Source: Acidobacteriaceae bacterium (lineage in GTDB: Bacteria; Acidobacteriota; Terriglobia; Terriglobales; Acidobacteriaceae). From it: DNA of 64,000 nt. A program made the position numbers and the translations under genes. Under the pieces are notes generated by a model. That model was given only the letters and a program-made list of their open reading frames with translations. It made no database searches and was not told where the DNA came from. How positions within the stretch are numbered: position 1 is the first letter of the stretch; every line of letters begins with the position of its first letter. The stretch covers positions 310,001-374,000 of the forward strand of contig JAOAPC010000024.1 of assembly GCA_025462735.1 (NCBI GenBank), given 5' to 3'. Shown piece by piece: positions 1 to 64,000 of this stretch.

Positions 1-1
1 T

Positions 2-592
2 CTGACCACGAATGCCGAGTATCTGGAATTCATGAATGATGGCGGCTATCGCCGGCCCGAGCTGTGGCTCTCTGATGGATGGGACACGGTTTGTTCGCAA
101 GGTTGGAGTTCGCCGCTGTACTGGGAAGAGGAAGACGGACACTGGTTCGAGTTTACCTTCACCGGACTGCGTGAGTTGGACCCGGCGGCACCGGTTTGCC
201 ATGTGAGTTATTACGAAGCCGATGCGTTCGCGCACTGGAGCAAGGCGCGGTTGCCGCGGGAAGAAGAATGGGAGATTGCCGCAGAACAGTCGAGGTCCAA
301 AGGCACATTGCTTGAATCCGGCAAGCTTCACCCACAACCTACTTCCGGCACAGGCCTGCAACAAATGTTTGGAGACGTGTGGGAGTGGACAGCGAGCGCA
401 TACCTCGCCTACCCGGGATTTGAGCCAGCTCCCGGCGCAATCGGCGAGTACAACGGCAAGTTCATGTGCAATCAGTTTGTGCTTCGCGGCGGTTCCTGCG
501 CCACGGCGTGGAGCCATATCCGCGCCAGTTATCGGAATTTCTTCCCGCCACATGCGCGTTGGCAATTCATGGGCATAAGGCTGGCGAAATGA
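2..592 (+). CDS. egtB: Ergothioneine biosynthesis protein EgtB, C-terminal part
   Basis: This is the last 196 residues of a gene that begins before the window; the frame is open from base 2. The protein belongs to the formylglycine-generating-enzyme (sulfatase-modifying) fold. In EgtB that fold carries out iron-dependent oxidative C-S bond formation on trimethylhistidine. Visible marks are a [12 protein letters not shown] stretch near the start, WEWTAS, a YPGF segment, GEYNGKFM, then LRGGSCAT and YRNFF near the end, which is the usual C-terminal series of EgtB. It overlaps the next gene by four bases (ATGA), and that gene encodes the histidine methyltransferase of the same pathway, which strongly supports the call. 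The N-terminal DinB-like half cannot be seen. Confidence 0.93.
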
Positions 593-1542
593 TTTCGCGC
601 GCGCCGATTGACCTTCCCGTCTACACCGACGAAGTTGTGCGTGGGCTGACATCCCGGCCAAAGACTTTGCCGTGCAAACTCCTCTACGACGATCGCGGCT
701 CGGCGTTGTTCGAAGAGATCACACGACTGCCCGAGTATTATCTGACGCGGACTGAATTAGAAATTTTGCAAGAGCGGGCGATAGAAATTGTGCAAGCGGT
801 TGGAACGCCAGTCTCAATCGTAGAACTCGGCGCGGGTACAGCAAGCAAGACAGGCACGCTGCTTCGTGCTTTGGCGCGGCGGCAGATGCGCCTGAAATAT
901 TTTCCCGTCGATATATCGCCGGCCGCGCTAGCCGACGCCAAAAAGAGAATCAGGGGACAGTGTCCAAATGCGTTGGTGCGACCAGTGGTCGCAGACTTCA
1001 GCGACGGCTTTCACTTCTTGCGCGAAATTTCCGGACGCAAGCTTGTCTTATATTTGGGATCGAGCATCGGCAACTTCGAATGGAATGATGCGGTCGCGAT
1101 GCTCAGCAGAGTCCGCGAGCAGCTCATGCCGGGAGATGCGCTGCTGCTGGGCACCGACATGGTCAAGCCGGCCGACATTCTGGTGCCCGCCTATGACGAC
1201 GCACAAGGCGTCACCGCCACATTCAGTAAGAATATTCTGATGCGGCTCAATCGCGAGCTCGGTGCCGATTTTGATCTGGACTTATTCCGCCACGTAGCAG
1301 AGTGGGTTCCCTCGCGATCGCGAATGGAAATTTTTCTCGAAAGCATGCGTCCACAAACTGTCGCCCTACGGATGGCGCACTTGACGATCCGGTTCATAGC
1401 GGGCGAACGGATTCACACCGAAAACAGCCACAAATACACACTGGAAATGATCGAACGGATGCTCTGCGTTTCCGGCTTCAGGCTGGAAAAGACATGGTTC
1501 GACAAGCGCGAGTGGTTCGGGTTGAATCTGGCCCGGGCCTGA
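589..1542 (+). CDS. egtD: L-histidine N(alpha)-methyltransferase EgtD
   Basis: This 317-residue SAM-dependent enzyme trimethylates the alpha-amino group of histidine to make hercynine, the first step of ergothioneine synthesis. The Rossmann motif [11 protein letters not shown], the PVDIS acidic strand, YLGSSIGNF and the substrate-site stretch [11 protein letters not shown] are present. The ATG at 589 is chosen because it overlaps the egtB stop and gives the family's usual length of about 320 residues; the longer open frame upstream is only egtB read in another frame. EgtB and EgtD are probably translationally coupled. No egtA, egtC or egtE is visible on this side, so the cluster is probably the two-gene form common outside actinobacteria (inference). 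Confidence 0.95.
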
Positions 1543-1557
1543 GCTCAGTAATTTCGA

Positions 1558-1995
1558 TCAACTGAACTTCTCTGCCGTCCAGCTCTGCCACAAGTACCAG
1601 ACGATCACCATCCGAACCACTACCATTGAGCCCGCGACGAAGAACCTTGCCGAAATGTCTGTCGCCGCTGCCGAGACTTTAGGGAGCAGCATCACCATTC
1701 CTGCCACTGCGATCGCAATGGCGGCGCGGCGCGCGAGGTTCTTTAGCCGGAATAACCCAAATGCTACGATCAGGCCAAAGCCGCCTGCCAGCAAAAACAT
1801 GTATGGTCCGTCGATCTCAAGACCGTGCAGCAGAGGAGCGCCAAGGGAAAGTGGGATGGCCTCCGGATTTGCCAGCTTAACTACACCGAGGATCACAAGG
1901 TAGGCCGAAGCGGAAAGAAAACCGATAGAGATGGCCGTGACCCCAGCCGGACGTCCATCGTTTGAAGCGGCGTGTGACAGCGTAGCCCGCCTCAA
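1558..1995 (-). CDS. Small membrane protein, four predicted transmembrane segments
   Basis: This 145-residue protein has no motif I recognise. Four hydrophobic stretches are visible at roughly residues 20-42, 62-82, 90-108 and 120-138, so it should be an inner-membrane protein. The layout is loosely DoxX-like but the similarity is not strong enough to name it. It starts with TTG, and that TTG overlaps the stop of the upstream MoeB-rhodanese gene (TTGA), so the two are probably co-transcribed and translationally coupled. It is convergent with egtD, with only about 15 bases between them. Confidence 0.65.
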   Translation of the reverse strand: MRRATLSHAASNDGRPAGVTAISIGFLSASAYLVILGVVKLANPEAIPLSLGAPLLHGLEIDGPYMFLLAGGFGLIVAFGLFRLKNLARRAAIAIAVAGMVMLLPKVSAAATDISARFFVAGSMVVVRMVIVWYLWQSWTAEKFS

Positions 1996-3164
1996 TACTT
2001 CGGCATGCTCGGATCAACGCGGTCCGCCCAGGCCAAAATTCCCCCGGCGAGATTGTGCACTTTCTTGAATCCCGCCTGACGCAGGAAGTTCACGGCCTTA
2101 GCGCTGCGTACACCGGAGCGGCAATGGGCCACGATCTCTTTGCTGGTATCGAGTTCGTTCACGCGATTGGGCAATTCGCCCAGCGGAATCAGGTGCCCGC
2201 CGATGTTGCAGATGTCGTATTCGTGCGGCTCACGCACGTCGAGAACATAAATGTCTTCGCCCCGATCAAGCCGTTGCTTCAATTCTTCGACTTCCATTTC
2301 ATCTGTAGTCACTTCGGCTGGTGCCTCCTCGCCGCGGATTCCGCAGAACTCTTCGTAATCGATCAGCTTGGTGATTGTAGGATTTTTCCCGCACGCGGGG
2401 CAATCGGGGTTCTTGCGCAACTTGAGCTCGCGGAACTTCATCGCCAGCGCATCGATTAGGAGCAAACGGCCGATGAGCGGATCGCCTTTACTCAAAATCA
2501 ACTTAATAACTTCAGTGGCCTGAATCACGCCTACGAGTCCGGGGAGAATTCCCAGCACTCCGCCCTCGGCGCATGAAGGCACCAATCCCGGTGGTGGCGG
2601 TTCGGGATATAAGCAGCGATAGCACGGGCCGTCTTCCGTCGCGAAAATACTGGCTTGTCCTTCGAAGCGGAAGATCGACCCGTAAACATTCGGCTTGCCG
2701 GTAAGCACGCAGGCGTCGTTGACCAGATAGCGCGTGGGAAAATTGTCAGTGCCGTCGGCAATGATGTCGAATTCTTTGAACAGCTCGAGCGCGTTGTCAC
2801 TCGAAAGCCGGGTGTTGAATTTCCGAATATTGAGAAACGGATTCATCGCCTTCAGCTTCTCAGCGGCGGAATCGAGCTTGGGACGGCCTACGTCGGCGGT
2901 GGAGTGGATAATCTGGCGCTGAAGATTGGTGTAGTCCACGACGTCGAAATCCACAATGCCGAGCGTGCCCGCGCCTGCCGCGCCGAGATAGAGCGCCAGC
3001 GGCGAGCCGAGCCCTCCCGCGCCAATGCAGAGAACCTTCGCCGCCTTCAGCTTGAGCTGACCTTCCATGCCCACCTCGGGCATGATCAGGTGGCGCGAGT
3101 AGCGCAGAATCTCGTCGTTGCTGAGCGTTAGAGCTGCGGGTTGAGTTTCAGTTAGTGTGGCCAT
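1992..3164 (-). CDS. moeZ: MoeB/ThiF-type adenylyltransferase fused to a rhodanese (MoeZ-like)
   Basis: This 390-residue protein is an E1-like enzyme: it adenylates the C-terminal glycine of a small sulfur-carrier protein and then passes on sulfur. Residues about 15-270 hold the ThiF/MoeB domain with the nucleotide loop GAGGLGSPL, the RQIIH segment and two zinc Cys pairs (CYRC and CPAC). Residues about 285-388 are a rhodanese domain with active-site loop CRSGVRS. This is the MoeZ/MOCS3 layout. The likely partner is the MoaD/ThiS-like gene about 210 bases upstream on the same strand. It could serve molybdopterin, thiamine, cysteine or thiolation pathways; the sequence alone does not say which. 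Confidence 0.92.
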   Translation of the reverse strand: MATLTETQPAALTLSNDEILRYSRHLIMPEVGMEGQLKLKAAKVLCIGAGGLGSPLALYLGAAGAGTLGIVDFDVVDYTNLQRQIIHSTADVGRPKLDSAAEKLKAMNPFLNIRKFNTRLSSDNALELFKEFDIIADGTDNFPTRYLVNDACVLTGKPNVYGSIFRFEGQASIFATEDGPCYRCLYPEPPPPGLVPSCAEGGVLGILPGLVGVIQATEVIKLILSKGDPLIGRLLLIDALAMKFRELKLRKNPDCPACGKNPTITKLIDYEEFCGIRGEEAPAEVTTDEMEVEELKQRLDRGEDIYVLDVREPHEYDICNIGGHLIPLGELPNRVNELDTSKEIVAHCRSGVRSAKAVNFLRQAGFKKVHNLAGGILAWADRVDPSMPKY

Positions 3165-3171
3165 GGTTTCA

Positions 3172-3380
3172 GATTGGGTAATTTTGTAATTTGGTAATTG
3201 AACTTCTCTGCGTCCTGGTTGCTCCGTTCTCAGCGAACTCTGCGGTTAAAATCTTTTCTCTTTTTTCGCCTAAAACCAAAGCTTCTAACCGCAGAGAACG
3301 CCGAGTATTCCCAGAGGGCGCAAAGAAAAACCGCACTAAATCAAATTACCCGATTACCAAATTCCCCAATTGCTCAATCT
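3172..3380. repeat. Nested inverted repeats between the sulfur-carrier gene and moeZ
   Basis: An inner 11-base perfect inverted repeat (CTCTGCGGTTA at 3238-3248, its complement at 3286-3296) lies inside an outer, imperfect AT-rich one (around 3172-3200 and 3344-3380). It separates two functionally linked genes on the same strand and touches the 3' end of the carrier gene. It may fold in mRNA or be a repeat insertion. Confidence 0.7.
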
Positions 3381-3655
3381 GCTTTCCCTCCCGCAATCGA
3401 CGGCACTATAGAAATGTTATCACTGTCTCGAACGGCGGTTGCTTCCTTCTGCAGGTAGCGAACGTCCTCGTCATTCAAGTAAACATTGACGAAGGCGCGC
3501 AGCTTGCCATCTTCAGTGTAGAGATGACGCCGGAGATCGGGATGATTGGAGACGAGCCCGCTCAGGGCTTCTCCGATGGTAGAGCCTTTCACATCAACCG
3601 CGGGCTGCTTGCCGGCATACTGCCGCAACGGCGTAGGAATATGGATCTTAGGCAT
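3374..3655 (-). CDS. MoaD/ThiS-family sulfur-carrier protein with residues after the GG
   Basis: This 93-residue ubiquitin-fold protein begins MPKIHIPTPLRQYAGK and carries the family core (IGEALSGL, RAFVNVYLND, D-x-I-x-I-V-P-SIAGG). Such proteins accept sulfur on a C-terminal Gly-Gly. Here three more residues, KAD, follow the GG, so the glycine is not free until the tail is removed, as is known for some carriers cut by a JAMM-type peptidase. The ATG at 3655 is preferred because it begins the conserved fold; the 52 extra residues of the longer frame come from palindrome-rich DNA. The neighbouring E1-rhodanese gene is the likely activating enzyme. No peptidase is encoded next to it. Confidence 0.85.
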   Translation of the reverse strand: MPKIHIPTPLRQYAGKQPAVDVKGSTIGEALSGLVSNHPDLRRHLYTEDGKLRAFVNVYLNDEDVRYLQKEATAVRDSDNISIVPSIAGGKAD

Positions 3656-3717
3656 GGATAAATGATGCCACAAGCGGGGCACGGGATTCAGCTGAGGGAG
3701 GGCATCGCTCGTATCAG

Positions 3718-3960
3718 GGCACGTCTTTAGACGTGCCGCAAAGTCTTCCCCAAAAGACAAGGCGGCCTCAGCCGCCAGATTCGCGGGCTCCAGCTGGACG
3801 AACTCCCTCATGGGCTAAAGCCCACTGTCCAGTTTGTGGCTGATCGGCACGTCTGAAGACGTGCCCTGATACAACCTTGAGGAAGTCCTGCACAATGTCG
3901 GCACGTGCCCTGATACGACCTTGAGGAAGTCCTGCACGAGAATGTCGGCACGTGCCCTGA
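3718..3960. repeat. Palindrome cluster with a tandem duplication
   Basis: Two copies of a GGCACGTCT palindrome lie at 3718-3737 and 3846-3865. Between them are a GGCGGC/GCCGCC hairpin at 3761-3776 and a GGGCTAAAGCCC palindrome near 3810-3823. A 44-47-base unit starting GTGCCCTGATAC is repeated in tandem at 3861-3904 and 3905-3951, followed by nine bases of a third copy. No coding is seen here. This resembles REP-type intergenic repeats and accounts for most of the gap between the carrier gene and the next gene. Confidence 0.8.
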
Positions 3961-4155
3961 AGCTCCTTAATCATTGACTTTTGTGCGGCAGAGCGGATAA
4001 TACCGCTGTTCACGTTTAAGGGATTGTCCGGACTCCTTCCCCTCGGGTCGAGAATTTGCGTTGCCTTCCGAGAGTCCTGCCCAAGAACAAACGAATATTT
4101 CGGAGAACTAAGATCCGGCCCCGGGGCACTTCTGTAAACCTATCAAGGAGATGAT

Positions 4156-4623
4156 ATGAATAAGTTTCTGGCGCTTGCTCTGTGCGTTGCAATTCCGCTG
4201 ACGGCCTTCGCGGGCGACAACGGCTACAAAGTCAGGTATGACGGAGGTTCGATAGCCGATGCTAAAGCCGGAACAGGGATGAAGCTGTTCATCGATTCGA
4301 ATCAAGTTCGGCTGGTAAGAGAGAAGGGCGAGGTCATAACGATTCCGGCTTCAGCGGTTACGGAAATCAGTTACGGCCAAGATGTCCATCGCAGAGTAGG
4401 GGCCGCGATTGGGCTTGCGGTGGTCTCTCTCGGGATCGGTGCCCTAATGGCTCTTACCAAGTCAAAGAAGCACTTTGTCGGTTTGACGTGGGCGGAAGGC
4501 GACAAGAAGGGTGGCTTTGCTATGCAGTGCGATAAGAATGACTATCGGGGAGTACTGGCCGGGCTTGAAGGAGTCACCGGAAAGAAGGCAGTAGACTCCG
4601 ACGCCATGACGGTGAAGAATTAA
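4156..4623 (+). CDS. Small exported protein of unknown function
   Basis: This 155-residue protein starts with a clear signal peptide (MNKFLALALCVAIPLTAFAG). A compact beta-rich stretch follows, with one further hydrophobic segment at about residues 80-97 (GAAIGLAVVSLGIGALMAL). A good ribosome site (AAGGAG) sits just ahead of the ATG. I know this pattern from acidobacterial hypothetical proteins but cannot give a function. It may be anchored in the envelope by the internal hydrophobic segment. Confidence 0.75.
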   Translation: MNKFLALALCVAIPLTAFAGDNGYKVRYDGGSIADAKAGTGMKLFIDSNQVRLVREKGEVITIPASAVTEISYGQDVHRRVGAAIGLAVVSLGIGALMALTKSKKHFVGLTWAEGDKKGGFAMQCDKNDYRGVLAGLEGVTGKKAVDSDAMTVKN

Positions 4624-4776
4624 TCTCAGCCGCGAATCAGCGCATTGATTGTGCCGTAAGCCTTTCAGCCCCCAAGCGGGTCAAGCTCTATCCTCTATTC
4701 TTGGGATAGCGTTGATGGGCGCGAGTAACACTCGTGCCCTTACCTTTTTCGGTCCAAGCCTGTAGCCTGATTTTTC

Positions 4777-5064
4777 TCAGAACTCCACGTGTCCGCGGAA
4801 GCTGGGCACCAGCACCGGCCCGCGGTCGCGGTTGTAGCCGAGATTATTTATGTGCTGTAGACCCGGTGCGACGTAAATCCCGCGCCAGATGTGCGCAGTG
4901 TAATAGGTCTCGACAATATTCTCGCGGCCATAGTTCAGCTTGCCATCGCCGAGCAGGAAGCCGAGTCCGCCGTCGGCGAGATATTCCTGGTGATACCTGC
5001 AAATCGCATTGCTCACAAACGCTACGCCGGCGCGGTCCTGGCGGCGATGCCCGCGTCGGGCCAT
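4777..5064 (-). pseudogene. Remnant of an OprB-type carbohydrate porin (C-terminus only)
   Basis: The 95 codons here read like the last strands of a carbohydrate-selective OprB porin: DRAGVAFVSN, YHQEYLADGGLG, LNYGRENIVETYY, QHINNLGYNRDRGPV and the terminal VEF. An intact OprB protein is usually more than 400 residues. The frame remains open upstream to about 5100 (GGPPIILRFFVRM, plausibly more porin), then hits a stop, and no N-terminal part or signal peptide exists. It is therefore a 3' gene remnant and probably non-functional. The identification rests on motif recall and has not been searched. Confidence 0.7.
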
Positions 5065-5285
5065 CCGTACAAAAAAGCGCAGGATGATCGGGGGTCCGCC
5101 CAGATCATCCCTATCCCTCCCGGTTAGAAGGGGCCCTTACTGTGCCAAGAATAGCGCTTTAACATTGCGGGATTATGTAGGCCGCGTGAAATGTTCGTAA
5201 ATTCGGCTATATTTATTGGTTCGCGCGGTCAGTCGTGAGGACAAGTGAGGACAGCAGGGCGCCGTCCCACATGAGAAGGAGGGAG

Positions 5286-6578
5286 ATGCCTCGCAAGCTC
5301 GACGAGTCCCGCCGGTTGCAAAAGCGCGCCGAGCAGTTGATTCCCGGCGGAGTAAATTCTCCGGTTCGCGCATTCAAAGCGGTTGGATGCGAGGCCCCGT
5401 TTATCGTCCGCGGGCAGGGCTCGCATATCTGGGATGCGGACGGCAACGAATACATCGATTATGTGGGCTCTTGGGGACCTCTCATTTTGGGTCACGCCGA
5501 ACCCAGCGTGGTAGAAGCGATCCTTTCCGCTGCCGTCAACGGCACCAGCTTCGGGGCGTCCACTCCTTCCGAGGCCGATCTTGCCGAACTGGTCATTGAA
5601 GCCTTCCCGACTGTGCAGAAAGTCCGCTTCGTCAGCTCCGGAACCGAGGCCACCATGTCTGCCATTCGGCTGGCCCGGGCCTTCACCAAGCGCAAATACG
5701 TGATCAAGTTTGAAGGCTGCTACCACGGCCACGCCGATTCGCTATTGGTCAAAGCCGGATCGGGGATCGCTACTCTCGGGATTCCTGGTTCAGCGGGGGT
5801 GCTCGAAGAGATAAGCCAGTTCACGATTGCGCTCCCGTTTAACGACACTGAAGTGCTCGAACAGGCGTTCAGCAAGTACCGCCATCTGATTGCCTGCGTG
5901 ATCGTCGAACCAGTGGTTGGAAACATGGGCTGCGTACCTGCAACTGGAGATTACCTGGCGAGTCTGCGCACAATAACCCAACGCGAAAAAACGGTTCTTA
6001 TTTTCGATGAAGTAATGACCGGCTTTCGCGTAGCATACGGTGGCGCTCAGGAGTTGTACGGAATCAAGCCCGATCTCACGACCTTCGGGAAGATTATTGG
6101 CGGAGGATTGCCCGTCGGCGCCTACGGCGGACGATCCGAGATCATGGATCTGGTTGCGCCTCTTGGCCCCATGTATCAGGCGGGAACACTTTCTGGAAAT
6201 CCGTTGGCGATGGCGGCGGGAATTGCCCAACTCAAAATCCTGCGTGATAAAAAAAGTGAAATCTATCCTCGACTCGAAAGTCTCAGCGCTAAGTTGGTTG
6301 AAGGCGTGGCCGCGGCCGCCAAGGATGCCGGGGTGCCGCTCTCGTTCCAGCGCGTCGGATCGATGTTCACCTGGTTTTTCAATCCTGGGCCGGTCACAGA
6401 CTGGGCCTCGGCAACGAAGTCCGATGTCGCCGCATTTGGCCGTTTCTTCCGCAAAATGCTCGACGCAGGCATTTATCTGCCTGCCTCGCAGTTTGAAGCT
6501 GCATTCCTGAGCGCCGCGCATTCGGAAGAAGATATCTCGAAAACAATTGATGCGGCGAGAGCAGCATTTCGTAAATGA
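5286..6578 (+). CDS. hemL: Glutamate-1-semialdehyde 2,1-aminomutase
   Basis: This 430-residue PLP enzyme converts glutamate-1-semialdehyde to 5-aminolevulinate, the last step of the C5 route into heme. The PLP-lysine motif [16 protein letters not shown], the EPVVGNMG and [10 protein letters not shown] segments, and [10 protein letters not shown] near the start are diagnostic. The ATG at 5286 is chosen over an upstream GTG because AAGGAGGGAG lies directly in front of it and the length then matches the family. Other heme genes (hemE-hemH-hemG) lie about 11 kb downstream rather than alongside. Confidence 0.96.
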
Positions 6579-6746
6579 CCCCGGGGCTGAGCCGGTTACC
6601 CGCCAAGGATGACACAGCAAAGACAATAAGTCCTTTTGATCATCCCTTTAGATTGGTGCCAGAAAAGCAACCCAGTTGCTTAATTTTTCGCAAGAAATGT
6701 ATGCTGGATCTGCATCTAATAGAATTCAGCTAACATCTCACTGCTC

Positions 6747-7091
6747 ATGAAGCCGAGCCCCATGCTGCGCAAAGGAACGGCGTATCCTGATCTCCAGGGT
6801 GCCGAATCTCCGCACTCTGCCATGGCATATCGCGCCGGTGTGTGGCTTTGCGTTCTGCTGGTTTTCCTAACCAGCTTTGTCGCCGTAGCACATTTCCATC
6901 CGAACAATTCAAAAAGTACTGATCACTCGTGCTCACTCTGCGCTCTGGCTCATGCGGGAATTGCCGTAAACAAGATCGTCCAAGCGGCGCCAATTCTCGC
7001 GCCGTCTATTCTGGCTAAAACTCCTGCAATTACTTCACATTCGTTCCTGGTAGTTGCCTCTAATTACATCCGTCCTCCGCCGCAGGCTTAA
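6747..7091 (+). CDS. DUF2946-like small membrane or exported protein
   Basis: This 114-residue protein has one hydrophobic segment at about residues 30-48, followed by AHFHPN, a short spacer, and DHSCSLCALAHAG. That pattern of one membrane segment and then His plus a CxxC pair is typical of DUF2946-like proteins often found beside TonB-dependent metal receptors. A second hydrophobic stretch lies near residues 75-100. It stands about 50 bases upstream of a TonB receptor and heads the metal locus. Metal binding by His and Cys is an inference; the start among nearby ATGs (6747, 6762) is uncertain. Confidence 0.7.
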   Translation: MKPSPMLRKGTAYPDLQGAESPHSAMAYRAGVWLCVLLVFLTSFVAVAHFHPNNSKSTDHSCSLCALAHAGIAVNKIVQAAPILAPSILAKTPAITSHSFLVVASNYIRPPPQA

Positions 7092-7140
7092 GACCGCCAG
7101 TTCCGGTTTTAACCATACTGAAATCAATTCGGAGGAATTC

Positions 7141-9732
7141 ATGAAGGCTTATTACGGAAAGCCGCTGCGTGCGGTATTTCTAGTTATTTCATTCTTGGCT
7201 GTTGGCCTAAGCGCCTTTGCTCAATCCGGGAGTTCGACTTCAGTCATCGGGACGGTGGTAGATCCCTCGGGCGCTGTCATTCCTAATGCAACTGTAGAAA
7301 TTCACAACCCAGTCAGCGGTTTCGAGCGAATCACCACTACCGATGGTTCAGGCAGGTTCGCCATTCCAAACGTTCCATTCAATCCTTATCACCTCAAGGT
7401 CAGCGGCCAAGGATTCGCTCCATACTCCCAGGACATCGACGTGCGCTCAGTTGTTCCCATTAGCGTGAACATCAACTTGAAACTTCAGAGTTCTGAAGTT
7501 GTGACGGTGGAGAGCGAAGGAGCTGACTTGCTCGAGAACGAATCTACTTTCCACACCGATGTGGACAAGAACTTATTCGACAAGCTTCCGCTTGAAAGCC
7601 AGTCCTCGTCGGTGAGTTCGCTGGTTACGTTGGCCACTCCAGGCATCGCAGCCGATTCGAACGGCCTTTTCCACGGCATGGGCGACCACGCCGAAAATTC
7701 ATTTGTGGTGGATGGCCAGCCCATTACTGACCAGCAGAGCAAGGTTTTCTCCAACCAGATTCCGCTTGATTCCGTTCAGTCCTTGGAAGTAATTGCCGGA
7801 GCCCCTCCTGCCGAGTACGGGGAAAAGACCAGCGTGGTGATTAATGTCACAACCCGGTCAGGCCAGGGTATGACGACTCCGAAGGGCAGTCTGACTACTT
7901 CTTACGGTAGCTTTGGAACTTCCAGTGTGGATTTCAACCTGGCCTACGGCGGACAGAAGTGGGGGAATTTCATCTCCGCTAGCGGTCTGAACAGTGGCCG
8001 TTTTCTGGACCCGCCCGAATTCACTGTTATCCACGACAAGGGCAATGAGGAGAATCTTTTCGATCGATTGGATTATCAGCTCTCAACTGCCGACTCCATT
8101 CACGTGAATTTGGGTTTTACGCGTTCGTGGTTCCAGAATCCGAACAGCTTCGATAACGTGCTCCACATTGGCCAGACTGATCCGTCCGGAAAGCCGCTCG
8201 GCCCAACCGATCAACGCTCCCAGATCAAGACCTTTAATATTGCGCCGTCATGGACCCGATTGCTCAGCAACACTACGGTGTTCACCTTGGGCGCCTTTGT
8301 CCGGCGGGACCAGTACAACTACTATCCCAGTCCCAATTTGTTCAACGATCTCTCACCGATTCAACAAGAGACTGTGGCACAGAATCGGACGCTCACCAAT
8401 GCTGGCCTGCGCACGGATGTGTCCTACGTAAAAGGAATACACAACGTGAAGGTGGGCGCGACCTACCAGCAGACGTTCCTCAATGAGAACGACAACCTGG
8501 GAATCGTTGACCCGAATTTCAACGATCCCACAAGCGCCTCATTCAATCCCGTGCTTGCCCCTTTTGATCTAACCCGTGGAGGAGGTCTGTTTACCTTTCG
8601 CGGCCATACCGACGTCAAGCAACTCGCCCTTTTCGTTCAGGACCAGATCACCAAAGGAAATTGGTCTTTCAACGTCGGCCTGCGCGGGGACTTTTATAAC
8701 GGCCTGACTACGCACAAGGAAGCCGAGCCTCGCGTTGGTATCGCCTACAACATCAAGCAGACCAACACGGTCTTGCGCGTTTCTTACGCCCGCGTGCTTG
8801 AGACGCCCTTCAACGAGAACCTGATCGTCTCCAGCGTTGGATGCGACAGTCCTGTGTTGAATCCTCTTCTCGGCTGTGCCGCGGCAAATACCACGCCGCT
8901 CGCTCCCGGATGGCGCAATGAATTCCACGCTGGGTTGCAACAAGCGGCTGGGAAGTATCTGGTCTTCTCAGGCGAGTACATCTGGAAGTACACCCACAAT
9001 GCGTACGATTTCAGCATCCTCGGCAACACGCCCATCTTCTTCCCGATCGCGTGGGAAAGATCCAAGATTCCAGGATTTGCCGGCCGTGTGAGCGTCCCGA
9101 ACTACCATGGATTCTCTGCCCTTATGGTTTTCTCCAGTGTGGCTGCGCGATTTTTCACGCCGCAACTCAGCGGAGCCGGTGCTGTACCGTCGGCGCCGAG
9201 CGGGGTTTTCCGAATTGATCACGACGAAAAATTCAATCAGACAACCCACCTGCAGTATCAGCCCTGGCAGCGTGGTCCCTGGATGGGATTCAATTGGCGT
9301 TACGACAGCGGATTGGTCGCAGGGTCGGTGCCCTTCGCAAGTGGCCCAAATGCCCCGGTTGATTTGAGCGGATTCACCGCGGATCAGCAGTTTCAGGCTG
9401 GGCTTACTTGCAATGGCGTGCGTGCCACGCCGTTCATGGCCCTGCCGAACCCTTGCCCGGCAACTCAGTTGGGTTCCACGCTAGTTAGCATTCCAGCGCC
9501 GGGTACAGAAAACGACGACAAGAACCCGCCGCGAATCGCTCCGCGTCACCTGTTCGATGTCTCGATCGGGCATGACAATTTGTTCCATGGGGACAGATAC
9601 AAATGGAGCGCGCAATTTACAGTTATTAACTTGACCAACAAGGTGACTCTCTACAACTTTCTCTCGACTTTCAGCGGCACGCACTACGTGACACCGAGAG
9701 CAATGACTGCTCAATTAGGTTTCAATTTCTAA
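7141..9732 (+). CDS. TonB-dependent receptor with carboxypeptidase-regulatory domain
   Basis: This 863-residue outer-membrane receptor imports a ligand using TonB energy. It has a signal peptide (about 1-28, ending SAFAQ), a carboxypeptidase-regulatory-like domain (about 30-115, starting VIGTVVDPSGAVIPNATV), a plug (about 130-240, with VDGQPIT and PAEYGEKTSVVINVTT) and a beta-barrel ending in aromatic QLGFNF. GGAGGAATTC precedes the ATG at 7141, which fixes the start. Genes downstream encode a second barrel protein and ZnuA- and ZnuB-like proteins, so a metal or metallophore is the likely substrate (inference). Confidence 0.92.
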   Translation: MKAYYGKPLRAVFLVISFLAVGLSAFAQSGSSTSVIGTVVDPSGAVIPNATVEIHNPVSGFERITTTDGSGRFAIPNVPFNPYHLKVSGQGFAPYSQDIDVRSVVPISVNINLKLQSSEVVTVESEGADLLENESTFHTDVDKNLFDKLPLESQSSSVSSLVTLATPGIAADSNGLFHGMGDHAENSFVVDGQPITDQQSKVFSNQIPLDSVQSLEVIAGAPPAEYGEKTSVVINVTTRSGQGMTTPKGSLTTSYGSFGTSSVDFNLAYGGQKWGNFISASGLNSGRFLDPPEFTVIHDKGNEENLFDRLDYQLSTADSIHVNLGFTRSWFQNPNSFDNVLHIGQTDPSGKPLGPTDQRSQIKTFNIAPSWTRLLSNTTVFTLGAFVRRDQYNYYPSPNLFNDLSPIQQETVAQNRTLTNAGLRTDVSYVKGIHNVKVGATYQQTFLNENDNLGIVDPNFNDPTSASFNPVLAPFDLTRGGGLFTFRGHTDVKQLALFVQDQITKGNWSFNVGLRGDFYNGLTTHKEAEPRVGIAYNIKQTNTVLRVSYARVLETPFNENLIVSSVGCDSPVLNPLLGCAAANTTPLAPGWRNEFHAGLQQAAGKYLVFSGEYIWKYTHNAYDFSILGNTPIFFPIAWERSKIPGFAGRVSVPNYHGFSALMVFSSVAARFFTPQLSGAGAVPSAPSGVFRIDHDEKFNQTTHLQYQPWQRGPWMGFNWRYDSGLVAGSVPFASGPNAPVDLSGFTADQQFQAGLTCNGVRATPFMALPNPCPATQLGSTLVSIPAPGTENDDKNPPRIAPRHLFDVSIGHDNLFHGDRYKWSAQFTVINLTNKVTLYNFLSTFSGTHYVTPRAMTAQLGFNF

Positions 9733-9898
9733 CTCCTGGGACAGGGTTCTGCGGGCCGGACGTGGTTCTCCGACCCAAGCCTTACCCCGAGCTATGCCTC
9801 CCCCGTACCGCGAGGTAATGCTGCGCCCATCTGCATACTTTTTCGGGGGTTTCAACTGGTTGAGAATCTAGGATTGAGCATCCGTATAGGAGTACAGA

Positions 9899-11260
9899 AT
9901 GTATAAGACAATTCTTGCCTTAGCGGCCGTAATATTATTCTCGATTTCGCTGTGGGGACAACAGGCCAATGCGCCAAACGCGAATGACCAAGCGGCACTG
10001 GAGCAGCGCATTCGTGATCTCGAAGATCGCGTAATCGCACTTGAAGGCAAATTACGAACCCTGGAGAGCACGCGGGCGCCGTCATCACCGCAACCACGGC
10101 CTGCGACGGAAGCCCCAGCATCGGCTCCGCAGACCGCCGCCCAGGTTCCCGCTAATCCGCCGATTATCCCTGCTCAGCCTTCGCCGAATGAAACACAAGC
10201 TGGGCTAGCTAGTCCGGCTGAAGCCGGCCAATTGCCAGTTTATGGCGGCGCATCGGCTGCATCCAAAGCATTGAACCCCGACGTGAGCGTCATCGGAGAC
10301 TTTATTGGCGCCGCGGGAGGAAACTCGCCGCCGCCGCTGGCAACGCTGCAGCCGTTCCCGGCGTTTCAGATGCATGAGTCAGAGATCGGACTACAGGCCA
10401 TTATCGATCCCTACGCGCGCGGCGATTTCTTTCTTTCCTTTGGGGAAGGAGGCGTCAATCTCGAGGAAGGATATATAACGTTCACAGCATTGCCGGCGGG
10501 TTTCGTGGCCAAGGTCGGCAAAATGCGTTCTGCATTCGGCAAAGTCAACATGATGCACAATCACGTACTCCCATGGGTGGACCGCCCGTTAGTGACAACA
10601 AACTTAGTTGGCGGAGAGGACGGGATTGACGATGCCGGCGTCTCCGTCGAACGCATCCTGCCCGCGCCAAAGGGAATTTTTCTGGAAGCCACCGGGCAGG
10701 TTTTCCGGGGTGACTCCGACGATGTGTTTCAGCAAGTGCAGCGCAGTGACGTAAGCACGGTTGAGCACCTGCGGGCTTACCGAGACATCACCGAATCTAC
10801 AAATCTAGACCTGGGTGTCTCTTACGCCCGCGGGCACAACGACGGGACGATTACTCTACCCGGGGATTTCATCACCCAGCTATATGGCATCGACGCGACC
10901 CTGCGGTGGAAGCCTCTGCGACGTTCTATCTACCATTCATTTGTCGCGCGAAGCGAATTTATCTGGAGCCAGCGCCAACAACTTCCGAGCGAACAGCGGA
11001 CTTTTGGTTTTTATACTTCGGCCGATTACCAATTCGGGCGTCGCTGGTTTGCCGGCGGGCGGTTTGACTGGTCCGACCGCAGCCACTTTGCGAATCTAAC
11101 CGACAAGGGCGCAGCGGCAACGCTGACCTACTGGCCCAGTGAATTCAGCCAGGTTCGGGGTGAGTATCGCTTCACTCATTACGCGGAAAACCGGGACAGC
11201 AACGAACTGTTTATGCAGCTCATCTTTTCACTCGGAGCTCACGGCGCACATCCATTCTAG
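9899..11260 (+). CDS. Outer-membrane porin-like protein with coiled coil
   Basis: This 453-residue protein has a signal peptide (MYKTILALAAVILFSISLWG), a heptad-rich coiled coil at about 32-60 (LEQRIRDLEDRVIALEGKL), a long Pro/Ala-rich linker to about 120, and then a beta-barrel-like region. The coiled coil plus barrel plan resembles trimeric porins with a periplasmic stalk. It is followed after nine bases by the ZnuA-like gene and is probably in the same transcript. It may be the outer-membrane entry path for the ion that the binding protein collects; that role is inferred from position only. Confidence 0.75.
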   Translation: MYKTILALAAVILFSISLWGQQANAPNANDQAALEQRIRDLEDRVIALEGKLRTLESTRAPSSPQPRPATEAPASAPQTAAQVPANPPIIPAQPSPNETQAGLASPAEAGQLPVYGGASAASKALNPDVSVIGDFIGAAGGNSPPPLATLQPFPAFQMHESEIGLQAIIDPYARGDFFLSFGEGGVNLEEGYITFTALPAGFVAKVGKMRSAFGKVNMMHNHVLPWVDRPLVTTNLVGGEDGIDDAGVSVERILPAPKGIFLEATGQVFRGDSDDVFQQVQRSDVSTVEHLRAYRDITESTNLDLGVSYARGHNDGTITLPGDFITQLYGIDATLRWKPLRRSIYHSFVARSEFIWSQRQQLPSEQRTFGFYTSADYQFGRRWFAGGRFDWSDRSHFANLTDKGAAATLTYWPSEFSQVRGEYRFTHYAENRDSNELFMQLIFSLGAHGAHPF

Positions 11261-11269
11261 GAGAGTTGA

Positions 11270-12208
11270 ATGTCAGGAATAGGCGACAGATTTCTTGCAG
11301 TCTTTATTGGGACTGTGCTGCTGATTTCGATCTTGGCGACTCAAGCGGCAGCCAAGAAGCTGAACGTAGTAACGGCGACCACGGACATGGCTGCACTCGC
11401 CCAGGAAGTGGGAGGCGACCGCATCACCGTTGAGTCAATTGCAAAGGGATACCAGGACCCACATTTTGTCGAAGCCAAACCCAGCTTCCTGCTCAAACTC
11501 CAAAAGGCAGATTTGTTGATTATCGTTGGCCTGCAACTCGAGATCGGATGGCTGCCGCCGCTGATCACGCAAAGCGGCAATCCCCGAATTCAGGTCAGCG
11601 CGCCCGGCTATCTCGACGCTTCGCAGTTTGCAGAGATCCTGGAGATTCCAACCGGAGTTGTAACCCGTGCCATGGGCGATGTGCATCCGCTGGGAAACCC
11701 GCACTACTGGCTTGATCCGGACAATGGTCGACGAGTTGCCCGCGGGATTGCCCAGAAGTTGGGCGAACTCGATCCTGCAGACAATGCCTATTTCCAGGAA
11801 CGATTTCAGGATTTCGACAAGCGTTTGACGGCAGCGGAACAAAAGTGGGACGCGGAGATGGCGCCTTACCACGGACGGAAGCTGGTGACTTATCACAATT
11901 CTTTCACCAACTTCGCCAAGCATTTTCATCTTAACGTGATCGGATATGTCGAGCCCCGGCCCGGCATTCCGCCGACTCCGAGCCATACAATCGAACTAAT
12001 CGGTCTGATGAAACGCGAGAACTGCAAGCTGGTGCTGGTCGAACCTTACTTCGACCTGAAGACCCCGAACAGCATCGGCGCCGCGACTGGCGCAAAAGTG
12101 GTGGTCTATTTGCCGTCGGTCGGCGGCGAGAAGCAAGTGACAAATTATTTTGACCTGTTCGACTACGATATTGCATTACTGACCAAGGCCTTCGAGTCAG
12201 CGCAGTAG
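11270..12208 (+). CDS. Metal ABC transporter substrate-binding protein, ZnuA family
   Basis: This 312-residue periplasmic cluster A-I binding protein should capture zinc or manganese. It has a signal peptide (about 1-28) and histidines at the expected ligand positions: DPHFVEAKPS, HPLGNPHYWLDP and YHNSFTNFAKHF. A metal-ligand acid near the C-terminus is also expected. The His/Asp-rich loop typical of many zinc-specific ZnuA proteins is absent, so the ion cannot be assigned from sequence. AGGAG precedes the ATG. The permease follows 15 bases later. Confidence 0.9.
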   Translation: MSGIGDRFLAVFIGTVLLISILATQAAAKKLNVVTATTDMAALAQEVGGDRITVESIAKGYQDPHFVEAKPSFLLKLQKADLLIIVGLQLEIGWLPPLITQSGNPRIQVSAPGYLDASQFAEILEIPTGVVTRAMGDVHPLGNPHYWLDPDNGRRVARGIAQKLGELDPADNAYFQERFQDFDKRLTAAEQKWDAEMAPYHGRKLVTYHNSFTNFAKHFHLNVIGYVEPRPGIPPTPSHTIELIGLMKRENCKLVLVEPYFDLKTPNSIGAATGAKVVVYLPSVGGEKQVTNYFDLFDYDIALLTKAFESAQ

Positions 12209-12223
12209 TTGGCAAGGAGCTCA

Positions 12224-13117
12224 ATGGAGATTCTCCCGTTTTTATTCTGGCCTTTTATGGCCAGCCTTATCTTGACCGGCATTCACGCCTATCTCGGGGT
12301 GCATGTCGTGGAACGCGGTGTAATTTTCGTTGATCTCGCGCTAGCACAGATAGCAGCCTTGGGAGCCACCATCGCGATTTTGGTCGGCATGGATCCGCAT
12401 GGAACGGGCGCCTACTGGCTCAGTCTATGCTTCACTTTTATAGGCGCGGCAGTTTTTGCTTTTGCGCGGACCCGGCGCGGTCATATCCCACAAGAGGCCT
12501 TCATCGGCATTGCCTACGCGGTTGCTTCAGCGGCTGCGATTCTGGCTATGAGCAAAGCCACTGGTGAGACCGAGCACTTGAAAGACATGCTAGTCGGCAA
12601 CATCTTGGCTGTTTCGAGACACGATGTGCTCAAGACAGCCGTGCTCTATGGGGTGATCGGCGTGTTCCACTACTTTTTTCGCCGCAGGTTTTTGCTCATC
12701 TCGACCGATCCTGACCGAGCTGAAGGCGAAGGTATGAGTATTCGTTTCTGGGATTTTCTCTTTTATGCGTCATTCGGTTTTGTCGTGACTTCTTCGGTTG
12801 CGATTGCCGGTGTGTTGCTGGTCTTTTGTTATTTGATTGTTCCGTCGGTTGGGGCGATGCTCTTCGCGGACAAGGTTGGCCGCCGCCTGGCAATTGGATG
12901 GATCATGGGAACGCTGGTTTCAGCGCTCGGGGTTTGGTTCTCCGTACTACTAGACCTGCCCACCGGAGCCGCTATCGTGTGCACGTTCGGCGCGGTGCTG
13001 GTGGTCATGTTCTTTGTTCATCTCCTGTTCTTTCACGGAAGGGAAGCTCGGGCACTGGCTGGCGCCGCTTCGGTGGAGAACCCGAAGCAAGGTGCACTAC
13101 AGAGAACCATTGAATAA
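12224..13117 (+). CDS. Metal ABC transporter permease, ZnuB/ABC-3 family
   Basis: This 297-residue integral membrane protein has about eight hydrophobic segments and ABC-3 family signatures (HAYLGVHVVERGVIFVDLALAQ near the start in family form, LIVPSVGAMLFA, LDLPTGAAIV). It should form the channel for the ZnuA-like protein just upstream. AAGGAG precedes the ATG at 12224, preferred over an upstream in-frame TTG. No nucleotide-binding subunit (ZnuC-like) lies before or after it, so the transporter must borrow an ATPase encoded elsewhere or work differently. Confidence 0.9.
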   Translation: MEILPFLFWPFMASLILTGIHAYLGVHVVERGVIFVDLALAQIAALGATIAILVGMDPHGTGAYWLSLCFTFIGAAVFAFARTRRGHIPQEAFIGIAYAVASAAAILAMSKATGETEHLKDMLVGNILAVSRHDVLKTAVLYGVIGVFHYFFRRRFLLISTDPDRAEGEGMSIRFWDFLFYASFGFVVTSSVAIAGVLLVFCYLIVPSVGAMLFADKVGRRLAIGWIMGTLVSALGVWFSVLLDLPTGAAIVCTFGAVLVVMFFVHLLFFHGREARALAGAASVENPKQGALQRTIE

Positions 13118-13210
13118 CCACTCGACGCAGCCGTGGACGAATTTGTCCGCCACCAATTTGCACGCTGTGTCACCAAATGGGCGGGATATGCATCAGATTT
13201 TAAGTCGACG

Positions 13211-13555
13211 ATGCTCGTAAAAGCCAAAGTCGCAGGTACTCTCTTACTGATCCTGCTCGTCTGGAGCATTTCATCTGCTTCATTGTTGTCTTCGCCTTCT
13301 ATGCAAGGCCGGGCTACCGGATGCCCGATGCACCGGCAGACGGTTCCTCCGAGTTCGCCGATTACTCCCAACTGTTGTCGAGCAGGGGTAGATGTGGCGG
13401 TGTTACAAAAGGCCGCAAATCCGAAGCCCGATTTCGCCACGTTTGCGCTTGTCAGTTCAGCCCGAAAACCAATTTCACAGGATGTCCTCGCACTTATCCG
13501 CGACCAAGCCGCCTCGCCTGGAACACCTCCCGCCAAGTTACAGCTGCGCATTTAA
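13211..13555 (+). CDS. Small exported protein with Cys/His motif
   Basis: This 114-residue protein starts with a hydrophobic signal or anchor (about 6-28). A GCPMH motif and an NCCRAG motif follow, about twenty residues apart. Similar CPxH...CC patterns occur in small proteins of metal loci, and I suggest metal or redox handling with low certainty. The ATG at 13211 is preferred to an upstream GTG because it places the hydrophobic segment at the N-terminus. It lies between the ZnuB-like permease and a Met-rich barrel protein on the same strand. Confidence 0.6.
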   Translation: MLVKAKVAGTLLLILLVWSISSASLLSSPSMQGRATGCPMHRQTVPPSSPITPNCCRAGVDVAVLQKAANPKPDFATFALVSSARKPISQDVLALIRDQAASPGTPPAKLQLRI

Positions 13556-13646
13556 TCCGTACAGCCACTTCAACCTGTTTCTTCCGAGTTCGCGCGCCTC
13601 GCGCGCTTACCTCCAAATCCGTTTACTCGCGAGGAAGGAATGCTTT

Positions 13647-14969
13647 ATGCGTACCGCGGTTTTATGTGTCTTTTTAGTAGTGGCGATGGTTTGTTTGTTG
13701 CGTGCCCAAGATTCGACTGCGGCCGACTCGACGGCGCCTATGGATATGCCGGACATGGAGGGAATGGCCTCCGAGAAAATGAACATGCATCCGTCATCCC
13801 TTGTCAACATCCTTGAGCAACACACGACCTCTGGCACCGACGCTGAACCAGACTCGACGCCTACTGAAATGCTGATGGTGCGAAAGAGAAAATGGACACT
13901 TATGTTCCACGGCGAGGTTTTTCTGAACGAAATTCAGCAGACTGGGCCGCGCGGCGCAGACAAGTTTTTCTCTACAAACTGGTTCATGCCAATGGCGCAA
14001 CGAAAACCTGGACGCGGAACTCTGACGCTTCGCACCATGCTTAGTCTGGAACCGGCGACGGTTTCCAGCGAACGATATCCGGAGTTGTTCCAGCAGGGCG
14101 AGACCGCTTATGGAAAGCCAATAGTGGACGGACAACACCCGCACGATTTCTTCATGGAACTGGCCGCCATCTATGACTACAAGGTCGCGAAGAACACAAT
14201 GCTGTCCTTCTACGCCGCCCCAGTTGGTGATCCCGCCATGGGGCCTCCGGCCTATCCCCACCGGGACTCTGCATCAGAAGATCCCCTTGCTCCGCTCGGC
14301 CATCATCTCCAGGACTCGACACACATCGCCAACGACGTCGTCACCATTGGGTTCACTCACAAAATTTTTCGGCTTGAGGCCTCAGGCTTTCATGGCCGCG
14401 AACCCGATGAAGATCGCTGGGACATTGATTCGGGCAAGATCGATTCCTGGTCCACGCGGGTGACCGTGAACCCAGCCCAGAACTGGAGCTTCCAATATTC
14501 AATCGGCGATCTCGCCAGCCCGGAAGCGTTATTTCCTCGCGAAGACATTCGTCGCATCACGGTATCGCTCATCTACAACCGTCCGCTGCACAATGGAAAC
14601 TGGAACTCGATGGCGCTGTGGGGCAGAAATCAAAGCCTGCAAGACGGGAACGTCGGGAACAGCTATCTGCTCGAATCGACTCTGCGTTTTCTCAGCAAAA
14701 ACAATATCTGGACTCGGATCGAGAATGTAGATCGCACCAACGAGCTATTACTCGGCGAAAAGGTGCTGCCGCCGAATTTCACCGAGCGCTTCTTCACACG
14801 CGTGAAAGCTTACACCGCTGGTTACGACCACGAGTTCGCACATGTCCCGCACCTCTCTACTGCACTGGGCGCTCAATTGACCTGGTATGGCGTACCGCAA
14901 GTACTGCAGCCAGTCTATGGTTCTCGTCCATTCGGCGTGGTCGTTTTCTTGCGGTTGCGGGCGAGGTGA
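13647..14969 (+). CDS. Met-rich exported beta-barrel-like protein
   Basis: This 440-residue protein has a signal peptide (about 1-21) and then a Met/Asp-rich head (MDMPDMEGMASEKMNMH) of the kind seen in copper-binding proteins. The rest is rich in alternating aromatic and polar residues, with motifs such as HPHDFFMEL and GPPAYPHRDSA, and probably forms an outer-membrane barrel. GAGGAAGGA lies ahead of the ATG at 13647; a neighbouring ATG at 13640 is out of frame. I know related unnamed acidobacterial proteins near copper genes but cannot assign a reaction. It ends the metal locus. Confidence 0.7.
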   Translation: MRTAVLCVFLVVAMVCLLRAQDSTAADSTAPMDMPDMEGMASEKMNMHPSSLVNILEQHTTSGTDAEPDSTPTEMLMVRKRKWTLMFHGEVFLNEIQQTGPRGADKFFSTNWFMPMAQRKPGRGTLTLRTMLSLEPATVSSERYPELFQQGETAYGKPIVDGQHPHDFFMELAAIYDYKVAKNTMLSFYAAPVGDPAMGPPAYPHRDSASEDPLAPLGHHLQDSTHIANDVVTIGFTHKIFRLEASGFHGREPDEDRWDIDSGKIDSWSTRVTVNPAQNWSFQYSIGDLASPEALFPREDIRRITVSLIYNRPLHNGNWNSMALWGRNQSLQDGNVGNSYLLESTLRFLSKNNIWTRIENVDRTNELLLGEKVLPPNFTERFFTRVKAYTAGYDHEFAHVPHLSTALGAQLTWYGVPQVLQPVYGSRPFGVVVFLRLRAR

Positions 14970-15133
14970 AGCTACCAACATTCAACGCGGGCTGGAGACC
15001 CACTACTCCACCGTCTAAATTAGAAGTCGGCCTTGCGTTTACAATCGCTGGGGATAGATCAAGAGCGAACAGTCCCTGACAGCGGGGCGGGTGTCCCCAC
15101 GCGAATCGACTTTTGGATTTTTTAGGAGCAAGC

Positions 15134-16105
15134 ATGCAATATCGCAAGTTTGGCCGTACTGGAGTCCAAGTCAGTGACATGGCTCAAGGGCTTTGGGGCA
15201 TGACCGGCTGGAGTGGCTCATCGGATAGCGAGTCGCTTCAGGCACTGCAATTATCCGCCGATCTCGGATGCAATTTCTTCGATACTGCGTGGGCCTATGG
15301 CGAAGGTAAAAGTGACGGTCTGCTCGGGCAGACGATTGCCAAGAACAAAAGCAAACGCCTTTTTGCCGCGTCGAAGATTCCGCCGAAGAACGAACGCTGG
15401 CCGGCACTGCCGAAATATAAGTATCACGATGTCTTTCCGCCCGACCATGTTTTCAAGTACGCCGATCGTATCCGCAAGCAGCTCGGCATCGACACGATCG
15501 ATTTGCTCCAGTTTCACGTCTGGACCGACAAATGGACCGACGACCCTGATTTCCGCAAGACTGTCGAGAAGCTCAAGAAAGACGGGACCATTCGCTACTT
15601 CGGACTGAGCTTGAATCGATGGGAGCCGGAGAACGGAATCAAGGCCATACGCACTGGTCTGGTCGATGCGGTGCAGGTCATTTACAGCATCTTCGACCAG
15701 TCGCCCGAGGACAAATTATTCCCGCTTTGCAAGGAGATGAACATCGGCGTAATCGTTAGGGTCGCGCTCGATGAAGGCAGCCTCGGCGGCAAGATGACGA
15801 AGGACACCACATTCCCTAAGGACGACTGGCGGTCGGGATATTTCAATCCGAAGAACCTCGCCAACACCATGAAGCGTATCGACAAACTAAAAGAGATATT
15901 GCCTCCCGGAATGTCGCTGCCAGAGATGGCATTGCGCTTTGTCCTCTCGCATCCCGCGGTGAGCACCACAATCGTGGGCATGAGGAAGCTGGCGCACGTG
16001 CGCGAGAACATTGCGCTAAGCGATAAAGGCCCGCTCAGCCCAGAGTTGCTGAGAGAATTGAAGCGGCATCGATGGAACCGGAAACCCGCGCCCTGGTCGG
16101 ACTAG
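15134..16105 (+). CDS. Aldo/keto reductase
   Basis: This 323-residue NAD(P)H-dependent TIM-barrel oxidoreductase carries the family's catalytic tetrad: Asp and Tyr in FDTAWAYGEGKSD, Lys in AASKIP and His in LLQFHVW. A C-terminal nucleotide-binding stretch (STTIVGMRKLAHVREN) is also typical. The physiological substrate cannot be read from the sequence. TAGGAG precedes the ATG at 15134, preferred over an upstream TTG. It stands alone between the metal locus and small genes, with no operon link visible. Confidence 0.92.
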   Translation: MQYRKFGRTGVQVSDMAQGLWGMTGWSGSSDSESLQALQLSADLGCNFFDTAWAYGEGKSDGLLGQTIAKNKSKRLFAASKIPPKNERWPALPKYKYHDVFPPDHVFKYADRIRKQLGIDTIDLLQFHVWTDKWTDDPDFRKTVEKLKKDGTIRYFGLSLNRWEPENGIKAIRTGLVDAVQVIYSIFDQSPEDKLFPLCKEMNIGVIVRVALDEGSLGGKMTKDTTFPKDDWRSGYFNPKNLANTMKRIDKLKEILPPGMSLPEMALRFVLSHPAVSTTIVGMRKLAHVRENIALSDKGPLSPELLRELKRHRWNRKPAPWSD

Positions 16106-16147
16106 AAATCAACGGAAGACGTCGACATACAAATTGAATGGCGAGGA

Positions 16148-16357
16148 TTATTGCGATTTGCGCGTCTTGGACTTGGGCGTGTCCCCGCTCACGCTGCCTT
16201 CGGTCGTAATGCGGGAGGCCTTACAAACTTCTTTGGCCACTTTGAGCGCAGTCTCGCGGAGGGGAGCTCCGTCGGCGATGATCGAGCTGGCAGCGAGTGT
16301 GAACTGGACCGCGTCTTCCTGTTTGTCGAAGTAGAGCACAACCTGACTTGCTGCCAT
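16148..16357 (-). CDS. Small conserved-type protein of unknown function
   Basis: This 69-residue soluble protein begins MAASQVVLYFDKQEDAVQFTLAAS and ends with a basic, Ser/Thr-rich tail (KSKTRKSQ). It has no recognisable motif. A GGAGG ribosome site lies about ten bases before the ATG, which supports it as a real gene. It is convergent with the aldo/keto reductase. No function is proposed. Confidence 0.6.
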   Translation of the reverse strand: MAASQVVLYFDKQEDAVQFTLAASSIIADGAPLRETALKVAKEVCKASRITTEGSVSGDTPKSKTRKSQ

Positions 16358-16699
16358 GGCAGGATTAACCTCCGGAATTCGTTACCGAACATCATAGGGC
16401 GGAATTCGGGGCGGGAGGTGTACTGAGTAGGTGCCTGTTTGGCTATATGAAAACTCAGAAGTACATCTCACCACTCAGGACACCTTAGGCGGCCTACAGC
16501 ATCGGCTGTAGGGAGATTTTGGTCGCGGGGGTGTAAAAGACCAATTGAGACCTTGGCTCTGAGCCTTCTGCTCAGATAGACCCGGAACCGGGTTCCCAGA
16601 CTTCAGATTTCGCGATCTTTTGATTTCGCGATCTTCGATTTGCGATTTCGATTTTGCCATCTCTGATTTTGCCATCTAAAGACCGGCAAGGAGTTCGTT
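16358..16699. repeat. Intergenic stretch with a hairpin and repeated GATTTCGCGATC-like words
   Basis: No gene is seen here. A perfect 8-base stem, CCTACAGC and GCTGTAGG, lies at 16493-16512. Overlapping near-repeats of GATTTCGCGATCTT-type words run from about 16603 to 16660. These look like small dispersed repeats and have no assigned role. Confidence 0.6.
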
Positions 16700-17170
16700 A
16701 TGAAGAGCTGGTCCGTCGTTATTGCTGGTTTTATTTTCTGCAGCGCGGTTGCCTACGCACAAGAGCCCGCACACCCGGGCCAAGTGTTCTCCTCAGACTT
16801 GGTGTTGTGGTCGTCGATGCAGGAGCCACAGCAGCCGGAGCAACAGGATCGCACCCACCAACAGCCCACGCCCGAGCCGGCTCCGGAAACCCAACCCGCT
16901 CAGAATCCCACGCCTGCCCAGCCAGGCGCGCATAAGGCGTCCCCGTCGACGCAGGGGTCGCAGGACCAAGATCCCACGGCGCAGACCTTTACTGGCACCA
17001 TCAGTAAGGAAGCGGACAGTTACGTGCTAAAGGTCTCGGGCGCCACTTTCTACAAACTCGATAGTCAGGATCAGGTGCAGCCGTTTGAAGGGCGACGGGT
17101 TCAGGTCACAGGCACGCTTGATCGCTCGATCAATCTGATTCACGTGGATAAAGTTGAGCCATTGTCGTAA
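16700..17170 (+). CDS. DUF5818-like exported protein
   Basis: This 156-residue protein has a signal peptide (about 1-21, ending VAYAQ) and a Gln/Pro-rich low-complexity region to about residue 90. A small beta-domain then follows (TFTGTISKEADSYVLKVSG, then FEGRRVQVTGTLD and NLIHVDKVE), of the DUF5818 type common in acidobacteria. That domain resembles OB-like or heme/cofactor-free beta-barrels, and its role is unknown. CAAGGAG precedes the ATG. Confidence 0.8.
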   Translation: MKSWSVVIAGFIFCSAVAYAQEPAHPGQVFSSDLVLWSSMQEPQQPEQQDRTHQQPTPEPAPETQPAQNPTPAQPGAHKASPSTQGSQDQDPTAQTFTGTISKEADSYVLKVSGATFYKLDSQDQVQPFEGRRVQVTGTLDRSINLIHVDKVEPLS

Positions 17171-17346
17171 GAGCAGTGGGAAGTGGGCAGGGGTTGGTGG
17201 TCAGTAAAAACCAGGTTGAGCTTTTGGCGCTGCACTGATCGTTCTGCAGTTGTCCCTCACCGGTTCCGCCACCAGTTGTCAGGTAAACACCAGCACTCAT
17301 CATTGATCATTGATCACTGACCACCAGCCACTAGCCACTGCTCTTA
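17168..17346. repeat. Nested inverted repeat upstream of hemE
   Basis: TAAGAGCAGTGG at 17168-17179 is matched by its perfect complement at 17335-17346, and GGTGGTCAGT at 17196-17205 by its complement at 17316-17325. The outer arm starts on the stop codon of the DUF5818-like gene. The element fills the gap before hemE. It could be a miniature repeat element or an attenuator-like structure; nothing in the sequence decides between these. Confidence 0.75.
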
Positions 17347-17364
17347 GTGCTACATTAATTCTTC

Positions 17365-18417
17365 ATGTCGGCGCCTGATTCCCGCTTTGTTCACGCCTGC
17401 AAAGCCCTGCCCGTGGATCGAACTCCAGTCTGGTTCATGCGACAGGCGGGACGCTACATGCCCGAGTACAGGGCGGTGCGCAAGCAACATTCTCTGATTG
17501 AGATCTGTAAAAATCCGCAGCTTGCCGCAGAGGTCACCATCACAGCGGCTGAAATCCTGGGAGTAGATGCGGCAATCATCTTCGCTGACCTTCTTTTGCC
17601 CTTAGAAGTCATGGGCCTGCCATTCCATTTTTCTGCTGGCGAAGGCCCGATCATCGATCGACCGTTGCGCACCAGCGATGATATTCATCGTCTTCGTACC
17701 GACTCTGCCGGCGATCTCGACTACGTGGCCGAAGCGGTTCGCCTGGTGGCGCGGCATTTTGGACCAAAGTTGCCGGTTATCGGCTTCTGTGGCGCGCCCT
17801 TCACGCTCGCCAGTTACATGATCGAGGGAGGAGGCTCACGCCATTACGTCAGCACAAAGACTCTGATGTATTCGAATCCGCATGCCTGGAACGAGCTGCT
17901 AAGCAAACTGGTCTCCGTTACGTCCGTGTATGCGACTGCCCAGGTTCGCGCTGGAGCGGATGTGATTCAAGTTTTTGATAGCTGGGTGGGGTGCCTCTCG
18001 GTCGAGGACTATCGGCAATATGTTCTGCCGCGGACGACTGAATTAATAAAAAGTTTGAAAACCTCCGGGGCACCCGTCATTTACTTCGGCACGGATACAG
18101 CCACGCTGCTGAGTTCCATGAAAGAAACAGGAGCCGACGTTATTGGGCTTGATTGGCGGATTCCGCTGGATGAAGGGTGGCAGGGTCTTGGCAATGCTGG
18201 GGCAGTGCAAGGCAATCTTGATCCGGTGACGCTCTTCGCGGATTGGAAGCAAGTAAAAGCTGCGGCACGGCGCATTTTGGACCAAGCTGGCGGACGACCG
18301 GGACACATCTTTAATCTTGGTCACGGAATTCTTCCAGAGACTCCGGTGGAAAATGTGAAGGCGCTTGCTGAATACGTTCAGGAGCAGACTACGAAAGCGG
18401 CGGTGAATTCACGGTGA
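17365..18417 (+). CDS. hemE: Uroporphyrinogen decarboxylase
   Basis: This 350-residue cytosolic enzyme decarboxylates the four acetate side chains of uroporphyrinogen III to give coproporphyrinogen III. The N-terminal signature MRQAGRYMPEYR, the FADLLLPLE segment, GFCGAPFTLASYMIEGG, and FNLGHGILPET near the end are the family marks, and the length is standard. It is the first gene of a tight heme operon, overlapping hemH by four bases (GTGA). Confidence 0.97.
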   Translation: MSAPDSRFVHACKALPVDRTPVWFMRQAGRYMPEYRAVRKQHSLIEICKNPQLAAEVTITAAEILGVDAAIIFADLLLPLEVMGLPFHFSAGEGPIIDRPLRTSDDIHRLRTDSAGDLDYVAEAVRLVARHFGPKLPVIGFCGAPFTLASYMIEGGGSRHYVSTKTLMYSNPHAWNELLSKLVSVTSVYATAQVRAGADVIQVFDSWVGCLSVEDYRQYVLPRTTELIKSLKTSGAPVIYFGTDTATLLSSMKETGADVIGLDWRIPLDEGWQGLGNAGAVQGNLDPVTLFADWKQVKAAARRILDQAGGRPGHIFNLGHGILPETPVENVKALAEYVQEQTTKAAVNSR

Positions 18418-19340
18418 GCAGTTCGGGAAAAATGGCGGTACTGTTGCTGGCGCACGGCAGTCCAAACTCTGTCGATGATGTGCCCGAGTTTTTGTTGCGA
18501 GTGACCGGAGGCCGTCCACTCCCGGCCGAAGCCATCGAAGAAATTAGTCATCGTTACGCCGCGATCGGCAAATCGCCCCTGACGGAACTTACTTTGAAGC
18601 AAGCCGAACTGCTGGCCCGGCAGATCGGAATGCCGGTTTATGTTGGTATGAGAAACTGGCATCCATTTGTTGCGCAGGCGCTACAGCAGATGCAGGCTGA
18701 TGGAATTCGGCACGCCGTCGTGATCTGCCTGGCGCCGCACAATTCGCGCACCAGCGTCGGCCTTTATCGCAAATCGCTGGGTCAATCCACCGACCCCGAA
18801 ATGACTTTTGACTTCGTAGAGTCCTGGCACGATCAACCTTCGCTGATTCAAGCTTTCGCGGAAAAACTCAAGTCGGGGCGACAACAAGCCAACTGCGAAT
18901 CAGGGACGCGGGTGCGTGTGATCTTCACTGCCCACAGCGTGCCCGAACGAACGGTGCGTGATGGCGATCCGTATGAAACTCAGGCGAGGCAGACCGCAGC
19001 GTTGGTTGCGACGGCCGCAGGGCTAGAGCAGCAAGACTGGAGCTTCGCGTTTCAAAGCCAAGGAATTTCTGGAGGGCCATGGCTTGGTCCGACGGTGGAA
19101 GAGACTATCACCCGCCTGAAGCAGAGCGGACGTGCCGGAGTGTTTATACAGCCGATCGGGTTTCTTTGCGATCACGTCGAAATCCTCTATGACATCGACA
19201 TTCTGTTCAGGAAGGTCGCTGAAGAACAAGGCGTGCGGCTGTGGAGAGCGGAATCGTTGAATGATTCTCCGCTGCTTACCTCCGCGCTGGCGCAGATCGT
19301 TCGTTCACGAACCTTGGCGACCGCCGAAACCCGCAGCTGA
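18414..19340 (+). CDS. hemH: Ferrochelatase
   Basis: This 308-residue enzyme inserts ferrous iron into a porphyrin. LLLAHGSPNSVDD at the start, GMRNWHPF, and the catalytic-histidine segment FTAHSVPERT are visible. The start is a GTG that overlaps the hemE stop. Whether it uses protoporphyrin or coproporphyrin depends on which route the organism follows; no hemN, hemQ or hemF is in the window, so this stays open. It is followed 16 bases later by the porphyrinogen oxidase. Confidence 0.95.
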   Translation: MSSSGKMAVLLLAHGSPNSVDDVPEFLLRVTGGRPLPAEAIEEISHRYAAIGKSPLTELTLKQAELLARQIGMPVYVGMRNWHPFVAQALQQMQADGIRHAVVICLAPHNSRTSVGLYRKSLGQSTDPEMTFDFVESWHDQPSLIQAFAEKLKSGRQQANCESGTRVRVIFTAHSVPERTVRDGDPYETQARQTAALVATAAGLEQQDWSFAFQSQGISGGPWLGPTVEETITRLKQSGRAGVFIQPIGFLCDHVEILYDIDILFRKVAEEQGVRLWRAESLNDSPLLTSALAQIVRSRTLATAETRS

Positions 19341-19356
19341 GGGATAACGATTCCAG

Positions 19357-20814
19357 ATGAAAAGAATTGCAATCATCGGCGGTGGTGTTTCCGGGCTTAG
19401 CGCAGCTTATGCACTGCAGAAACACGTCTATAGAGCTGCAGAAATAGATTACGTTTTGTTCGAAGCCGGGCCCCACTTCGGAGGAGTAATCCATAGCGAA
19501 CGCGTAAACGATTTCCTCATCGAAGCCGGCCCAGATTCCTTTCTAACCGAGAAGCCGTGGGCGGCTGAACTTTGCCGCGAACTCGGCTTGGGCGATCAGC
19601 TAATTGCCTCGAGTGACGCCGAGCGCAGAACATACATATTCGTCAATGGCCGCTTGGTGCCGCTTCCCGAGGGATTGATGTTCATGGTTCCAACCGACCT
19701 TGCGGCCACGTTTTTATCTCCTCTGTTCTCATGGCCGACCAAGCTGCGGATGATTCGCGAGTGGTTCTACCGTCCTTCGCTCGACGTTCCTGAAAGCACG
19801 GTCGCAGAATTTGTGGAGCGGCACTACGGGCGAGAGATGGTGGAGCGCGTCGCTGATCCGTTGGTAGTGGGCGTTTACGGTGGCGGCGCCGATGAACTTA
19901 GCGCGTCCTCAGTTCTGGCGCGTTTTGTCGAGATTGAAGTCCGCCAGGGAAGTCTGGGGCGCGCGATGGTGGCGTCGCGGAAGCTGCAGAGTCTTTCCGC
20001 GGAGCAAGGCTTCGCCGGACAGCCCAGGGCGGCTGTCCCCACGCGGTCGCTGTTTACGTCGTTGAAGGGCGGCATGCAAACGATGACCGATGCGATGCTG
20101 GCGCAAATTCCGGAGTCGGCTCGGCGGATGAACACTCCGGTCGCAGCCGTGACCCCGGAATCCGGCAAGTGGCTGGTGGCGAGCAGGGGGCGTACGGAGG
20201 AATTCGATGCCGTGATTATTGCAACTCCTGCGTATACGGCGGCCGAGTTGCTGCGCAACGACGTTCCGCAACTTTCGTCGGAGCTCGAAGCGATTAGGTA
20301 TAGCTCGTCTGTCACCGTTGCGCTTGCCTACGACGAGAAAACGCTTGCATCTCTGCCCGCCGGATTCGGGTTTCTGGTGCCTCGCACGGAGAACAAGCGC
20401 ATTCTCGCCTGCACTTTCGTCCATAATAAATTTCCCAACCGCGCACCGTCGGATTCTGCCCTGCTTCGTTGTTTTCTCGGGGGAAGTCGCGACGAAGAAA
20501 TATTGCAATCGCCCGACGCCGAGATCGTTGCCACGGTTCGGCGGGAGCTCGAGGAAATACTCGGCTTTACAACTGAGCCGAGCTTCGTCAAAATTTACAA
20601 ATGGCGCAAAGCCATGGCGCAATATGGCGTCGGTCACAAGACAAGAGTGGAACTTGTCCGAAAGGCCATTTCTTCCATGCCGGGCTTGTCGCTGGCCGGT
20701 AATGCATACAACGGAATCGGAATCCCGGACTGCGTGCGATCCGGCTCGGAAGCCGCAGCGAAGATTCTCGTTGATCTCGCAATCGTCCAGCCTCGGGCAC
20801 AATTCGCGCGGTAG
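19357..20814 (+). CDS. hemG: Protoporphyrinogen/coproporphyrinogen oxidase, HemY type
   Basis: This 485-residue FAD enzyme removes six electrons from a porphyrinogen. The FAD dinucleotide motif is at the start (IAIIGGGVSGLSAAYAL). The IEAGPDSFLTEKPWA segment, VYGGGADELSASS, and the C-terminal YNGIGIPDCVRSG are typical of oxygen-dependent HemY/PPOX proteins. It completes the hemE-hemH-hemG operon. The genetic name varies between hemG and hemY in annotations; the sequence is of the HemY type, not the small flavodoxin-like HemG. Confidence 0.94.
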   Translation: MKRIAIIGGGVSGLSAAYALQKHVYRAAEIDYVLFEAGPHFGGVIHSERVNDFLIEAGPDSFLTEKPWAAELCRELGLGDQLIASSDAERRTYIFVNGRLVPLPEGLMFMVPTDLAATFLSPLFSWPTKLRMIREWFYRPSLDVPESTVAEFVERHYGREMVERVADPLVVGVYGGGADELSASSVLARFVEIEVRQGSLGRAMVASRKLQSLSAEQGFAGQPRAAVPTRSLFTSLKGGMQTMTDAMLAQIPESARRMNTPVAAVTPESGKWLVASRGRTEEFDAVIIATPAYTAAELLRNDVPQLSSELEAIRYSSSVTVALAYDEKTLASLPAGFGFLVPRTENKRILACTFVHNKFPNRAPSDSALLRCFLGGSRDEEILQSPDAEIVATVRRELEEILGFTTEPSFVKIYKWRKAMAQYGVGHKTRVELVRKAISSMPGLSLAGNAYNGIGIPDCVRSGSEAAAKILVDLAIVQPRAQFAR

Positions 20815-20895
20815 GCAATTACTCAGGTAACTTGGCAACTCCCGTCTCGAAACATTCCACTATCAGCAGGGTTCGTTTTACCAAGGGAGATCTCA

Positions 20896-21675
20896 ATGCG
20901 TGCGGCTTTCTTGATTTCGGTGGTGTTCCTTTTCTCTTCAGCTTTCGCACAAAACCAATCTAGCAGCATGGCGGGCATGGACATGTCTCACATGTCGGGG
21001 CACGACCAAGACATGCACGACATGTCTGGCATGAACAGCGAAAGCGATGGCAATGCTGCGGCCATGCATTCAATGGAGGGCCACCACATGGACATGGGCC
21101 CTCACATGAAGATGACCACTCTGCGTTCTGCGCAACCCGGCGATCAGGATAAAGCTGACCAAATCGTGCAGGGAGCGCGGGCCACAGCTGAAAAATATAA
21201 AGACTACAAAGCTGCCCTGGCCGACGGGTACAAGATCTTCATGCCCAACGTTCCGCAAAAGCAGTATCACTTCACGAATTATTGGAATGCTCTGCGCGCG
21301 CGCAACAGTTTTGATCCGTCGCGCCCGACTTCATTGCTTTATGAGAAAAATGGCACCGATTACAAGTTGATCGGCGTGATGTACACAGCCCAGAAGGATG
21401 CAAACGAGGACGAGCTGAACTCACGCATTCCTTTGAGTATTGCCCAGTGGCACGCGCATGTGAACCTGTGCATGCCTCCTCGCGATCGCAAGCAAGAAGC
21501 GATTCCGCCGGATGCGAAATTCGGACTGTCTGGATCAATCACGACGAAGGAAGACTGTGACATTGCCCGAGGGAAATTCATGCCGCAGATCTTCGGCTGG
21601 ATGGTGCACATTTATCTCGAACAAAAGCCGGAAGACATCTGGTCCGTCGAGCGGCAGCACAATCACATGGACTGA
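20896..21675 (+). CDS. Met/His-rich exported protein, probable copper binder
   Basis: This 259-residue protein has a signal peptide (about 1-19) and then about 60 residues packed with Met, His and Asp (MAGMDMSHMSGHDQDMHDM, and GHHMDMGPHMKM). A folded C-terminal domain follows with HFTNYWNALRARN, WHAHVNLCMPP and the end HNHMD. The head is of the methionine-motif type found in periplasmic copper proteins; copper is an inference. GGGAGA precedes the ATG. It lies 80 bases after hemG and could share its transcript. Its last 13 bases overlap the convergent gtrA-like gene. Confidence 0.8.
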   Translation: MRAAFLISVVFLFSSAFAQNQSSSMAGMDMSHMSGHDQDMHDMSGMNSESDGNAAAMHSMEGHHMDMGPHMKMTTLRSAQPGDQDKADQIVQGARATAEKYKDYKAALADGYKIFMPNVPQKQYHFTNYWNALRARNSFDPSRPTSLLYEKNGTDYKLIGVMYTAQKDANEDELNSRIPLSIAQWHAHVNLCMPPRDRKQEAIPPDAKFGLSGSITTKEDCDIARGKFMPQIFGWMVHIYLEQKPEDIWSVERQHNHMD

Positions 21676-22097
21676 CGCTCGGGCGAATTCAGGAGAAAAA
21701 TCGCCCGGTCTGCGATAAGGAAGTTAAACAATGAGCAAGCCGCGACGCTGAGCAGATTCGCCGGCAGGTAGCTCATCCCTGCAATTTCCACGAGAACCTT
21801 CATGGCAAACAGATTTCCGCCGATGGAGAAGACTCCAGTCGTGAGGTTGAACTTCACCAAGCGGGCGAGTCGGTTCGGCGCTCTGCGGTCCGCCCAGGTG
21901 AAAGCCTCATGCCAAAGGAAGTTATGCAGGACTGTGGCTTCAACTGCCAAGCCAGTCGCGAACAGGTAATTGATCCCCAGAGCTGACGTGAGCAGGGCAA
22001 GCATGCCCAGTTGCACAGCAATTCCTATTACTCCTACCACATTGAACTTCAGCCAGCGCACAAATCCGGAATCGGTAGACTCTGCGCGCACGCTCAC
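21663..22097 (-). CDS. GtrA family membrane protein
   Basis: This 144-residue protein has four transmembrane segments in the GtrA pattern, starting FVRWLKFNVVGVIGI, with the loop NFLWHEAFTWADR and the end FNFLIADRAIFL. GtrA-like proteins are thought to move lipid-linked sugars or polyprenyl-phosphate-linked groups across the inner membrane. It begins with GTG and overlaps the stop of the CDP-alcohol phosphatidyltransferase gene by four bases, so the two probably work in one lipid or cell-surface glycan pathway. Confidence 0.88.
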   Translation of the reverse strand: MSVRAESTDSGFVRWLKFNVVGVIGIAVQLGMLALLTSALGINYLFATGLAVEATVLHNFLWHEAFTWADRRAPNRLARLVKFNLTTGVFSIGGNLFAMKVLVEIAGMSYLPANLLSVAACSLFNFLIADRAIFLLNSPERQSM

Positions 22098-22786
22098 GAG
22101 AGGCGCTCCTCGTTATAAAGCCGAACAATATTTCGAGCGGTGAAGTAGATCAGCATCGTTGTCATTCCCGCGATTCCAATTGCGCCGCCAACGTCGAAGA
22201 GTCGATAGTGGTGCAAAACTGTTGGCCATTGGAACACGGCTAAATTCCCCGATATGAGAAGGACACGCAGCTCTGTGGGCCCGAAACTCCAGAAGGACAT
22301 CCGGAACTCGCCCAACGTGTAAGTCGCAAGATAGGACTGGATCGAGAGCAGCAAAAACAATATGAGCAGGCTGATTGCGATCGCCGGGCCCATGTACCCG
22401 GATAACGCCAGGCCAATCATCAGCGCAACCGCTCCGACGCTGTCGAGAATGTGATCGACATAAAAGCCGTAGCGCGGCCGCTGCTTCTGCCGCACGCGCG
22501 CGAGAGTGCCGTCCATGCTGTCTCCAAACCAGTTCAGGGCAAGGAATCCAATTCCAGCGATCAGCCACAGCCGATTTGATCCCGCCACGGCATAGCTCAC
22601 GCCCGTCATCAGTTGGGCCACGAATCCGAGCAGGGTCAGATGATCTGGGCCGATCCGGTATGGGGTGCGTTCCGCCATCCAGATGAGCAGCCGTTTTTCG
22701 GGCCCAGTGAGAATGCTTTGTTGAAGCCGCGCCGCCTGCCGAAACAGTCTGCCCGGCGTTGAATCGATCAAAATTTGCGTGGCCAT
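22094..22786 (-). CDS. CDP-alcohol phosphatidyltransferase family protein
   Basis: This 230-residue membrane enzyme transfers a phosphoalcohol group from a CDP donor. The complete family motif D-x2-D-G-x2-A-R-x8-G-x3-D-x3-D starts at Asp89. Hydrophobic segments lie around residues 50-85 and 115-225. The ATG at 22786 follows GAGGAAAG and is preferred over a longer GC-rich extension. The acceptor (inositol phosphate, glycerol phosphate or other) cannot be read from sequence. It is coupled to the gtrA-like gene. Confidence 0.9.
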   Translation of the reverse strand: MATQILIDSTPGRLFRQAARLQQSILTGPEKRLLIWMAERTPYRIGPDHLTLLGFVAQLMTGVSYAVAGSNRLWLIAGIGFLALNWFGDSMDGTLARVRQKQRPRYGFYVDHILDSVGAVALMIGLALSGYMGPAIAISLLILFLLLSIQSYLATYTLGEFRMSFWSFGPTELRVLLISGNLAVFQWPTVLHHYRLFDVGGAIGIAGMTTMLIYFTARNIVRLYNEERLS

Positions 22787-23048
22787 GCTTTCCTCCGATT
22801 GCGGCAGTGTGCGCGTTTGCCGCATTCGGGGCAATGCGCTGCGGGTAAATTGAAGCTCAACTAGAGGTCAATAGTTAAGACATTGAAAGCAAGAGAGATC
22901 TACTTCGATCTAGGCAGCAGCATTTGGAGCAACGGAGCAATAGTTGGGCCGGGCGGGGACGCCCGGCGCTCCACTATTCGAGAAGGGAAGGGGCATGCGC
23001 TCGATGAACATCAGGTCAGGAGTGGGCAGGCGAAATGAGCAAACCAGC

Positions 23049-24536
23049 TCAGGCATGGGCGGAGGCTTCTTCAATAGCATCCGCTAATTGTTGGCAAGCC
23101 CACGAGACTTGATCGGAAGAAATGACTGCTGGGGGCGCGATCAGAACATGGTCGCCGCAATCGCCGTCGGCGCACCCCTGGACGGGATAGACCAACAGCC
23201 CACGTTCGGTAGCGGCCTGCGCGACTTGCCCTGAAAAATTTACCTCGGCGGGAAAAGAAGCTCTACTGGCCCTATCTGAAACGAACTCGACAGCCCATAG
23301 AAGGCCAATACCGCGCACTTCGCCGACGTGATTCAGGTCCCCAAGTTGCGCGAGATTCTGTTTAATAGTGTGTGCGATGCTGCCCTTGCGATCCGAGTCC
23401 GCTGCCTGTACCAATTTGTGCTCCGAAATATAGTTAAACACCGCGCGACCCGCTGCCAGCGAAATCGGATGCGAACCGTAAGTGAAACCGTGAATGAAAG
23501 AGCCGGAGCCGGAGGAGATCGCATCAACAACTTTCTTCGACATGATGACCGCGCCCAGAGGGGCATAGCCGCTGGAAAGTCCTTTGGCGGTGATTAGAAT
23601 ATCCGGCGCCACTCCCCAGTGATCGACCGCGAAATTTTGCCCGGTCCTTCCTATGCCGCTCATTACTTCATCAGCGATCATGAGAACTTCATGCCTATCA
23701 CAGATTTCGGAAACTTTTTCTAAATAGCCTTTCGGCGGGATTACTGCGCCCAAGGTCGCGCCGCTCACCGGTTCAAGAAGTACGGCCGCGACTTTTCCAT
23801 CGTTATCGGCAATGGCTGCCTCCACTTCGGCGGCATACTCCTGCCCGCAGTCGAAGCAGCCGTCGGTGCAGTCATGAACGCATCGATAGCAGTAAGGGGC
23901 ATCGACGGTCGAAAACTCGCGCAGCATGGGGCGATAAATTTCACGCCGGCGCTTATTTCGAGAGACTGCAACCGCGCCGAGGGTCGCGCCGTGGTAGCTC
24001 TGGTTACGACTGATGATCTGCGAGCGTCCGTTCTCGCCGATTTCAACCTGGTACTGCCGCGCCAGCTTCAGCGCAGTTTCCACCGCCTCGGATCCTCCGC
24101 TGCAAAAGTAAACCGCGCCGCCGCGAAAGTTATCGCCCGCAAACGCTAGCAGTTCGTTGGCGTACTGCTCGGCGATAGGGGTGGTGAATTGGCTCCCGTG
24201 GACGAACTCGATCGACCGGGCCTGATCGGTCATGGCCGCCGAAATTTCTGAAACTCCGTGGCCAATGAAGTTCACAGCGGCTGAGCCGGAAAAATCGAGG
24301 TATTGCTTGCCTTGAGAGTCCCAGAGGTAAGCGCCCACTCCGCGCACGGCAGGGGGGAACGATTTGCGGAAGGACCGCCGCAACAGGGCCGAACCCGGTA
24401 CTTCCTGCGTAGCAGCTTGACCCGGCACTTGGGGATTATCCGGTGTATTGATTCCTACTGTCAAAAAAGAGTTGCCGCGCGTGCAAATACAGCCCCAACT
24501 TGGGCCATAACGAGGGCCCCTGGAGCCCTTCAGCAA
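23049..24536 (-). CDS. Class III PLP-dependent aminotransferase
   Basis: The open frame encodes up to 495 residues of an ornithine/4-aminobutyrate-type aminotransferase. The PLP-lysine segment ITAKGLSSGYAPLGA, IADEVMSGIGRTG, CSGGSEAVETALKLAR and NQSYHGATLG are clear. A cysteine cluster (CYRC, then three more Cys within about 15 residues) lies near residue 220, a feature of one subgroup of these enzymes and possibly a metal site. The start is uncertain: the longest frame uses TTG at 24536, while family similarity begins near LLRRSFRKSFPP. The substrate is not evident and no pathway neighbour is present. Confidence 0.88.
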   Translation of the reverse strand: MLKGSRGPRYGPSWGCICTRGNSFLTVGINTPDNPQVPGQAATQEVPGSALLRRSFRKSFPPAVRGVGAYLWDSQGKQYLDFSGSAAVNFIGHGVSEISAAMTDQARSIEFVHGSQFTTPIAEQYANELLAFAGDNFRGGAVYFCSGGSEAVETALKLARQYQVEIGENGRSQIISRNQSYHGATLGAVAVSRNKRRREIYRPMLREFSTVDAPYCYRCVHDCTDGCFDCGQEYAAEVEAAIADNDGKVAAVLLEPVSGATLGAVIPPKGYLEKVSEICDRHEVLMIADEVMSGIGRTGQNFAVDHWGVAPDILITAKGLSSGYAPLGAVIMSKKVVDAISSGSGSFIHGFTYGSHPISLAAGRAVFNYISEHKLVQAADSDRKGSIAHTIKQNLAQLGDLNHVGEVRGIGLLWAVEFVSDRASRASFPAEVNFSGQVAQAATERGLLVYPVQGCADGDCGDHVLIAPPAVISSDQVSWACQQLADAIEEASAHA

Positions 24537-24618
24537 TCAACAGATAAGACCTACTGGAATCCAAGATGCCATCTGGAGTCCAAAGTTCATTGGATGCTTC
24601 CGTGTAAAATCGCCCATA

Positions 24619-26289
24619 ATGCCGCCCGGCCCAAAGCCTTTCAGCGAGGAGTCTGACAGCCCCAATAACTCCAGTCTCCAGCCAACGTCCGTGACGCGAC
24701 GGTTTTTTCGGCTGCTGCATCCATCCCGCGTGCACACGGCGTTTTCCGCCACCATCTTGCTGGTTGCTGCGATTCTGCTTTCACGAGTGATGGGTTTTCT
24801 ACGGGAGATGTACATTGCCTGGGCATTCGGCGTGAGCCCGGTCACGGATGCCTACCTCGCGGGCTTTACCATACCTGATTGGCTGAATTATCTGGTGGCG
24901 GGCGGGACGGCATCAATCACTTTTGTATCTATCTACACGCGGTTCCTGGCTGAAAAAAGAGAGGAGGACGCGCGTAAGACGTTTTCCGCCATCATCACCA
25001 TCATGACGGCGGTGCTCGGAGTCGGAATCGTTCTGGCAGAAATTTTTGCGCCGCAACTCGACGGGCTGATTTTCAGCAAGTTCACTCCAGACCAGTTCGC
25101 GTTGTGTGTACATCTGACGCGTATCCTATTGCCGGCGCAATTGTTCTTCTACGTAGGCGGAGTAGTTTCGGCGGTGCTGCTCTCGCGCCGGATGTTCCTG
25201 CTCCCGGCAGTTGGGCCAATTATTTATAACGGCGGCATTATCCTTGGCGGCCTGTTGTTCTCTCGACGGCTAGGAATTTCCGCGCTCGCCTACGGCGCCG
25301 TCGCTGGGGCTTTCGTGGGAATTTTTCTTATCAATGCTATCGGCGCCGCGCGACTCGGGGTCGGATACAAACTTTCCTTTGACTTGCGCAATGCAGCCTT
25401 CCTCGAGTGGGTACGGCTTTCTATCCCACTCATGCTGGGAGTGTCGTTGGTCACGGCCGACGACTGGATCCTCCGCTATTTTGCCTCCGGCGCGGTTGGC
25501 GACATTACACGCCTGAATTACGCAAAGAGACTCTTCCAAGTTCCGATCGCGGTTCTCGGGCAGGCCGCAAGCCAGGCCTCGCTGCCATTTTTCGCTCGCC
25601 TGTTTGGAGAGAAGCGATTTGGCGAATTTGCCGAAACTGTAAATGCTTCCGTGTACCGGATTCTAGCCGCGGCCCTGTTGGTATCGAGTCTTATGGCAGT
25701 GGCAGCCCTTCCGCTAATCGATCTGGTTTATCGCCGCGGGCATTTGCATTTTTCCGACTCCCGCATTACTGCGGTTTATTTTTTCTGGTTTTCGCTTTCA
25801 CTGGCTTTCTGGGCAGCGCAGGGTTTATATGCGCGGGCGTTCTATGCGGCGGGAAACACGCTGACGCCGATGATCTCGAGCACTGTAATCACGGTGGTTT
25901 CTCTGCCTGTTTACTCGGCGCTTTATCGCACATTTTCCGCCAGCGGACTAGTTATTGCATCCGATCTCGGAATAGCCGCCAATTGCATCGCCGTCGCCAT
26001 TCTGCTGCACCAGCGCGGGTTGGTTCCGCTCCGAGGGCTGGAGTGGAGAGAGATCGGCAAGGCGCTTCTGGTCGCGCTTGCGGCGGGATTTCTCGGCTGG
26101 CAAGCCACCAAGCTCATCAATCTAAGCGGAAGCCGAGTGGCGGATTTAGAAGCTCTGGTTTTGCTCAGCGGAGTCTGGGCGGTTGCGGTTGTGCTCGGGC
26201 TGTGGCTAACGAAATCAAAGTTGCCGCGTGATATGCGGCGAAAGAAGCAACCGACGGAAAAGTCAACGAGCGTGATTACGAATGCTTAA
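24619..26289 (+). CDS. murJ: Lipid II flippase MurJ
   Basis: This 556-residue polytopic protein of the MOP exporter family flips lipid II during peptidoglycan synthesis. About fourteen hydrophobic segments are visible. Family-like stretches include LSRVMGFLREMYIAWAFG, an Asp-Ala-Tyr-rich first loop, and AYGAVAGAFVG. A 36-residue hydrophilic N-terminal extension precedes the first membrane segment. It is divergent from the aminotransferase gene with only about 80 bases between the frames. Confidence 0.92.
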   Translation: MPPGPKPFSEESDSPNNSSLQPTSVTRRFFRLLHPSRVHTAFSATILLVAAILLSRVMGFLREMYIAWAFGVSPVTDAYLAGFTIPDWLNYLVAGGTASITFVSIYTRFLAEKREEDARKTFSAIITIMTAVLGVGIVLAEIFAPQLDGLIFSKFTPDQFALCVHLTRILLPAQLFFYVGGVVSAVLLSRRMFLLPAVGPIIYNGGIILGGLLFSRRLGISALAYGAVAGAFVGIFLINAIGAARLGVGYKLSFDLRNAAFLEWVRLSIPLMLGVSLVTADDWILRYFASGAVGDITRLNYAKRLFQVPIAVLGQAASQASLPFFARLFGEKRFGEFAETVNASVYRILAAALLVSSLMAVAALPLIDLVYRRGHLHFSDSRITAVYFFWFSLSLAFWAAQGLYARAFYAAGNTLTPMISSTVITVVSLPVYSALYRTFSASGLVIASDLGIAANCIAVAILLHQRGLVPLRGLEWREIGKALLVALAAGFLGWQATKLINLSGSRVADLEALVLLSGVWAVAVVLGLWLTKSKLPRDMRRKKQPTEKSTSVITNA

Positions 26290-26339
26290 TTTCAGTTCGG
26301 AGTTGCACGGGCGAGGACGCCGGTGCTTCCACTTTTACT

Positions 26340-27161
26340 CTAAACATTGCTCGGCGGTTTCAACACCAACGTGCGGTTGAACTGCTGCATGATCTTGTAG
26401 CATTCGCACGCTGCCGACTCGAGCTGTTTGCGATTAATGATTTTTACCGTGCCGCGCAGATTTTCGATAAAGCCAGCTTTCTGCAAAATGCCCGCAGCCA
26501 GGCTCACACTTGGTCTTCCAGTTCCAAGCATCTGAGCCAGAAACTCATGGGTGATCGGCAGAAATTCCGATGCGACGCGGTCCTGGCACATCAGCAGCCA
26601 TCGCGCCAGGCGCTGCTCGATTTCGTGCAGCCGGTTGCACGCGGCGATCTGCGCTATTTGCAGTCCCTGAACCAGCACGTAGCGGTTCAACATCAGCCGT
26701 AGCTCGGGTGCCTCTCGCATCTTGTCTTCCAAAATTTCTGACTTGAGGCGGACTCCGGTCCCGGGAATCTGCATGATGCTGCGATACGGTCCGCGATGAA
26801 TGCCAACCGCCAGCGGCGTCCCGACAATTCCCTCACGTCCGACGATGGCGACTTCTACGCTATGACCATCGCTCGTCAATACGACCAGCGATGCCAAGCC
26901 CTCATTCAAAAAATAGGCGAACTCTATTTTCTCGCCTGCCTCATGCAGGATCTGGTGATGGGAAAGCTGCACCGATTCAAGATGGGGGCGGATGAGGTTG
27001 TACTCTGTCTCGGGGATCGAGTTCAGGATTTGGTTCTCGACCGGCTTCGAGTTAGCGTCGGTTCGCGTGCCTGATGGACTCGTGATTGAGTTTTTTAGTT
27101 CGATTCGAAAATTCGTACGTTGCAAACGTGCTCCCTCTTGCAAGCCACGCGCAAACCACAA
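26340..27161 (-). CDS. Crp/Fnr family transcriptional regulator (copy 1)
   Basis: This protein of up to 273 residues has a cyclic-nucleotide-binding-like beta-barrel (about 50-165; EVAIVGREGIVGTPLA) and a C-terminal winged helix with the recognition region EFLAQMLGTGRPSVSLAAGIL. No four-cysteine Fe-S set like that of Fnr is seen. The frame starts with TTG at 27161; the true start may lie further in, because similarity to the next gene begins near residue 43. It is a close tandem paralogue of the gene 120 bases upstream on the same strand. Targets and ligand are unknown. Confidence 0.88.
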   Translation of the reverse strand: MWFARGLQEGARLQRTNFRIELKNSITSPSGTRTDANSKPVENQILNSIPETEYNLIRPHLESVQLSHHQILHEAGEKIEFAYFLNEGLASLVVLTSDGHSVEVAIVGREGIVGTPLAVGIHRGPYRSIMQIPGTGVRLKSEILEDKMREAPELRLMLNRYVLVQGLQIAQIAACNRLHEIEQRLARWLLMCQDRVASEFLPITHEFLAQMLGTGRPSVSLAAGILQKAGFIENLRGTVKIINRKQLESAACECYKIMQQFNRTLVLKPPSNV

Positions 27162-27280
27162 GATTCTCTGGAGAAGACCAGTGCGCGTAGGCTATTTGTC
27201 ACGCGAGAATGTGTCAGTTCGACAACGAACCGAGAGTTCCGCAACTACATACTCAACATCTCTTTCGGCGGCGGCGGAAA

Positions 27281-28054
27281 CTACTTCAGGCTGAAGGTCC
27301 CGTTGTAGTTTTGGATCACTCTGTAGCACTCGCATGCGGCATCCTCGAGGCGCTTGCGGTTGAGGATTTTTAAACTCCCGCGAGTGTTTTGGATCAGCCC
27401 TGCACGCTCGAGCACGCCCGCGGCAATGGTGACCGTTGGTCTTCCCGAGCCCAGCATTTGAGCAAGGAATTCGTGAGTCAGTGGCAAATTTTCGGAGTCA
27501 ATCCTGTCCTGGCACATCAACAACCAGCGGGCCAGCCTCTGATCCATGTCATGCAGCCGGTTGCACGCGGCGAGTTGTGCCACCTGTAACTGCTGCATCA
27601 TGACGTATCGCTCGACGAGCAATTTCAAATTAGGCGACCGGTCAAAAGTCTCCTCCAGCGCTAACGATGGAATCCGCAAACCTCTTCCAGCAATTTGCAT
27701 AATGGCCCGCATGGGTGCGCTCTCAAAACCAAACGCTAGTGGAGCTCCGACGACGCCTTCGCAGCCAGCGATGCCAACCTCCACGCTTCGGCCGTCTTGG
27801 ACGAGCACGACCAGCGACACCATTCCCTCATTGGGGAAATAGGCGTTCGCGATTTTTTCGCCCTGGTCGTAAAAGATTTTGTACTGCGGCATTTCCACTT
27901 CTTCTAGCAGGGGCCGCAGGCTCATGAATTCATCTTCGGGGATGGTACGCAGTATCCGGTTCTTGATCGATTTACCATCGCGATCGGTGCGCGGCGGCAA
28001 CGGCATAGGAATAGCCGGCACCCGCGGATCGACGGAAGACGTAACGTCTGGCAT
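27281..28054 (-). CDS. Crp/Fnr family transcriptional regulator (copy 2)
   Basis: This 257-residue paralogue of the preceding regulator shares RLARWLLMCQDR, HEFLAQMLG(S/T)GRP and AACECY. The sensor barrel carries VEVGIAGCEGVVGAPLA. The ATG at 28054 (MPDVTSSVDP) is used; an in-frame GTG 24 bases upstream is possible. The C-terminal half is much better conserved between the copies than the N-terminal tail, as expected of a duplication that has kept its DNA-binding surface. The two may bind the same or overlapping sites. Confidence 0.88.
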   Translation of the reverse strand: MPDVTSSVDPRVPAIPMPLPPRTDRDGKSIKNRILRTIPEDEFMSLRPLLEEVEMPQYKIFYDQGEKIANAYFPNEGMVSLVVLVQDGRSVEVGIAGCEGVVGAPLAFGFESAPMRAIMQIAGRGLRIPSLALEETFDRSPNLKLLVERYVMMQQLQVAQLAACNRLHDMDQRLARWLLMCQDRIDSENLPLTHEFLAQMLGSGRPTVTIAAGVLERAGLIQNTRGSLKILNRKRLEDAACECYRVIQNYNGTFSLK

Positions 28055-28168
28055 AGCGATTTCGCATTCTCTTTGCACGCCGATAAGATGCGATGCAGCC
28101 AGTCCGAACTGTCAGGGAATCCTGTACGTAGAACTGTAAATTCGCGCACTGGAGAGAGATATTTTCCG

Positions 28169-28205
28169 CAAAAAAACGGCACCCTTAGGTCAGGGTGCCT
28201 GTTTT
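28169..28205 (-). terminator. Rho-independent terminator, read on the minus strand
   Basis: Read on the minus strand, GGCACCCT, a short loop and AGGGTGCC form a stable stem followed by G and a run of seven T. It sits about 20 bases after the bactofilin stop codon and should end that transcript before the Crp/Fnr gene. Confidence 0.9.
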
Positions 28206-28224
28206 CAGAGCTGAATTGGATGGT

Positions 28225-28764
28225 TTACGCGCGGGCTGCTGCTACCTCGGCGGGAGTGCTGGTTACCGGCTTCTCCTCGCCATTCGGCTTTTGTCCAGGT
28301 TGCTGTCCGGCCTTACGGATATCGATTCCGCCTTTGAAGAACGCGCCATCTTCAATGGAGATGCGCGCGGCTACGACGTCGCCGGTGAGCGAACCATCGC
28401 TGCGGATGTCAACCCGGTCGCTGGCCGTGAGGTTGCCACGAACTTTGCCAAGGACAACGATTTCGCGGGCATTGATGTTGGCGGCGACCACGCCGTTGCG
28501 GCCAACCGTGACACGGTTTCCAGCAAGGTTGATCGAACCTTCCACGCGTCCATCAATGTAAAGCGACTCAGACCCGGTTACTTCACCCTTAATCACAAGA
28601 GACTTCCCGATGGTAGCCTGGTCTGCAGTGCTGGCCGAAACGGGTCGCGGAGCACTGCTGGCGGCCGTTTCGGTTACCGCAGGAGCGCTCGGCGCTGATG
28701 TAGGGATACGCTCCGGCTCGGTCGGACGACCTGGCGCCGTGGGCTGATTTGTAGGCTTCCACAT
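28225..28764 (-). CDS. Bactofilin (polymer-forming cytoskeletal protein)
   Basis: This 179-residue protein has a Pro/Thr/Ala-rich disordered head to about residue 48. The bactofilin core follows (about 50-155; IGKSLVIKGEVTGSESLYID, then repeated short beta-helix turns such as VRGNLTASDRVDI and LTGDVVAARISIEDG). A disordered tail ends it. Bactofilins form membrane-linked filaments used in cell shape and envelope growth. AAGGAAAGGA lies a few bases before the ATG. It is a single gene with its own terminator. Confidence 0.93.
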   Translation of the reverse strand: MWKPTNQPTAPGRPTEPERIPTSAPSAPAVTETAASSAPRPVSASTADQATIGKSLVIKGEVTGSESLYIDGRVEGSINLAGNRVTVGRNGVVAANINAREIVVLGKVRGNLTASDRVDIRSDGSLTGDVVAARISIEDGAFFKGGIDIRKAGQQPGQKPNGEEKPVTSTPAEVAAARA

Positions 28765-29266
28765 GTGAGAAGAAATCCTTTCCTTTAGGGAAATTGTTTG
28801 TATTGGGCCGAATCTGTCTATTCGGAGGCCAACAAAATTCTACTCTCCACAGCTAGGTTTGTATTGTGGAAAAGAGTAATACTTTGTGCATTTTTGGGGT
28901 GTTTTTGAGGATTTTCGAGCAAATATTCAGGGCAAAGCCTTAGAGTGGCCGCGTTACTTTGGTCAGCACTGATGGTCTAGCTACTCTGGAATGACTCTCT
29001 GCAAAGTCTAAACGAAGGAGTCGCGGATTGTGGGCCCTCTCCCTTCGAAATAGTCTTATAGCCGCAGCACAAGTCCAGGCGCCCTAGACCGGCATTTGCG
29101 TCTGCGAGATAACACCTAACGGTAGCTGGTAGCTACCCGTTAAACGACGATACTAGGGAAACAGGCGAGAGCTGCTGGAACGGCACCGATATCTGTCCGA
29201 CTCATCTAAAATCTCAGAAGCACTCATGCGTAACCGCAGCTTAAGCTGCAAGACTTTGGAACCAAA
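28765..29266. other. Intergenic region between bactofilin and rnr
   Basis: About 500 bases between two divergent genes, with no credible coding frame. It must hold both promoters. An imperfect inverted repeat built on GGTAGCT and AGCTACC lies near 29117-29142. I cannot assign promoter boxes with confidence. Confidence 0.5.
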
Positions 29267-32023
29267 ATGCTTTCGGACGCGGTCATCCTGAAAAAAATCC
29301 AACGTCAGCCGAAGCAGGCTGCTGGATACAAGCAACTAGTGCGCGAATTAGGGCTGCACGGCAATGAGAGGAAGGAACTCTCCGGCCGGCTGCAGAAAAT
29401 GATCTCTGGCGGCCAGCTGGTAAAAATGGATTCGGATCGATATGCAATCCCGCAAGCGGCAACTGCTAGCGGGAAAAACTTGATCGCCGGAAAACTAAGC
29501 CTTCATCGCGACGGGTTCGGTTTCGTTATCCCTGATCTCGCTTCTGCTGCCCCTAATCTGAAAGGCCGGCTCTCCGGAGACATTTTCATTCCGCCGCATG
29601 CGGTGGGCTCGGCGATGCACGGCGATCGCGTGTTGGTTGAAGTCACTAATATCCGGGATGACGGCAGGGCTGAGGGACGCGTTTTGCGCCCGATAGATCG
29701 CGCTCATCCTACAGTTGTGGGCATTTTTCACCACGGCTCACGGCAAAATTACGTCGTCGCTCTTGACCAGAAGATTTCGCAGCAGATTGTCATCCCACAT
29801 GGAATGGAATATCCGGAGGGAACGGATCCGTCGTCGGTCGTTGGCCGTTCGTCGTTGGCAAAAGCGCAATCCGCAGAAGTCGGCGCAACAATCGCTGAGA
29901 AAGACACGGCGCGCAGGAGAAAGGTTTCGCCGGCGACCAATGACGAACGGCCAACGACGGGCTCTTCCAGGCACCGTGTGCTGGGCGAAGAAGTCGCCCG
30001 GCGGGATTGGAGTGATCTCGAAAATGTGGTGGTCGACGTTGAGATCACCGACTGGCCGACGGCAACGCAAAATCCGCGCGGCCGTGTCGTTGAAATTTTG
30101 GGCTACGAAGATGACTTCGGCGTTGACGTTGAGATCATCATTCGCAAGTACCATCTGCCCCATCGCTTTCCTGCCCAGGTGTTGACTGAAGCCGAAGCAA
30201 TTGAGCCAATCATTCCTTCTGCCGAGATTCGCAAGCGACGTGATTTCCGGGACCTCCCAATTGTCACCATCGATGGCGAAACTGCTCGCGATTTCGACGA
30301 CGCCGTGCTGGTGCAACGCCTGGAAAACGGCAACTACGAATTGCAAGTTCATATTGCCGACGTTGCCCAATACGTTCTGCCCGATACCGCGCTCGATCAG
30401 GAGGCGCGGCTGCGCGGAACCAGCGTTTACTTTCCCGACCGTGCCGTCCCCATGCTACCGCTCGAGCTTTCGACCGACATTTGCAGTTTGCGGCCGCAGG
30501 TTGATCGTCTGGTGATGTCATGCCTCATGGAGATTGACAATCGCGGTGAGATCGTCGGATACCACATTTGTCCTGGAGTGATCCGTTCTGCTGAACGCAT
30601 GACCTACACCGCGGTGAAGGCTGTGCTCGAAGGCGACGAATCGTTTCAAGCAAAGTACGCAGGGTTGGTGAAGAACTTCGAACTCATGCGCGAGCTGGCA
30701 ATGATTCTGAACCGCAAGCGCGAGCGTCGCGGCTCCATTGACTTTGACTTGCCAGAGCCAATGATTGAATTTGATGAACTCGGATTGATGAAGAGCATCA
30801 CGCGTTCGGAACGCAACATTGCGAACCGCATCATCGAGGAATTCATGCTTTCGGCGAACGAGTGTGTTGCCGGATATTTGGAAAACAAGAGATTTCCTTC
30901 ACTCTATCGTGTCCACGAAAAACCCGATGCCAAGCGCGTGTACGACTTCGAAGTGATCGCCGCGACCTTTGGATATTCGCTCGGCGTCGGTCCTCTTCCC
31001 ATCCAGCGTGTGCAGTTCAAAAGTGATCGCCGCTCCAGCTATGGAACAGGAAAGCGCGCGCGGGAAGTCGAGATTCCGAAGGAGGTTCACATCACTCCCC
31101 GCATGTACCAGAAGCTGACCGAGAAGATTGCCGGCAAGCCCGAGGAGCGGATTTTGTCTTACCTAATGCTGCGCTCGCTGAAGCAGGCGCGGTATTCAGA
31201 AGAAAATCTCGGGCACTTCGCGCTGGCGGCGACGACTTACACGCACTTCACTTCGCCGATTCGCCGATATCCGGACTTGATCGTGCACAGAATTCTTAAA
31301 GATGTGCTGAGAGATTCTCCGGAGAAATGGGATGGAGAAGTGCCCATTGGGAGTCTTTCCTCAGGGCCTAAAGGCCAACATCCACCACCCGATGACGCGG
31401 CGCTGAAGCGCCGCTCTTCCACGGTCGACCACTCATCTGTTCACAGCTTGGAAGAGCGGCCCTTCAGGGCCGCGCCAACGGAACACAACAGGAAAGGCGT
31501 TTTGGCCCCTGAGAACTCGTGGCCGGGGCGGCCGCGCCACACGGACGCTGCTACCCCCTGGTCAAAGCGCCGCGAGCGCGAGCAGGTTGAACTTTCTGAA
31601 GGCCCCATCTCACTCGACGAACTTCATGCCATTTCCGAAGAATCGAGCCAATCGGAGCGCCGCGCTGATGATGCGGAACGCGAGCTGATGGAGTGGAAAA
31701 AGGCGAAGTTCATGCAAGACCGCGTCGGCGAGGACTTCGACGGTCTCATTATTAGCGTCACGAAATTCGGCTTCTTCGTCGAACTCACGGACATGTTCGT
31801 TGAAGGGCTGGTTCCCCTCAACACCCTTATCGATGATCGTTACACGTACCACGAGAACACACGCGAAATTATTGGCCAGCGCTCGCGCAGGACATTTCGG
31901 CTGGGACAAAAGGTGCGCGTGATCGTGGACCGGATTGATCCGGTGGAAAAAAAGATCCAGTTTGCATTGTTAGAAGAAGTGAAGCCACCTAGAACCAAGC
32001 ACAAAAAGCGATTACGTATCTGA
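29267..32023 (+). CDS. rnr: Ribonuclease R with two unusual insertions
   Basis: This 918-residue 3'-5' exoribonuclease degrades structured RNA. It has a winged-helix head (about 1-65), cold-shock/OB domains, the RNB catalytic domain (about 320-680, with the acidic site RDFDDAV and SPIRRYPDLIVHRIL) and a C-terminal S1 domain (about 830-905). Two low-complexity stretches interrupt it. One at about residues 189-231 lies between 22-base inverted repeats (29837-29858 and 29937-29958), and one at about 695-764 carries several palindromes (31365-31473). Both keep the frame. It is longer than most RNase R proteins. The start has only a weak ribosome site. Confidence 0.93.
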   Translation: MLSDAVILKKIQRQPKQAAGYKQLVRELGLHGNERKELSGRLQKMISGGQLVKMDSDRYAIPQAATASGKNLIAGKLSLHRDGFGFVIPDLASAAPNLKGRLSGDIFIPPHAVGSAMHGDRVLVEVTNIRDDGRAEGRVLRPIDRAHPTVVGIFHHGSRQNYVVALDQKISQQIVIPHGMEYPEGTDPSSVVGRSSLAKAQSAEVGATIAEKDTARRRKVSPATNDERPTTGSSRHRVLGEEVARRDWSDLENVVVDVEITDWPTATQNPRGRVVEILGYEDDFGVDVEIIIRKYHLPHRFPAQVLTEAEAIEPIIPSAEIRKRRDFRDLPIVTIDGETARDFDDAVLVQRLENGNYELQVHIADVAQYVLPDTALDQEARLRGTSVYFPDRAVPMLPLELSTDICSLRPQVDRLVMSCLMEIDNRGEIVGYHICPGVIRSAERMTYTAVKAVLEGDESFQAKYAGLVKNFELMRELAMILNRKRERRGSIDFDLPEPMIEFDELGLMKSITRSERNIANRIIEEFMLSANECVAGYLENKRFPSLYRVHEKPDAKRVYDFEVIAATFGYSLGVGPLPIQRVQFKSDRRSSYGTGKRAREVEIPKEVHITPRMYQKLTEKIAGKPEERILSYLMLRSLKQARYSEENLGHFALAATTYTHFTSPIRRYPDLIVHRILKDVLRDSPEKWDGEVPIGSLSSGPKGQHPPPDDAALKRRSSTVDHSSVHSLEERPFRAAPTEHNRKGVLAPENSWPGRPRHTDAATPWSKRREREQVELSEGPISLDELHAISEESSQSERRADDAERELMEWKKAKFMQDRVGEDFDGLIISVTKFGFFVELTDMFVEGLVPLNTLIDDRYTYHENTREIIGQRSRRTFRLGQKVRVIVDRIDPVEKKIQFALLEEVKPPRTKHKKRLRI
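29837..29958. repeat. Inverted-repeat element inside rnr (insertion 1)
   Basis: Two 22-base arms at 29837-29858 and 29937-29958 are reverse complements with one mismatch (21 of 22) and are rich in GTCGTTGGCC words. Together with the 78 bases between them they encode a Ser/Ala/Lys-rich segment with no match to the RNase R fold. This is the pattern expected of a small repeat element sitting in frame within a gene. Confidence 0.8.
31365..31473. repeat. Palindrome array inside rnr (insertion 2)
   Basis: Three palindromes follow one another: GGCCTaaAGGCC (31365-31376), GCGGCGCTgaAGCGCCGC (31397-31414) and GCGGCCCTtcAGGGCCGC (31456-31473). CCGCTCTTCC (31411-31420) also pairs with GGAAGAGCGG (31450-31459), giving one larger cruciform. 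This is the build of a paired REP element, here translated as a linker just after the RNB core. Confidence 0.85.
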
Positions 32024-32136
32024 AGCAACGAGGGTTGTCGTAGCTTACAGGCTGGATGGCCGTGGTCCACGCTCAATGCGCTTGGTGTAGAATTTCCCAG
32101 TTAACCCCGTTCGAACATCCTCGTTCGAACCAGTGT

Positions 32137-32213
32137 CGGGACGTGGCTCAGCCTGGTAGAGCACTCGCTTGGGGTGCGAGGGGTCGGCAGTTCAAATCTG
32201 CCCGTCCCGACCA
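32137..32213 (+). tRNA. tRNA-Pro (anticodon GGG)
   Basis: A full cloverleaf can be drawn by hand. The acceptor is CGGGACG paired with CGTCCCG, the D stem is GCTC/GAGC, the anticodon stem is CTCGC/GCGAG with loop TTGGGGT (anticodon GGG), and the T arm is GGCAG-TTCAAAT-CTGCC. The discriminator A is followed by an encoded CCA. It lies after rnr and at the left edge of the phospholipase islet. Its last 25 bases are repeated at 34000-34024. Confidence 0.97.
32189..32213 (+). repeat. Left copy of the 25-base tRNA-end direct repeat (putative attL)
   Basis: The last 25 bases of tRNA-Pro (T loop, T stem, acceptor and CCA) are identical to 34000-34024. Bases flanking the two copies differ. Duplication of a tRNA 3' end is what site-specific integration into a tRNA gene leaves behind. 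Confidence 0.75.
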
Positions 32214-32485
32214 ACATCCGATTACTTCCGAATAGCCCAACGTTGGCCGGGCTCTGCAACTTCCGGGTCGAAACTACTGGACGACAACAAACTGATTGAC
32301 ACCACGAAAAGCCTTGTGTACAAGGGACGGGTTTATGTAAAGGTTGCGAAGGGAACGGCAAGGGATCGACGTTCGCCTCACCCATCCGCTCTGCAGTGCG
32401 CGTTGGTATTTGCATGAGCAGGCTATGGTTGGATCACCGGTTCCCGCTGAATCGATAGTGTTTTTCCTTCCAAGGAGGTGTCACC

Positions 32486-33742
32486 ATGAAGCAGCCAGGC
32501 AAGTCATTCGAATCCCCAGTTACACGCCGCTCGTTTCTTCAGCGCGCTGGAGTAGGCGGTGCCGCCGTCCTGGGTGGGACACTTTGGCCGAAAATTCTGG
32601 CCGCCGGCACGCCACGTCCGCGATCCAGCCAGCTGCCAGTGAGGCATGTGATCATCTCCTGCCAGGAGAACCGCTCGTTCGACCACTACTTTGGCTACGC
32701 GCCGCAAGTCCAGGCTGCCGGTTTCGGGCCACCCCCGGGCTACTCGCAGCCGGATGGCGCGGGCGGGACCGTCTCCCCATACGAGTTCACAAGCCTCTCG
32801 ACAAATGACATCGGCCACTCGTGGGGGGCGGTCCACAGCGAATGGAACGCCGGTGCAATGGACGGCTTCATGACGACAGACGGCATCGATGCGATGGGCT
32901 ACTACACGGCCACCGAGTTGCCCTTTTACTACAGTCTGCTTGACGAGTTCACGCTGTGCGGGAACTACTTCTGCTCCTTACTCGGTCCGACGTGGCCGAA
33001 CCGTTTTTATTTTGCGGCCGGAACCTCGGGCGGGATCACGACCAACGGCCTGTGGGGGTACGGGATTTTCGACTACCCGATCATCCTCGATCTGCTCGAC
33101 GCCGCCGGCGTCAGCTGGAAGGTTTACAACAACACCTGGGACAGCGTCCCGTTTGGGAATAGCGACAACGTCTTCGTCTTCTGGAAGCGTTACGCGCACG
33201 ACAACCGCACCCTCGGGACTCGCGGCGACTACTTCAGCGACCTTAAGCATGGCACACTGCCGCAAGTGTCGTGGATCATTCCGAGCTTCGCCCGGGGCCT
33301 GGACGAGCACCCGCCGGCCGACGTTTCGGTCGGGATGGGCATTCAAGAAGACTTGATCACCGCGCTGCGCCAGTCATCGGCATGGGACAGTTCTGCGTTT
33401 CTACTAACGTACGACGAGCACGGAGGCTACTTCGACCACGTGGCCCCGCCACAGCTCGATGCGTTCGGGCTGGGCATCCGGGTTCCGATGTGGGTGATCT
33501 CCCCGCTCGCGAAGCGCGCGCACATCGAGCCGAAGGTGTACGAGCACACCTCGACCTTGAAGTTCCTCGAACGCCTGTTCAATCTGCCGACGCTGGCCTC
33601 GGTCAACCACCTGTTCGATACTGCGACGCCGGTCGGTTCGAACTACGAGGCGGCGGCAGGGGGAGCGAGTGCCGGCCCCCCGGCGCCTCCACGTGACGGA
33701 GACGCGCGGATCGGCGACCTGTTCGAGTGCTTTGGCGTGTGA
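32486..33742 (+). CDS. Tat-exported phosphoesterase, phospholipase C family
   Basis: This 418-residue protein belongs to the bacterial phospholipase C / acid phosphatase (phosphoesterase) family, which cleaves phosphate esters such as those in phospholipids. A twin-arginine signal (RRSFLQRAGVGGAAVLGG) shows Tat export. The metal and active-site segments ISCQENRSFDHYFG, LLGPTWPNRFYFAAG, and TYDEHGGYFDHVAPP are clear. CAAGGAGG precedes the ATG. Its codons are visibly richer in G and C at third positions than its neighbours, and it sits alone between tRNA-Pro and a duplicated tRNA end, so acquisition by transfer is likely. It lacks the C-terminal extra domains of classical PLC proteins. Confidence 0.9.
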   Translation: MKQPGKSFESPVTRRSFLQRAGVGGAAVLGGTLWPKILAAGTPRPRSSQLPVRHVIISCQENRSFDHYFGYAPQVQAAGFGPPPGYSQPDGAGGTVSPYEFTSLSTNDIGHSWGAVHSEWNAGAMDGFMTTDGIDAMGYYTATELPFYYSLLDEFTLCGNYFCSLLGPTWPNRFYFAAGTSGGITTNGLWGYGIFDYPIILDLLDAAGVSWKVYNNTWDSVPFGNSDNVFVFWKRYAHDNRTLGTRGDYFSDLKHGTLPQVSWIIPSFARGLDEHPPADVSVGMGIQEDLITALRQSSAWDSSAFLLTYDEHGGYFDHVAPPQLDAFGLGIRVPMWVISPLAKRAHIEPKVYEHTSTLKFLERLFNLPTLASVNHLFDTATPVGSNYEAAAGGASAGPPAPPRDGDARIGDLFECFGV

Positions 33743-34110
33743 GCGGGGGTACCGAAAATCTCGGGATTCAGCAGAAAAGTTCGAAAATCGTCTGCTAGGG
33801 CCGACCAGTTCTTCCGCACAGAGGTCCTTCGACTTCGCTCAGGATTGCGCCCGCGGGCCCGCTAAGCGGCTCAACTGGGGTGCGAGGGGTTCGGCTCAGG
33901 ACGCCGCCTAAGCGGCTCAACTTGGGGTGAGAGGGGTGGAGATTCTTCGACTGCGCTCAGGATTTCGGCAGGCAGCTCAGACGCCGCCTAAGCGCCTCAA
34001 GTTCAAATCTGCCCGTCCCGACCATTCCTTCTGGAATTACTATCCAGCAATTGGACATTCGTCGGAAGCAGCTAGCGTAAAGGGACCAAGGCACGCAGTA
34101 GTCTGAATAA
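33743..34110. repeat. Repeat-rich DNA at the right end of the tRNA-Pro islet
   Basis: There is no gene here. Three related units built on cgccgcctaagcggctcaa occur at about 33858-33890, 33902-33935 and 33981-34024. The first two run into copies of the tRNA anticodon-arm words TGGGGTGCGAGGGGT (33877-33891) and TTGGGGTGAGAGGGGT (33922-33937), and the third into the 25-base tRNA end. Two CTTCGACT(T/G)CGCTCAGGA repeats (about 33827-33844 and 33945-33962) are of a dispersed family also seen near 38.2-38.45 kb. Confidence 0.8.
34000..34024 (+). repeat. Right copy of the 25-base tRNA-end direct repeat (putative attR)
   Basis: This is identical to the last 25 bases of tRNA-Pro at 32189-32213 and lies in the same orientation. 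The remaining two thirds of the tRNA are missing or scrambled, so it cannot make a tRNA. Confidence 0.75.
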
Positions 34111-34581
34111 TTACTGGTTCTTCCACCGTAAGATTTTGACCTCGCCGTAGAACCAGCCTCCCTTCCGTCGATTCCGTCTCATGATTCCTACTCCACCGTG
34201 CCGGTAATCACTATCCATCCACGTGCGGTTGCCAATAAAAGCGGCGACATGAACTCCATGGAAAATGGCTACATCTCCTGGCACGAGCTTGCTGGTATCT
34301 ATGTCCTCAAAAGACGGGACGTCCTGCACGACAAAAGCATCTCCATCGCATCCGTATTCCCAAAAGTTTTTGGCCAGACAGTGTCGATGGCGCTTTGCCG
34401 CGCAGATGTACTGCGAACAATTCAATATCCAGTAGTCAGTGCCGTCCAGCATGACGAGGGATTCGAGATAGTTGCGCGGCGCGGGCTTGAAGGAGAGGGA
34501 GAGTAGAGACAGGATGATTGCCGCTGATGTCAAGATCAAGCGATTCCTTCTTAGACCCGAGCCCGCTAGCCTGTGGACCAT
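34111..34581 (-). CDS. Exported NlpC/P60-like cysteine peptidase (probable)
   Basis: This 156-residue protein has an N-terminal signal or anchor (about 12-32). A Cys-Ser pair in LNCSQYICAAKR is followed by LVPGDVAIFHGVHVAAFIG and WMDSDYRHGGV. Cys, then a GD-strand, then His in this order matches NlpC/P60 or CHAP-type cell-wall peptidases, with Cys in LNCS and His in GVHV as candidate catalytic residues. It is short and has no binding domain, so it may be a minimal hydrolase. AAGGAG lies before the ATG. Confidence 0.6.
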   Translation of the reverse strand: MVHRLAGSGLRRNRLILTSAAIILSLLSLSFKPAPRNYLESLVMLDGTDYWILNCSQYICAAKRHRHCLAKNFWEYGCDGDAFVVQDVPSFEDIDTSKLVPGDVAIFHGVHVAAFIGNRTWMDSDYRHGGVGIMRRNRRKGGWFYGEVKILRWKNQ

Positions 34582-34603
34582 TGTCTTTGGTCACTCCTTA
34601 AAG

Positions 34604-34622
34604 TCCTAGTTTGGGACTAGGA
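34604..34622. promoter_or_regulatory. Palindrome just upstream of the NlpC/P60-like gene
   Basis: TCCTAGT and ACTAGGA form a perfect 7-base inverted repeat around a 5-base centre, about 22 bases upstream of the start codon at 34581. The position fits an operator or a 5' leader hairpin. No protein is assigned to it. Confidence 0.45.
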
Positions 34623-34911
34623 ATGCGCGTTGCAAAGTGACCGAAGTCACGCTTAACTGTTACTGCGGTGGATTTCGCCGAACACTCTTGAGATTGCTAA
34701 CCGAAGCTAAGCACGATGGGTTGATTTCCAGAGCTCCGAAATGGGCACATCCTACAGGCGGCCAATGGCTGAGGCACAGCCCTAAGCTGCTGAAAAGTCC
34801 TAATTCATAAAGAGATTTGCACGAAAATTTGGCAAACAATTAGTGTTTCGATCCTCGGCAGATTACAACAGTAACCTTGTTCCGCGACAGGGTCTCAGCG
34901 AGGCTAGAAGC

Positions 34912-35604
34912 ATGCCGCCACGCGTGGGGAAGCGCCGTGAAAAAAGAATTGCAACCGTCCACCCCATTCGGTTGTGGGGAATGGACTCGAGGGGGCGGCC
35001 TTTCATAGAGGCGGCCTCTACCTTAGACGTCAGCGGCAAGGGCGCTAGGGTAAAAGGCGTCAAGGTAAAGCTCGCGGTTGGTGATGTTGTCGGTCTCTCC
35101 TCCGGCGGGCAGAAGGGCAAGTTTCGGGTAGTTTGGGTTGGGCAAGCAGGCACACCAGAGGCGTGCAACGTCGGCCTACAGAGCTTGGAGTTTAAAAAAC
35201 ACCTCTGGGAGCTGAAACTTCCTGACAGTAGCTTCGACACCTACACGCGTCCGCCGCAGCGCGAACATCGCCTGTTGACCCGCTTGAAGTGTTCTCTCTC
35301 GGTCGAAGTACGTTCCGATGGCGCGGACAAACAAGTGTGGGCATTCATTAAAAACATCAGCATGGGAGGCTGCTATGTTGCAATGGCGACGCCGTTGCCA
35401 GTGGAAGCTAAGCTAAGGATCGCCTTGTGGTTGGACGACGAAACCAAGATCTGGGCAGATGGAATCGTAATTAGCAGTCACCCAGCTTCTGGAATGGGAA
35501 TTAAATTTCTTGCGTTAAGCCGTAAGAATTTGGACGCCCTCGAGCAGTTTTTGAAACTCTCATCCGACCCGGTCAACCCCTCGTCGGTGCCGGTCGATTC
35601 GTAG
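34912..35604 (+). CDS. Tandem PilZ-domain protein
   Basis: This 230-residue protein carries two PilZ-like beta-barrels. The first (about 5-110) has an Arg-rich start (KRREKR) and DVSGKGARV. The second (about 115-215) has REHRLLTRLKC, NISMGGCYV and GMGIKFLALS. PilZ domains often bind cyclic di-GMP through RxxxR and D/NxSxxG; the second domain keeps both elements (RLLTR, NISMGG) and the first has a less regular set, so one active and one degenerate site is possible. GTG at 34843 is an alternative start. No signalling partner is adjacent. Confidence 0.8.
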   Translation: MPPRVGKRREKRIATVHPIRLWGMDSRGRPFIEAASTLDVSGKGARVKGVKVKLAVGDVVGLSSGGQKGKFRVVWVGQAGTPEACNVGLQSLEFKKHLWELKLPDSSFDTYTRPPQREHRLLTRLKCSLSVEVRSDGADKQVWAFIKNISMGGCYVAMATPLPVEAKLRIALWLDDETKIWADGIVISSHPASGMGIKFLALSRKNLDALEQFLKLSSDPVNPSSVPVDS

Positions 35605-35705
35605 CACGTCTGCTTCCCCGATCAAAACTTTCACCAGACGCTATTGCAAAATTGCCAGCATTTTTAGCCTGCACCCTTGTGCAGCATGTTCAGGGATTAC
35701 TCCGG

Positions 35706-36101
35706 TTAGCTCGCGTTCGTCGTAACCGTTGCGTTCTTTGGCCTTTTCCCGCTTGAGGGGTTGAAGTACATTGCGAAAGAAAAACCCGGAAGAACAATCG
35801 GCACTGAGTACTCTGCCTCAAAATAGAGGATGACGTTCTTTCCATAGCCGTCGCGCAGCACCGTTACCTGATCAGGCGAGAGCGTTGTACCGTATTGCGC
35901 AGCCTTGCGCAGAATCGTGTCGCGGAGATCTGCGTCACTGCCGATGTCACTTACCCCAATACGCATCCCGAGCTGCGTCGCCATCTGTTTCATGTCATCT
36001 TTTAGTTCGATGTCGGCGAGCTCACAAGCGCCAATTTGCCAGAATGCGCTGAACAGCACATAAAAGGCGGCCAATCCTAAAATAATTTTAATTTTCTTCA
36101 T
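35706..36101 (-). CDS. Small exported or anchored protein of unknown function
   Basis: This 131-residue protein has an N-terminal hydrophobic anchor (MKKIKIILGLAAFYVLFSAFW). A charged helix follows, then a beta-rich end (VILYFEAEYSVPIVLPGFSFAMYFNPS). It looks like an envelope protein with a periplasmic domain, and I do not recognise a family. It lies between a PilZ gene and a decayed response regulator; no link between them is implied. Confidence 0.6.
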   Translation of the reverse strand: MKKIKIILGLAAFYVLFSAFWQIGACELADIELKDDMKQMATQLGMRIGVSDIGSDADLRDTILRKAAQYGTTLSPDQVTVLRDGYGKNVILYFEAEYSVPIVLPGFSFAMYFNPSSGKRPKNATVTTNAS

Positions 36102-36206
36102 GGCACATCTACCTGAAATGCCCGCAGGGAGGCTCTCTTTGTCCTTCGGGGTTGTGTCGGCGATTAAAAGCCAGGAAAACTAATCCTGGTCTTCTACCCA
36201 TAATAG

Positions 36207-36672
36207 TTACTCTAGGTGGGCAGTCAACGTTACGCTCGTACCGGGCAAAACTGAAGACGGCGGCCTCTTATCCTCGCCGTTGGTCCAGAAAATGAAGAGA
36301 TCAGTCGCGCTATGCTCTGCTATGTCTTTAGGGAGTGGACATGCTAGAAGTTCTGGCATGTCCGTTGGCTTTGCAATCCCGCATCGGCCCCTTCCGCTTC
36401 CCACCTGCAAAGCAAATCAGGAAAACCGCTGACAACTAAGGTCCCGGGCTCTACGGCCTGCTGTTTGGCGGCCCGGACGACAGTCGTAACCTCCGGCTGG
36501 AGTTTCAAGGCTAAGGTCGGTTAACACGAGATCAAAACTGGTCCGGCGAGAATTGTTTTAGGGGCGTCGACAGACGAAACCGATCTACATCGAGCCCTTC
36601 TGATTTCAGAACCAGCCCGAGGGTAATCAGGATATTTGGCTCGTCATCAACCACCAAAGCTTTCAATGCCAT
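36207..36672 (-). pseudogene. Decayed response-regulator receiver gene
   Basis: Reading left from an ATG at 36672, the frame starts as a receiver domain (MALKALVVDDEPNILITLGL) and stops at 36532 after 46 codons. The next segment continues in a second frame (FDLVLTDLSLETPAGGY, the phosphoacceptor Asp strand). The third continues in another frame with the conserved lysine region AKPTDMPELL near 36345-36375. The three pieces together follow the order of a CheY-like domain (DD pair, Asp, Lys). At least two frameshifts and a stop break it, so it is a pseudogene. The piece down to 36207 has no clear match. Confidence 0.75.
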
Positions 36673-36827
36673 GGCCTAGCTCTCGTAAGCAGAGGACATT
36701 TTGGCACCGACATTTGTGGAGTCTTATGACCGGAATCCCCGGTCCAGAGCCGGGTTCGTCTGTTTTTCGATCCACGGTGCTATACCACAGGTAGATAGAA
36801 ACCGAAGTAGACGGGCGTCGTAGCGCT

Positions 36828-37556
36828 TTACTGTTTGAGTTCTTGCAACTTTGCAGAGGCCATTTGTCCGGCTTCGCTCTGCGGGGCTTCTTTCTGGATC
36901 TGCTCGTATTGTTTCTTCGCGTCAACTGTCATGCCAGCGGCCTGGTAAGTTTCCGCCAACTCGATCTCGGCGGTCGCCTTGCTGACGGTGTGTGAAGGCT
37001 TGTCCATGATTTGTTTGTAGAGATCGACTGCTTCTTTGGTCCGGTTGGTGTCGCGATACACACCGGCCAAAGCCAGCTTCGCTAACGCGGATAGGTCCCG
37101 GTTGCGGTAACCGGCGACAGTTTTGAGCTCACGTTCCGCCGCCGCATTATCCCCCAGTGCAGCAGAACTCACGCCCAAAAAATAGCGCGAGAAATCGGCA
37201 ACATGGGTGTGGGGATATTTATCTACCAGTGACTGAAATTGTTTGTGGGCCTCAGTCGCGCGTTCCTTACCCGATACAAAGCTCGGGTAGTCAGGTTGAG
37301 CCGGCATTCCCGCGGCGCGGACCGGCGTATCCATGGTCTGAAGGGCTTTCCCGAAATCAGCGCTGGCTCTCTCGTCCTGCCGCTCGGTGTAGTACCAGCC
37401 TCCCACAACCGCCGCAATAACAACAGCCAGCACAAGGCCGGCAATGATCATCTTGTTTTTGTGCTCGACAGTCCAATGGACGGTCTGTTCGGCGGCGTGA
37501 ATGGTGGCCCGGCTAAACCGGTCTTGTTTAAGTTGATGACGAGCTTCGGCGCGCAC
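36828..37556 (-). CDS. YfgM-like tetratricopeptide-repeat membrane protein
   Basis: This 242-residue protein has a basic cytosolic head, one transmembrane segment (about 35-57; MIIAGLVLAVVIAAVVGGWYY) and a periplasmic TPR-like helical domain (about 90-240; repeats such as HVADFSRYFLGVSSAALGD and KLALAGVYRDTN). YfgM relatives act at the Sec translocon as periplasmic chaperone partners; that role is known for the family and inferred here. It starts with GTG at 37556 after AGAAGGG. It is followed closely, and perhaps co-transcribed, by nothing obvious; dksA lies upstream. Confidence 0.85.
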   Translation of the reverse strand: MRAEARHQLKQDRFSRATIHAAEQTVHWTVEHKNKMIIAGLVLAVVIAAVVGGWYYTERQDERASADFGKALQTMDTPVRAAGMPAQPDYPSFVSGKERATEAHKQFQSLVDKYPHTHVADFSRYFLGVSSAALGDNAAAERELKTVAGYRNRDLSALAKLALAGVYRDTNRTKEAVDLYKQIMDKPSHTVSKATAEIELAETYQAAGMTVDAKKQYEQIQKEAPQSEAGQMASAKLQELKQ

Positions 37557-37625
37557 TAATTACCCTTCTGCTTGTATGAGATTCGGAGGCTCTAGTCTAT
37601 CAGCAATTCCGGAGCGTCAAAAAGG

Positions 37626-37994
37626 TTAGCGCGACGCTTCTTCCAGAATGCCTTTTTCCAGCTTTTCCTGACACTCAATGCAGTGGCGGGTCCAGGGCAC
37701 GGCTTCCAGCCGCTTGGGATTGATCTCTTTGCCGCAGGAGATGCACTCACCGAAACTTCCGTCGCGAATGCGGGCAAGTGCGTTCTCGACCATCATCAAC
37801 AACTGGCGATCATTATTGCTCTGATGAAATAAGAACTCTTTGTTGTAAGAACTGGCAGCCTTGTCGGCAATATCCTGGGCCACGTCCTCATCGGCGGTTC
37901 GGCCGTCTTGTTGAGTACGGGAGACGGCGCGGCGTAATTCCTGCTGCCGGGTCTCCAGCCGCTTCTTGAAAGATTCCAACTTCTTCTTGTCCAT
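37626..37994 (-). CDS. dksA: DksA/TraR-family zinc-finger regulator
   Basis: This 122-residue protein has a long N-terminal coiled coil (about 1-75) and a C-terminal four-Cys zinc finger, CISCG...CIEC. DksA-like proteins enter the RNA polymerase secondary channel and tune transcription with ppGpp. The coiled-coil tip has no DxxDxA motif that I can read with certainty, so the exact subgroup is open. It lies 70 bases upstream of the YfgM-like gene on the same strand and may share its transcript. Confidence 0.88.
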   Translation of the reverse strand: MDKKKLESFKKRLETRQQELRRAVSRTQQDGRTADEDVAQDIADKAASSYNKEFLFHQSNNDRQLLMMVENALARIRDGSFGECISCGKEINPKRLEAVPWTRHCIECQEKLEKGILEEASR

Positions 37995-38008
37995 CGGTGC
38001 GTTTCCAA

Positions 38009-38435
38009 ACTGAAGCCCGCTACTCTTCGCGGGCTTCGACAGCCAAACGGGAATAATATGCGCCTAATTTAAGATGCGTCAACTGTGGGAAAGGCTTCAG
38101 GAGAAGTGTAAGGGTTGTAGACCGACCGGCGTGCCAAATCATGAGCTTTCATCCTACGCGCAGTCGTCGTTCGCCGACCCAAGACCGTCATCCTGAGCGA
38201 GCTCGCCGTTCGTCGACCCAACACTGTCATCTTGAGCGAAGTTGTCGTTCGCGTAGCGAACGTCAACGCAGTCGAAGGACCTATGGAATTTTCTGTAGCT
38301 TCAGACAAGTCGGAGGGAGTTCTTACTGAAACGGATTGGGAAAGAATTCCCACTGGCCTTCCTACCCTCACAAAAGTGCAGGGGTCCTTCGACTCCGCAG
38401 CACGATTCGCGAAAAAGCGAATCGTGCTGCTCCGC
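38009..38435. repeat. Dispersed-repeat array between dksA and tyrS
   Basis: There is no credible gene here. Two roughly 39-base tandem units, each holding CGTTCG(C/T)CGACCCAA and GTCAT(C/T)(C/T)TGAGCGA, lie at about 38163-38240. A CCTTCGACTCCGC repeat near 38386-38398 is interrupted by a perfect 14-base hairpin (arms 38397-38410 and 38417-38430) before it resumes as TCCGCTCAGGATGAC. The interruption looks like a small palindrome inserted into an older repeat. Confidence 0.8.
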
Positions 38436-39758
38436 TCAGGATGACATTGCTGGGGAAGGCTGCCACGTTAGCACCGCAACTTTCACTCGCTTGCCTACTC
38501 TCAACGTTAACCGCGAGTTTGAGTTCTCAAATCGGGTAAGAATTCTGGGCCTGTGTTCCACACTATCAAATACTCTTACCGCACCTTGTTTCAGCTTCCT
38601 GGCCGCGTCGGTGGCAGAATCTGCCAGGCCACAAATGACTAAAAGGCGGTCCAGGCGAACACCTAAGTCGACTGGGCCCATCCCAGGGGCACGGAATCCT
38701 ACGAAGCCGTCGGACGACAATTCCAAATCTTCCTGTGACCAAGCGACTTCTGCGTAATTGACGAATATCTCCTCCACGCTTTCCGGCACTTCATCCTTCT
38801 GAAATTGTTTCGCCCAGTCCTCCGCCGCTTTTGTCGCGGCTTCCTCCGAGTGAAAATCCTTCACAATCCTCGCCGCTAGATCCTTCTTGGCCTGCATCGG
38901 ATGCGACTGTCGTTTCATACGCTCGATCTCCGTCATCTGTACGTCTGTGAGCAGTTCGTAATAGCGCCACATCATTTCATCGGAGATCGACATCAGCTTG
39001 CCGTACATCTCAAGCGGCGGCTCTTTAATTCCAATCGCGTTTCCGTAGGACTTCGACATCTTCTGCACGCCACCCAGCCCTTCGAGGATGGGCATAGTCA
39101 GCACAACCTGCGATTCCTGGCCATAACTGCGTTGCAATTCCCGCCCAACGAGCAGATTAAATTTTTGATCTGTCCCGCCAAGTTCGACATCCGCCTTCAG
39201 CATGACTGAGTCGTATCCCTGCGCCAGCGGATACAAAAGCTCGTGTAATGCGATCGGCTTTTCCTCGTGAAAGCGTTTGTGAAAATCCTCTCGCTCGAGC
39301 ATCTGTGAAACTGTAGTCTTGGCCGCCAGTTTGATCCAATCGGCCGATTTCATCTTTTCAAACCACTCGTTGTTGAAACGGACTTCGGTCGTGCGCGGCG
39401 AGAGGATTTTGTACACCTGTTCCATGTAGGTTTTCGCGTTACGCATCAGTTCTTCAGCGCTGAGTGATGGTCGCGTAGCGGACCGGCCGGTGGGGTCGCC
39501 GATCATGCCGGTAAAATCGCCAATTAGAAAAATGACCGTATGCCCGAGGTCCTGAAAATGTTTTAGTTTCCGCAGCAGGACGGTGTGGCCGAGATGTAGG
39601 TCGGGTGCAGTCGGATCGAAGCCGGCTTTGACCCGAAGCGGCTTACCGGCCGTACGAGACTTTTCCAGCTTCTCTCGAAGCTCAGACTCCTTCACAATTT
39701 CCGAGGAGCCTTTTTTTATGTAAGTTAATTGTTCGTCAACCGGAGCGAAGGTCGGCAT
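38436..39758 (-). CDS. tyrS: Tyrosyl-tRNA synthetase
   Basis: This 440-residue class I enzyme charges tRNA-Tyr. HLGH (the HIGH box) lies in the segment [15 protein letters not shown] lies in [10 protein letters not shown], and a C-terminal S4 RNA-binding domain follows (about 365-430; [13 protein letters not shown]). The form with an S4 domain and this KMSKS context fits the TyrZ-like lineage. The ATG at 39758 (MPTFAPV) is chosen because the upstream eight residues are not family-like. It is followed downstream by the repeat array. Confidence 0.95.
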
Positions 39759-39770
39759 GGTCAAGATTAT

Positions 39771-39825
39771 TGCAGATTTCAAGTAGATTTCAGATTTTCG
39801 GATTGCAGATTTCAGATTGAAGATC
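39771..39825. repeat. AT-rich repeat left of the four-helix bundle gene
   Basis: Copies of GCAGATTTCA-type words (about 10-16 bases each) run together here. The same words appear in the opposite orientation at 40238-40272, on the other side of the four-helix bundle gene, so the gene is bracketed by an imperfect inverted repeat. Confidence 0.75.
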
Positions 39826-39836
39826 GACGAGTGATG

Positions 39837-40235
39837 CTATCGCGTGCGCTGGTTCGGCACGTGGCTTGGCTCTCCAGTTCCCTTGGCTGTGCGGAGAGAA
39901 GCAACAAAGATTGAGACCAACTCGTTCGACTCTTTCAGGAGAGGATCGAATTTTTCACGGGATGCGATTCCGGATTCCACAAGGAGCTCAAGCCAAAATA
40001 AACTCTCGTCCGCTTCTTCGAGAACGATCCCCATTTTTGAAATGAAATCAGCAGAAGAACGGGCGCGGCATACCGAACGATAATTCGCAGCCACGGACGT
40101 AGCTGACCTCAACAGTTGGTGGCAGATAATGCGAGACTCTTCATTTCTGGGAATCGTGTGACAACAACGAATAATAAGCAGCGCAAACCGCTTTGTGCGA
40201 TCTCTTAATATCTGCGAATTCGTCGCTGGCGGCAT
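39837..40235 (-). CDS. Four-helix bundle protein (Avd / 23S intervening-sequence protein family)
   Basis: This 132-residue all-helical protein has the family signature CHQLLRSATSVAANYR followed by DFISKMGIVLEEADES and WLELL. The family includes the accessory protein Avd of diversity-generating retroelements and the small proteins encoded in 23S rRNA intervening sequences. No reverse transcriptase, variable region or rRNA lies nearby. The ATG at 40235 is preferred because nine extra residues upstream are encoded by the flanking repeat itself. The gene sits between AT-rich inverted repeats (39771-39825 and 40238-40272). Confidence 0.88.
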   Translation of the reverse strand: MPPATNSQILRDRTKRFALLIIRCCHTIPRNEESRIICHQLLRSATSVAANYRSVCRARSSADFISKMGIVLEEADESLFWLELLVESGIASREKFDPLLKESNELVSIFVASLRTAKGTGEPSHVPNQRTR

Positions 40236-40237
40236 AG

Positions 40238-40272
40238 GAAATCTGCAATCTGCAATCTTCAATCTGCAATTT
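40238..40272. repeat. AT-rich repeat right of the four-helix bundle gene
   Basis: It is built from AATCTGCAATCT words, the reverse complement of the words at 39771-39825. It abuts the start of the four-helix bundle gene and touches the last bases of purN. Confidence 0.75.
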
Positions 40273-40891
40273 ACCGCTCCGGCAACCGATCCGAAGCAAT
40301 AATTTTGCGTCCGAGAATTTTAAATTCCCCATTCAGCACAAGGTTGATTGCTTCGCTGTAGGCGATGTGTTCTTGCTCGAGAATGCGCTCCGCCAGCGAT
40401 TGCTCATCATCAGTGTCAAGCACTGGAATGGCCTTCTGTAAGATGATCGGCCCATGGTCGAGCTCCTCGTCCACTAAATGCACGGTACAGCCGGCGATCT
40501 TGACGCCGTATGCAAATGCCTGTTCCTGCGCTTCGAGTCCAGGAAAAGCCGGCAGCAGGGACGGATGAATATTCAAAATGCGATGAGGGAATTGCTTCAC
40601 GAACCAGGGAGAGAGCAGGCGCATGTATCCGGCAAGGCAGACGAGATCAACCTTGTGCTGCTGCAGCGCGGCCACCACTTCACTGTCATGTTCTTCGCGG
40701 GCCTTGCCCTTGGAAGGGAACACCAGGGTTTCGATTCCCAGTTCTCGTGCCCGCGTAATCCCACCAGCGTCTTCACGATTCGAAATCACAATCGCGATTC
40801 TGGTATCAGAAATTTTCCCCGAAGCCACGGCTGTTGCAATCGCTTCGAAATTGGACCCGCGGCCGGAGAGGAGAATACCGAGATGTTTCAT
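40271..40891 (-). CDS. purN: Phosphoribosylglycinamide formyltransferase PurN
   Basis: This 206-residue enzyme transfers a formyl group from formyl-tetrahydrofolate in purine synthesis. The start ILLSGRGSNFEAI, the catalytic Asn-His segment LNIHPSLLPAF and TVHLVDEELDHGPII are diagnostic. The ATG at 40891 (MKHLGILLSGRG) is chosen over a longer GC-rich frame. Its stop lies in the repeat that bounds the four-helix bundle gene, so the repeat has reached the gene end but not broken it. Confidence 0.95.
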   Translation of the reverse strand: MKHLGILLSGRGSNFEAIATAVASGKISDTRIAIVISNREDAGGITRARELGIETLVFPSKGKAREEHDSEVVAALQQHKVDLVCLAGYMRLLSPWFVKQFPHRILNIHPSLLPAFPGLEAQEQAFAYGVKIAGCTVHLVDEELDHGPIILQKAIPVLDTDDEQSLAERILEQEHIAYSEAINLVLNGEFKILGRKIIASDRLPER

Positions 40892-41027
40892 GCAAGTAGG
40901 AGCCGCCGAACAACCTAAAGTCCGAGACACGCTTCAGTCAAAGCGACGTTCTGAGACTTCAGTGACATGCGGAGCTTCGCAAGACCATTTACATTTCAAG
41001 CATACCGGAATCCTGAGGTCATCATTC

Positions 41028-41771
41028 GTGCGCCTTTGCGGCCCTATCGTTTTTTTCTTTTTGTGGAGCGCAAGCCTGTTCGGCCAGACTTCGCAATCGC
41101 AAGCACCTCAGCTACCTCCAGCCCCTGTACCGAAGTCTGCCCATGAACAAGAGATTGAAAAGCAGGAGCAGTCTCAGCGCATGCTGGGCGTGATCCCAAA
41201 TTTTGGCACCACCAACCGGCAAGATGCGTCCCCACTCTCACCGCGAGCGAAGTTTCGCTTGTTTTACAAATCAGCATTTGATCCCGTGGAGCTCTCTGTA
41301 GTCGGATTGCAAGCCGCGGTCAGCCAGGCGGAAGACGAAATCCCAGAATACGGCCAGGGCGCGGCCGGTTTCGGAAAACGCTACGGTTCAACCTTGGCCG
41401 ACGAAGTTTCCAGCGGATTCTTCTCCAACTTCTTTTACCCAGTGCTACTGAAAGAAGACCCGCGGTATTTTCGTCTGGGCCGAGGTTCGGTTAAGCGCCG
41501 CCTCGGTCACGCGCTCATGCGGGAAGTCAACGGTCGAACTGATAAAGGGGGCCGCAGCTTTGCTTGGAACAATATTCTGGACGCATTTACTGCCGGCGGC
41601 CTTTCAAATGCTTATTATCCGCCGGCCGAACGCGGTTTTGGATTGACTATGAGCCGGAGTGCAATAGCGATTGGATATGGCAGCTTGGGAGGGTTGGCGG
41701 ATGAATTTTACCCTGAAGTTAGCCACTGGCTCTTTCACCGCCATGACAGGGCCGCGCCGCCGCATCAATGA
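41028..41771 (+). CDS. Exported protein of unknown function
   Basis: This 247-residue protein has a signal peptide (MRLCGPIVFFFLWSASLFGQ), a Gln/Pro-rich head (about 20-60) and a folded C-terminal region with KFRLFYKSAFDP, GRGSVKRRLGHALMREV and GGLADEFYPEV. GTG at 41028 is chosen because it puts the signal peptide first and GAGG lies before it; the longer frame runs through purN in another frame. I know related unnamed acidobacterial proteins and cannot give a function. Confidence 0.65.
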   Translation: MRLCGPIVFFFLWSASLFGQTSQSQAPQLPPAPVPKSAHEQEIEKQEQSQRMLGVIPNFGTTNRQDASPLSPRAKFRLFYKSAFDPVELSVVGLQAAVSQAEDEIPEYGQGAAGFGKRYGSTLADEVSSGFFSNFFYPVLLKEDPRYFRLGRGSVKRRLGHALMREVNGRTDKGGRSFAWNNILDAFTAGGLSNAYYPPAERGFGLTMSRSAIAIGYGSLGGLADEFYPEVSHWLFHRHDRAAPPHQ

Positions 41772-41777
41772 CCGGAG

Positions 41778-41987
41778 TTAGGCGCGCATTCCCGCCATTA
41801 GCGCAAGAAATAAAATCAGCGACAACAGGATTGCTCCCCAGGCGTTCGCGCGAACTAGTCTGTACGTAGCGGGCCAGGGGAACATGAGCACGTCAAACAC
41901 GGTAACCAGTCTTTCTGGCCAGAGCAGACCGGCAACTCCGAATGTTAGCGAGAGTTGCACAACTAGCAAGAGAAGCAGGTGGTTCAT
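41778..41987 (-). CDS. Short two-segment membrane protein
   Basis: This 69-residue protein has two hydrophobic segments (about 3-20 and 45-66) separated by a short polar loop. The ATG at 41987 begins at the first hydrophobic segment; the longer frame upstream adds 47 residues that look non-coding. It is too short to place in a family by eye. It is convergent with the preceding exported protein. Confidence 0.5.
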   Translation of the reverse strand: MNHLLLLLVVQLSLTFGVAGLLWPERLVTVFDVLMFPWPATYRLVRANAWGAILLSLILFLALMAGMRA

Positions 41988-42155
41988 TCCCGATGCTCCA
42001 ACGCGAAAAATGAAAAATAATTGACGATTGGGGTGCTGCTGGCATGAGTTTAGCTCAGGGTCGCTGAGGCGAGTCAATAGGAGATTTGGCGAACATGGTA
42101 CCGATAGTGCAAGCCTTGGGGAAGACAACGCCGCCGTTCTGTATTCTCTTGAAAT

Positions 42156-42521
42156 TTAGACAGTTGGATCTTCTTTCTTGGCCGTTCCGGCCAGCCAGCG
42201 AAAAAGCATATTCACAAGACTTAGAACGATGGCTCCCCAGAAGGCGGAGGCAAAGGTATCAACTCTGAATGAAGGAGACAATACCGCAGACGCTAGTTCC
42301 AGCATGAGCGCGTTGATCACGAACCAGAAGACGCCCAGAGTGAGAATAGTTAACGGCAGGGTGATGACCTTGAGCACCAGGCCGAGCGTGGCATTCACCA
42401 AACCGATAACAAGCGCGGCAATAAGCGCGGAAGCTATTCCAGTGACATGAAACCCACGCACCAGGTGCGCCACGACCTCGACGGCCAACGCGCTCAGTAG
42501 CCAGTTAATGAGAATCCGCAA
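42156..42521 (-). CDS. Phage-holin-family membrane protein (DUF360-like)
   Basis: This 121-residue protein has four hydrophobic segments and the family-like FWFVINALMLELASA and VNATLGLVLKVITLPL stretches. Despite the name, this family is common in bacterial chromosomes and is not evidence of a phage. Its role is not established. It stands alone on the minus strand, upstream of a divergent exported protein. Confidence 0.85.
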   Translation of the reverse strand: MRILINWLLSALAVEVVAHLVRGFHVTGIASALIAALVIGLVNATLGLVLKVITLPLTILTLGVFWFVINALMLELASAVLSPSFRVDTFASAFWGAIVLSLVNMLFRWLAGTAKKEDPTV

Positions 42522-42620
42522 GGTGATCCTCCAGCGTTCACACTATAAGCTTGCGCATGGACATCAGCAACAGTCGCGGCAGGCAATATTCGAACTAGGA
42601 AAGTAGTAGACTTTCGACTT

Positions 42621-43388
42621 ATGCCGAGAAGGCCAACCAGAGCTATGGCTGCATGGCTTTTCTTTTTTACCTTTGAACTTGCAGCCCTGAAGGTTTTCGC
42701 GCAGATGGTTGGCTCTCGTGATCTCACGTCCGGCTGGCGAGTGCCATCGGAACGCATTTCAGTTCCGCAAACCTGCGAGAAGCCGCGTTCTTCTCTCGCT
42801 GATGGCGAGGAGGCCAAGACCGGAGCTCCAACAAAAAAGAAGGAACTGGAGTTGACAATCGTGGAAACCTCCCCCGCGAAGCTTGAAATCGGGAATGATT
42901 TCAATGCAACGGTTCGACTGAAGAATGTGGGAGCAAAAGCGGTGCTCGTCCCGTCAGCTGCAGACGGCGAGCGAGCACTCCGGACATCCGCCGACGGAAC
43001 CGAAGAAAAATATGAGGTCGGCGACATATCGTTCCGTGTAATGACCGGCAAACAACACGGGATCCCGGTTTACTTGAATTCAGCCGGTGCGTTGTTCGCC
43101 GATCCAGACGACAAATCCAGCTATCTTTCACTCGAACCGGGGAATTGGCTGGAGATAAAACTGCACGCCAGAGTGGAGTGCGGATTGGAGAACTGCATGG
43201 GCGAAATCCAGCCCGATAACAAAGCAGTGCTGACCGCTTGGTGGTATCAGCGTGTCTTGACTCATCGCGTGAGCGGCTGTGACGAGACCCATGGGAGTTT
43301 CACGGTTCGCGAACTCGATTCGGCGCCGTTCACAGTTACAGTGAAGAGCCCATCGGCAAAGACCTCGGCTGTGGTCTGGGATCAATAA
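42621..43388 (+). CDS. Exported protein of unknown function
   Basis: This 255-residue protein has an N-terminal hydrophobic segment (about 8-28) and two beta-rich parts. The second, from about 70, contains LTIVETSPAKLEIGNDFN and RLKNVGAKAVLVPS, which resembles an immunoglobulin-like or surface-adhesion fold. Four cysteines lie in the latter half (ECGLENC, SGCDE). It ends three bases before the E1-beta gene. I do not recognise a family. Confidence 0.6.
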   Translation: MPRRPTRAMAAWLFFFTFELAALKVFAQMVGSRDLTSGWRVPSERISVPQTCEKPRSSLADGEEAKTGAPTKKKELELTIVETSPAKLEIGNDFNATVRLKNVGAKAVLVPSAADGERALRTSADGTEEKYEVGDISFRVMTGKQHGIPVYLNSAGALFADPDDKSSYLSLEPGNWLEIKLHARVECGLENCMGEIQPDNKAVLTAWWYQRVLTHRVSGCDETHGSFTVRELDSAPFTVTVKSPSAKTSAVVWDQ

Positions 43389-43391
43389 TCT

Positions 43392-44366
43392 ATGCCTGTA
43401 CTCACTTACCTCGAAGCTATTAGACAAGGGATTTCCGAAGAGATGGAGCGCGATCCGGCTGTCTTTTGTCTGGGCGAAGACATTGGCATATACGGTGGCG
43501 CATTCAAAATCACCGAAGGATTTATCGACCGATTCGGTCCCGAGCGCGTGATTGATACGCCCATTGCCGAGTCGGCAATCGTCGGGGCCGCGTTTGGCGC
43601 TTCTCTTACCGGCATGCGCCCGGTTGCGGAATTTCAGTTTATGGACTTCATCGCCTGCGCCATGAACCAGATCAGCAACATGGTCGCTAAGACGCATTAC
43701 CTATGGGGTGCTCCGGCGCCTCTGGTATTGCGCGGACCCAGCGGCGGCAACGTGCATGGCGGCCCCTTTCACTCGCAGAATCCCGAAATGTGGTTCGTGC
43801 ACAATCCGGGGCTGAAGGTGGTCTGCCCCGCGACGCCCTATGACGCTAAGGGTCTGATCAAAGCTTCCATTCGCGACAATAATCCTGTCATATTTTTCGA
43901 GCACAAGTATTTGTATCGCCGCATCAAGGAAGAAGTTCCTGCAGAAGATTATGTTGTTCCACTGGGTAAGGCTCGCGTCGCCCGGCAAGGACGAGATATT
44001 AGTGTGATCACGTATGCTGCCATGGTGCATATGGCGATCGAAGCCGCGGAACTTCTTGCAAAAGAGGGAATCGATCTTGAAATCATCGACCTGCGCACCT
44101 TGGCCCCGTTAGACCGCGATGCAATCGCAACCACTGTGCGCAAGACTAATAAGGCCATAATTCTGCACGAAGACTCGCGGACCGGCGGTATTGGGGGAGA
44201 GATTGCAGCCATCATCAATGAAGAATCATTTGACGATTTGGACGGCCCCATCGTGCGCATTACCGCGCTCGACACGCCGGTGCCCTTCTCGCCGCCGCAG
44301 GAAGAACACTTTCTGCCAAGCCTTCGTGATGTAGTCGAAAAGGCGCGCTGGCTGAAGGCCTATTAA
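43392..44366 (+). CDS. Alpha-ketoacid dehydrogenase E1 component, beta subunit
   Basis: This 324-residue protein is the beta half of a thiamine-diphosphate E1 (pyruvate or branched-chain 2-oxoacid type). EDIGIYGGAFKIT, ESAIVGAAFGASLTG, the substrate-side RGPSGGNVHGGPFHSQ and LHEDSRTGGIGGEI are clear. Beta works with an alpha subunit that carries the thiamine-binding motif; no alpha, E2 or E3 gene is next to it here, which is unusual because these genes normally form an operon. The alpha gene must lie elsewhere. Confidence 0.92.
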   Translation: MPVLTYLEAIRQGISEEMERDPAVFCLGEDIGIYGGAFKITEGFIDRFGPERVIDTPIAESAIVGAAFGASLTGMRPVAEFQFMDFIACAMNQISNMVAKTHYLWGAPAPLVLRGPSGGNVHGGPFHSQNPEMWFVHNPGLKVVCPATPYDAKGLIKASIRDNNPVIFFEHKYLYRRIKEEVPAEDYVVPLGKARVARQGRDISVITYAAMVHMAIEAAELLAKEGIDLEIIDLRTLAPLDRDAIATTVRKTNKAIILHEDSRTGGIGGEIAAIINEESFDDLDGPIVRITALDTPVPFSPPQEEHFLPSLRDVVEKARWLKAY

Positions 44367-44472
44367 ACGTGATCGGTGTATGTACTTTGAAAGTGCGTCG
44401 CCTTTAGCTGTGCTGTGTATAGCCGAATCGAGTCGAGGCTTAGCTGGTAAGTGCCTGCTCTGAGGAGAAGAC

Positions 44473-45030
44473 ATGAAGGGTTTTATACTCGGGGTAATTG
44501 TCACAATTCTTCTGTTGTTCATGGCCGGATTGCTGATCGCGCAATTCGGACTTTTTCCAACCAACGCTGATGCTACCCCTTCGAGCCTGGAGCAGCGGAT
44601 CGCGACGAGCGCTCTCGATGCCTCCATGGAGCGGCACGCCCCGCGAGTAAACAATCCGCTGCCTGCGACCGACGCCAATTTAATCGACGGCATAAAGCTC
44701 TACAGCATGAACTGTGCCGTATGCCATGGCACTCTGGATTACAAGCCCAGCTTACTCGAGCACTCCATGTACCCTCCCCCGCCGCAGCTGATTCTTGATC
44801 CGCTCGATGACCCGGAATGGCATATTTATTACTCGATCCGTACTGGTGTTCGTTACACCGGAATGGCCGCCTGGAACCACGCCCTCGGTGATCAGGACGT
44901 ATGGAAGATAACCGCATTTTTGTCGCGGCTGGACAAACTTCCACCCGGGGTACAGCAATACTGGAAAACAACTTTCGGGGTCGCGCCGCAGAGTCATCCG
45001 AACCAAGGCGCCCACGGGCGCCACGATTAG
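44473..45030 (+). CDS. Monoheme cytochrome c
   Basis: This 185-residue protein has an N-terminal membrane anchor (about 3-24) and a heme c site, CAVCH at about residue 82. A candidate axial methionine is present in YTGMAAWNH. It faces the periplasm and should carry electrons. It lies about 100 bases upstream of the IorA/IorB genes and is a likely electron acceptor for that molybdenum hydroxylase (inference from position, common in the family). Confidence 0.9.
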   Translation: MKGFILGVIVTILLLFMAGLLIAQFGLFPTNADATPSSLEQRIATSALDASMERHAPRVNNPLPATDANLIDGIKLYSMNCAVCHGTLDYKPSLLEHSMYPPPPQLILDPLDDPEWHIYYSIRTGVRYTGMAAWNHALGDQDVWKITAFLSRLDKLPPGVQQYWKTTFGVAPQSHPNQGAHGRHD

Positions 45031-45132
45031 CGGTTCAATTGGACTTGGCGCGGAAAGGACGCCGTGGGTTAATTCAGCCCGGCAATTCCCATTTTCCTTT
45101 TTTCGCGTTTGATCTAGGATGGGTGCTTCCAT

Positions 45133-45597
45133 ATGCCTAATTTCACTTTCCGCGTAAATGGCAGTGAAAAGAATGCTGACGTCTCGCCTGACACTCCGCT
45201 GTTGTGGGTTCTTCGCGACAGTCTCCAACTGACCGGCACAAAATTCGGCTGCGGCGCCGGGCTGTGCGGCGCGTGCACCGTGCACGTGAATGGAGCGCTC
45301 ACACGGTCGTGCATCACCCCGGTTTCGCAAGTTGCGGGCAAGAGCATCACGACCATTGAAGGCTTGGGCGCGAACGGCCTGCACCCCTTGCAAAAAGCAT
45401 GGATCGCCGAAGACGTTCCGCAGTGCGGCTATTGCCAAAGTGGGCAGATCATGGCGGCGGCTGTCTTGCTCGAGAAAACTCCACATCCGACAGATCAGCA
45501 GATCACCGATTTCATGTCGGGGAATATCTGCCGGTGTGGCACCTATGAACGCATTCGACGCGCGATTCATCGCGCCAGCGCGGGAGGTGCAAAGTGA
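45133..45597 (+). CDS. (2Fe-2S) subunit, isoquinoline 1-oxidoreductase alpha type (IorA-like)
   Basis: This 154-residue subunit carries two iron-sulfur sites: a plant-ferredoxin type near residues 38-60 ([18 protein letters not shown]) and a second Cys set ([22 protein letters not shown]) near 98-140. It passes electrons from the molybdenum site. It overlaps the next gene by four bases (GTGA). The same arrangement serves aldehyde and heteroaromatic oxidoreductases, so the substrate is not fixed. Confidence 0.93.
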
Positions 45598-47711
45598 CGG
45601 CCCTTTCTCGCCGGGCGTTTCTAGGAACCTCAACAGCAGCCGGAGCCGGGCTGGTAATCGGGTTCTATCTTCCCCGTCGCGCCCAAGCCGAAGCGGAAGG
45701 TGTGTTCTCCCCTAATGCTTATTTGCGAATCACGCCCGACGACAAAATCACAGTCGTAGTTGCGCGCACAGAAATGGGACAAGGGGTTTGGACCGCGCTG
45801 CCCATGATTCTCGCCGAGGAACTCGAAGCCGACCTGAACCAGATCACCATCGAGCAAGCCGGCGCCAGCACTTTGTTCGGCGATCAAACTACCGGCGGTA
45901 GCGCCAGCGTACGCACTACATGGGACCCGATGCGCAAAGCCGGCGCCCAAGCCCGCGAAATGTTGATCACTGCTGCTGCGACGCAGTGGGGAGTGCCGCG
46001 TGAAAGTTGCAAGGCGGAGAGCGCGTCGGTGATTCATTCGGCAACCGGCCGCAAGCTGAGTTACGGCTCGCTTGCCAGCAAAGCGGCGGCACTGCCCGTT
46101 CCCGACAATCCGCCGCTGAAAAAGGGCGACTACAAGCTGATAGGGAAATCTACGCCACGCCTGGACACCCCTTCCAAGGTCAATGGCTCCGCCATTTATG
46201 GAATCGACTTTCGCGTTCCCGGCATGAAGTATGCGTCACTAGCGCGAAGCGAAACCGTCGGTGGCAAAGTCGTGGATTTCGACGCCTCCTCGGCCAAGCA
46301 AATGCCTGGAGTAAGTTTCGTCGGCAGGATCAGCGATTCAGCTGTGGCCGTTGTGGCCGACAGTACGTGGAATGCGTTGAAGGCCCGCCGCGCTCTGAAA
46401 ATTACTTGGGATGAAGGTCCGAACAAAGACCTAACTTCCGCCGCGATTTTCGACGCGCTCCATCATACCGATGAAAGCAAGGCAGTGAAGTTCTTCTCCG
46501 CGGGAGATATCTCCAAGTCCACTGGCAAGCAAATCCAGGCGGAGTACCAGCTCCCCTTCATGGCACATGCTCCAATGGAGCCCGGCAATTGCAGCGCGCA
46601 TTTTCGCGGAACTGAATGCGAAGTGTGGGCCCCGACCCAGGTCCCTCAAGATTGCAGAGACACTATTGCCCGGTTACTCGGATTGAAACCCGAGCAAGTC
46701 AAAGTCAACATCACTCTACTCGGCGGGGGATTTGGTAGACGCCTGGAGCACGATTATGCCGTCGAAGCTGCGCTGGTTTCCAAAGCAATAAACGCACCAG
46801 TTAAAGTGACTTGGACGCGCGAAGACGATATGCGCTGTTCCACGTATCGTCCAGTCAGCCTGCACAAACTTTCAGCCACGATCGGCGACGATGGCTGGCC
46901 AATTTCCTTTACTCATCGCATCATTGGTCCGTCCATCAATGGACAAAAAGGTTCTCAGCCGGTCAATGGAGTTGATTCCGATTTTCCCGATGAAGCCTCC
47001 TTCATCTATCCGATTCCAAACGTCTCGCTTGAATCGGTAGTAACCGAAACGCCAGTTCCCTTGGGATGGATGCGTTCGGTCTACGCGCTGCAGATGGGCT
47101 TTGCCAGCGAAAGCTTCATCGATGAGATGGCCGTTGCCGCCGGAAAAGATCCGCTCGAATACCGGCTGCACTTGCTTTCCAAAGATACTGAAATTAAGTA
47201 CTTCGATACCTCATGGAACACCGTGCGCATGCGGAATGTGCTCAAGCTGGCCGCCGAAAAAGCGGGTTGGAACAAACCGCTTGCAGCCGGACGGTATCGC
47301 GGGATCGCATGCTTTGGCTGCTTCAGTACTTACGCCGCCGACGTGGTGGAAATCTCCATGGAAAACGACGCCCCTCTTGTGCATCGCATCGTCTCCGTCG
47401 TCGACTGCGGACAGGTGGTGAACCCGAACATTCTGGAGCAACAGATCCAGGGTGCAGTAGTCTTCGGCCTCGCTAACGCGCTGCGAGCGCAAATCACAAT
47501 CGACAAAGGCCGGGTCGTGCAGGGCAACTTCGATACCTACCAGCCGATCCGCATGAACGAAGCCCCCAAGGTCGAGGGTTATTTCGTGCCCGGCACTGAA
47601 CCGCCAACCGGAATAGGCGAACCTGCTCTGCCGCCGCTCGCTCCGGCGTTGTGCAGCGCGATCTACGCCGCCACCAAGAAGCGTATTCGTGCGTTGCCGA
47701 TCTTGAGCTAA
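45594..47711 (+). CDS. Molybdopterin-binding subunit, IorB-like (aldehyde or N-heteroaromatic oxidase)
   Basis: This 705-residue large subunit binds the molybdenum-cytosine-dinucleotide cofactor and oxidises a substrate by hydroxylation. It has a Tat-like signal ([19 protein letters not shown]), TRTEMGQG-like and [16 protein letters not shown] segments, and the catalytic-glutamate region [12 protein letters not shown] near the end. The start is GTG, overlapping the iorA stop. The Tat signal on one subunit and the membrane cytochrome c upstream point to a periplasmic enzyme. Substrate unknown. Confidence 0.92.
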
Positions 47712-47741
47712 GGAGAGCGGCATTGCATCCTCCTCCAGATG

Positions 47742-47911
47742 GCGTCATCCCGAGGTCCCCGCGTTTTCACCAGCGGGGCGAGGGATCTGGCGAGCAGCGA
47801 CACCGGTCAGCAGTATGTTTTCGTCGCGGAAAGGAGGATTAAGAATGTTCTCAATGTGATCCGCGCGAGATCCCTCCCTCGGCTGAAGAACGCCGAGGTT
47901 CGGGATGACGC
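47742..47911. repeat. Long imperfect inverted repeat before the GH5 gene
   Basis: GCGTCATCCCGA at 47742-47753 is matched by its perfect complement at 47900-47911, with CGAGGGATCT and AGATCCCTCC-type arms inside. It fills most of the 236-base gap after the molybdenum subunit. No gene is seen in it. It resembles a REP-type or foldback repeat of the kind found at other sites here. Confidence 0.75.
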
Positions 47912-47947
47912 ACTCGGAAAAATAATCGTGCGCCGCACGGAGGAAGT

Positions 47948-49105
47948 ATGAGAAAGCCCAAACGATTTCATGTTTACATTATTTTCGCGGTCTTAATCGC
48001 GACGGCATCCTCTTTCGCCCAAACCAACTCATCTATGGCTCAGCGCCGTGCGGGCCATCTTAGACACGGCATTAATCTCAGCGAGTGGTTTGCCCAGGTT
48101 TACGATCCCAAGGGATACACCAAAGAGCACTTCGAAAACTGGACCGCATCCAGCGACATCGCGCTCATCAAGTCCATGGGCTTCGATCACGTTCGCCTGA
48201 GCGTAAATCCGCAGCCCATGATGCGTCACAACCGAGCTGACGAACTCCCGCCCGAGTATCTCGGCTATCTCGACTCCGCCGTCAAAATGATTCTTGATCA
48301 CGGACTCGCTGTGATCATAGATATGCACCCGGATAGCGATTTCAAGGCTAAGCTGGTGCAGCAGGATGACTTCGTCGAGCAATTCTCGGATTTCTGGCGG
48401 GCCATCGCGCGTCACTACTCCTCTTACGATCCAGAGATGGTGTTCTTCGAAGTCTTGAACGAGCCGGAATTTCGCGACCGCTATCGCTGGGCTGGCGTGC
48501 AGGCCAAATTGGCGAACTCGATTCGTGAGGGAGCGCCGCAGCACACTATCATCGCCGCTGGAGCAAACTACTCCGATGTTGCCGACCTCGTGTCTCTTAC
48601 ACCGCTTTCTGATCCGAATGTGATTTACAACTTCCACTTCTACGATCCGCACACATTCACTCATCAGGGCGCGACTTGGGGGGTGAACTATTGGCACTTC
48701 GAAAGCAAACTAGCGTATCCGTCCAGCATGGAAACGGCTGAAAAAGTTGCAGCGGCAGAGCCAGATCCGCTGAATCGTCTTTTTATTCTGCGCTATGGCC
48801 TCGACCACTGGGATACGAACCGCATCGCTATCGAGATCGGCCAAGCCGCGGACTGGGCGAAGAGGTGGAATGTTCCGCTCACCTGCAACGAGTTTGGGGT
48901 TTTCCGCAAGGACTCCGATCCGCAAGACCGCGCGCAATGGCTGCGTGACGTGCGTACAACTCTAGAACGCGACGGCATCGGTTGGAATATGTGGGACTTC
49001 GGCGGCCGCGACGAAGGCCTGGGTTTTGGCGTAGTCAACGGTGGCAAGAATGGCCCGAACACTCCGGATGGGGTCACGCTCGAAGCGCTCGGGCTTAAGC
49101 GCTGA
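47948..49105 (+). CDS. Secreted glycoside hydrolase, family 5 (cellulase-like)
   Basis: This 385-residue enzyme has a signal peptide (about 1-24, ending SSFAQ) and a (beta/alpha)8 domain. The acid/base glutamate is in EVLNEPEF (the NEP motif) and the nucleophile glutamate in LTCNEFGVFR. HLRHGINLSEWF near the start and YNFHFYDPHTFTHQG are also typical. It hydrolyses a beta-1,4-linked polysaccharide; the exact glycan (cellulose, mannan, xyloglucan) is not readable. GGAGGAAGT precedes the ATG. It stands alone. Confidence 0.92.
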   Translation: MRKPKRFHVYIIFAVLIATASSFAQTNSSMAQRRAGHLRHGINLSEWFAQVYDPKGYTKEHFENWTASSDIALIKSMGFDHVRLSVNPQPMMRHNRADELPPEYLGYLDSAVKMILDHGLAVIIDMHPDSDFKAKLVQQDDFVEQFSDFWRAIARHYSSYDPEMVFFEVLNEPEFRDRYRWAGVQAKLANSIREGAPQHTIIAAGANYSDVADLVSLTPLSDPNVIYNFHFYDPHTFTHQGATWGVNYWHFESKLAYPSSMETAEKVAAAEPDPLNRLFILRYGLDHWDTNRIAIEIGQAADWAKRWNVPLTCNEFGVFRKDSDPQDRAQWLRDVRTTLERDGIGWNMWDFGGRDEGLGFGVVNGGKNGPNTPDGVTLEALGLKR

Positions 49106-49165
49106 AGGTTCTATCCGTCCTCGCGATGTGTCACAATCATCACTATCTGTCATTTATATAGCTTG

Positions 49166-49188
49166 TGACATTTGATACAATAATGTCA
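49166..49188. promoter_or_regulatory. Inverted repeat upstream of the AbrB-PIN module
   Basis: TGACAT and ATGTCA form an inverted repeat with an 11-base centre, starting 43 bases before the GTG start of the antitoxin. TACAAT at 49175-49180 could be a -10 box inside it. The position fits autoregulation by the AbrB-type antitoxin; the binder is inferred. Confidence 0.5.
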
Positions 49189-49208
49189 TAGGCTAACGGA
49201 GGTGACAC

Positions 49209-49460
49209 GTGGATGCCGAAACTCGAGCTCGGATCAATGAAAACGGACGGCTAGTCATTCCTGCGTCATTTCGCAAGGCGCTGGGCATCAATCCCGGAGA
49301 CGAAGTTATTCTGCAACTCGATGACGACGAGTTGCGGATCACTACCATGAAGCGGCGCGTAGAGCGAGCACAACGTCACGTCCGAAAATACGTGAAGCCC
49401 GGGACCTCGTTGGTCGACGAACTGATCGCTGAACGGCGCGAAGCAGCCCGCAATGAATAA
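49209..49460 (+). CDS. AbrB/MazE-type antitoxin
   Basis: This 83-residue protein has the swapped-hairpin AbrB fold ([27 protein letters not shown]) and a helical tail ([15 protein letters not shown]) that should bind the toxin. GTG is the start, preceded by GGAGGTGAC. It overlaps the PIN toxin by eight bases. As in other VapBC pairs, the antitoxin probably represses its own promoter at the inverted repeat upstream. Confidence 0.88.
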
Positions 49461-49839
49461 GGCTGTGCTGGATGCCTCGGCTCTGCTCGCCGTGCTCAAT
49501 CGCGAGTCGGGCGCGGAAAAACTGACCGCAGAACTGTTGAGCGACTCGGCTTGCAGCACGGTTAACCTTGCCGAAGTGCATGGCAAACTCGTGAGCCGCG
49601 GGCTCGCTAGCGATGATGCGTGGAGGGACACTCTTTCTCCAATTGCTGAACCTGTCGCCTTCTCAGTCGAGCACGCGCGGATTGCTGGAAATCTGATTCC
49701 GCAAACACGACCATTGGGCTTGTCGTTAGGAGATCGTGCCTGCCTGGCGTTGGGCATTGATCTGGGCGTTCCCGTCTACACCGCCGATAAGTCCTGGAAG
49801 AAATTAAAGTTGCCGCTAACGATCCACATCATCCGCTAG
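49453..49839 (+). CDS. PIN-domain toxin (VapC-type ribonuclease)
   Basis: This 128-residue protein has the PIN acidic sites: Asp in [14 protein letters not shown], Glu in NLAEVHGKL, and the later Asp pair in [12 protein letters not shown] and [13 protein letters not shown] toxins cut RNA. The start ATG overlaps the AbrB antitoxin gene, the usual coupling of a toxin-antitoxin pair. The RNA target is not predictable from the sequence. Confidence 0.9.
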
Positions 49840-49855
49840 AAGAAAACCCATGGCC

Positions 49856-50770
49856 CTACTCGACTGCGCTAATCTGCCTTCTCCCACGCATTGCGCGCTT
49901 ACGCTCTAGCAGGGTTTCGAGCGCCTGCCGTGTTTCGGACGGCAGATGATAGGACTCATGATCCGCGGGATAGTGCCGCGACGTAACATCTGCGCGAAAT
50001 GCCTGCACCGCATGTGTGATCTCGGCAGCAGCATCTCCGTAGCGGCGCACGAATTTTGCCGGAGGGCCGAAGGTCAGGTTCAGGATATCGTGAAACACCA
50101 GCACCTGGCCGTCGCAGCCCGGACCGGCCCCGATCCCAATCGTCGGAACACTGACTTCGTTAGTGATCAGGTCGGCAACCTCTCGCGGGATGCCTTCTAG
50201 AAAAAGACAAGCCGCGCCGGCGCGGTCGAGCGCTGTGGCATCGCGCATGAGCTGCTCGATGTCTGACAAAGTTTTGCCTTGCACCTTAAATCCGCCCATG
50301 CGATTCACCGATTGCGGCGTAAGTCCAATATGCCCGGCAACGGGAATTTCAGCGTCTATGACCTGGCGGACCACATCGGCCCGCTTCTCGCCGCCTTCCA
50401 TTTTTACGGCTTCAGCGCCGCCCTCTTTTACGAAGCGTGTGGCGTTCCGCACCGCTTCCTTTGCGTCAACGTGGTAAGAGCCGTATGGCATGTCGGCAAT
50501 GAGCAACGCGTCTTTTACGCCACGGCGCACGGCCCGAACGTGATGCAGCATCTCGTCGACGGTGACCGAAAGCGTGTTTTCGTGGCCGAGCATGGTCATG
50601 GCCAGCGAATCGCCGACGAGGACGATGTCGATGCCAGCTTCATCCACTAGGCGCGCGCTCGAATAATCGTAGGCGGTCAGACAGGTAATGGGTTCGTGCT
50701 GAAGCTTCTTTTCGCGGAGTGATGCGACTGTAACTTTATGGCGCGGCGCGCCAATCGGAGTGAGACTCAC
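49856..50770 (-). CDS. panB: 3-methyl-2-oxobutanoate hydroxymethyltransferase
   Basis: This 304-residue enzyme makes ketopantoate, the first committed step of pantothenate synthesis. DIVLVGDSLAMTMLGHENT, IADMPYGSYH, VKMEGG and VAGHIGLTPQSVNRMGG are diagnostic. GTG at 50770 is preceded by TGGAGG and gives a normal length, although the C-terminal extension of about 30 residues is rather long. It lies alone between two toxin-antitoxin modules on unrelated strands; no panC or panD is adjacent. Confidence 0.95.
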   Translation of the reverse strand: MSLTPIGAPRHKVTVASLREKKLQHEPITCLTAYDYSSARLVDEAGIDIVLVGDSLAMTMLGHENTLSVTVDEMLHHVRAVRRGVKDALLIADMPYGSYHVDAKEAVRNATRFVKEGGAEAVKMEGGEKRADVVRQVIDAEIPVAGHIGLTPQSVNRMGGFKVQGKTLSDIEQLMRDATALDRAGAACLFLEGIPREVADLITNEVSVPTIGIGAGPGCDGQVLVFHDILNLTFGPPAKFVRRYGDAAAEITHAVQAFRADVTSRHYPADHESYHLPSETRQALETLLERKRAMRGRRQISAVE

Positions 50771-50894
50771 GACGTCCTCCAGTGCCCCTCCGCAACTCGG
50801 CGGATAGAGCCTGCACGCGGTGTTAGATGCCGCTGAGGGAATTGTAGTCCCCCACTCGCTGTTCGTCGATACCTTCGGTCACAAGACCGCCTGG

Positions 50895-51293
50895 TTACTT
50901 TCGGCGGCGTTTGACATTCGAACGCAACCAAGCAGCATACCCAGCTTCATCAAGCTCGCCCGCTGCTACGGCTAGAACGGCCTGAGTGGCGTCTTCTTCC
51001 GTGGCCTGAAAAACAAAGCCATTTAGCTCGAGGAATACGATGCCGATAGCGAAGCCTGTCCTTTTATTGCCGTCCACAAATGGATGGTTTCGAACCAGAC
51101 CAGCTGTGTATAAGGCAGCCAACTCGATGAGGTCGGGCGAACTGTAAGCGAAATGCTCGCGCGGCCGGGAGAGGGCTGATTCCAAAAGACTTGCATCGCG
51201 CAGCCCTTCAGCTCCGCCATGCGCAGCCAGAAGTTGGTCGTGGACGGCGAGGACAACCCGTTCTAGGATCCAGAGAGGCTCTACTTTGTTCAC
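50895..51293 (-). CDS. Doc-family (Fic) death-on-curing toxin
   Basis: This 132-residue protein has the Doc/Fic motif HPFVDGNKRTGF. Doc toxins phosphorylate or otherwise modify a translation factor. The start is GTG, overlapping the AbrB-type antitoxin by four bases. The motif is complete, so the toxin should be active if freed. The pairing with an AbrB-type rather than a Phd-type antitoxin is a common variant. Confidence 0.9.
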   Translation of the reverse strand: MNKVEPLWILERVVLAVHDQLLAAHGGAEGLRDASLLESALSRPREHFAYSSPDLIELAALYTAGLVRNHPFVDGNKRTGFAIGIVFLELNGFVFQATEEDATQAVLAVAAGELDEAGYAAWLRSNVKRRRK

Positions 51294-51517
51294 TTAGCCA
51301 GCGCGCGAAGCGTGTTGCGGTAGCGGGACATGATCTCCTGCGCCTTTTCCATCTGCTTCTCAAAGGCGGGATCATAAGGCGTGAGCCGGTAATCGCCCTC
51401 TGCTGCCTCAATGAGAAAGAGTTTCTCTCCGTCGCCCGTCTGCAGGCGATTGATCACGTCTTTCGGCAGGACGACCCCGAGCGAATTCCCGAATTTGCGG
51501 ACTTTGAGTTCGACCAT
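51290..51517 (-). CDS. AbrB/MazE-type antitoxin of the Doc module
   Basis: This 75-residue protein has the AbrB DNA-binding fold (ELKVRKFGNSLGVVLPKDVI) and an acidic and helical C-terminus that should bind Doc. The ATG at 51517 lies about 14 bases from a perfect 22-base palindrome, its likely operator. It is translated just before the toxin, which it overlaps. This is a second TA module, distinct from the AbrB-PIN pair on the other side of panB. Confidence 0.88.
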   Translation of the reverse strand: MVELKVRKFGNSLGVVLPKDVINRLQTGDGEKLFLIEAAEGDYRLTPYDPAFEKQMEKAQEIMSRYRNTLRALAK

Positions 51518-51530
51518 GGCGACCTCTCAA

Positions 51531-51552
51531 TGTTATTACAATTGTAATAACA
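51531..51552. promoter_or_regulatory. Perfect 22-base palindrome upstream of the Doc antitoxin
   Basis: The sequence from TGTTATTACAA to TTGTAATAACA reads the same on both strands over all 22 bases. It lies immediately upstream of the antitoxin start (about 14 bases), which is where an autorepressing AbrB-type antitoxin would bind. It differs from the TGACAT-type repeat of the other TA module. Confidence 0.7.
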
Positions 51553-51585
51553 TCAGAATCGCGAGTCAAGTGTCTGCCGAAGTGC

Positions 51586-52251
51586 CTACGCGCTGGCCGC
51601 TTCCTGGCTCCCCAGCGGAAGGAAATATTGGGTGCCCTTGATCGGTGCGGAAACTTTCCTCAACAGCTCCTGCAAGTCTTCGTTGCGTTCGACGAAATCA
51701 ATCTCCGAGGTGTTCACAATCAGCAGGTCGGATGACGTGTAGTGAAAAAAGAAGTGCTCGTAGGCCTTGACCACTTCTTCCAGATATTCCTCGCTGATTG
51801 CCTTCTCGCCAGCCACGTTTTTCTTTTTCAGCCGTTTCTTCAACACTTCTGGCGTGGCTTGCAGATAAATGACCAGATCAGGCGTGGGCAGCTGGTCGCG
51901 AAAGTAATTGTAGTACCGGTTGTAGGTGTCCAGTTCTTGATCGTTCAAGTTGAGATAGGCAAAGAGCTTGTCTTTCTCGAAAATGAAATCTGAAACAACG
52001 AGTTTTTGTGAGCGCGCGCCCAAATCCAGGTCGCGAAGCTGCTCAAATCGCTGCACCAGAAATGTGAACTGCGTCTGAAACGCCGCACCCGGCTCGCCTT
52101 GATAAAACGGGGCTAAAAATGAATTTTGCTCCGGATCCGTGACCCGTTGGGCATTGAGGCGCTCGGCAAGAATATTCGAAAGCGTGCTCTTGCCTACTCG
52201 TATGGGACCTTCTACCGCGATATATCTGGGGAGATCGAAAAGCTTGGCCAT
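51586..52251 (-). CDS. Deoxynucleoside kinase
   Basis: This 221-residue enzyme phosphorylates a deoxynucleoside. The P-loop EGPIRVGKST, a Gln/Arg-rich substrate region (FLVQRFEQLRDLD), DFIFEKDKLFAYLNL, and the LID stretch LKKRLKKKN match the deoxyadenosine/deoxyguanosine kinase family. The ATG at 52251 (MAKLFDLPRYIAVEGP) is used; a longer frame adds non-conserved residues. It is divergent from the deacetylase gene. Confidence 0.92.
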   Translation of the reverse strand: MAKLFDLPRYIAVEGPIRVGKSTLSNILAERLNAQRVTDPEQNSFLAPFYQGEPGAAFQTQFTFLVQRFEQLRDLDLGARSQKLVVSDFIFEKDKLFAYLNLNDQELDTYNRYYNYFRDQLPTPDLVIYLQATPEVLKKRLKKKNVAGEKAISEEYLEEVVKAYEHFFFHYTSSDLLIVNTSEIDFVERNEDLQELLRKVSAPIKGTQYFLPLGSQEAASA

Positions 52252-52383
52252 GAATGTGAGGAGATCGCTTTTGAGAATATCCCGAGCGCAAGCCGAGCGC
52301 AATTGAGGAAGAAGTTAACAGGTGGAATTGTTGCTGTCGAATCATTGTGAGATTGGAATCACTGAGACATTTACAATCACCCC

Positions 52384-53106
52384 ATGATTGGCTTGGCCAT
52401 CGCGGCGGTAGCTGCTATCGGCGCAAGTGCTGCTGGATATCAATCGATGGCCCCCGAAGGTCAATGGTTCGGACGCGCTTTCTCCCACGCGTCGCACGGG
52501 TCAAGACAGATTGCTTTAACCTTCGATGATGGGCCAAACGATCCGCATACTCTAAAGCTCCTGGACATTCTGTCGAAGCATAACGTTCATGCCACGTTCT
52601 TTCTGATTGGCCGATATGTGCGTGAGCGGCCGTACATCGTCGCCGAAATTGCAAAGCAGGGTCATATAATTGGCAACCACACATTTACCCATCCCCTGCT
52701 TACTTTCCAGCCCGGCTCCCGCATCCGCGAAGAAATCGTCCAATGCGGTAACGCGATCAGCGAAACTGTCGGCGAGCACTCTAATCTGTTTCGTCCACCC
52801 TGGGGTGGCAGGCGGCCTGGGGTCTTCGGGATCGTCCGGCAATTGGGACTAGAGCCCGTGATGTGGAACATAACTGGTTATGACTGGAAAGCGCCCTCGC
52901 CGGAATTTATCGAGCAGAAAGTCACACCCAAAATCCAGGGTGGAGACGTAATCCTTCTTCACGACGGCGGACACGCCTCGCCTGGCGCCGATCGTTCGGC
53001 GACCGTTGCGGCCGTCGATCGCTTGCTCACCCGCTACTTGGCTGAAGACCACGAATTCGTGACCATCCCTGAAATGATGTCGCTGCGCAAACCGTCGTCC
53101 ATGTAA
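52384..53106 (+). CDS. Polysaccharide deacetylase (CE4, NodB-type)
   Basis: This 240-residue enzyme removes acetyl groups from chitin-, peptidoglycan- or polysaccharide-type GlcNAc. The catalytic Asp is in LTFDDGP (Asp49), with the zinc His pair in HTFTHP and the RPPWG motif further on. The N-terminal hydrophobic stretch (about 3-19) may be a signal or anchor. The usual C-terminal LLHDGG motif is present. The substrate is not readable. Confidence 0.92.
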   Translation: MIGLAIAAVAAIGASAAGYQSMAPEGQWFGRAFSHASHGSRQIALTFDDGPNDPHTLKLLDILSKHNVHATFFLIGRYVRERPYIVAEIAKQGHIIGNHTFTHPLLTFQPGSRIREEIVQCGNAISETVGEHSNLFRPPWGGRRPGVFGIVRQLGLEPVMWNITGYDWKAPSPEFIEQKVTPKIQGGDVILLHDGGHASPGADRSATVAAVDRLLTRYLAEDHEFVTIPEMMSLRKPSSM

Positions 53107-53198
53107 CGTCGGACGACCTCGTCTGCCGACTCAACACGACGCGCCTGAAGCACTAGCACTTCGACGGATGCTACACTTACCAGTTTTCGGAGGCTTTC

Positions 53199-54113
53199 CT
53201 GAGCAATAATCCCGTCCTTGTGGTCCACGGTGGCGCGTGGGCAATTCCAGACGATCTGGTTGAAGCCCATCTGATTGGCGTGCGAAATGCCGTCGACGCA
53301 GGCTGGCGCATTCTCGAGAGTGGCTGCTCATCGCTCGACGCCGTTGAAGCCGCTGTGGTCGTCATGGAAAATGATGAGGCCTTTGACGCTGGCCGCGGTA
53401 GTTTCCTCAACCGCGAAGGCAAGGTGCAGCTCGATGCCCTCATCATGGACGGCGCAACGCTTCGCGCAGGCGGAGTCGGATGCGTGGAGCACATTGCGAA
53501 TCCTATTCGCGCTGCGCGCAAAGTGCTGAGCGAAAGCCCCCACGTTTACTTCGTGGCTGAAGGCGCCGAGCGCTTTGCCAAGGAGCACGGAATTCCGCTT
53601 TGCAAGAATGAGGACTTAATCATTCCCCGCGAAGTCGAGCGGCTTCGCGCGTATCAAGACCTGGCCACGAGTGAAGGCCAAGAGCCTTTCGCGCCCGAAA
53701 TTTCGCACGACACCGTAGGCGGGGTTGCGCTTGATCGCTCGGGGAACATCGCCGCCGCCACCTCGACCGGCGGAACTTTGAACAAGGCTCCCGGACGGCT
53801 CGGCGATTCTTCTCTCATCGGGTGCGGCTGCTATGCAGATAACGAAAGCGCCGCTGTTTCGCTCACCGGATGGGGCGAGCCAATCATGAAGCTAGTCCTT
53901 GCAAAGTGGTCAGCCGACCGCGTGGCTTCCGGCAATCTCCCCCAGTGGGCCGCCGCAGAGGCGATGAATTACCTGAGAGATCGTGTCAGCGGGCACGGTG
54001 GCATCATTGTGCTCGATTCGCAGGGACGCTTCGGGCTCGCCCACAACACTCCTCGCATGGCGTGGGCGCTGAGGACCACCGGTCAGTTGGATTCTGGCAT
54101 AAGCCGGACTTGA
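53199..54113 (+). CDS. Isoaspartyl peptidase / L-asparaginase (Ntn hydrolase)
   Basis: This enzyme of about 304 residues hydrolyses isoaspartyl or asparagine bonds. It self-cleaves before a threonine nucleophile in SHDTVGGVALD, and also shows the N-terminal VVHGGAW and SSLDAVEAAVVVMENDEAFDAG segments. The best start is CTG at 53199. It has CGGAGG five bases before it and gives the full first strand, whereas the next usual start, GTG at 53220, would remove that strand. No ATG, GTG or TTG lies upstream in the frame. A CTG start is rare and deserves checking. Confidence 0.88.
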   Translation: MSNNPVLVVHGGAWAIPDDLVEAHLIGVRNAVDAGWRILESGCSSLDAVEAAVVVMENDEAFDAGRGSFLNREGKVQLDALIMDGATLRAGGVGCVEHIANPIRAARKVLSESPHVYFVAEGAERFAKEHGIPLCKNEDLIIPREVERLRAYQDLATSEGQEPFAPEISHDTVGGVALDRSGNIAAATSTGGTLNKAPGRLGDSSLIGCGCYADNESAAVSLTGWGEPIMKLVLAKWSADRVASGNLPQWAAAEAMNYLRDRVSGHGGIIVLDSQGRFGLAHNTPRMAWALRTTGQLDSGISRT

Positions 54114-54530
54114 ATTTCCTGCCCACGTGAGGTTTTCTGTATCTCGTCCATTTTCAGCCATTTCTCGCGTGATTCAAAAATGAAACAGCGGTGACTCGCG
54201 TTGCATTGACGCATTACGGTCTTGTCGGCAAAGTGTGCCTGAACAGAGGTTGCCGGGCCGGGGGAAGGCTGGCGATTCTGGCAAGGCCGGAGTGGGAGGG
54301 TCGCTGTGAAATTTGAAAGCTCATCGAACCTGGTGACACCTGCGCTCCGGCCGATTTGCGCACCGTCTGTCCTCTTTCAACTAAACAGTAGAGCAACGTT
54401 CTTGCTTGATTTCCTTCTACAAACTGATGTACAAACCAGCAAACCTTCGCTTCCACCAAAATTCGTGCAACAAACTACTCGGGATTGGCCAGGACGCCGG
54501 TCCGGAGAATTCTCGCGTCGGAGAGGCCCC
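54114..54530. other. Intergenic region before the large TonB receptor
   Basis: About 420 bases with no credible coding frame and no riboswitch or tRNA-like structure that I can fold by eye. The frame that runs through it ahead of the receptor start looks non-coding. It should hold the receptor promoter. Confidence 0.5.
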
Positions 54531-57500
54531 ATGCGAACCCTGAAACTCTTCTTGCTATTGTCGTCAGCGGTCATTGGATTTTCGACATTTCTACTGACGT
54601 CTCCGCTTTACGGACAAGGCATAAGCACCGGTGACCTTCACGTCAGCGTTATCGACCCGCAAGGACAGCCGATCGCCGATGCCTCGGTATCTGCCAAAGA
54701 CACGGGAAAAGGGACACAACGAGAAGCTTCCGCGAATGAGCCTGGTGAATATGGAATCCTAGCGCTGCCTCCAGCCTCCTACATTGTGACGGTCAAGGCA
54801 CAGGGATTTTCTCCCGCAACCGAATACGTGATCATTAATGTAGGTTCTTCCCTACACGTTCCCATTACTCTCAGGTTGGGCACTTCCACGGAGATTGTCG
54901 ATGTCACGGGTGATTCGTCGGATACCGTTGAACACGATTTAACGTCAGCACGAGATACCGTGTCCCAGGAGCAGATCCTCAACCTGCCTACGAACGGGCG
55001 CAGTGCGCTGCAGAGCTTTGCAACGTTGAATTCACAAGTGGAACCCGATGCTACTCCCGAAACCGGCGCGGCGCCGACCTCGGGATTAAACGTCAGTGGA
55101 CAGCGCGGTCGTTCGAATGACGTAAATTGTGATGGCGCCGACACTATAGATAATTCGACAAATGGTGTGCGTTCCTGCGTTCCACTCGATGCCGTCCAGG
55201 AGTTCCAGATCATCACCAACGGCTATGGCGCTGAGTATGGGCGCGCGGCTGGCGGCGTGGTAAATATCATTACTCGTTCAGGAAGTAATAGCGGGTTTCA
55301 CGGCGACGTTTTCGGATACCTGCGAAATCGAAATTTTCAGGCGGTGAATCCGTTCAGCACGGTTCCGAATCCGGCATATACCCGCGTGCAGGGAGGAGTT
55401 TCTTTCGGCGGTCCCATTAAAAAAGATAAGACGTTCTACTTCTTCTCCTATGAAGTTACCCGTCGTCATGAGACCGGATTCTCCAGCATTGGCGCAAATA
55501 ATTTCGGGTTTGTTCCTTTCAACACTGCTCAAGTGGGAATGCCCTTCGGAACGCTGCAGCTTACGCAGGACCAGATCAATTTCCTGCAGAATCCCGCAAC
55601 CCAGGCTGCCGAGGCCAACAACGCTTTTCTTGGCGAAGTACAACAATATATCGTCCTCACCGGAGCTTCTTCTGGCCAGGCTATCCAAGGCGCGTGGCCC
55701 TCGCAGATGGTGCAGGTGTTGACTGGCGGAGGTCTGTCGAGCTGGGCCGGCTTCCCGACCACGTGCCAGCCGCCCGGGCCCTGCGTTCCCGTGCCGTCCT
55801 CTTACCAGACGTTAGCCTCGCAAATGGGAAACTTTCCAGTGTTTGAAGGCACCAGCCTTTATTCCCTGCGCCTCGATCACAATGTGAGCGATCACAACGG
55901 TCTTACTCTTCGTGTGAGCGTTAGCCCCAGTACAGTAAATGGCATTGAAGTTAGCGGGCAGGATCAACCCTTCGGGCAAAACGCCTACTCGCGAACTTCG
56001 CAACAGACATACCGTGACGTCGCCGGTGTCTTCCAGGATCGGTGGGTATTGAGCAATAACAAAGTTAATGAGTTTCTGTTTCAGTACGCTCGTCGGGGTT
56101 TGTCTTACTTCTACAACACTGCGATTCCCGGCGGTTCCGACCCCGCCGTAAATATTCCTGGGTTTGCCTACTTTGGGCGTGAACCTTATTCCTACATTCA
56201 GCGAGTGGAGCAACGTTACCAATTTACGGATAATCTCACCTGGGTCTTAGGCACCCACACCATGAAGTTTGGTGGCGATTTCAACTACATTCCCCTGAAG
56301 GCGATCTTCACCGTGAATTACGGCGGTGTTTACGACTTTGGCGCTTTCAGCGCATCAAGTCTCGGCTTCACATCCCCCGGCGGCGTGCCCCCCTTCCCGC
56401 AGTTGTCGCCGATACAGTCTTACGGTGCAGGTCTCCCGGGCGATTTCATTCAGGGTCTAGGCAGCCCAAGCGATTCGTTCACCAATATTCCAATTGGAAT
56501 GTACTGGCAGGATACCTGGAAAGTTCGCCATAACCTGACCGTGAATTACGGCGCGCGATACGACATCGAGATTCCGCCGAGCTTCAGGCCGCCCAGCGCT
56601 CTCGCAGTTAGCGGCTATAACTTCCTGGGATTGCAAAAAGGAATCCAGACCGACCGCAAGAGGATCCAGCCTCGCGTTGGCTTCTCTTGGGATCCCAAGG
56701 GAGACGGCAGGACTGCCGTCCGCGCATCTTACGGCATTTTTTCCGATCATCCTTTGCTCGGTCTCTATTTCCTGGGTGACGCTTCCGATGGTTCTACTAG
56801 CGGACAGCTCGCCTTCGGCGGGACCGGCCTTTGCAGCAATCCAGGTGGAGCGGGAAATCCCGCGAACCTGAATGCGATCCCCATCTTTCAAGGATTGCCA
56901 ATTAACTCCACGAGTGGACCGTGTGCCGTTTCCAATAACCCTGCGGTTGCGAGCGCACTCGGTTATCTGCCAAACCAGCAGCAGTTCCAGTCCCTCAACT
57001 TCCCGCAGTCTGCCTTTCTGAATCAGAATTATCTGAATCCATCAACGTTCCTCCCGCTGGGCTTTCAACCCTTCGGCTATCCCCAAGGGAAGAATTTTGT
57101 ATATGCCTATTCACAGCAGGCAAACTTCACGATCGAGCGCGATTTAGGCCATCACCTGGCGCTGAGTGTCGCATACATCTTTAACGGGGGCCGGCATCTG
57201 AATCGCCCCATCAACGCCAATACGATTCGCGGCGATTTAATGGTCAATAATTTGTTAGTTGCACAGCAGGCTGCGCAAGCCGTCGGTATTCAGCCGGGCA
57301 ATCCAAACTATCCGACGAGCCCCTTCACTGTTGGCACTTCAACCGCGTTTCAACCGTGCGGGCTGGTTGGAGGCAAGCCCTACGTTCCTGCGGCATTGAT
57401 GAATTTCTTCCGGCCCGGTGGACTGAACCCCTCGATTGCCGAAGGTTTGATAGCAGCGGGCGGAGGGGCCTGTGTTGGCCTAGCGGAGCAGATGTTGCAG

Positions 57501-58310
57501 GGGCTCAAAGGGCAAGGATTCAACACTGCCTGCGACCCCTTCACGTCACTGAATAACTGTGTTCCCTTCGGCGACATGGACGCCAATTTCTCCAACGGGA
57601 GCTCGGTGTACCACGGCTTGACCACAAACCTGCGAAAGAAATTCAGTGGTCACTATGAAATGCAGGCTTCCTACACTTGGTCCCACGCTATAGACGACTC
57701 CACCGATCTGGAAGCAACGCTCACACCGCAGGATAGCTACTTCCCCGCTCGCGATCGCGCTTCTTCCACTTTCGACCAGCGCCACCGCTTCGTGTTCAGC
57801 GGTATCTATCATGTAGGACACGTCGGCCGCGAAGGTTTCACCAACGCTCTGCTGAGCGATTGGACATTTTCGCCGATCATTGAGTTCGCCTCGGGCCGTC
57901 CATTCAACATCATTACTGGAAGCGGCGACAACCTTCAGCTGTCATCCTTAACTGGCCGTCCGAATACTTTCGCCAACCCGGCTTGCGGCTCGGCGGTCAA
58001 TTCCAAGTTTTCCCCGACGGGAGTATTTCAGGAACCTTGCATTTTCGACTTCAGCGGGACGCTGGCGTCGCTGGATGGCAATCTCGGACGCAATGCCGGC
58101 ACAACTCCCTGGACGGTCTTCAACGATCTGCGAATCGCTCGCAATATCAAACTGAGGGAAACACTTAGCATCGATGCGATGCTGGACATTTTCAACATCG
58201 CCAATCGATATAACGTAGCGGCAGTGAGTCCTCTGTTCAACAATGCGGGCGTCGCAACGGCGGCTTACGATCCGCGCCAGTTGCAGATTGGGTTGAAGGT
58301 GAACTGGTAA
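54531..58310 (+). CDS. Large TonB-dependent receptor, Oar type
   Basis: This 1259-residue outer-membrane protein has a signal peptide (about 1-30), a carboxypeptidase-regulatory-like domain (about 33-115; DLHVSVIDPQGQPIADASV), a plug (about 125-260, with AEYGRAAGGVVNIITRSGSN) and a very large barrel ending in LQIGLKVNW. The TonB box is not obvious. Oar-type receptors have been tied to adhesion, protein export or carbohydrate uptake in other groups; no sugar-utilisation gene is next to it, so the ligand is unknown. The ATG at 54531 is chosen because it begins the signal peptide. Confidence 0.93.
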   Translation: MRTLKLFLLLSSAVIGFSTFLLTSPLYGQGISTGDLHVSVIDPQGQPIADASVSAKDTGKGTQREASANEPGEYGILALPPASYIVTVKAQGFSPATEYVIINVGSSLHVPITLRLGTSTEIVDVTGDSSDTVEHDLTSARDTVSQEQILNLPTNGRSALQSFATLNSQVEPDATPETGAAPTSGLNVSGQRGRSNDVNCDGADTIDNSTNGVRSCVPLDAVQEFQIITNGYGAEYGRAAGGVVNIITRSGSNSGFHGDVFGYLRNRNFQAVNPFSTVPNPAYTRVQGGVSFGGPIKKDKTFYFFSYEVTRRHETGFSSIGANNFGFVPFNTAQVGMPFGTLQLTQDQINFLQNPATQAAEANNAFLGEVQQYIVLTGASSGQAIQGAWPSQMVQVLTGGGLSSWAGFPTTCQPPGPCVPVPSSYQTLASQMGNFPVFEGTSLYSLRLDHNVSDHNGLTLRVSVSPSTVNGIEVSGQDQPFGQNAYSRTSQQTYRDVAGVFQDRWVLSNNKVNEFLFQYARRGLSYFYNTAIPGGSDPAVNIPGFAYFGREPYSYIQRVEQRYQFTDNLTWVLGTHTMKFGGDFNYIPLKAIFTVNYGGVYDFGAFSASSLGFTSPGGVPPFPQLSPIQSYGAGLPGDFIQGLGSPSDSFTNIPIGMYWQDTWKVRHNLTVNYGARYDIEIPPSFRPPSALAVSGYNFLGLQKGIQTDRKRIQPRVGFSWDPKGDGRTAVRASYGIFSDHPLLGLYFLGDASDGSTSGQLAFGGTGLCSNPGGAGNPANLNAIPIFQGLPINSTSGPCAVSNNPAVASALGYLPNQQQFQSLNFPQSAFLNQNYLNPSTFLPLGFQPFGYPQGKNFVYAYSQQANFTIERDLGHHLALSVAYIFNGGRHLNRPINANTIRGDLMVNNLLVAQQAAQAVGIQPGNPNYPTSPFTVGTSTAFQPCGLVGGKPYVPAALMNFFRPGGLNPSIAEGLIAAGGGACVGLAEQMLQGLKGQGFNTACDPFTSLNNCVPFGDMDANFSNGSSVYHGLTTNLRKKFSGHYEMQASYTWSHAIDDSTDLEATLTPQDSYFPARDRASSTFDQRHRFVFSGIYHVGHVGREGFTNALLSDWTFSPIIEFASGRPFNIITGSGDNLQLSSLTGRPNTFANPACGSAVNSKFSPTGVFQEPCIFDFSGTLASLDGNLGRNAGTTPWTVFNDLRIARNIKLRETLSIDAMLDIFNIANRYNVAAVSPLFNNAGVATAAYDPRQLQIGLKVNW

Positions 58311-58336
58311 CGCGACCAGCCGGTACAAACCACGTA

Positions 58337-58361
58337 GGGGCGGGTACCTTCCACCCGCCCC
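58337..58361. repeat. GGGGCGGGT/ACCCGCCCC hairpin between convergent genes
   Basis: A perfect 9-base stem (58337-58345 and 58353-58361) with a 7-base loop lies about 25 bases after the TonB receptor stop and just before the convergent EamA stop. It may act as a terminator in both directions, although no T run follows. The sequence resembles other acidobacterial palindromes. Confidence 0.65.
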
Positions 58362-58369
58362 ATGAAACT

Positions 58370-58732
58370 CTAGAACGACAGCATCACCACTCCCAACGCG
58401 ACCAGGGTTGCCGCCGCCCAGCGGCGCAACCTCACGTCCTCGCCCAGGATGTACTTCGCCAACAGAGTTTCCATCAGATAGCTGATCGCGGTAGCCGGAA
58501 CGGCAAAGCTGACCGAACTGATTGAAAGTAACGAGAGCAAAGCGAAGAATGAAACCGCGAGTGCCGCAAATCCGCCAAGCACCAGTGGATTTCGCACGAC
58601 TTGCCCAACCATCTTTGCGAACGTTCCCGGACGCAGGTCTTCAACTTCCCCCTGACGCTTCATCCCAGCCGTGTTGAGCACGTCGCCCAACGTGTTGCAC
58701 ACGGCGATAATCGCCACCAGCAGCCATCTCAT
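58370..58732 (-). CDS. Half-size EamA/SMR-like transporter (second of a pair)
   Basis: This 120-residue protein has four transmembrane segments, half the size of a normal EamA protein. It should form a dimer, probably with the gene just upstream, as ArnE and ArnF or SMR pairs do. It is translationally coupled to that gene by an ATGA overlap. The substrate is unknown; such pairs move small metabolites or lipid-linked sugars. Confidence 0.85.
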   Translation of the reverse strand: MRWLLVAIIAVCNTLGDVLNTAGMKRQGEVEDLRPGTFAKMVGQVVRNPLVLGGFAALAVSFFALLSLLSISSVSFAVPATAISYLMETLLAKYILGEDVRLRRWAAATLVALGVVMLSF

Positions 58733-59181
58733 AGCCGGCGCTCCCGAGACCCGTTGGTGGTTCGGTCAGGCGTCTCCTCCGCCAGAATCACTCCCAATGT
58801 AATCAGGGCAATGCCCGTCCAGCGCTCCCAACTGATGTGATCGTGCAAAATGAAATGCCCGCCGATGGCGACCAGCACATAAGCGCTGGCGGTAACCGGC
58901 AACACGAAGCTCAGGTCGGCCCGGCTGAGCAGCGCCAAGTCGCTCAGCATCCAGACCACGAGCACGCAGATGCCGAGAATTGTCCAGGGATTTGCGAACG
59001 CCCTCAAGTAATCCAGCGGCGAAGCTGACACGATCCGCCCGACTTGGTGCATGCCATGGCTGAGCGAAACGTTGCCGAGGACGTTGGTGACGATCACCAC
59101 CAGGACCAGGATTTGGGTTTTTCGGGCATGGCCTTGCCGGAACCTCACGCCCCGGACTGGCTTCAAAGTAGTAGCTTGCAT
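58729..59181 (-). CDS. Half-size EamA/SMR-like transporter (first of a pair)
   Basis: This 150-residue protein has a basic N-terminal head and four transmembrane segments (for example ILGICVLVVWMLSDLALL). Its partner follows directly with an ATGA overlap. The two have different helix sequences, so a heterodimer with each half taking a fixed orientation is likely (family knowledge from paired SMR proteins). Substrate unknown. Confidence 0.85.
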   Translation of the reverse strand: MQATTLKPVRGVRFRQGHARKTQILVLVVIVTNVLGNVSLSHGMHQVGRIVSASPLDYLRAFANPWTILGICVLVVWMLSDLALLSRADLSFVLPVTASAYVLVAIGGHFILHDHISWERWTGIALITLGVILAEETPDRTTNGSRERRL

Positions 59182-59298
59182 CGCACTCCGACCACTCCAG
59201 TTCCCTATCGCTTGAAGACAAACAACTCCCCGACACCGCCGAGGCTGGATTTCTTCAGCCGGTCAGCGACGCCACGAAGTCACAGATTAGTAGCTTAC

Positions 59299-59466
59299 TT
59301 AAGCTGCCATCTCGCCGACACACTGGGCATGCGAGCATCCACAGTTGTTACTCATGCTGCCGTTCTCGACGGCCTCCGAGCAAGCCTGACTGCAGTATTG
59401 TTGGTCTTCGGAAACAGGGCAGGTGCATTTCGGGTGTGCACATTGATTTTGGACTGCTTCGGCCAT
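59299..59466 (-). CDS. Bacterial metallothionein (55 residues)
   Basis: This gene of 56 codons is too short for most ORF filters. The protein has eight Cys (positions 9, 14, 16, 25, 29, 42, 44, 49) and two His, arranged as CxxxxCxC, CSQAC, then CGC and HxxC. That spacing is the SmtA/BmtA bacterial metallothionein pattern, which folds around a zinc or copper cluster. AGGAG lies about eight bases before the ATG. It is divergent from the LysM transglycosylase. No metal-responsive regulator is adjacent. Confidence 0.88.
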   Translation of the reverse strand: MAEAVQNQCAHPKCTCPVSEDQQYCSQACSEAVENGSMSNNCGCSHAQCVGEMAA

Positions 59467-59730
59467 CGGATTTCTCCTGTGCGTTATTTGTTTACTGTCC
59501 TTCGATGCAAAGGTCTTGCGTCAGGTAAAGAAAACCCCGCCTTTCCATGTTTAGCTCCCCGTTTTCAGCCTCCGACAGCCTCTTCCGCTGGAGCTTGCGC
59601 GTCCCGGCCTGTACTTCCGGCCCATTCCCGAAGTAACTTCGGCAAACCCCTTTTGCCGTTGACCCGTCCAAAGACAGAATAGTACGATTCCCCTATCTCG
59701 TCGAACCGGCGACATGGCGGTAAGTCATAG

Positions 59731-61689
59731 ATGCACATGAAGATTAGGCATTTTCGAATGCTGATCGCCGCGTCGGCGGTGCTGCTTGGCGGCTTAGGCT
59801 GTCAGAGTGCGCACAAGCCAACCACCGGCCGGATTGTGCCTTCGCAGGCGCCGCCTCCGCCAGCTCAGCAGGTGAAGCCGACGAAGCCGGGGATTGCCCA
59901 AAGAACGCAAGCTGCGCCGAAGGATGAACCCTCTACTCAATCTAAGAATCAATCCAGCTCTACCGCAAAGCCCAAGCCTGCAGCCAAACCCGACCCGGTT
60001 GCTGAACTGATCGCAAGAGTCGAAAAGGAATACCAGGCGGGTTTAGATCAATACAATGCTGGTGAAAAGGACGGGGCCAAAGAGCACTTTGACCGCGCTT
60101 TCAACTTGCTTCTTGAAAGCCCTTCTGGGGTCCGCACCGACCCCCGTTTTCAACCCGAGTTTGATCGCATCCTCGACAATCTGAATAAACTCGAAATGGC
60201 TGCTGTTCAGCAGAGTGATGCTGCTCCCGAGCAAAAGGCCGAACCTGCGCCTATCGACGAGGCCAACGCAGTCACAAATTATCCGGTAGATCCGAATCTG
60301 AAGGCCAAAGCTACAGCGGAGATCAAGACGACCCATTCCGATCTGCCCCTGATGATGACCGATCAGGTCGCAGGCTACATCAACTACTTTTCTACCCGCG
60401 GGCGTCCCACCCTGGAACATGGCCTCACGCTGAGCGGGCGCTATCGTGAGATGATCCAGCGGATTTTGAGAGAGGAAGGCGTTCCGCAGGAATTGATATA
60501 TGTCGCGCAGGCTGAATCTGGTTTCCACCCATATGCAGTTTCGCGGGCTGGCGCACGCGGCATCTGGCAGTTTATGGGGAGCCGGGCGAGGGCCTACAAC
60601 CTGCATCGTGATTTATGGGTTGACGACCGGCAGGATCCGGAAAAATCTACCCGCGCAGCTGCCCACCATTTGAAGGATCTCTATAACCAGTTTGGCGACT
60701 GGTACTTGGCAATGGCCGCCTACAACTCTGGCCCCGGCAGAGTGCAGAGTGCCGTAAAACGCACCGGCTATGCGGATTTCTGGGAGCTTTACCGCCGGAA
60801 TGTATTACCGAGAGAAACTCGCAATTACGTTCCGATCATCGTCGCAGTAGCGATCATGGCCAAAAACCCCTCGCAGTACGGCCTGCAGACCATCGTTCCC
60901 GACCCGCCGATGACCTATGACACGGTCAAAATCACCTATCCGGTGGATTTGCGTCTGGTCGCAGAGTGCATCGATGTGGCGCCTGCGCAGTTGCAGGAAT
61001 TGAATCCCAGCCTTTTACGGATGACCACTCCAAAAAGCCATTTCGACCTGCACTTGCCGGTCGGCACTAAGGACAAATACGAGGCCGTTATTGCCGGAAT
61101 TCCTGCGGACATGCGGCTGTGGTGGCGGTATCACACGGTCGCCAGCGGTGACACTCTAATGTCGCTCGCGCGTTCGTATGGTACCCCTATGAGGACGATT
61201 GCCACCGCAAATCAACTGGATACCTCCGCCACCATCGAGCCGGGCGCCAAGCTCGTAATTCCTATCGCTCCTGGCAGGCACAACAGCGGCGATGGTCAGA
61301 CCTACGCTCGCCACCTTACCGTTTATCGGGTGAGAAAGAACGATACTCTCGAAACCGTCTCCAACAATCTCGGCGTTGCGCCCGCAACCATCCGTCGGTG
61401 GAACCGGATGAAAGGTGACAGTCTGGCTGGACGCAGAGTCCTTTACGTCCACTTGCCAGTTAGTCCAACGGTTGCCACCGCCGAGCATCCCGCTTCATCT
61501 AAGTCGCGGCATGCCAAGGTTTTAGCTGAGTCCCAGTCAGGCTCGCCCGTTCACCACACCGTCAAACGCGGCGAGACTTTGTATTCGATCGCGAACAACT
61601 ACAAGACCAGCGTAAAAGCTATCAAACAAACCAACGCAAACGTAGCGACGCTCCGTCCCGGTATGGTGCTCGTGATCCCCGCGCAATAA
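59731..61689 (+). CDS. Lytic transglycosylase lipoprotein with three LysM domains (MltD-like)
   Basis: This 652-residue protein cleaves peptidoglycan glycan strands. It has a lipobox (LGGLGC, cysteine at about residue 24), a Pro/Lys-rich spacer (to about 90), a helical region and the SLT domain (about 240-360, catalytic Glu in AQAESGFHPYAVS and then GIWQFM). Three LysM repeats bind glycan (about 467-512, 529-575 and 606-651; HTVKRGETLYSIANNY is the last). It is an outer-membrane-anchored wall enzyme. ATG at 59737 is an alternative start. Confidence 0.93.
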   Translation: MHMKIRHFRMLIAASAVLLGGLGCQSAHKPTTGRIVPSQAPPPPAQQVKPTKPGIAQRTQAAPKDEPSTQSKNQSSSTAKPKPAAKPDPVAELIARVEKEYQAGLDQYNAGEKDGAKEHFDRAFNLLLESPSGVRTDPRFQPEFDRILDNLNKLEMAAVQQSDAAPEQKAEPAPIDEANAVTNYPVDPNLKAKATAEIKTTHSDLPLMMTDQVAGYINYFSTRGRPTLEHGLTLSGRYREMIQRILREEGVPQELIYVAQAESGFHPYAVSRAGARGIWQFMGSRARAYNLHRDLWVDDRQDPEKSTRAAAHHLKDLYNQFGDWYLAMAAYNSGPGRVQSAVKRTGYADFWELYRRNVLPRETRNYVPIIVAVAIMAKNPSQYGLQTIVPDPPMTYDTVKITYPVDLRLVAECIDVAPAQLQELNPSLLRMTTPKSHFDLHLPVGTKDKYEAVIAGIPADMRLWWRYHTVASGDTLMSLARSYGTPMRTIATANQLDTSATIEPGAKLVIPIAPGRHNSGDGQTYARHLTVYRVRKNDTLETVSNNLGVAPATIRRWNRMKGDSLAGRRVLYVHLPVSPTVATAEHPASSKSRHAKVLAESQSGSPVHHTVKRGETLYSIANNYKTSVKAIKQTNANVATLRPGMVLVIPAQ

Positions 61690-61848
61690 GAATTGCCGCA
61701 TCCAAACAAGAACGCATCTGAAATCGGTTGCGATGGCGTTCGCAACTCCGTTATAATCCGCCGTCGCTAGTTTGGTCTTTTTAATTTTCTCGCGCGACGT
61801 AAATGCGCAACCCGGCGCCGAGGCGTCCGGAAATTTGAGGAGGAAAGA

Positions 61849-62256
61849 ATGAATTTCGAGGAAACCCTCTACCTGCGTGACGATGAAGCCGACGAATTTG
61901 GTGATTCCAGCGCTTTCAGCGACTCGCTCGACGAAGATTACGAAGAGGAAGAAGAGGAAGAAGAAGCCGAAGCTCCATCTGGTTCCATAATGGAAGATCG
62001 GCAACCCTTCGGCGCCCCTGCTCCAGCCCCGATCGGTGGCGGCGGCGGCGGATCCAGATCAGCCCCACGTAAGCCAGCTAAGAAAAAAGCAGCGCGGAAG
62101 GCTCCGAAGAAAGCCGCAAAAAAGAAATCTGCAAAAAAGAAATCCGCGAAGAAATCTCCGCGGAAAGCTACCAAGAAAAAATCAGCTAAGAAGAAATCCT
62201 CGAAGAAGTCATCAAAGAAGAGCGCAAAGAAAAAGGGCGGGCGTCGTCGCCGCTAG
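61849..62256 (+). CDS. Acidic-headed protein with a histone H1-like lysine tail
   Basis: This 135-residue protein is split in two. Residues about 1-45 are acidic (DDEADEFGD, then a run of Glu), and residues about 70-135 are almost only Lys, Ala, Ser, Pro and Arg in KKSAKKKSAKKS-type repeats, ending GGRRRR. The tail is of the histone-H1-like type that binds nucleic acid and is intrinsically disordered. The acidic head may balance or regulate it. A repeat region in DNA underlies the tail, so its length may vary between strains. GAGGAAAG precedes the ATG. Confidence 0.8.
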   Translation: MNFEETLYLRDDEADEFGDSSAFSDSLDEDYEEEEEEEEAEAPSGSIMEDRQPFGAPAPAPIGGGGGGSRSAPRKPAKKKAARKAPKKAAKKKSAKKKSAKKSPRKATKKKSAKKKSSKKSSKKSAKKKGGRRRR

Positions 62257-62276
62257 TTATTTCTGAATTCTTAATT

Positions 62277-62307
62277 GGCCGCGGCGCAATGCTGCGGCCT
62301 TTTTGTT
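62277..62307 (+). terminator. Rho-independent terminator after the lysine-tail gene
   Basis: GGCCGC and GCGGCC form a stem with an 11-base loop, followed by TTTTTGTTT. It lies 20 bases past the stop codon at 62256. Confidence 0.9.
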
Positions 62308-62329
62308 TCATCCGTCGGCTAAGACGGCA

Positions 62330-64000
62330 TCAATGAACAGTGATGTTCACCGTCGATTGGAAGTAGCGGCCGGAAGAGTCTTTGGCTTGCACCGTGACCC
62401 GGTGAGTGCCGACTGACATCGCGATAGATGTATTCAGGCTCCCTCCTGAAGCAGTCCATTGCTTCACCCCGTCTACCCACACGAACGTATTGGTCACTGT
62501 GGCGGCGGAATCGGTAGTGCCCGCAACAATCTTCACAGGTGACGTGACCGTAGAATTTGGCGCGGGAGTGCAGATCGTTACCGAAGGATCGGTGGAGCTA
62601 AGCGTGCATGACGAAGTTCCAATCGTCACGAAAATCGTCTGCTTGGTGAGAACACCGGTCGTGTCTACAGACTGCACCGTGAGCCGATGGCTCCCTGCTG
62701 CCGTAGTAACTGAGGTGTTCACGTTCGCGCCGCTTACCTGATAGACCTTCACACCATCCAACCAGATTTGAGAGTTGTTGACGGGATTTGCCATATGTGC
62801 GGCGGCCTGCACCGTAAAAGGCGAACTCACGGTCGCGTTATTGGCAGGAGCACAGATATTTACTGATGGAACCGTTGCTGAAGGTTGGCAACCCGTGGTC
62901 GATCCCGCGGTCACGTTGATGGTCTGGCCGAAGACTCGTTTGTCCCCGTTCATCGCTTGCACAATCAGTTGATGGCCGCCCGCTGACATGGTCACATTCG
63001 TATTCAGCGTCACGCCGGAAGTACTGTAAACCTTGATTCCATCCATCCAGATGGAAAATGAATTTATCGGAGACGACGAGTTCACCCCAGCAACAATGTT
63101 TGCCGGCGAAGTTACAGTCGAATTGTTGAGCGGCTTGCAAACGGTCAGCGAAGGATCAGTTGTGCTCTGTTGGCACGGCGGTACAGGGAACAGAAAGAAA
63201 TCCAGCTCATTCGGAAAATAATCGTTCAGACTGACGCTCTTAGTGCCAGCTTGGTAGCCGGCTGCACTCGCACTTGCAGCGACCTGGCCCGGCGGGAGCG
63301 TAAGTGAGTACCGGCCAGTGCTGTCAGTCGTAGCGGTCGCCCCACCTACGTTAACCGTTGCCCCGGCTATTGAATTGCAACCAAGTCCATATGAAGCTGT
63401 CCGCACACGGCCGTTCACAACAGCAGTTCCGCTCCCGGCAGCGCCATCGTTATGCCACTTCAGAGTAAATTGATTACCGGAGTCCGAGAGGGACAGTCCT
63501 GTGTACGGCGAATAAGTTTTGACGTTAATAGTGTTGTTCGAAGGTGAAAATTGCATAATCCGGAGATAGCCGTTTCCGCCGTTCGTCCAGTCCTGCCAGT
63601 TCGCGAATATCTGGTGGACAAAGTTCCCTGCCACGCCCAGGTCGGACCGTCGCGCATTGAACTTGTTGGTGATGTGTCCGCTTAACACGACGCTGATGTT
63701 CGAATATTGGCTGATGAGCTTCGACCATTGACGCGAACCATCGTTGTCGCCGATCATGTCGGCGGTATCGCATTCGTCGACCTGGGTACTGTCGGAATAA
63801 AGATAGCTGTGCGTGACCACTATCACTTCTTTGTTTGTATTGGCGTCCAAGATGGATTTGGCCCACGCCAGCGCTGAGTCTCGTGGCACATATTCCAAGA
63901 CCAAGATCAGATAGCTCTTCCCGCCCCACGTGAAGGTCGCGTAGAAATTTTCGTTGCTACCAGGCGGATAGTTTGACGAACCGTAGTAGGCCTTGTTGGC
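62330..64000 (-). CDS. Secreted metallophosphoesterase with Ig-like repeats, C-terminal part
   Basis: The gene begins beyond the right edge and 556 codons are seen. The upstream part has metallophosphoesterase features (VVTHSYLYSD, VVLSGHITNKF, an Asp-rich stretch) and the N-terminal GNHD part is outside the window. Then follow a carboxypeptidase-regulatory-like domain (about 50 residues, AGATVNVGGATATTD) and three similar Ig-like repeats of about 90 residues, each holding a DPS(V/L)T-IC/CKP start, NSTVTSP-like words and a WxDGxK segment. The protein should be exported and cell-surface located. The repeats probably bind or display the enzyme; the substrate is unknown. Confidence 0.85.
   Translation of the reverse strand, partial: ANKAYYGSSNYPPGSNENFYATFTWGGKSYLILVLEYVPRDSALAWAKSILDANTNKEVIVVTHSYLYSDSTQVDECDTADMIGDNDGSRQWSKLISQYSNISVVLSGHITNKFNARRSDLGVAGNFVHQIFANWQDWTNGGNGYLRIMQFSPSNNTINVKTYSPYTGLSLSDSGNQFTLKWHNDGAAGSGTAVVNGRVRTASYGLGCNSIAGATVNVGGATATTDSTGRYSLTLPPGQVAASASAAGYQAGTKSVSLNDYFPNELDFFLFPVPPCQQSTTDPSLTVCKPLNNSTVTSPANIVAGVNSSSPINSFSIWMDGIKVYSTSGVTLNTNVTMSAGGHQLIVQAMNGDKRVFGQTINVTAGSTTGCQPSATVPSVNICAPANNATVSSPFTVQAAAHMANPVNNSQIWLDGVKVYQVSGANVNTSVTTAAGSHRLTVQSVDTTGVLTKQTIFVTIGTSSCTLSSTDPSVTICTPAPNSTVTSPVKIVAGTTDSAATVTNTFVWVDGVKQWTASGGSLNTSIAMSVGTHRVTVQAKDSSGRYFQSTVNITVH

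Follow-up and report, generated by a model that had tools for sequence, protein, structure and literature searches.

An RNase R gene with two repeat-derived segments

The window analysed here, a stretch of 64,000 nucleotides from the draft genome of a member of the Acidobacteriaceae (4.36 Mb in 24 contigs), contains at positions 29267 to 32023 of the forward strand an rnr gene with a predicted product of 918 aa, the only RNase R match in its own genome. The assignment is based on the TIGR02063 RNase R equivalog model, which the product matches with 747.4 bits (cut-off, 597.85), and on the Pfam domains OB_RNB (residues 75-141), CSD2 (255-302), RNB (324-682) and S1 (818-900). The OB/CSD1, CSD2, RNB and S1 domains of an RNase R are therefore all present, as are the RNB aspartates: D336, D342, D344 and D345, presumably the catalytic aspartates of RNase R, are invariant in an alignment of 56 sequences. 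The product also matches solved RNase R chains, including 8cdu, which we take to be that of B. subtilis. An earlier reading of the sequence (hereafter the original prediction) had described an RNase R gene with two palindrome-built, in-frame insertions. The open reading frame, the TIGR02063 match, the repeat arms and their genomic copies bear this out, and sequence comparison confirms rnr as an intact RNase R gene with two in-frame segments derived from repeats.

Both segments fall into stretches delimited by linker lengths in relatives, by pLDDT and by the alignment with 8cdu. Site 1 (positions 29813 to 29971, forward strand) is a hypervariable loop of residues 183-235, and site 2 (31310 to 31621, forward strand) is the hypervariable linker of residues 682-785 that leads from the RNB core to S1. 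The 8cdu alignment breaks at query residues 178/256 and 682/785, where 8cdu has 11 and 14 residues, respectively. In the AlphaFold model of the rnr product (mean pLDDT 80.0), pLDDT falls below 50 at residues 187-233 and 699-773 and elsewhere only at 64-68. Both sites thus correspond to short connections in solved RNase R and are modelled as disordered, in agreement with the proposal that the segments are loops in the protein and act as tolerated linkers. Judging from the Pfam bounds and the strands of the AlphaFold model, the site 1 loop probably lies inside the CSD2 domain. Compared with 200 dinucleotide shuffles, the RNA of site 1 folds with a z of -5.4 and that of site 2 with a z of -6.8, none of the 200 shuffles doing equally well in either case. 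A sub-threshold Rfam match to mir-1460 (E 0.024; 30.2 of 74 bits) was taken as chance.

Two repeat families and their genomic copies

At site 1, two heptad arrays converge, (TCGTTGG)n...(CCAACGA)n. The left array, four TCGTTGG-type units at 29830 to 29858 on the forward strand, is read as SSVVGRSSL, and the right array, CCAACGA-type units at 29937 to 29959 in the opposite orientation (reverse strand), is read as TNDERPTT. These peptides arise because a heptad array yields SLVVGRW in each forward frame and PTTNDQR in each reverse frame. We do not regard six-frame openness as a special feature of the heptad, as 50% of 7-mers share this property. The 22-base inverted repeats said to match at 21 positions were found as described, at 29837-29858 and 29937-29958 (21/22, 95% complementary, spacing 78 nt). 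This fit follows from the heptad consensus, since swapped partners fit equally well: specific complementarity between the arms of a pair was not supported in a genome-wide comparison of own and swapped partners (20 pairs; permutation 0.84). The original prediction had called both insertions REP-like, a term that holds for site 2; the heptad array at site 1 belongs to a different repeat family.

The heptad is a tandem 7-nt unit found at many dispersed places. With up to 3 mismatches, and with overlapping registers of one array counted separately, the pattern matches 73 times in the 4.36 Mb genome, as opposed to once for a reversed control. The genome stretches examined at up to 5 mismatches contain 39 clusters, comprising 20 convergent pairs, 11 single forward arrays, 8 single reverse arrays and no divergent pair. 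Although the number of pairs varies with the mismatch limit (9, 15 and 20 at 3, 4 and 5), all are convergent at each limit. The interiors of the 20 pairs measure 13 to 130 nt, and no sequence longer than 11 nt is shared between different interiors among the 18 of at least 20 nt; by eye, TTTG or a close variant forms the end of 10 of the 20, and CAAA or a close variant the beginning of 5. We considered whether the pairs might be a MITE, which is not supported by these unrelated interiors or by the native, conserved interior of the pair in RsmH (see below). Heptads occur in 26 of 60 genomes from the family and in 14 of 199 from the phylum, the source genome included in both counts. Period-7 tandem repeats are in small excess in 361 kb of unselected flanks (4 runs at lag 7, 4 at lag 14). 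A search of open papers, including one with a 15-mer of the repeat, retrieved no literature on TCGTTGG repeats.

Locations were assigned with a simple, purpose-written gene caller, which gives the window a coding share of 82%. Twenty-four of the 39 heptad clusters lie outside called genes, 5 across a gene edge and 10 inside a called gene, and clusters often sit a few bases from a stop codon or near a start. Eight clusters first marked inside genes were counted as intergenic as they lie in N-terminal extensions, judged for L181, L186, L189 and L204 by family matches that start at about the cluster end or later and for L185, L187, L194 and L205 by eye. Only five of the ten in-gene clusters occupy true conserved-gene interiors (rnr, rsmH, mnmG twice and the error-prone polymerase); three are in N-terminal extensions, and two, weak single matches at 5 mismatches in L189 (at 133) and L194 (at 4659), resemble chance matches.

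Site 2 was proposed to hold palindromes and a larger cruciform just after the RNB core. The cruciform, two perfect 8-bp hairpins (31397-31414 and 31456-31473) and a small palindrome read from the sequence, GGCCTAAAGGCC (31365 to 31376), are all present, and a third REP-type element is only a possible remnant. The hairpins belong to a family that we term REP-A. A pattern search placed copy 1, GTGGAAGAGCGGC-NNTNNANN-GCCGCG, at 31396 to 31422 on the reverse strand with 0 mismatches and copy 2, inverted relative to copy 1, at 31448 to 31474 on the forward strand with 1 mismatch. Together they form the cruciform, whose 33-nt arms (31389-31421 and 31449-31481) are 88% complementary and 27 nt apart. 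The possible remnant, CGTGGCCGGGGCGGCCGCGCCACAC (31519 to 31543; read as PGRPRHT), was picked out by eye. It resembles, again by eye, CGCGGGCGAGGGCGCCCGCGCCACAC next to a RAYT gene (L278), and a peptide related to PGRPRHT occurs at the same position in the rnr products of two genus members, G003 and G004.

REP-A is likewise a short palindrome with dispersed, mostly intergenic copies: allowing one mismatch, the pattern has 13 copies in the source genome and none for a reversed control, and 3 of the 13 lie in called genes, 2 of these in rnr. This copy number is modest compared with the more than 100 copies usual for REPs (PMC2817692). The pattern has 48 matches in the relative G013 and is found in 12 of 60 family genomes, the source genome included. 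Within the source genome the loop-side pairs covary (GC/GC, CC/GG, CA/TG and TC/GA), and the stem therefore matters, in DNA or in RNA. No GTAG or CGTC tag is constant among the eleven copies with known ends, of which two lie in rnr and nine in L207-L211 and L213: four of the eleven end in GCGTC and the others in GCGTG, GCGTA, GCGTT, GCGCA or GCGCC.

The source genome has 12 RAYT-type (PF01797) matches, and at 8 of these loci (L275, L276 and L278-L283) at least two alike hairpins were seen by eye. No RAYT gene with REP-A itself at its flanks was found; the nearest case is L281, flanked by GGTGGAGCAGCGCTTCAGCGCTGC, which is similar to but distinct from REP-A. This RAYT neighbourhood of REP-type hairpins, together with published work on REPs and RAYTs, suggests that REP-A may be mobilised by RAYT. 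A second type, REP-B (GGCACGNCTNNAGNCGTGCC), is seen at five RAYT loci (L278-L280, L282 and L283) and has 67 sites in the genome. After de-duplication by context, which may have left the count off by a few, about 59 sites were examined and 9 lie in called genes. Seven of the nine are in conserved genes, and the ambiguous ones are at the end of a RAYT ORF (L282) and in an N-terminal extension at window positions 3718-3737. Copies outside genes, for which a genome search had been suggested, were thus found and make up most of those examined. The location bias is plain: with a window that is 82% coding, 5 of 39 heptad clusters are in true conserved-gene interiors and 9 of about 59 REP-B sites in called genes, so that genes are avoided by the repeats.

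Recurrence in relatives and in other conserved genes

In related RNase R sequences both places are hypervariable in length. Among 69 sequences the site 1 linker has between 8 and 54 aa, that of the window being the longest; at site 2, measured in 72 sequences, linker lengths span 10 to 216 aa, with 104 in the window. Before counting we set aside L113, whose frame is split, four distant homologues from outside the Acidobacteria and partial sequences in which a site flank is missing; exclusion of linkers below 30 nt then kept 132 of 141. When searched against an unselected background of 0.42 Mb, 30 of the 132 (15 per site) match DNA outside rnr, compared with 5 of 660 controls; for each linker, five pieces of its own length from other parts of the same genes served as controls. 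A background that included loci picked by the window's own repeats gave 41/132 and 6/660, and the unselected version was used. The other 102 linkers have no match to other DNA in this small background. Perfect hairpins of at least 8 bp occur in 21 of 132 linkers and in 1 of 660 controls. All these counts are of related sequences rather than of independent events.

Most homologues are without the window's repeat sequences, and many have other repeats at the same positions. The outcome named as refuting the original prediction, phylum-wide conservation of the segments as protein with no genomic copies of the palindromes, was not found. Each of the two segments recurs in a member of the genus, the heptads in L087 and the REP pair in L120; the rnr gene of the genus member G003, a separate assembly, has the REP-A pair. 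REP-A also occurs at site 2 of L071 and L101, and REP-B at site 2 of L080; a REP-B-like repeat stands in place of REP-A at site 2 of the genus member G004 (L088, identical in sequence to L158). Heptads recur at site 1 of L087 (identical in sequence to L157, genus member G002). In L082, an acidobacterial MAG, site 2 accommodates an inorganic pyrophosphatase domain (PF00719, residues 714-814). The open papers searched yielded no report of RNase R insertions in Acidobacteria. As side observations, a short heptad match at site 1 of L068 may be due to chance, and the genus member G006 has no clear REP-A copy, although its stretch GAAGAGCGCAGCCCTTGCATGGGC could, by eye, be a decayed one.

The original prediction described one housekeeping enzyme. 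The rnr gene does not stand alone, as nine conserved genes of the source genome carry repeats; the suggestion that such repeats can enter genes without breaking the frame holds. The other eight genes, all with in-frame repeats, are rsmH, mnmG, mnmE, pheT, dnaG, the error-prone polymerase gene, modC and moaA. Heptads or REP-B are in frame in RsmH (L176), at two loops of MnmG (L195) and in the error-prone DNA polymerase (L199), and further in PheT (two copies), DnaG, MnmE, ModC and MoaA; DnaG has both REP-B and heptad peptide. The gene names are backed by NCBIfam and Pfam. MnmE scores 379.1 with one model (cut-off 380) and 355 with another (cut-off 252.6). MoaA scores 280.5 (cut-off 284.05) from an ORF whose called start is too far downstream, and its N-terminal part continues upstream in the same frame.

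RsmH is the most informative of these. Six species from two genera have heptad arms at two shared positions (L215-L219 and L221; decayed in L218), and a seventh species (G007; L220) has different heptads there, the left ones of the GGCTTCA type and the right ones of the CCGACGA type. The arms enclose a native stretch that is conserved, WPxIELRHGSF in the query, and that is also kept in homologues lacking arms, as DWPQITLLHGSF in L222. The pair is therefore not a closed element inserted whole. On sequence comparison, the two loops of RNase R, like loops in MnmG and RsmH, appear as recurrent landing sites in the bacterial family.

Interpretation and related systems

Both rnr segments are very probably translated copies of multi-copy repeats that are otherwise mostly intergenic, tolerated in-frame insertions that persist in loops. 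By analogy with the Rickettsia palindromic elements and with intragenic REPs, the best reading would be that repeats insert and that selection for frame and tolerance then filters the insertions. REP-like hairpins, associated in the source genome with RAYT (Y1 tyrosine) transposases, would have entered the RNB-S1 linker as two inverted copies, and convergent heptad arrays would sit in the loop ahead of the rest of the second cold-shock domain. Insertion would be broad and most in-gene copies would be lost, while in-frame ones in extendable loops would persist and drift. The repeat peptides in RNase R are presumably neutral, and the expressed enzyme carrying them would be expected, from its sequence, to be active.

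Alternatively, the hairpins might be kept for a role in the mRNA, where they could slow translation or block 3'-5' decay, perhaps as RNase R self-control. Such a role would suit the very stable RNA folds, with z between -5.0 and -6.8 over RsmH and both rnr sites, the paired changes in the REP-A stems and the lack of any divergent heptad pair among the 9, 15 or 20 pairs. In RsmH, moreover, arms from one species are better matched to each other than to arms from different species (permutation 0.011), although the six species compared are related and kinship was uncorrected. Genome-wide, however, the own partners of heptad arms fit no better than swapped ones, 111 of the 132 linkers have no 8-bp hairpin and those present are often unrelated, and paired changes in REP stems are also expected if the transposase requires the hairpin. 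A hairpin role in the mRNA is thus possible, but it draws no support from conservation across relatives and we consider it unlikely. That the segments are ordinary low-complexity linkers, repeat-like by chance or composition, is in keeping with the hypervariability of both sites in close relatives, but is very improbable given the near-exact multi-copy matches with clean reversed controls and the large excess over core controls of the same genes; for rnr, the genomic copies refute it. Assembly error, or a decaying gene gathering repeats, might be suspected in a draft of 24 contigs but is hardly credible for a single 918-aa open frame that has a high equivalog score, invariant aspartates and the sole match in its genome, and whose REP-A pair recurs in the rnr gene of another assembly (G003).

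Insertion filtered by selection, the reading that we favour, has a precedent in Rickettsia, in which palindromic repeats lie in frame in many unrelated conserved genes (Ogata 2000, 2002, via PMC10969869). The repeats described here are likewise palindromic, in frame in unrelated conserved genes (nine in the source genome) and read through as extra peptide. The likeness drawn here is one of kind. Whereas the Rickettsia elements measure about 150 bp and encode a conserved peptide, the present repeats are short REP-type hairpins and heptad arms; they also belong to a soil organism of another phylum and have most of their copies outside genes.

REPINs are mobile with RAYT. Like REPINs or REP doublets (PMC3116915), the REP-A arrangement comprises two inverted REPs with a spacer; heptad-arm interiors, unlike those of REPINs, share no sequence, and the one in RsmH is native coding sequence. 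A 2013 survey described REPs inside ORFs, including DnaE2 genes and genes of RNA-binding proteins, and noted a recurrent intragenic position in recB of two Xanthomonas (PMC3733652). The present case resembles these intragenic GTAG/CGTC REPs in its inverted REP dimers in ORFs, in the DnaE2-type polymerases and RNA-binding enzymes that are hit and in the RAYT transposases, and differs from them in that REP-A has no constant GTAG or CGTC tag. The survey's main-text section on intragenic REPs makes no mention of RNase R.

Heptamer repeats, mostly intergenic and sometimes in ORFs, have been described in Beggiatoaceae, Cyanobacteria and Bacteroidetes (PMC4679880). The TAACTGA heptamers of that study are, like ours, dispersed tandem heptanucleotides, mostly intergenic, with some in ORFs that encode a heptapeptide repeat; TCGTTGG arrays are often convergent inverted pairs (20 of 39 clusters), whereas a single indirect repeat was reported for TAACTGA alongside 169 direct sets. 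All six frames of TCGTTGG are open, whereas the forward frames of TAACTGA contain stops. The cyanobacterial STRRs are also dispersed tandem heptanucleotides, mostly intergenic, with some within ORFs. The new elements here are the setting, landing sites that recur among members of one bacterial family, and the heptad arms; in-frame palindromes and intragenic REPs were already known.

The heptad arms might even represent a new kind of dispersed repeat that places convergent arrays around existing DNA, conserved coding DNA included, rather than entering as a closed element. We put this forward as a tentative reading, less probable than not, based on the 20 of 20 convergent pairs, their unrelated interiors and the native stretch bracketed by the RsmH pair. 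If true, a process that installs arms would force the host sequence into a long stem-loop, and protein loops would be rewritten as a side effect.

The best-known in-frame palindromic repeats are those of Rickettsia, intragenic REPs having been described in other species as well, and here nine conserved genes of a soil-lineage acidobacterium carry repeats that would be translated. For annotation, linker peptides such as VEERPFRAA, EGHDFSRAE and NDQRPTT should be read as genomic repeats and not as domains. Since different repeats have struck identical loops of RNase R and MnmG in relatives, these genes offer a natural map of the core-enzyme loops in which extra peptide is tolerated, in one relative as much as a pyrophosphatase domain, and a test bed for the question of whether mobile repeats feed new sequence into proteins. 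Judging from the sequences, proteins of this acidobacterium seem to be partly built from genomic repeats.

REP-B hairpins within coding sequences

Copies of REP-B, a REP-like hairpin family of this genome, were found in frame in the genes for PheT (two copies), DnaG, MnmE, ModC and MoaA (loci L295, L310, L319, L322 and L323). In the window, a pair of REP-B hairpins lies at 3718-3737 and 3846-3865, with a spacing of approximately 110 nt; the first probably sits between genes, although the gene call places it in an N-terminal extension of a small protein.

Several repeat types are combined in a single linker of MnmG (L195:1969-4248, forward strand), which carries a REP-B hairpin, another hairpin and heptads (arrays of TCGTTGG-type units), and a second heptad insertion is located close to the C-terminal domain. 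In the MnmG of another genus (L251), this loop likewise contains a REP-B hairpin, and the MnmG at L248 is free of repeats there.

Heptad arms in RsmH and extra stretches in other proteins

RsmH of this genome (L176:1868-2833, reverse strand) also bears heptad arms. At the same place in the RsmH of six species (L215-L219 and L221), a conserved native stretch is flanked by convergent arms, and in a further relative (G007, locus L220) both arm places are taken by other heptad units.

TrpF (L186:1748-2545, reverse strand) contains a mid-protein extra stretch, and several family matches are split by it. In the error-prone DNA polymerase (L199:1730-4999, reverse strand), the repeat-like peptides AFSTQHS and SSFEFRVSNSTARNLKPETGN were noted by eye in addition to heptads.

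RNase R in relatives

In RNase R of the acidobacterial MAG palsa_309 (L082:3001-6018), residues 714-814 match an inorganic pyrophosphatase domain (PF00719); it is read in frame and lies within the site 2 linker, with RNB on one side and S1 on the other. On another MAG contig (L113), the RNase R frame is broken into two ORFs.

RAYT-like genes

Twelve genes resembling REP-associated Y1 tyrosine transposases (RAYT-like; PF01797) were found in the genome (L275-L286). At eight of these loci, inspection by eye revealed at least two alike hairpins, the hairpin families differing.
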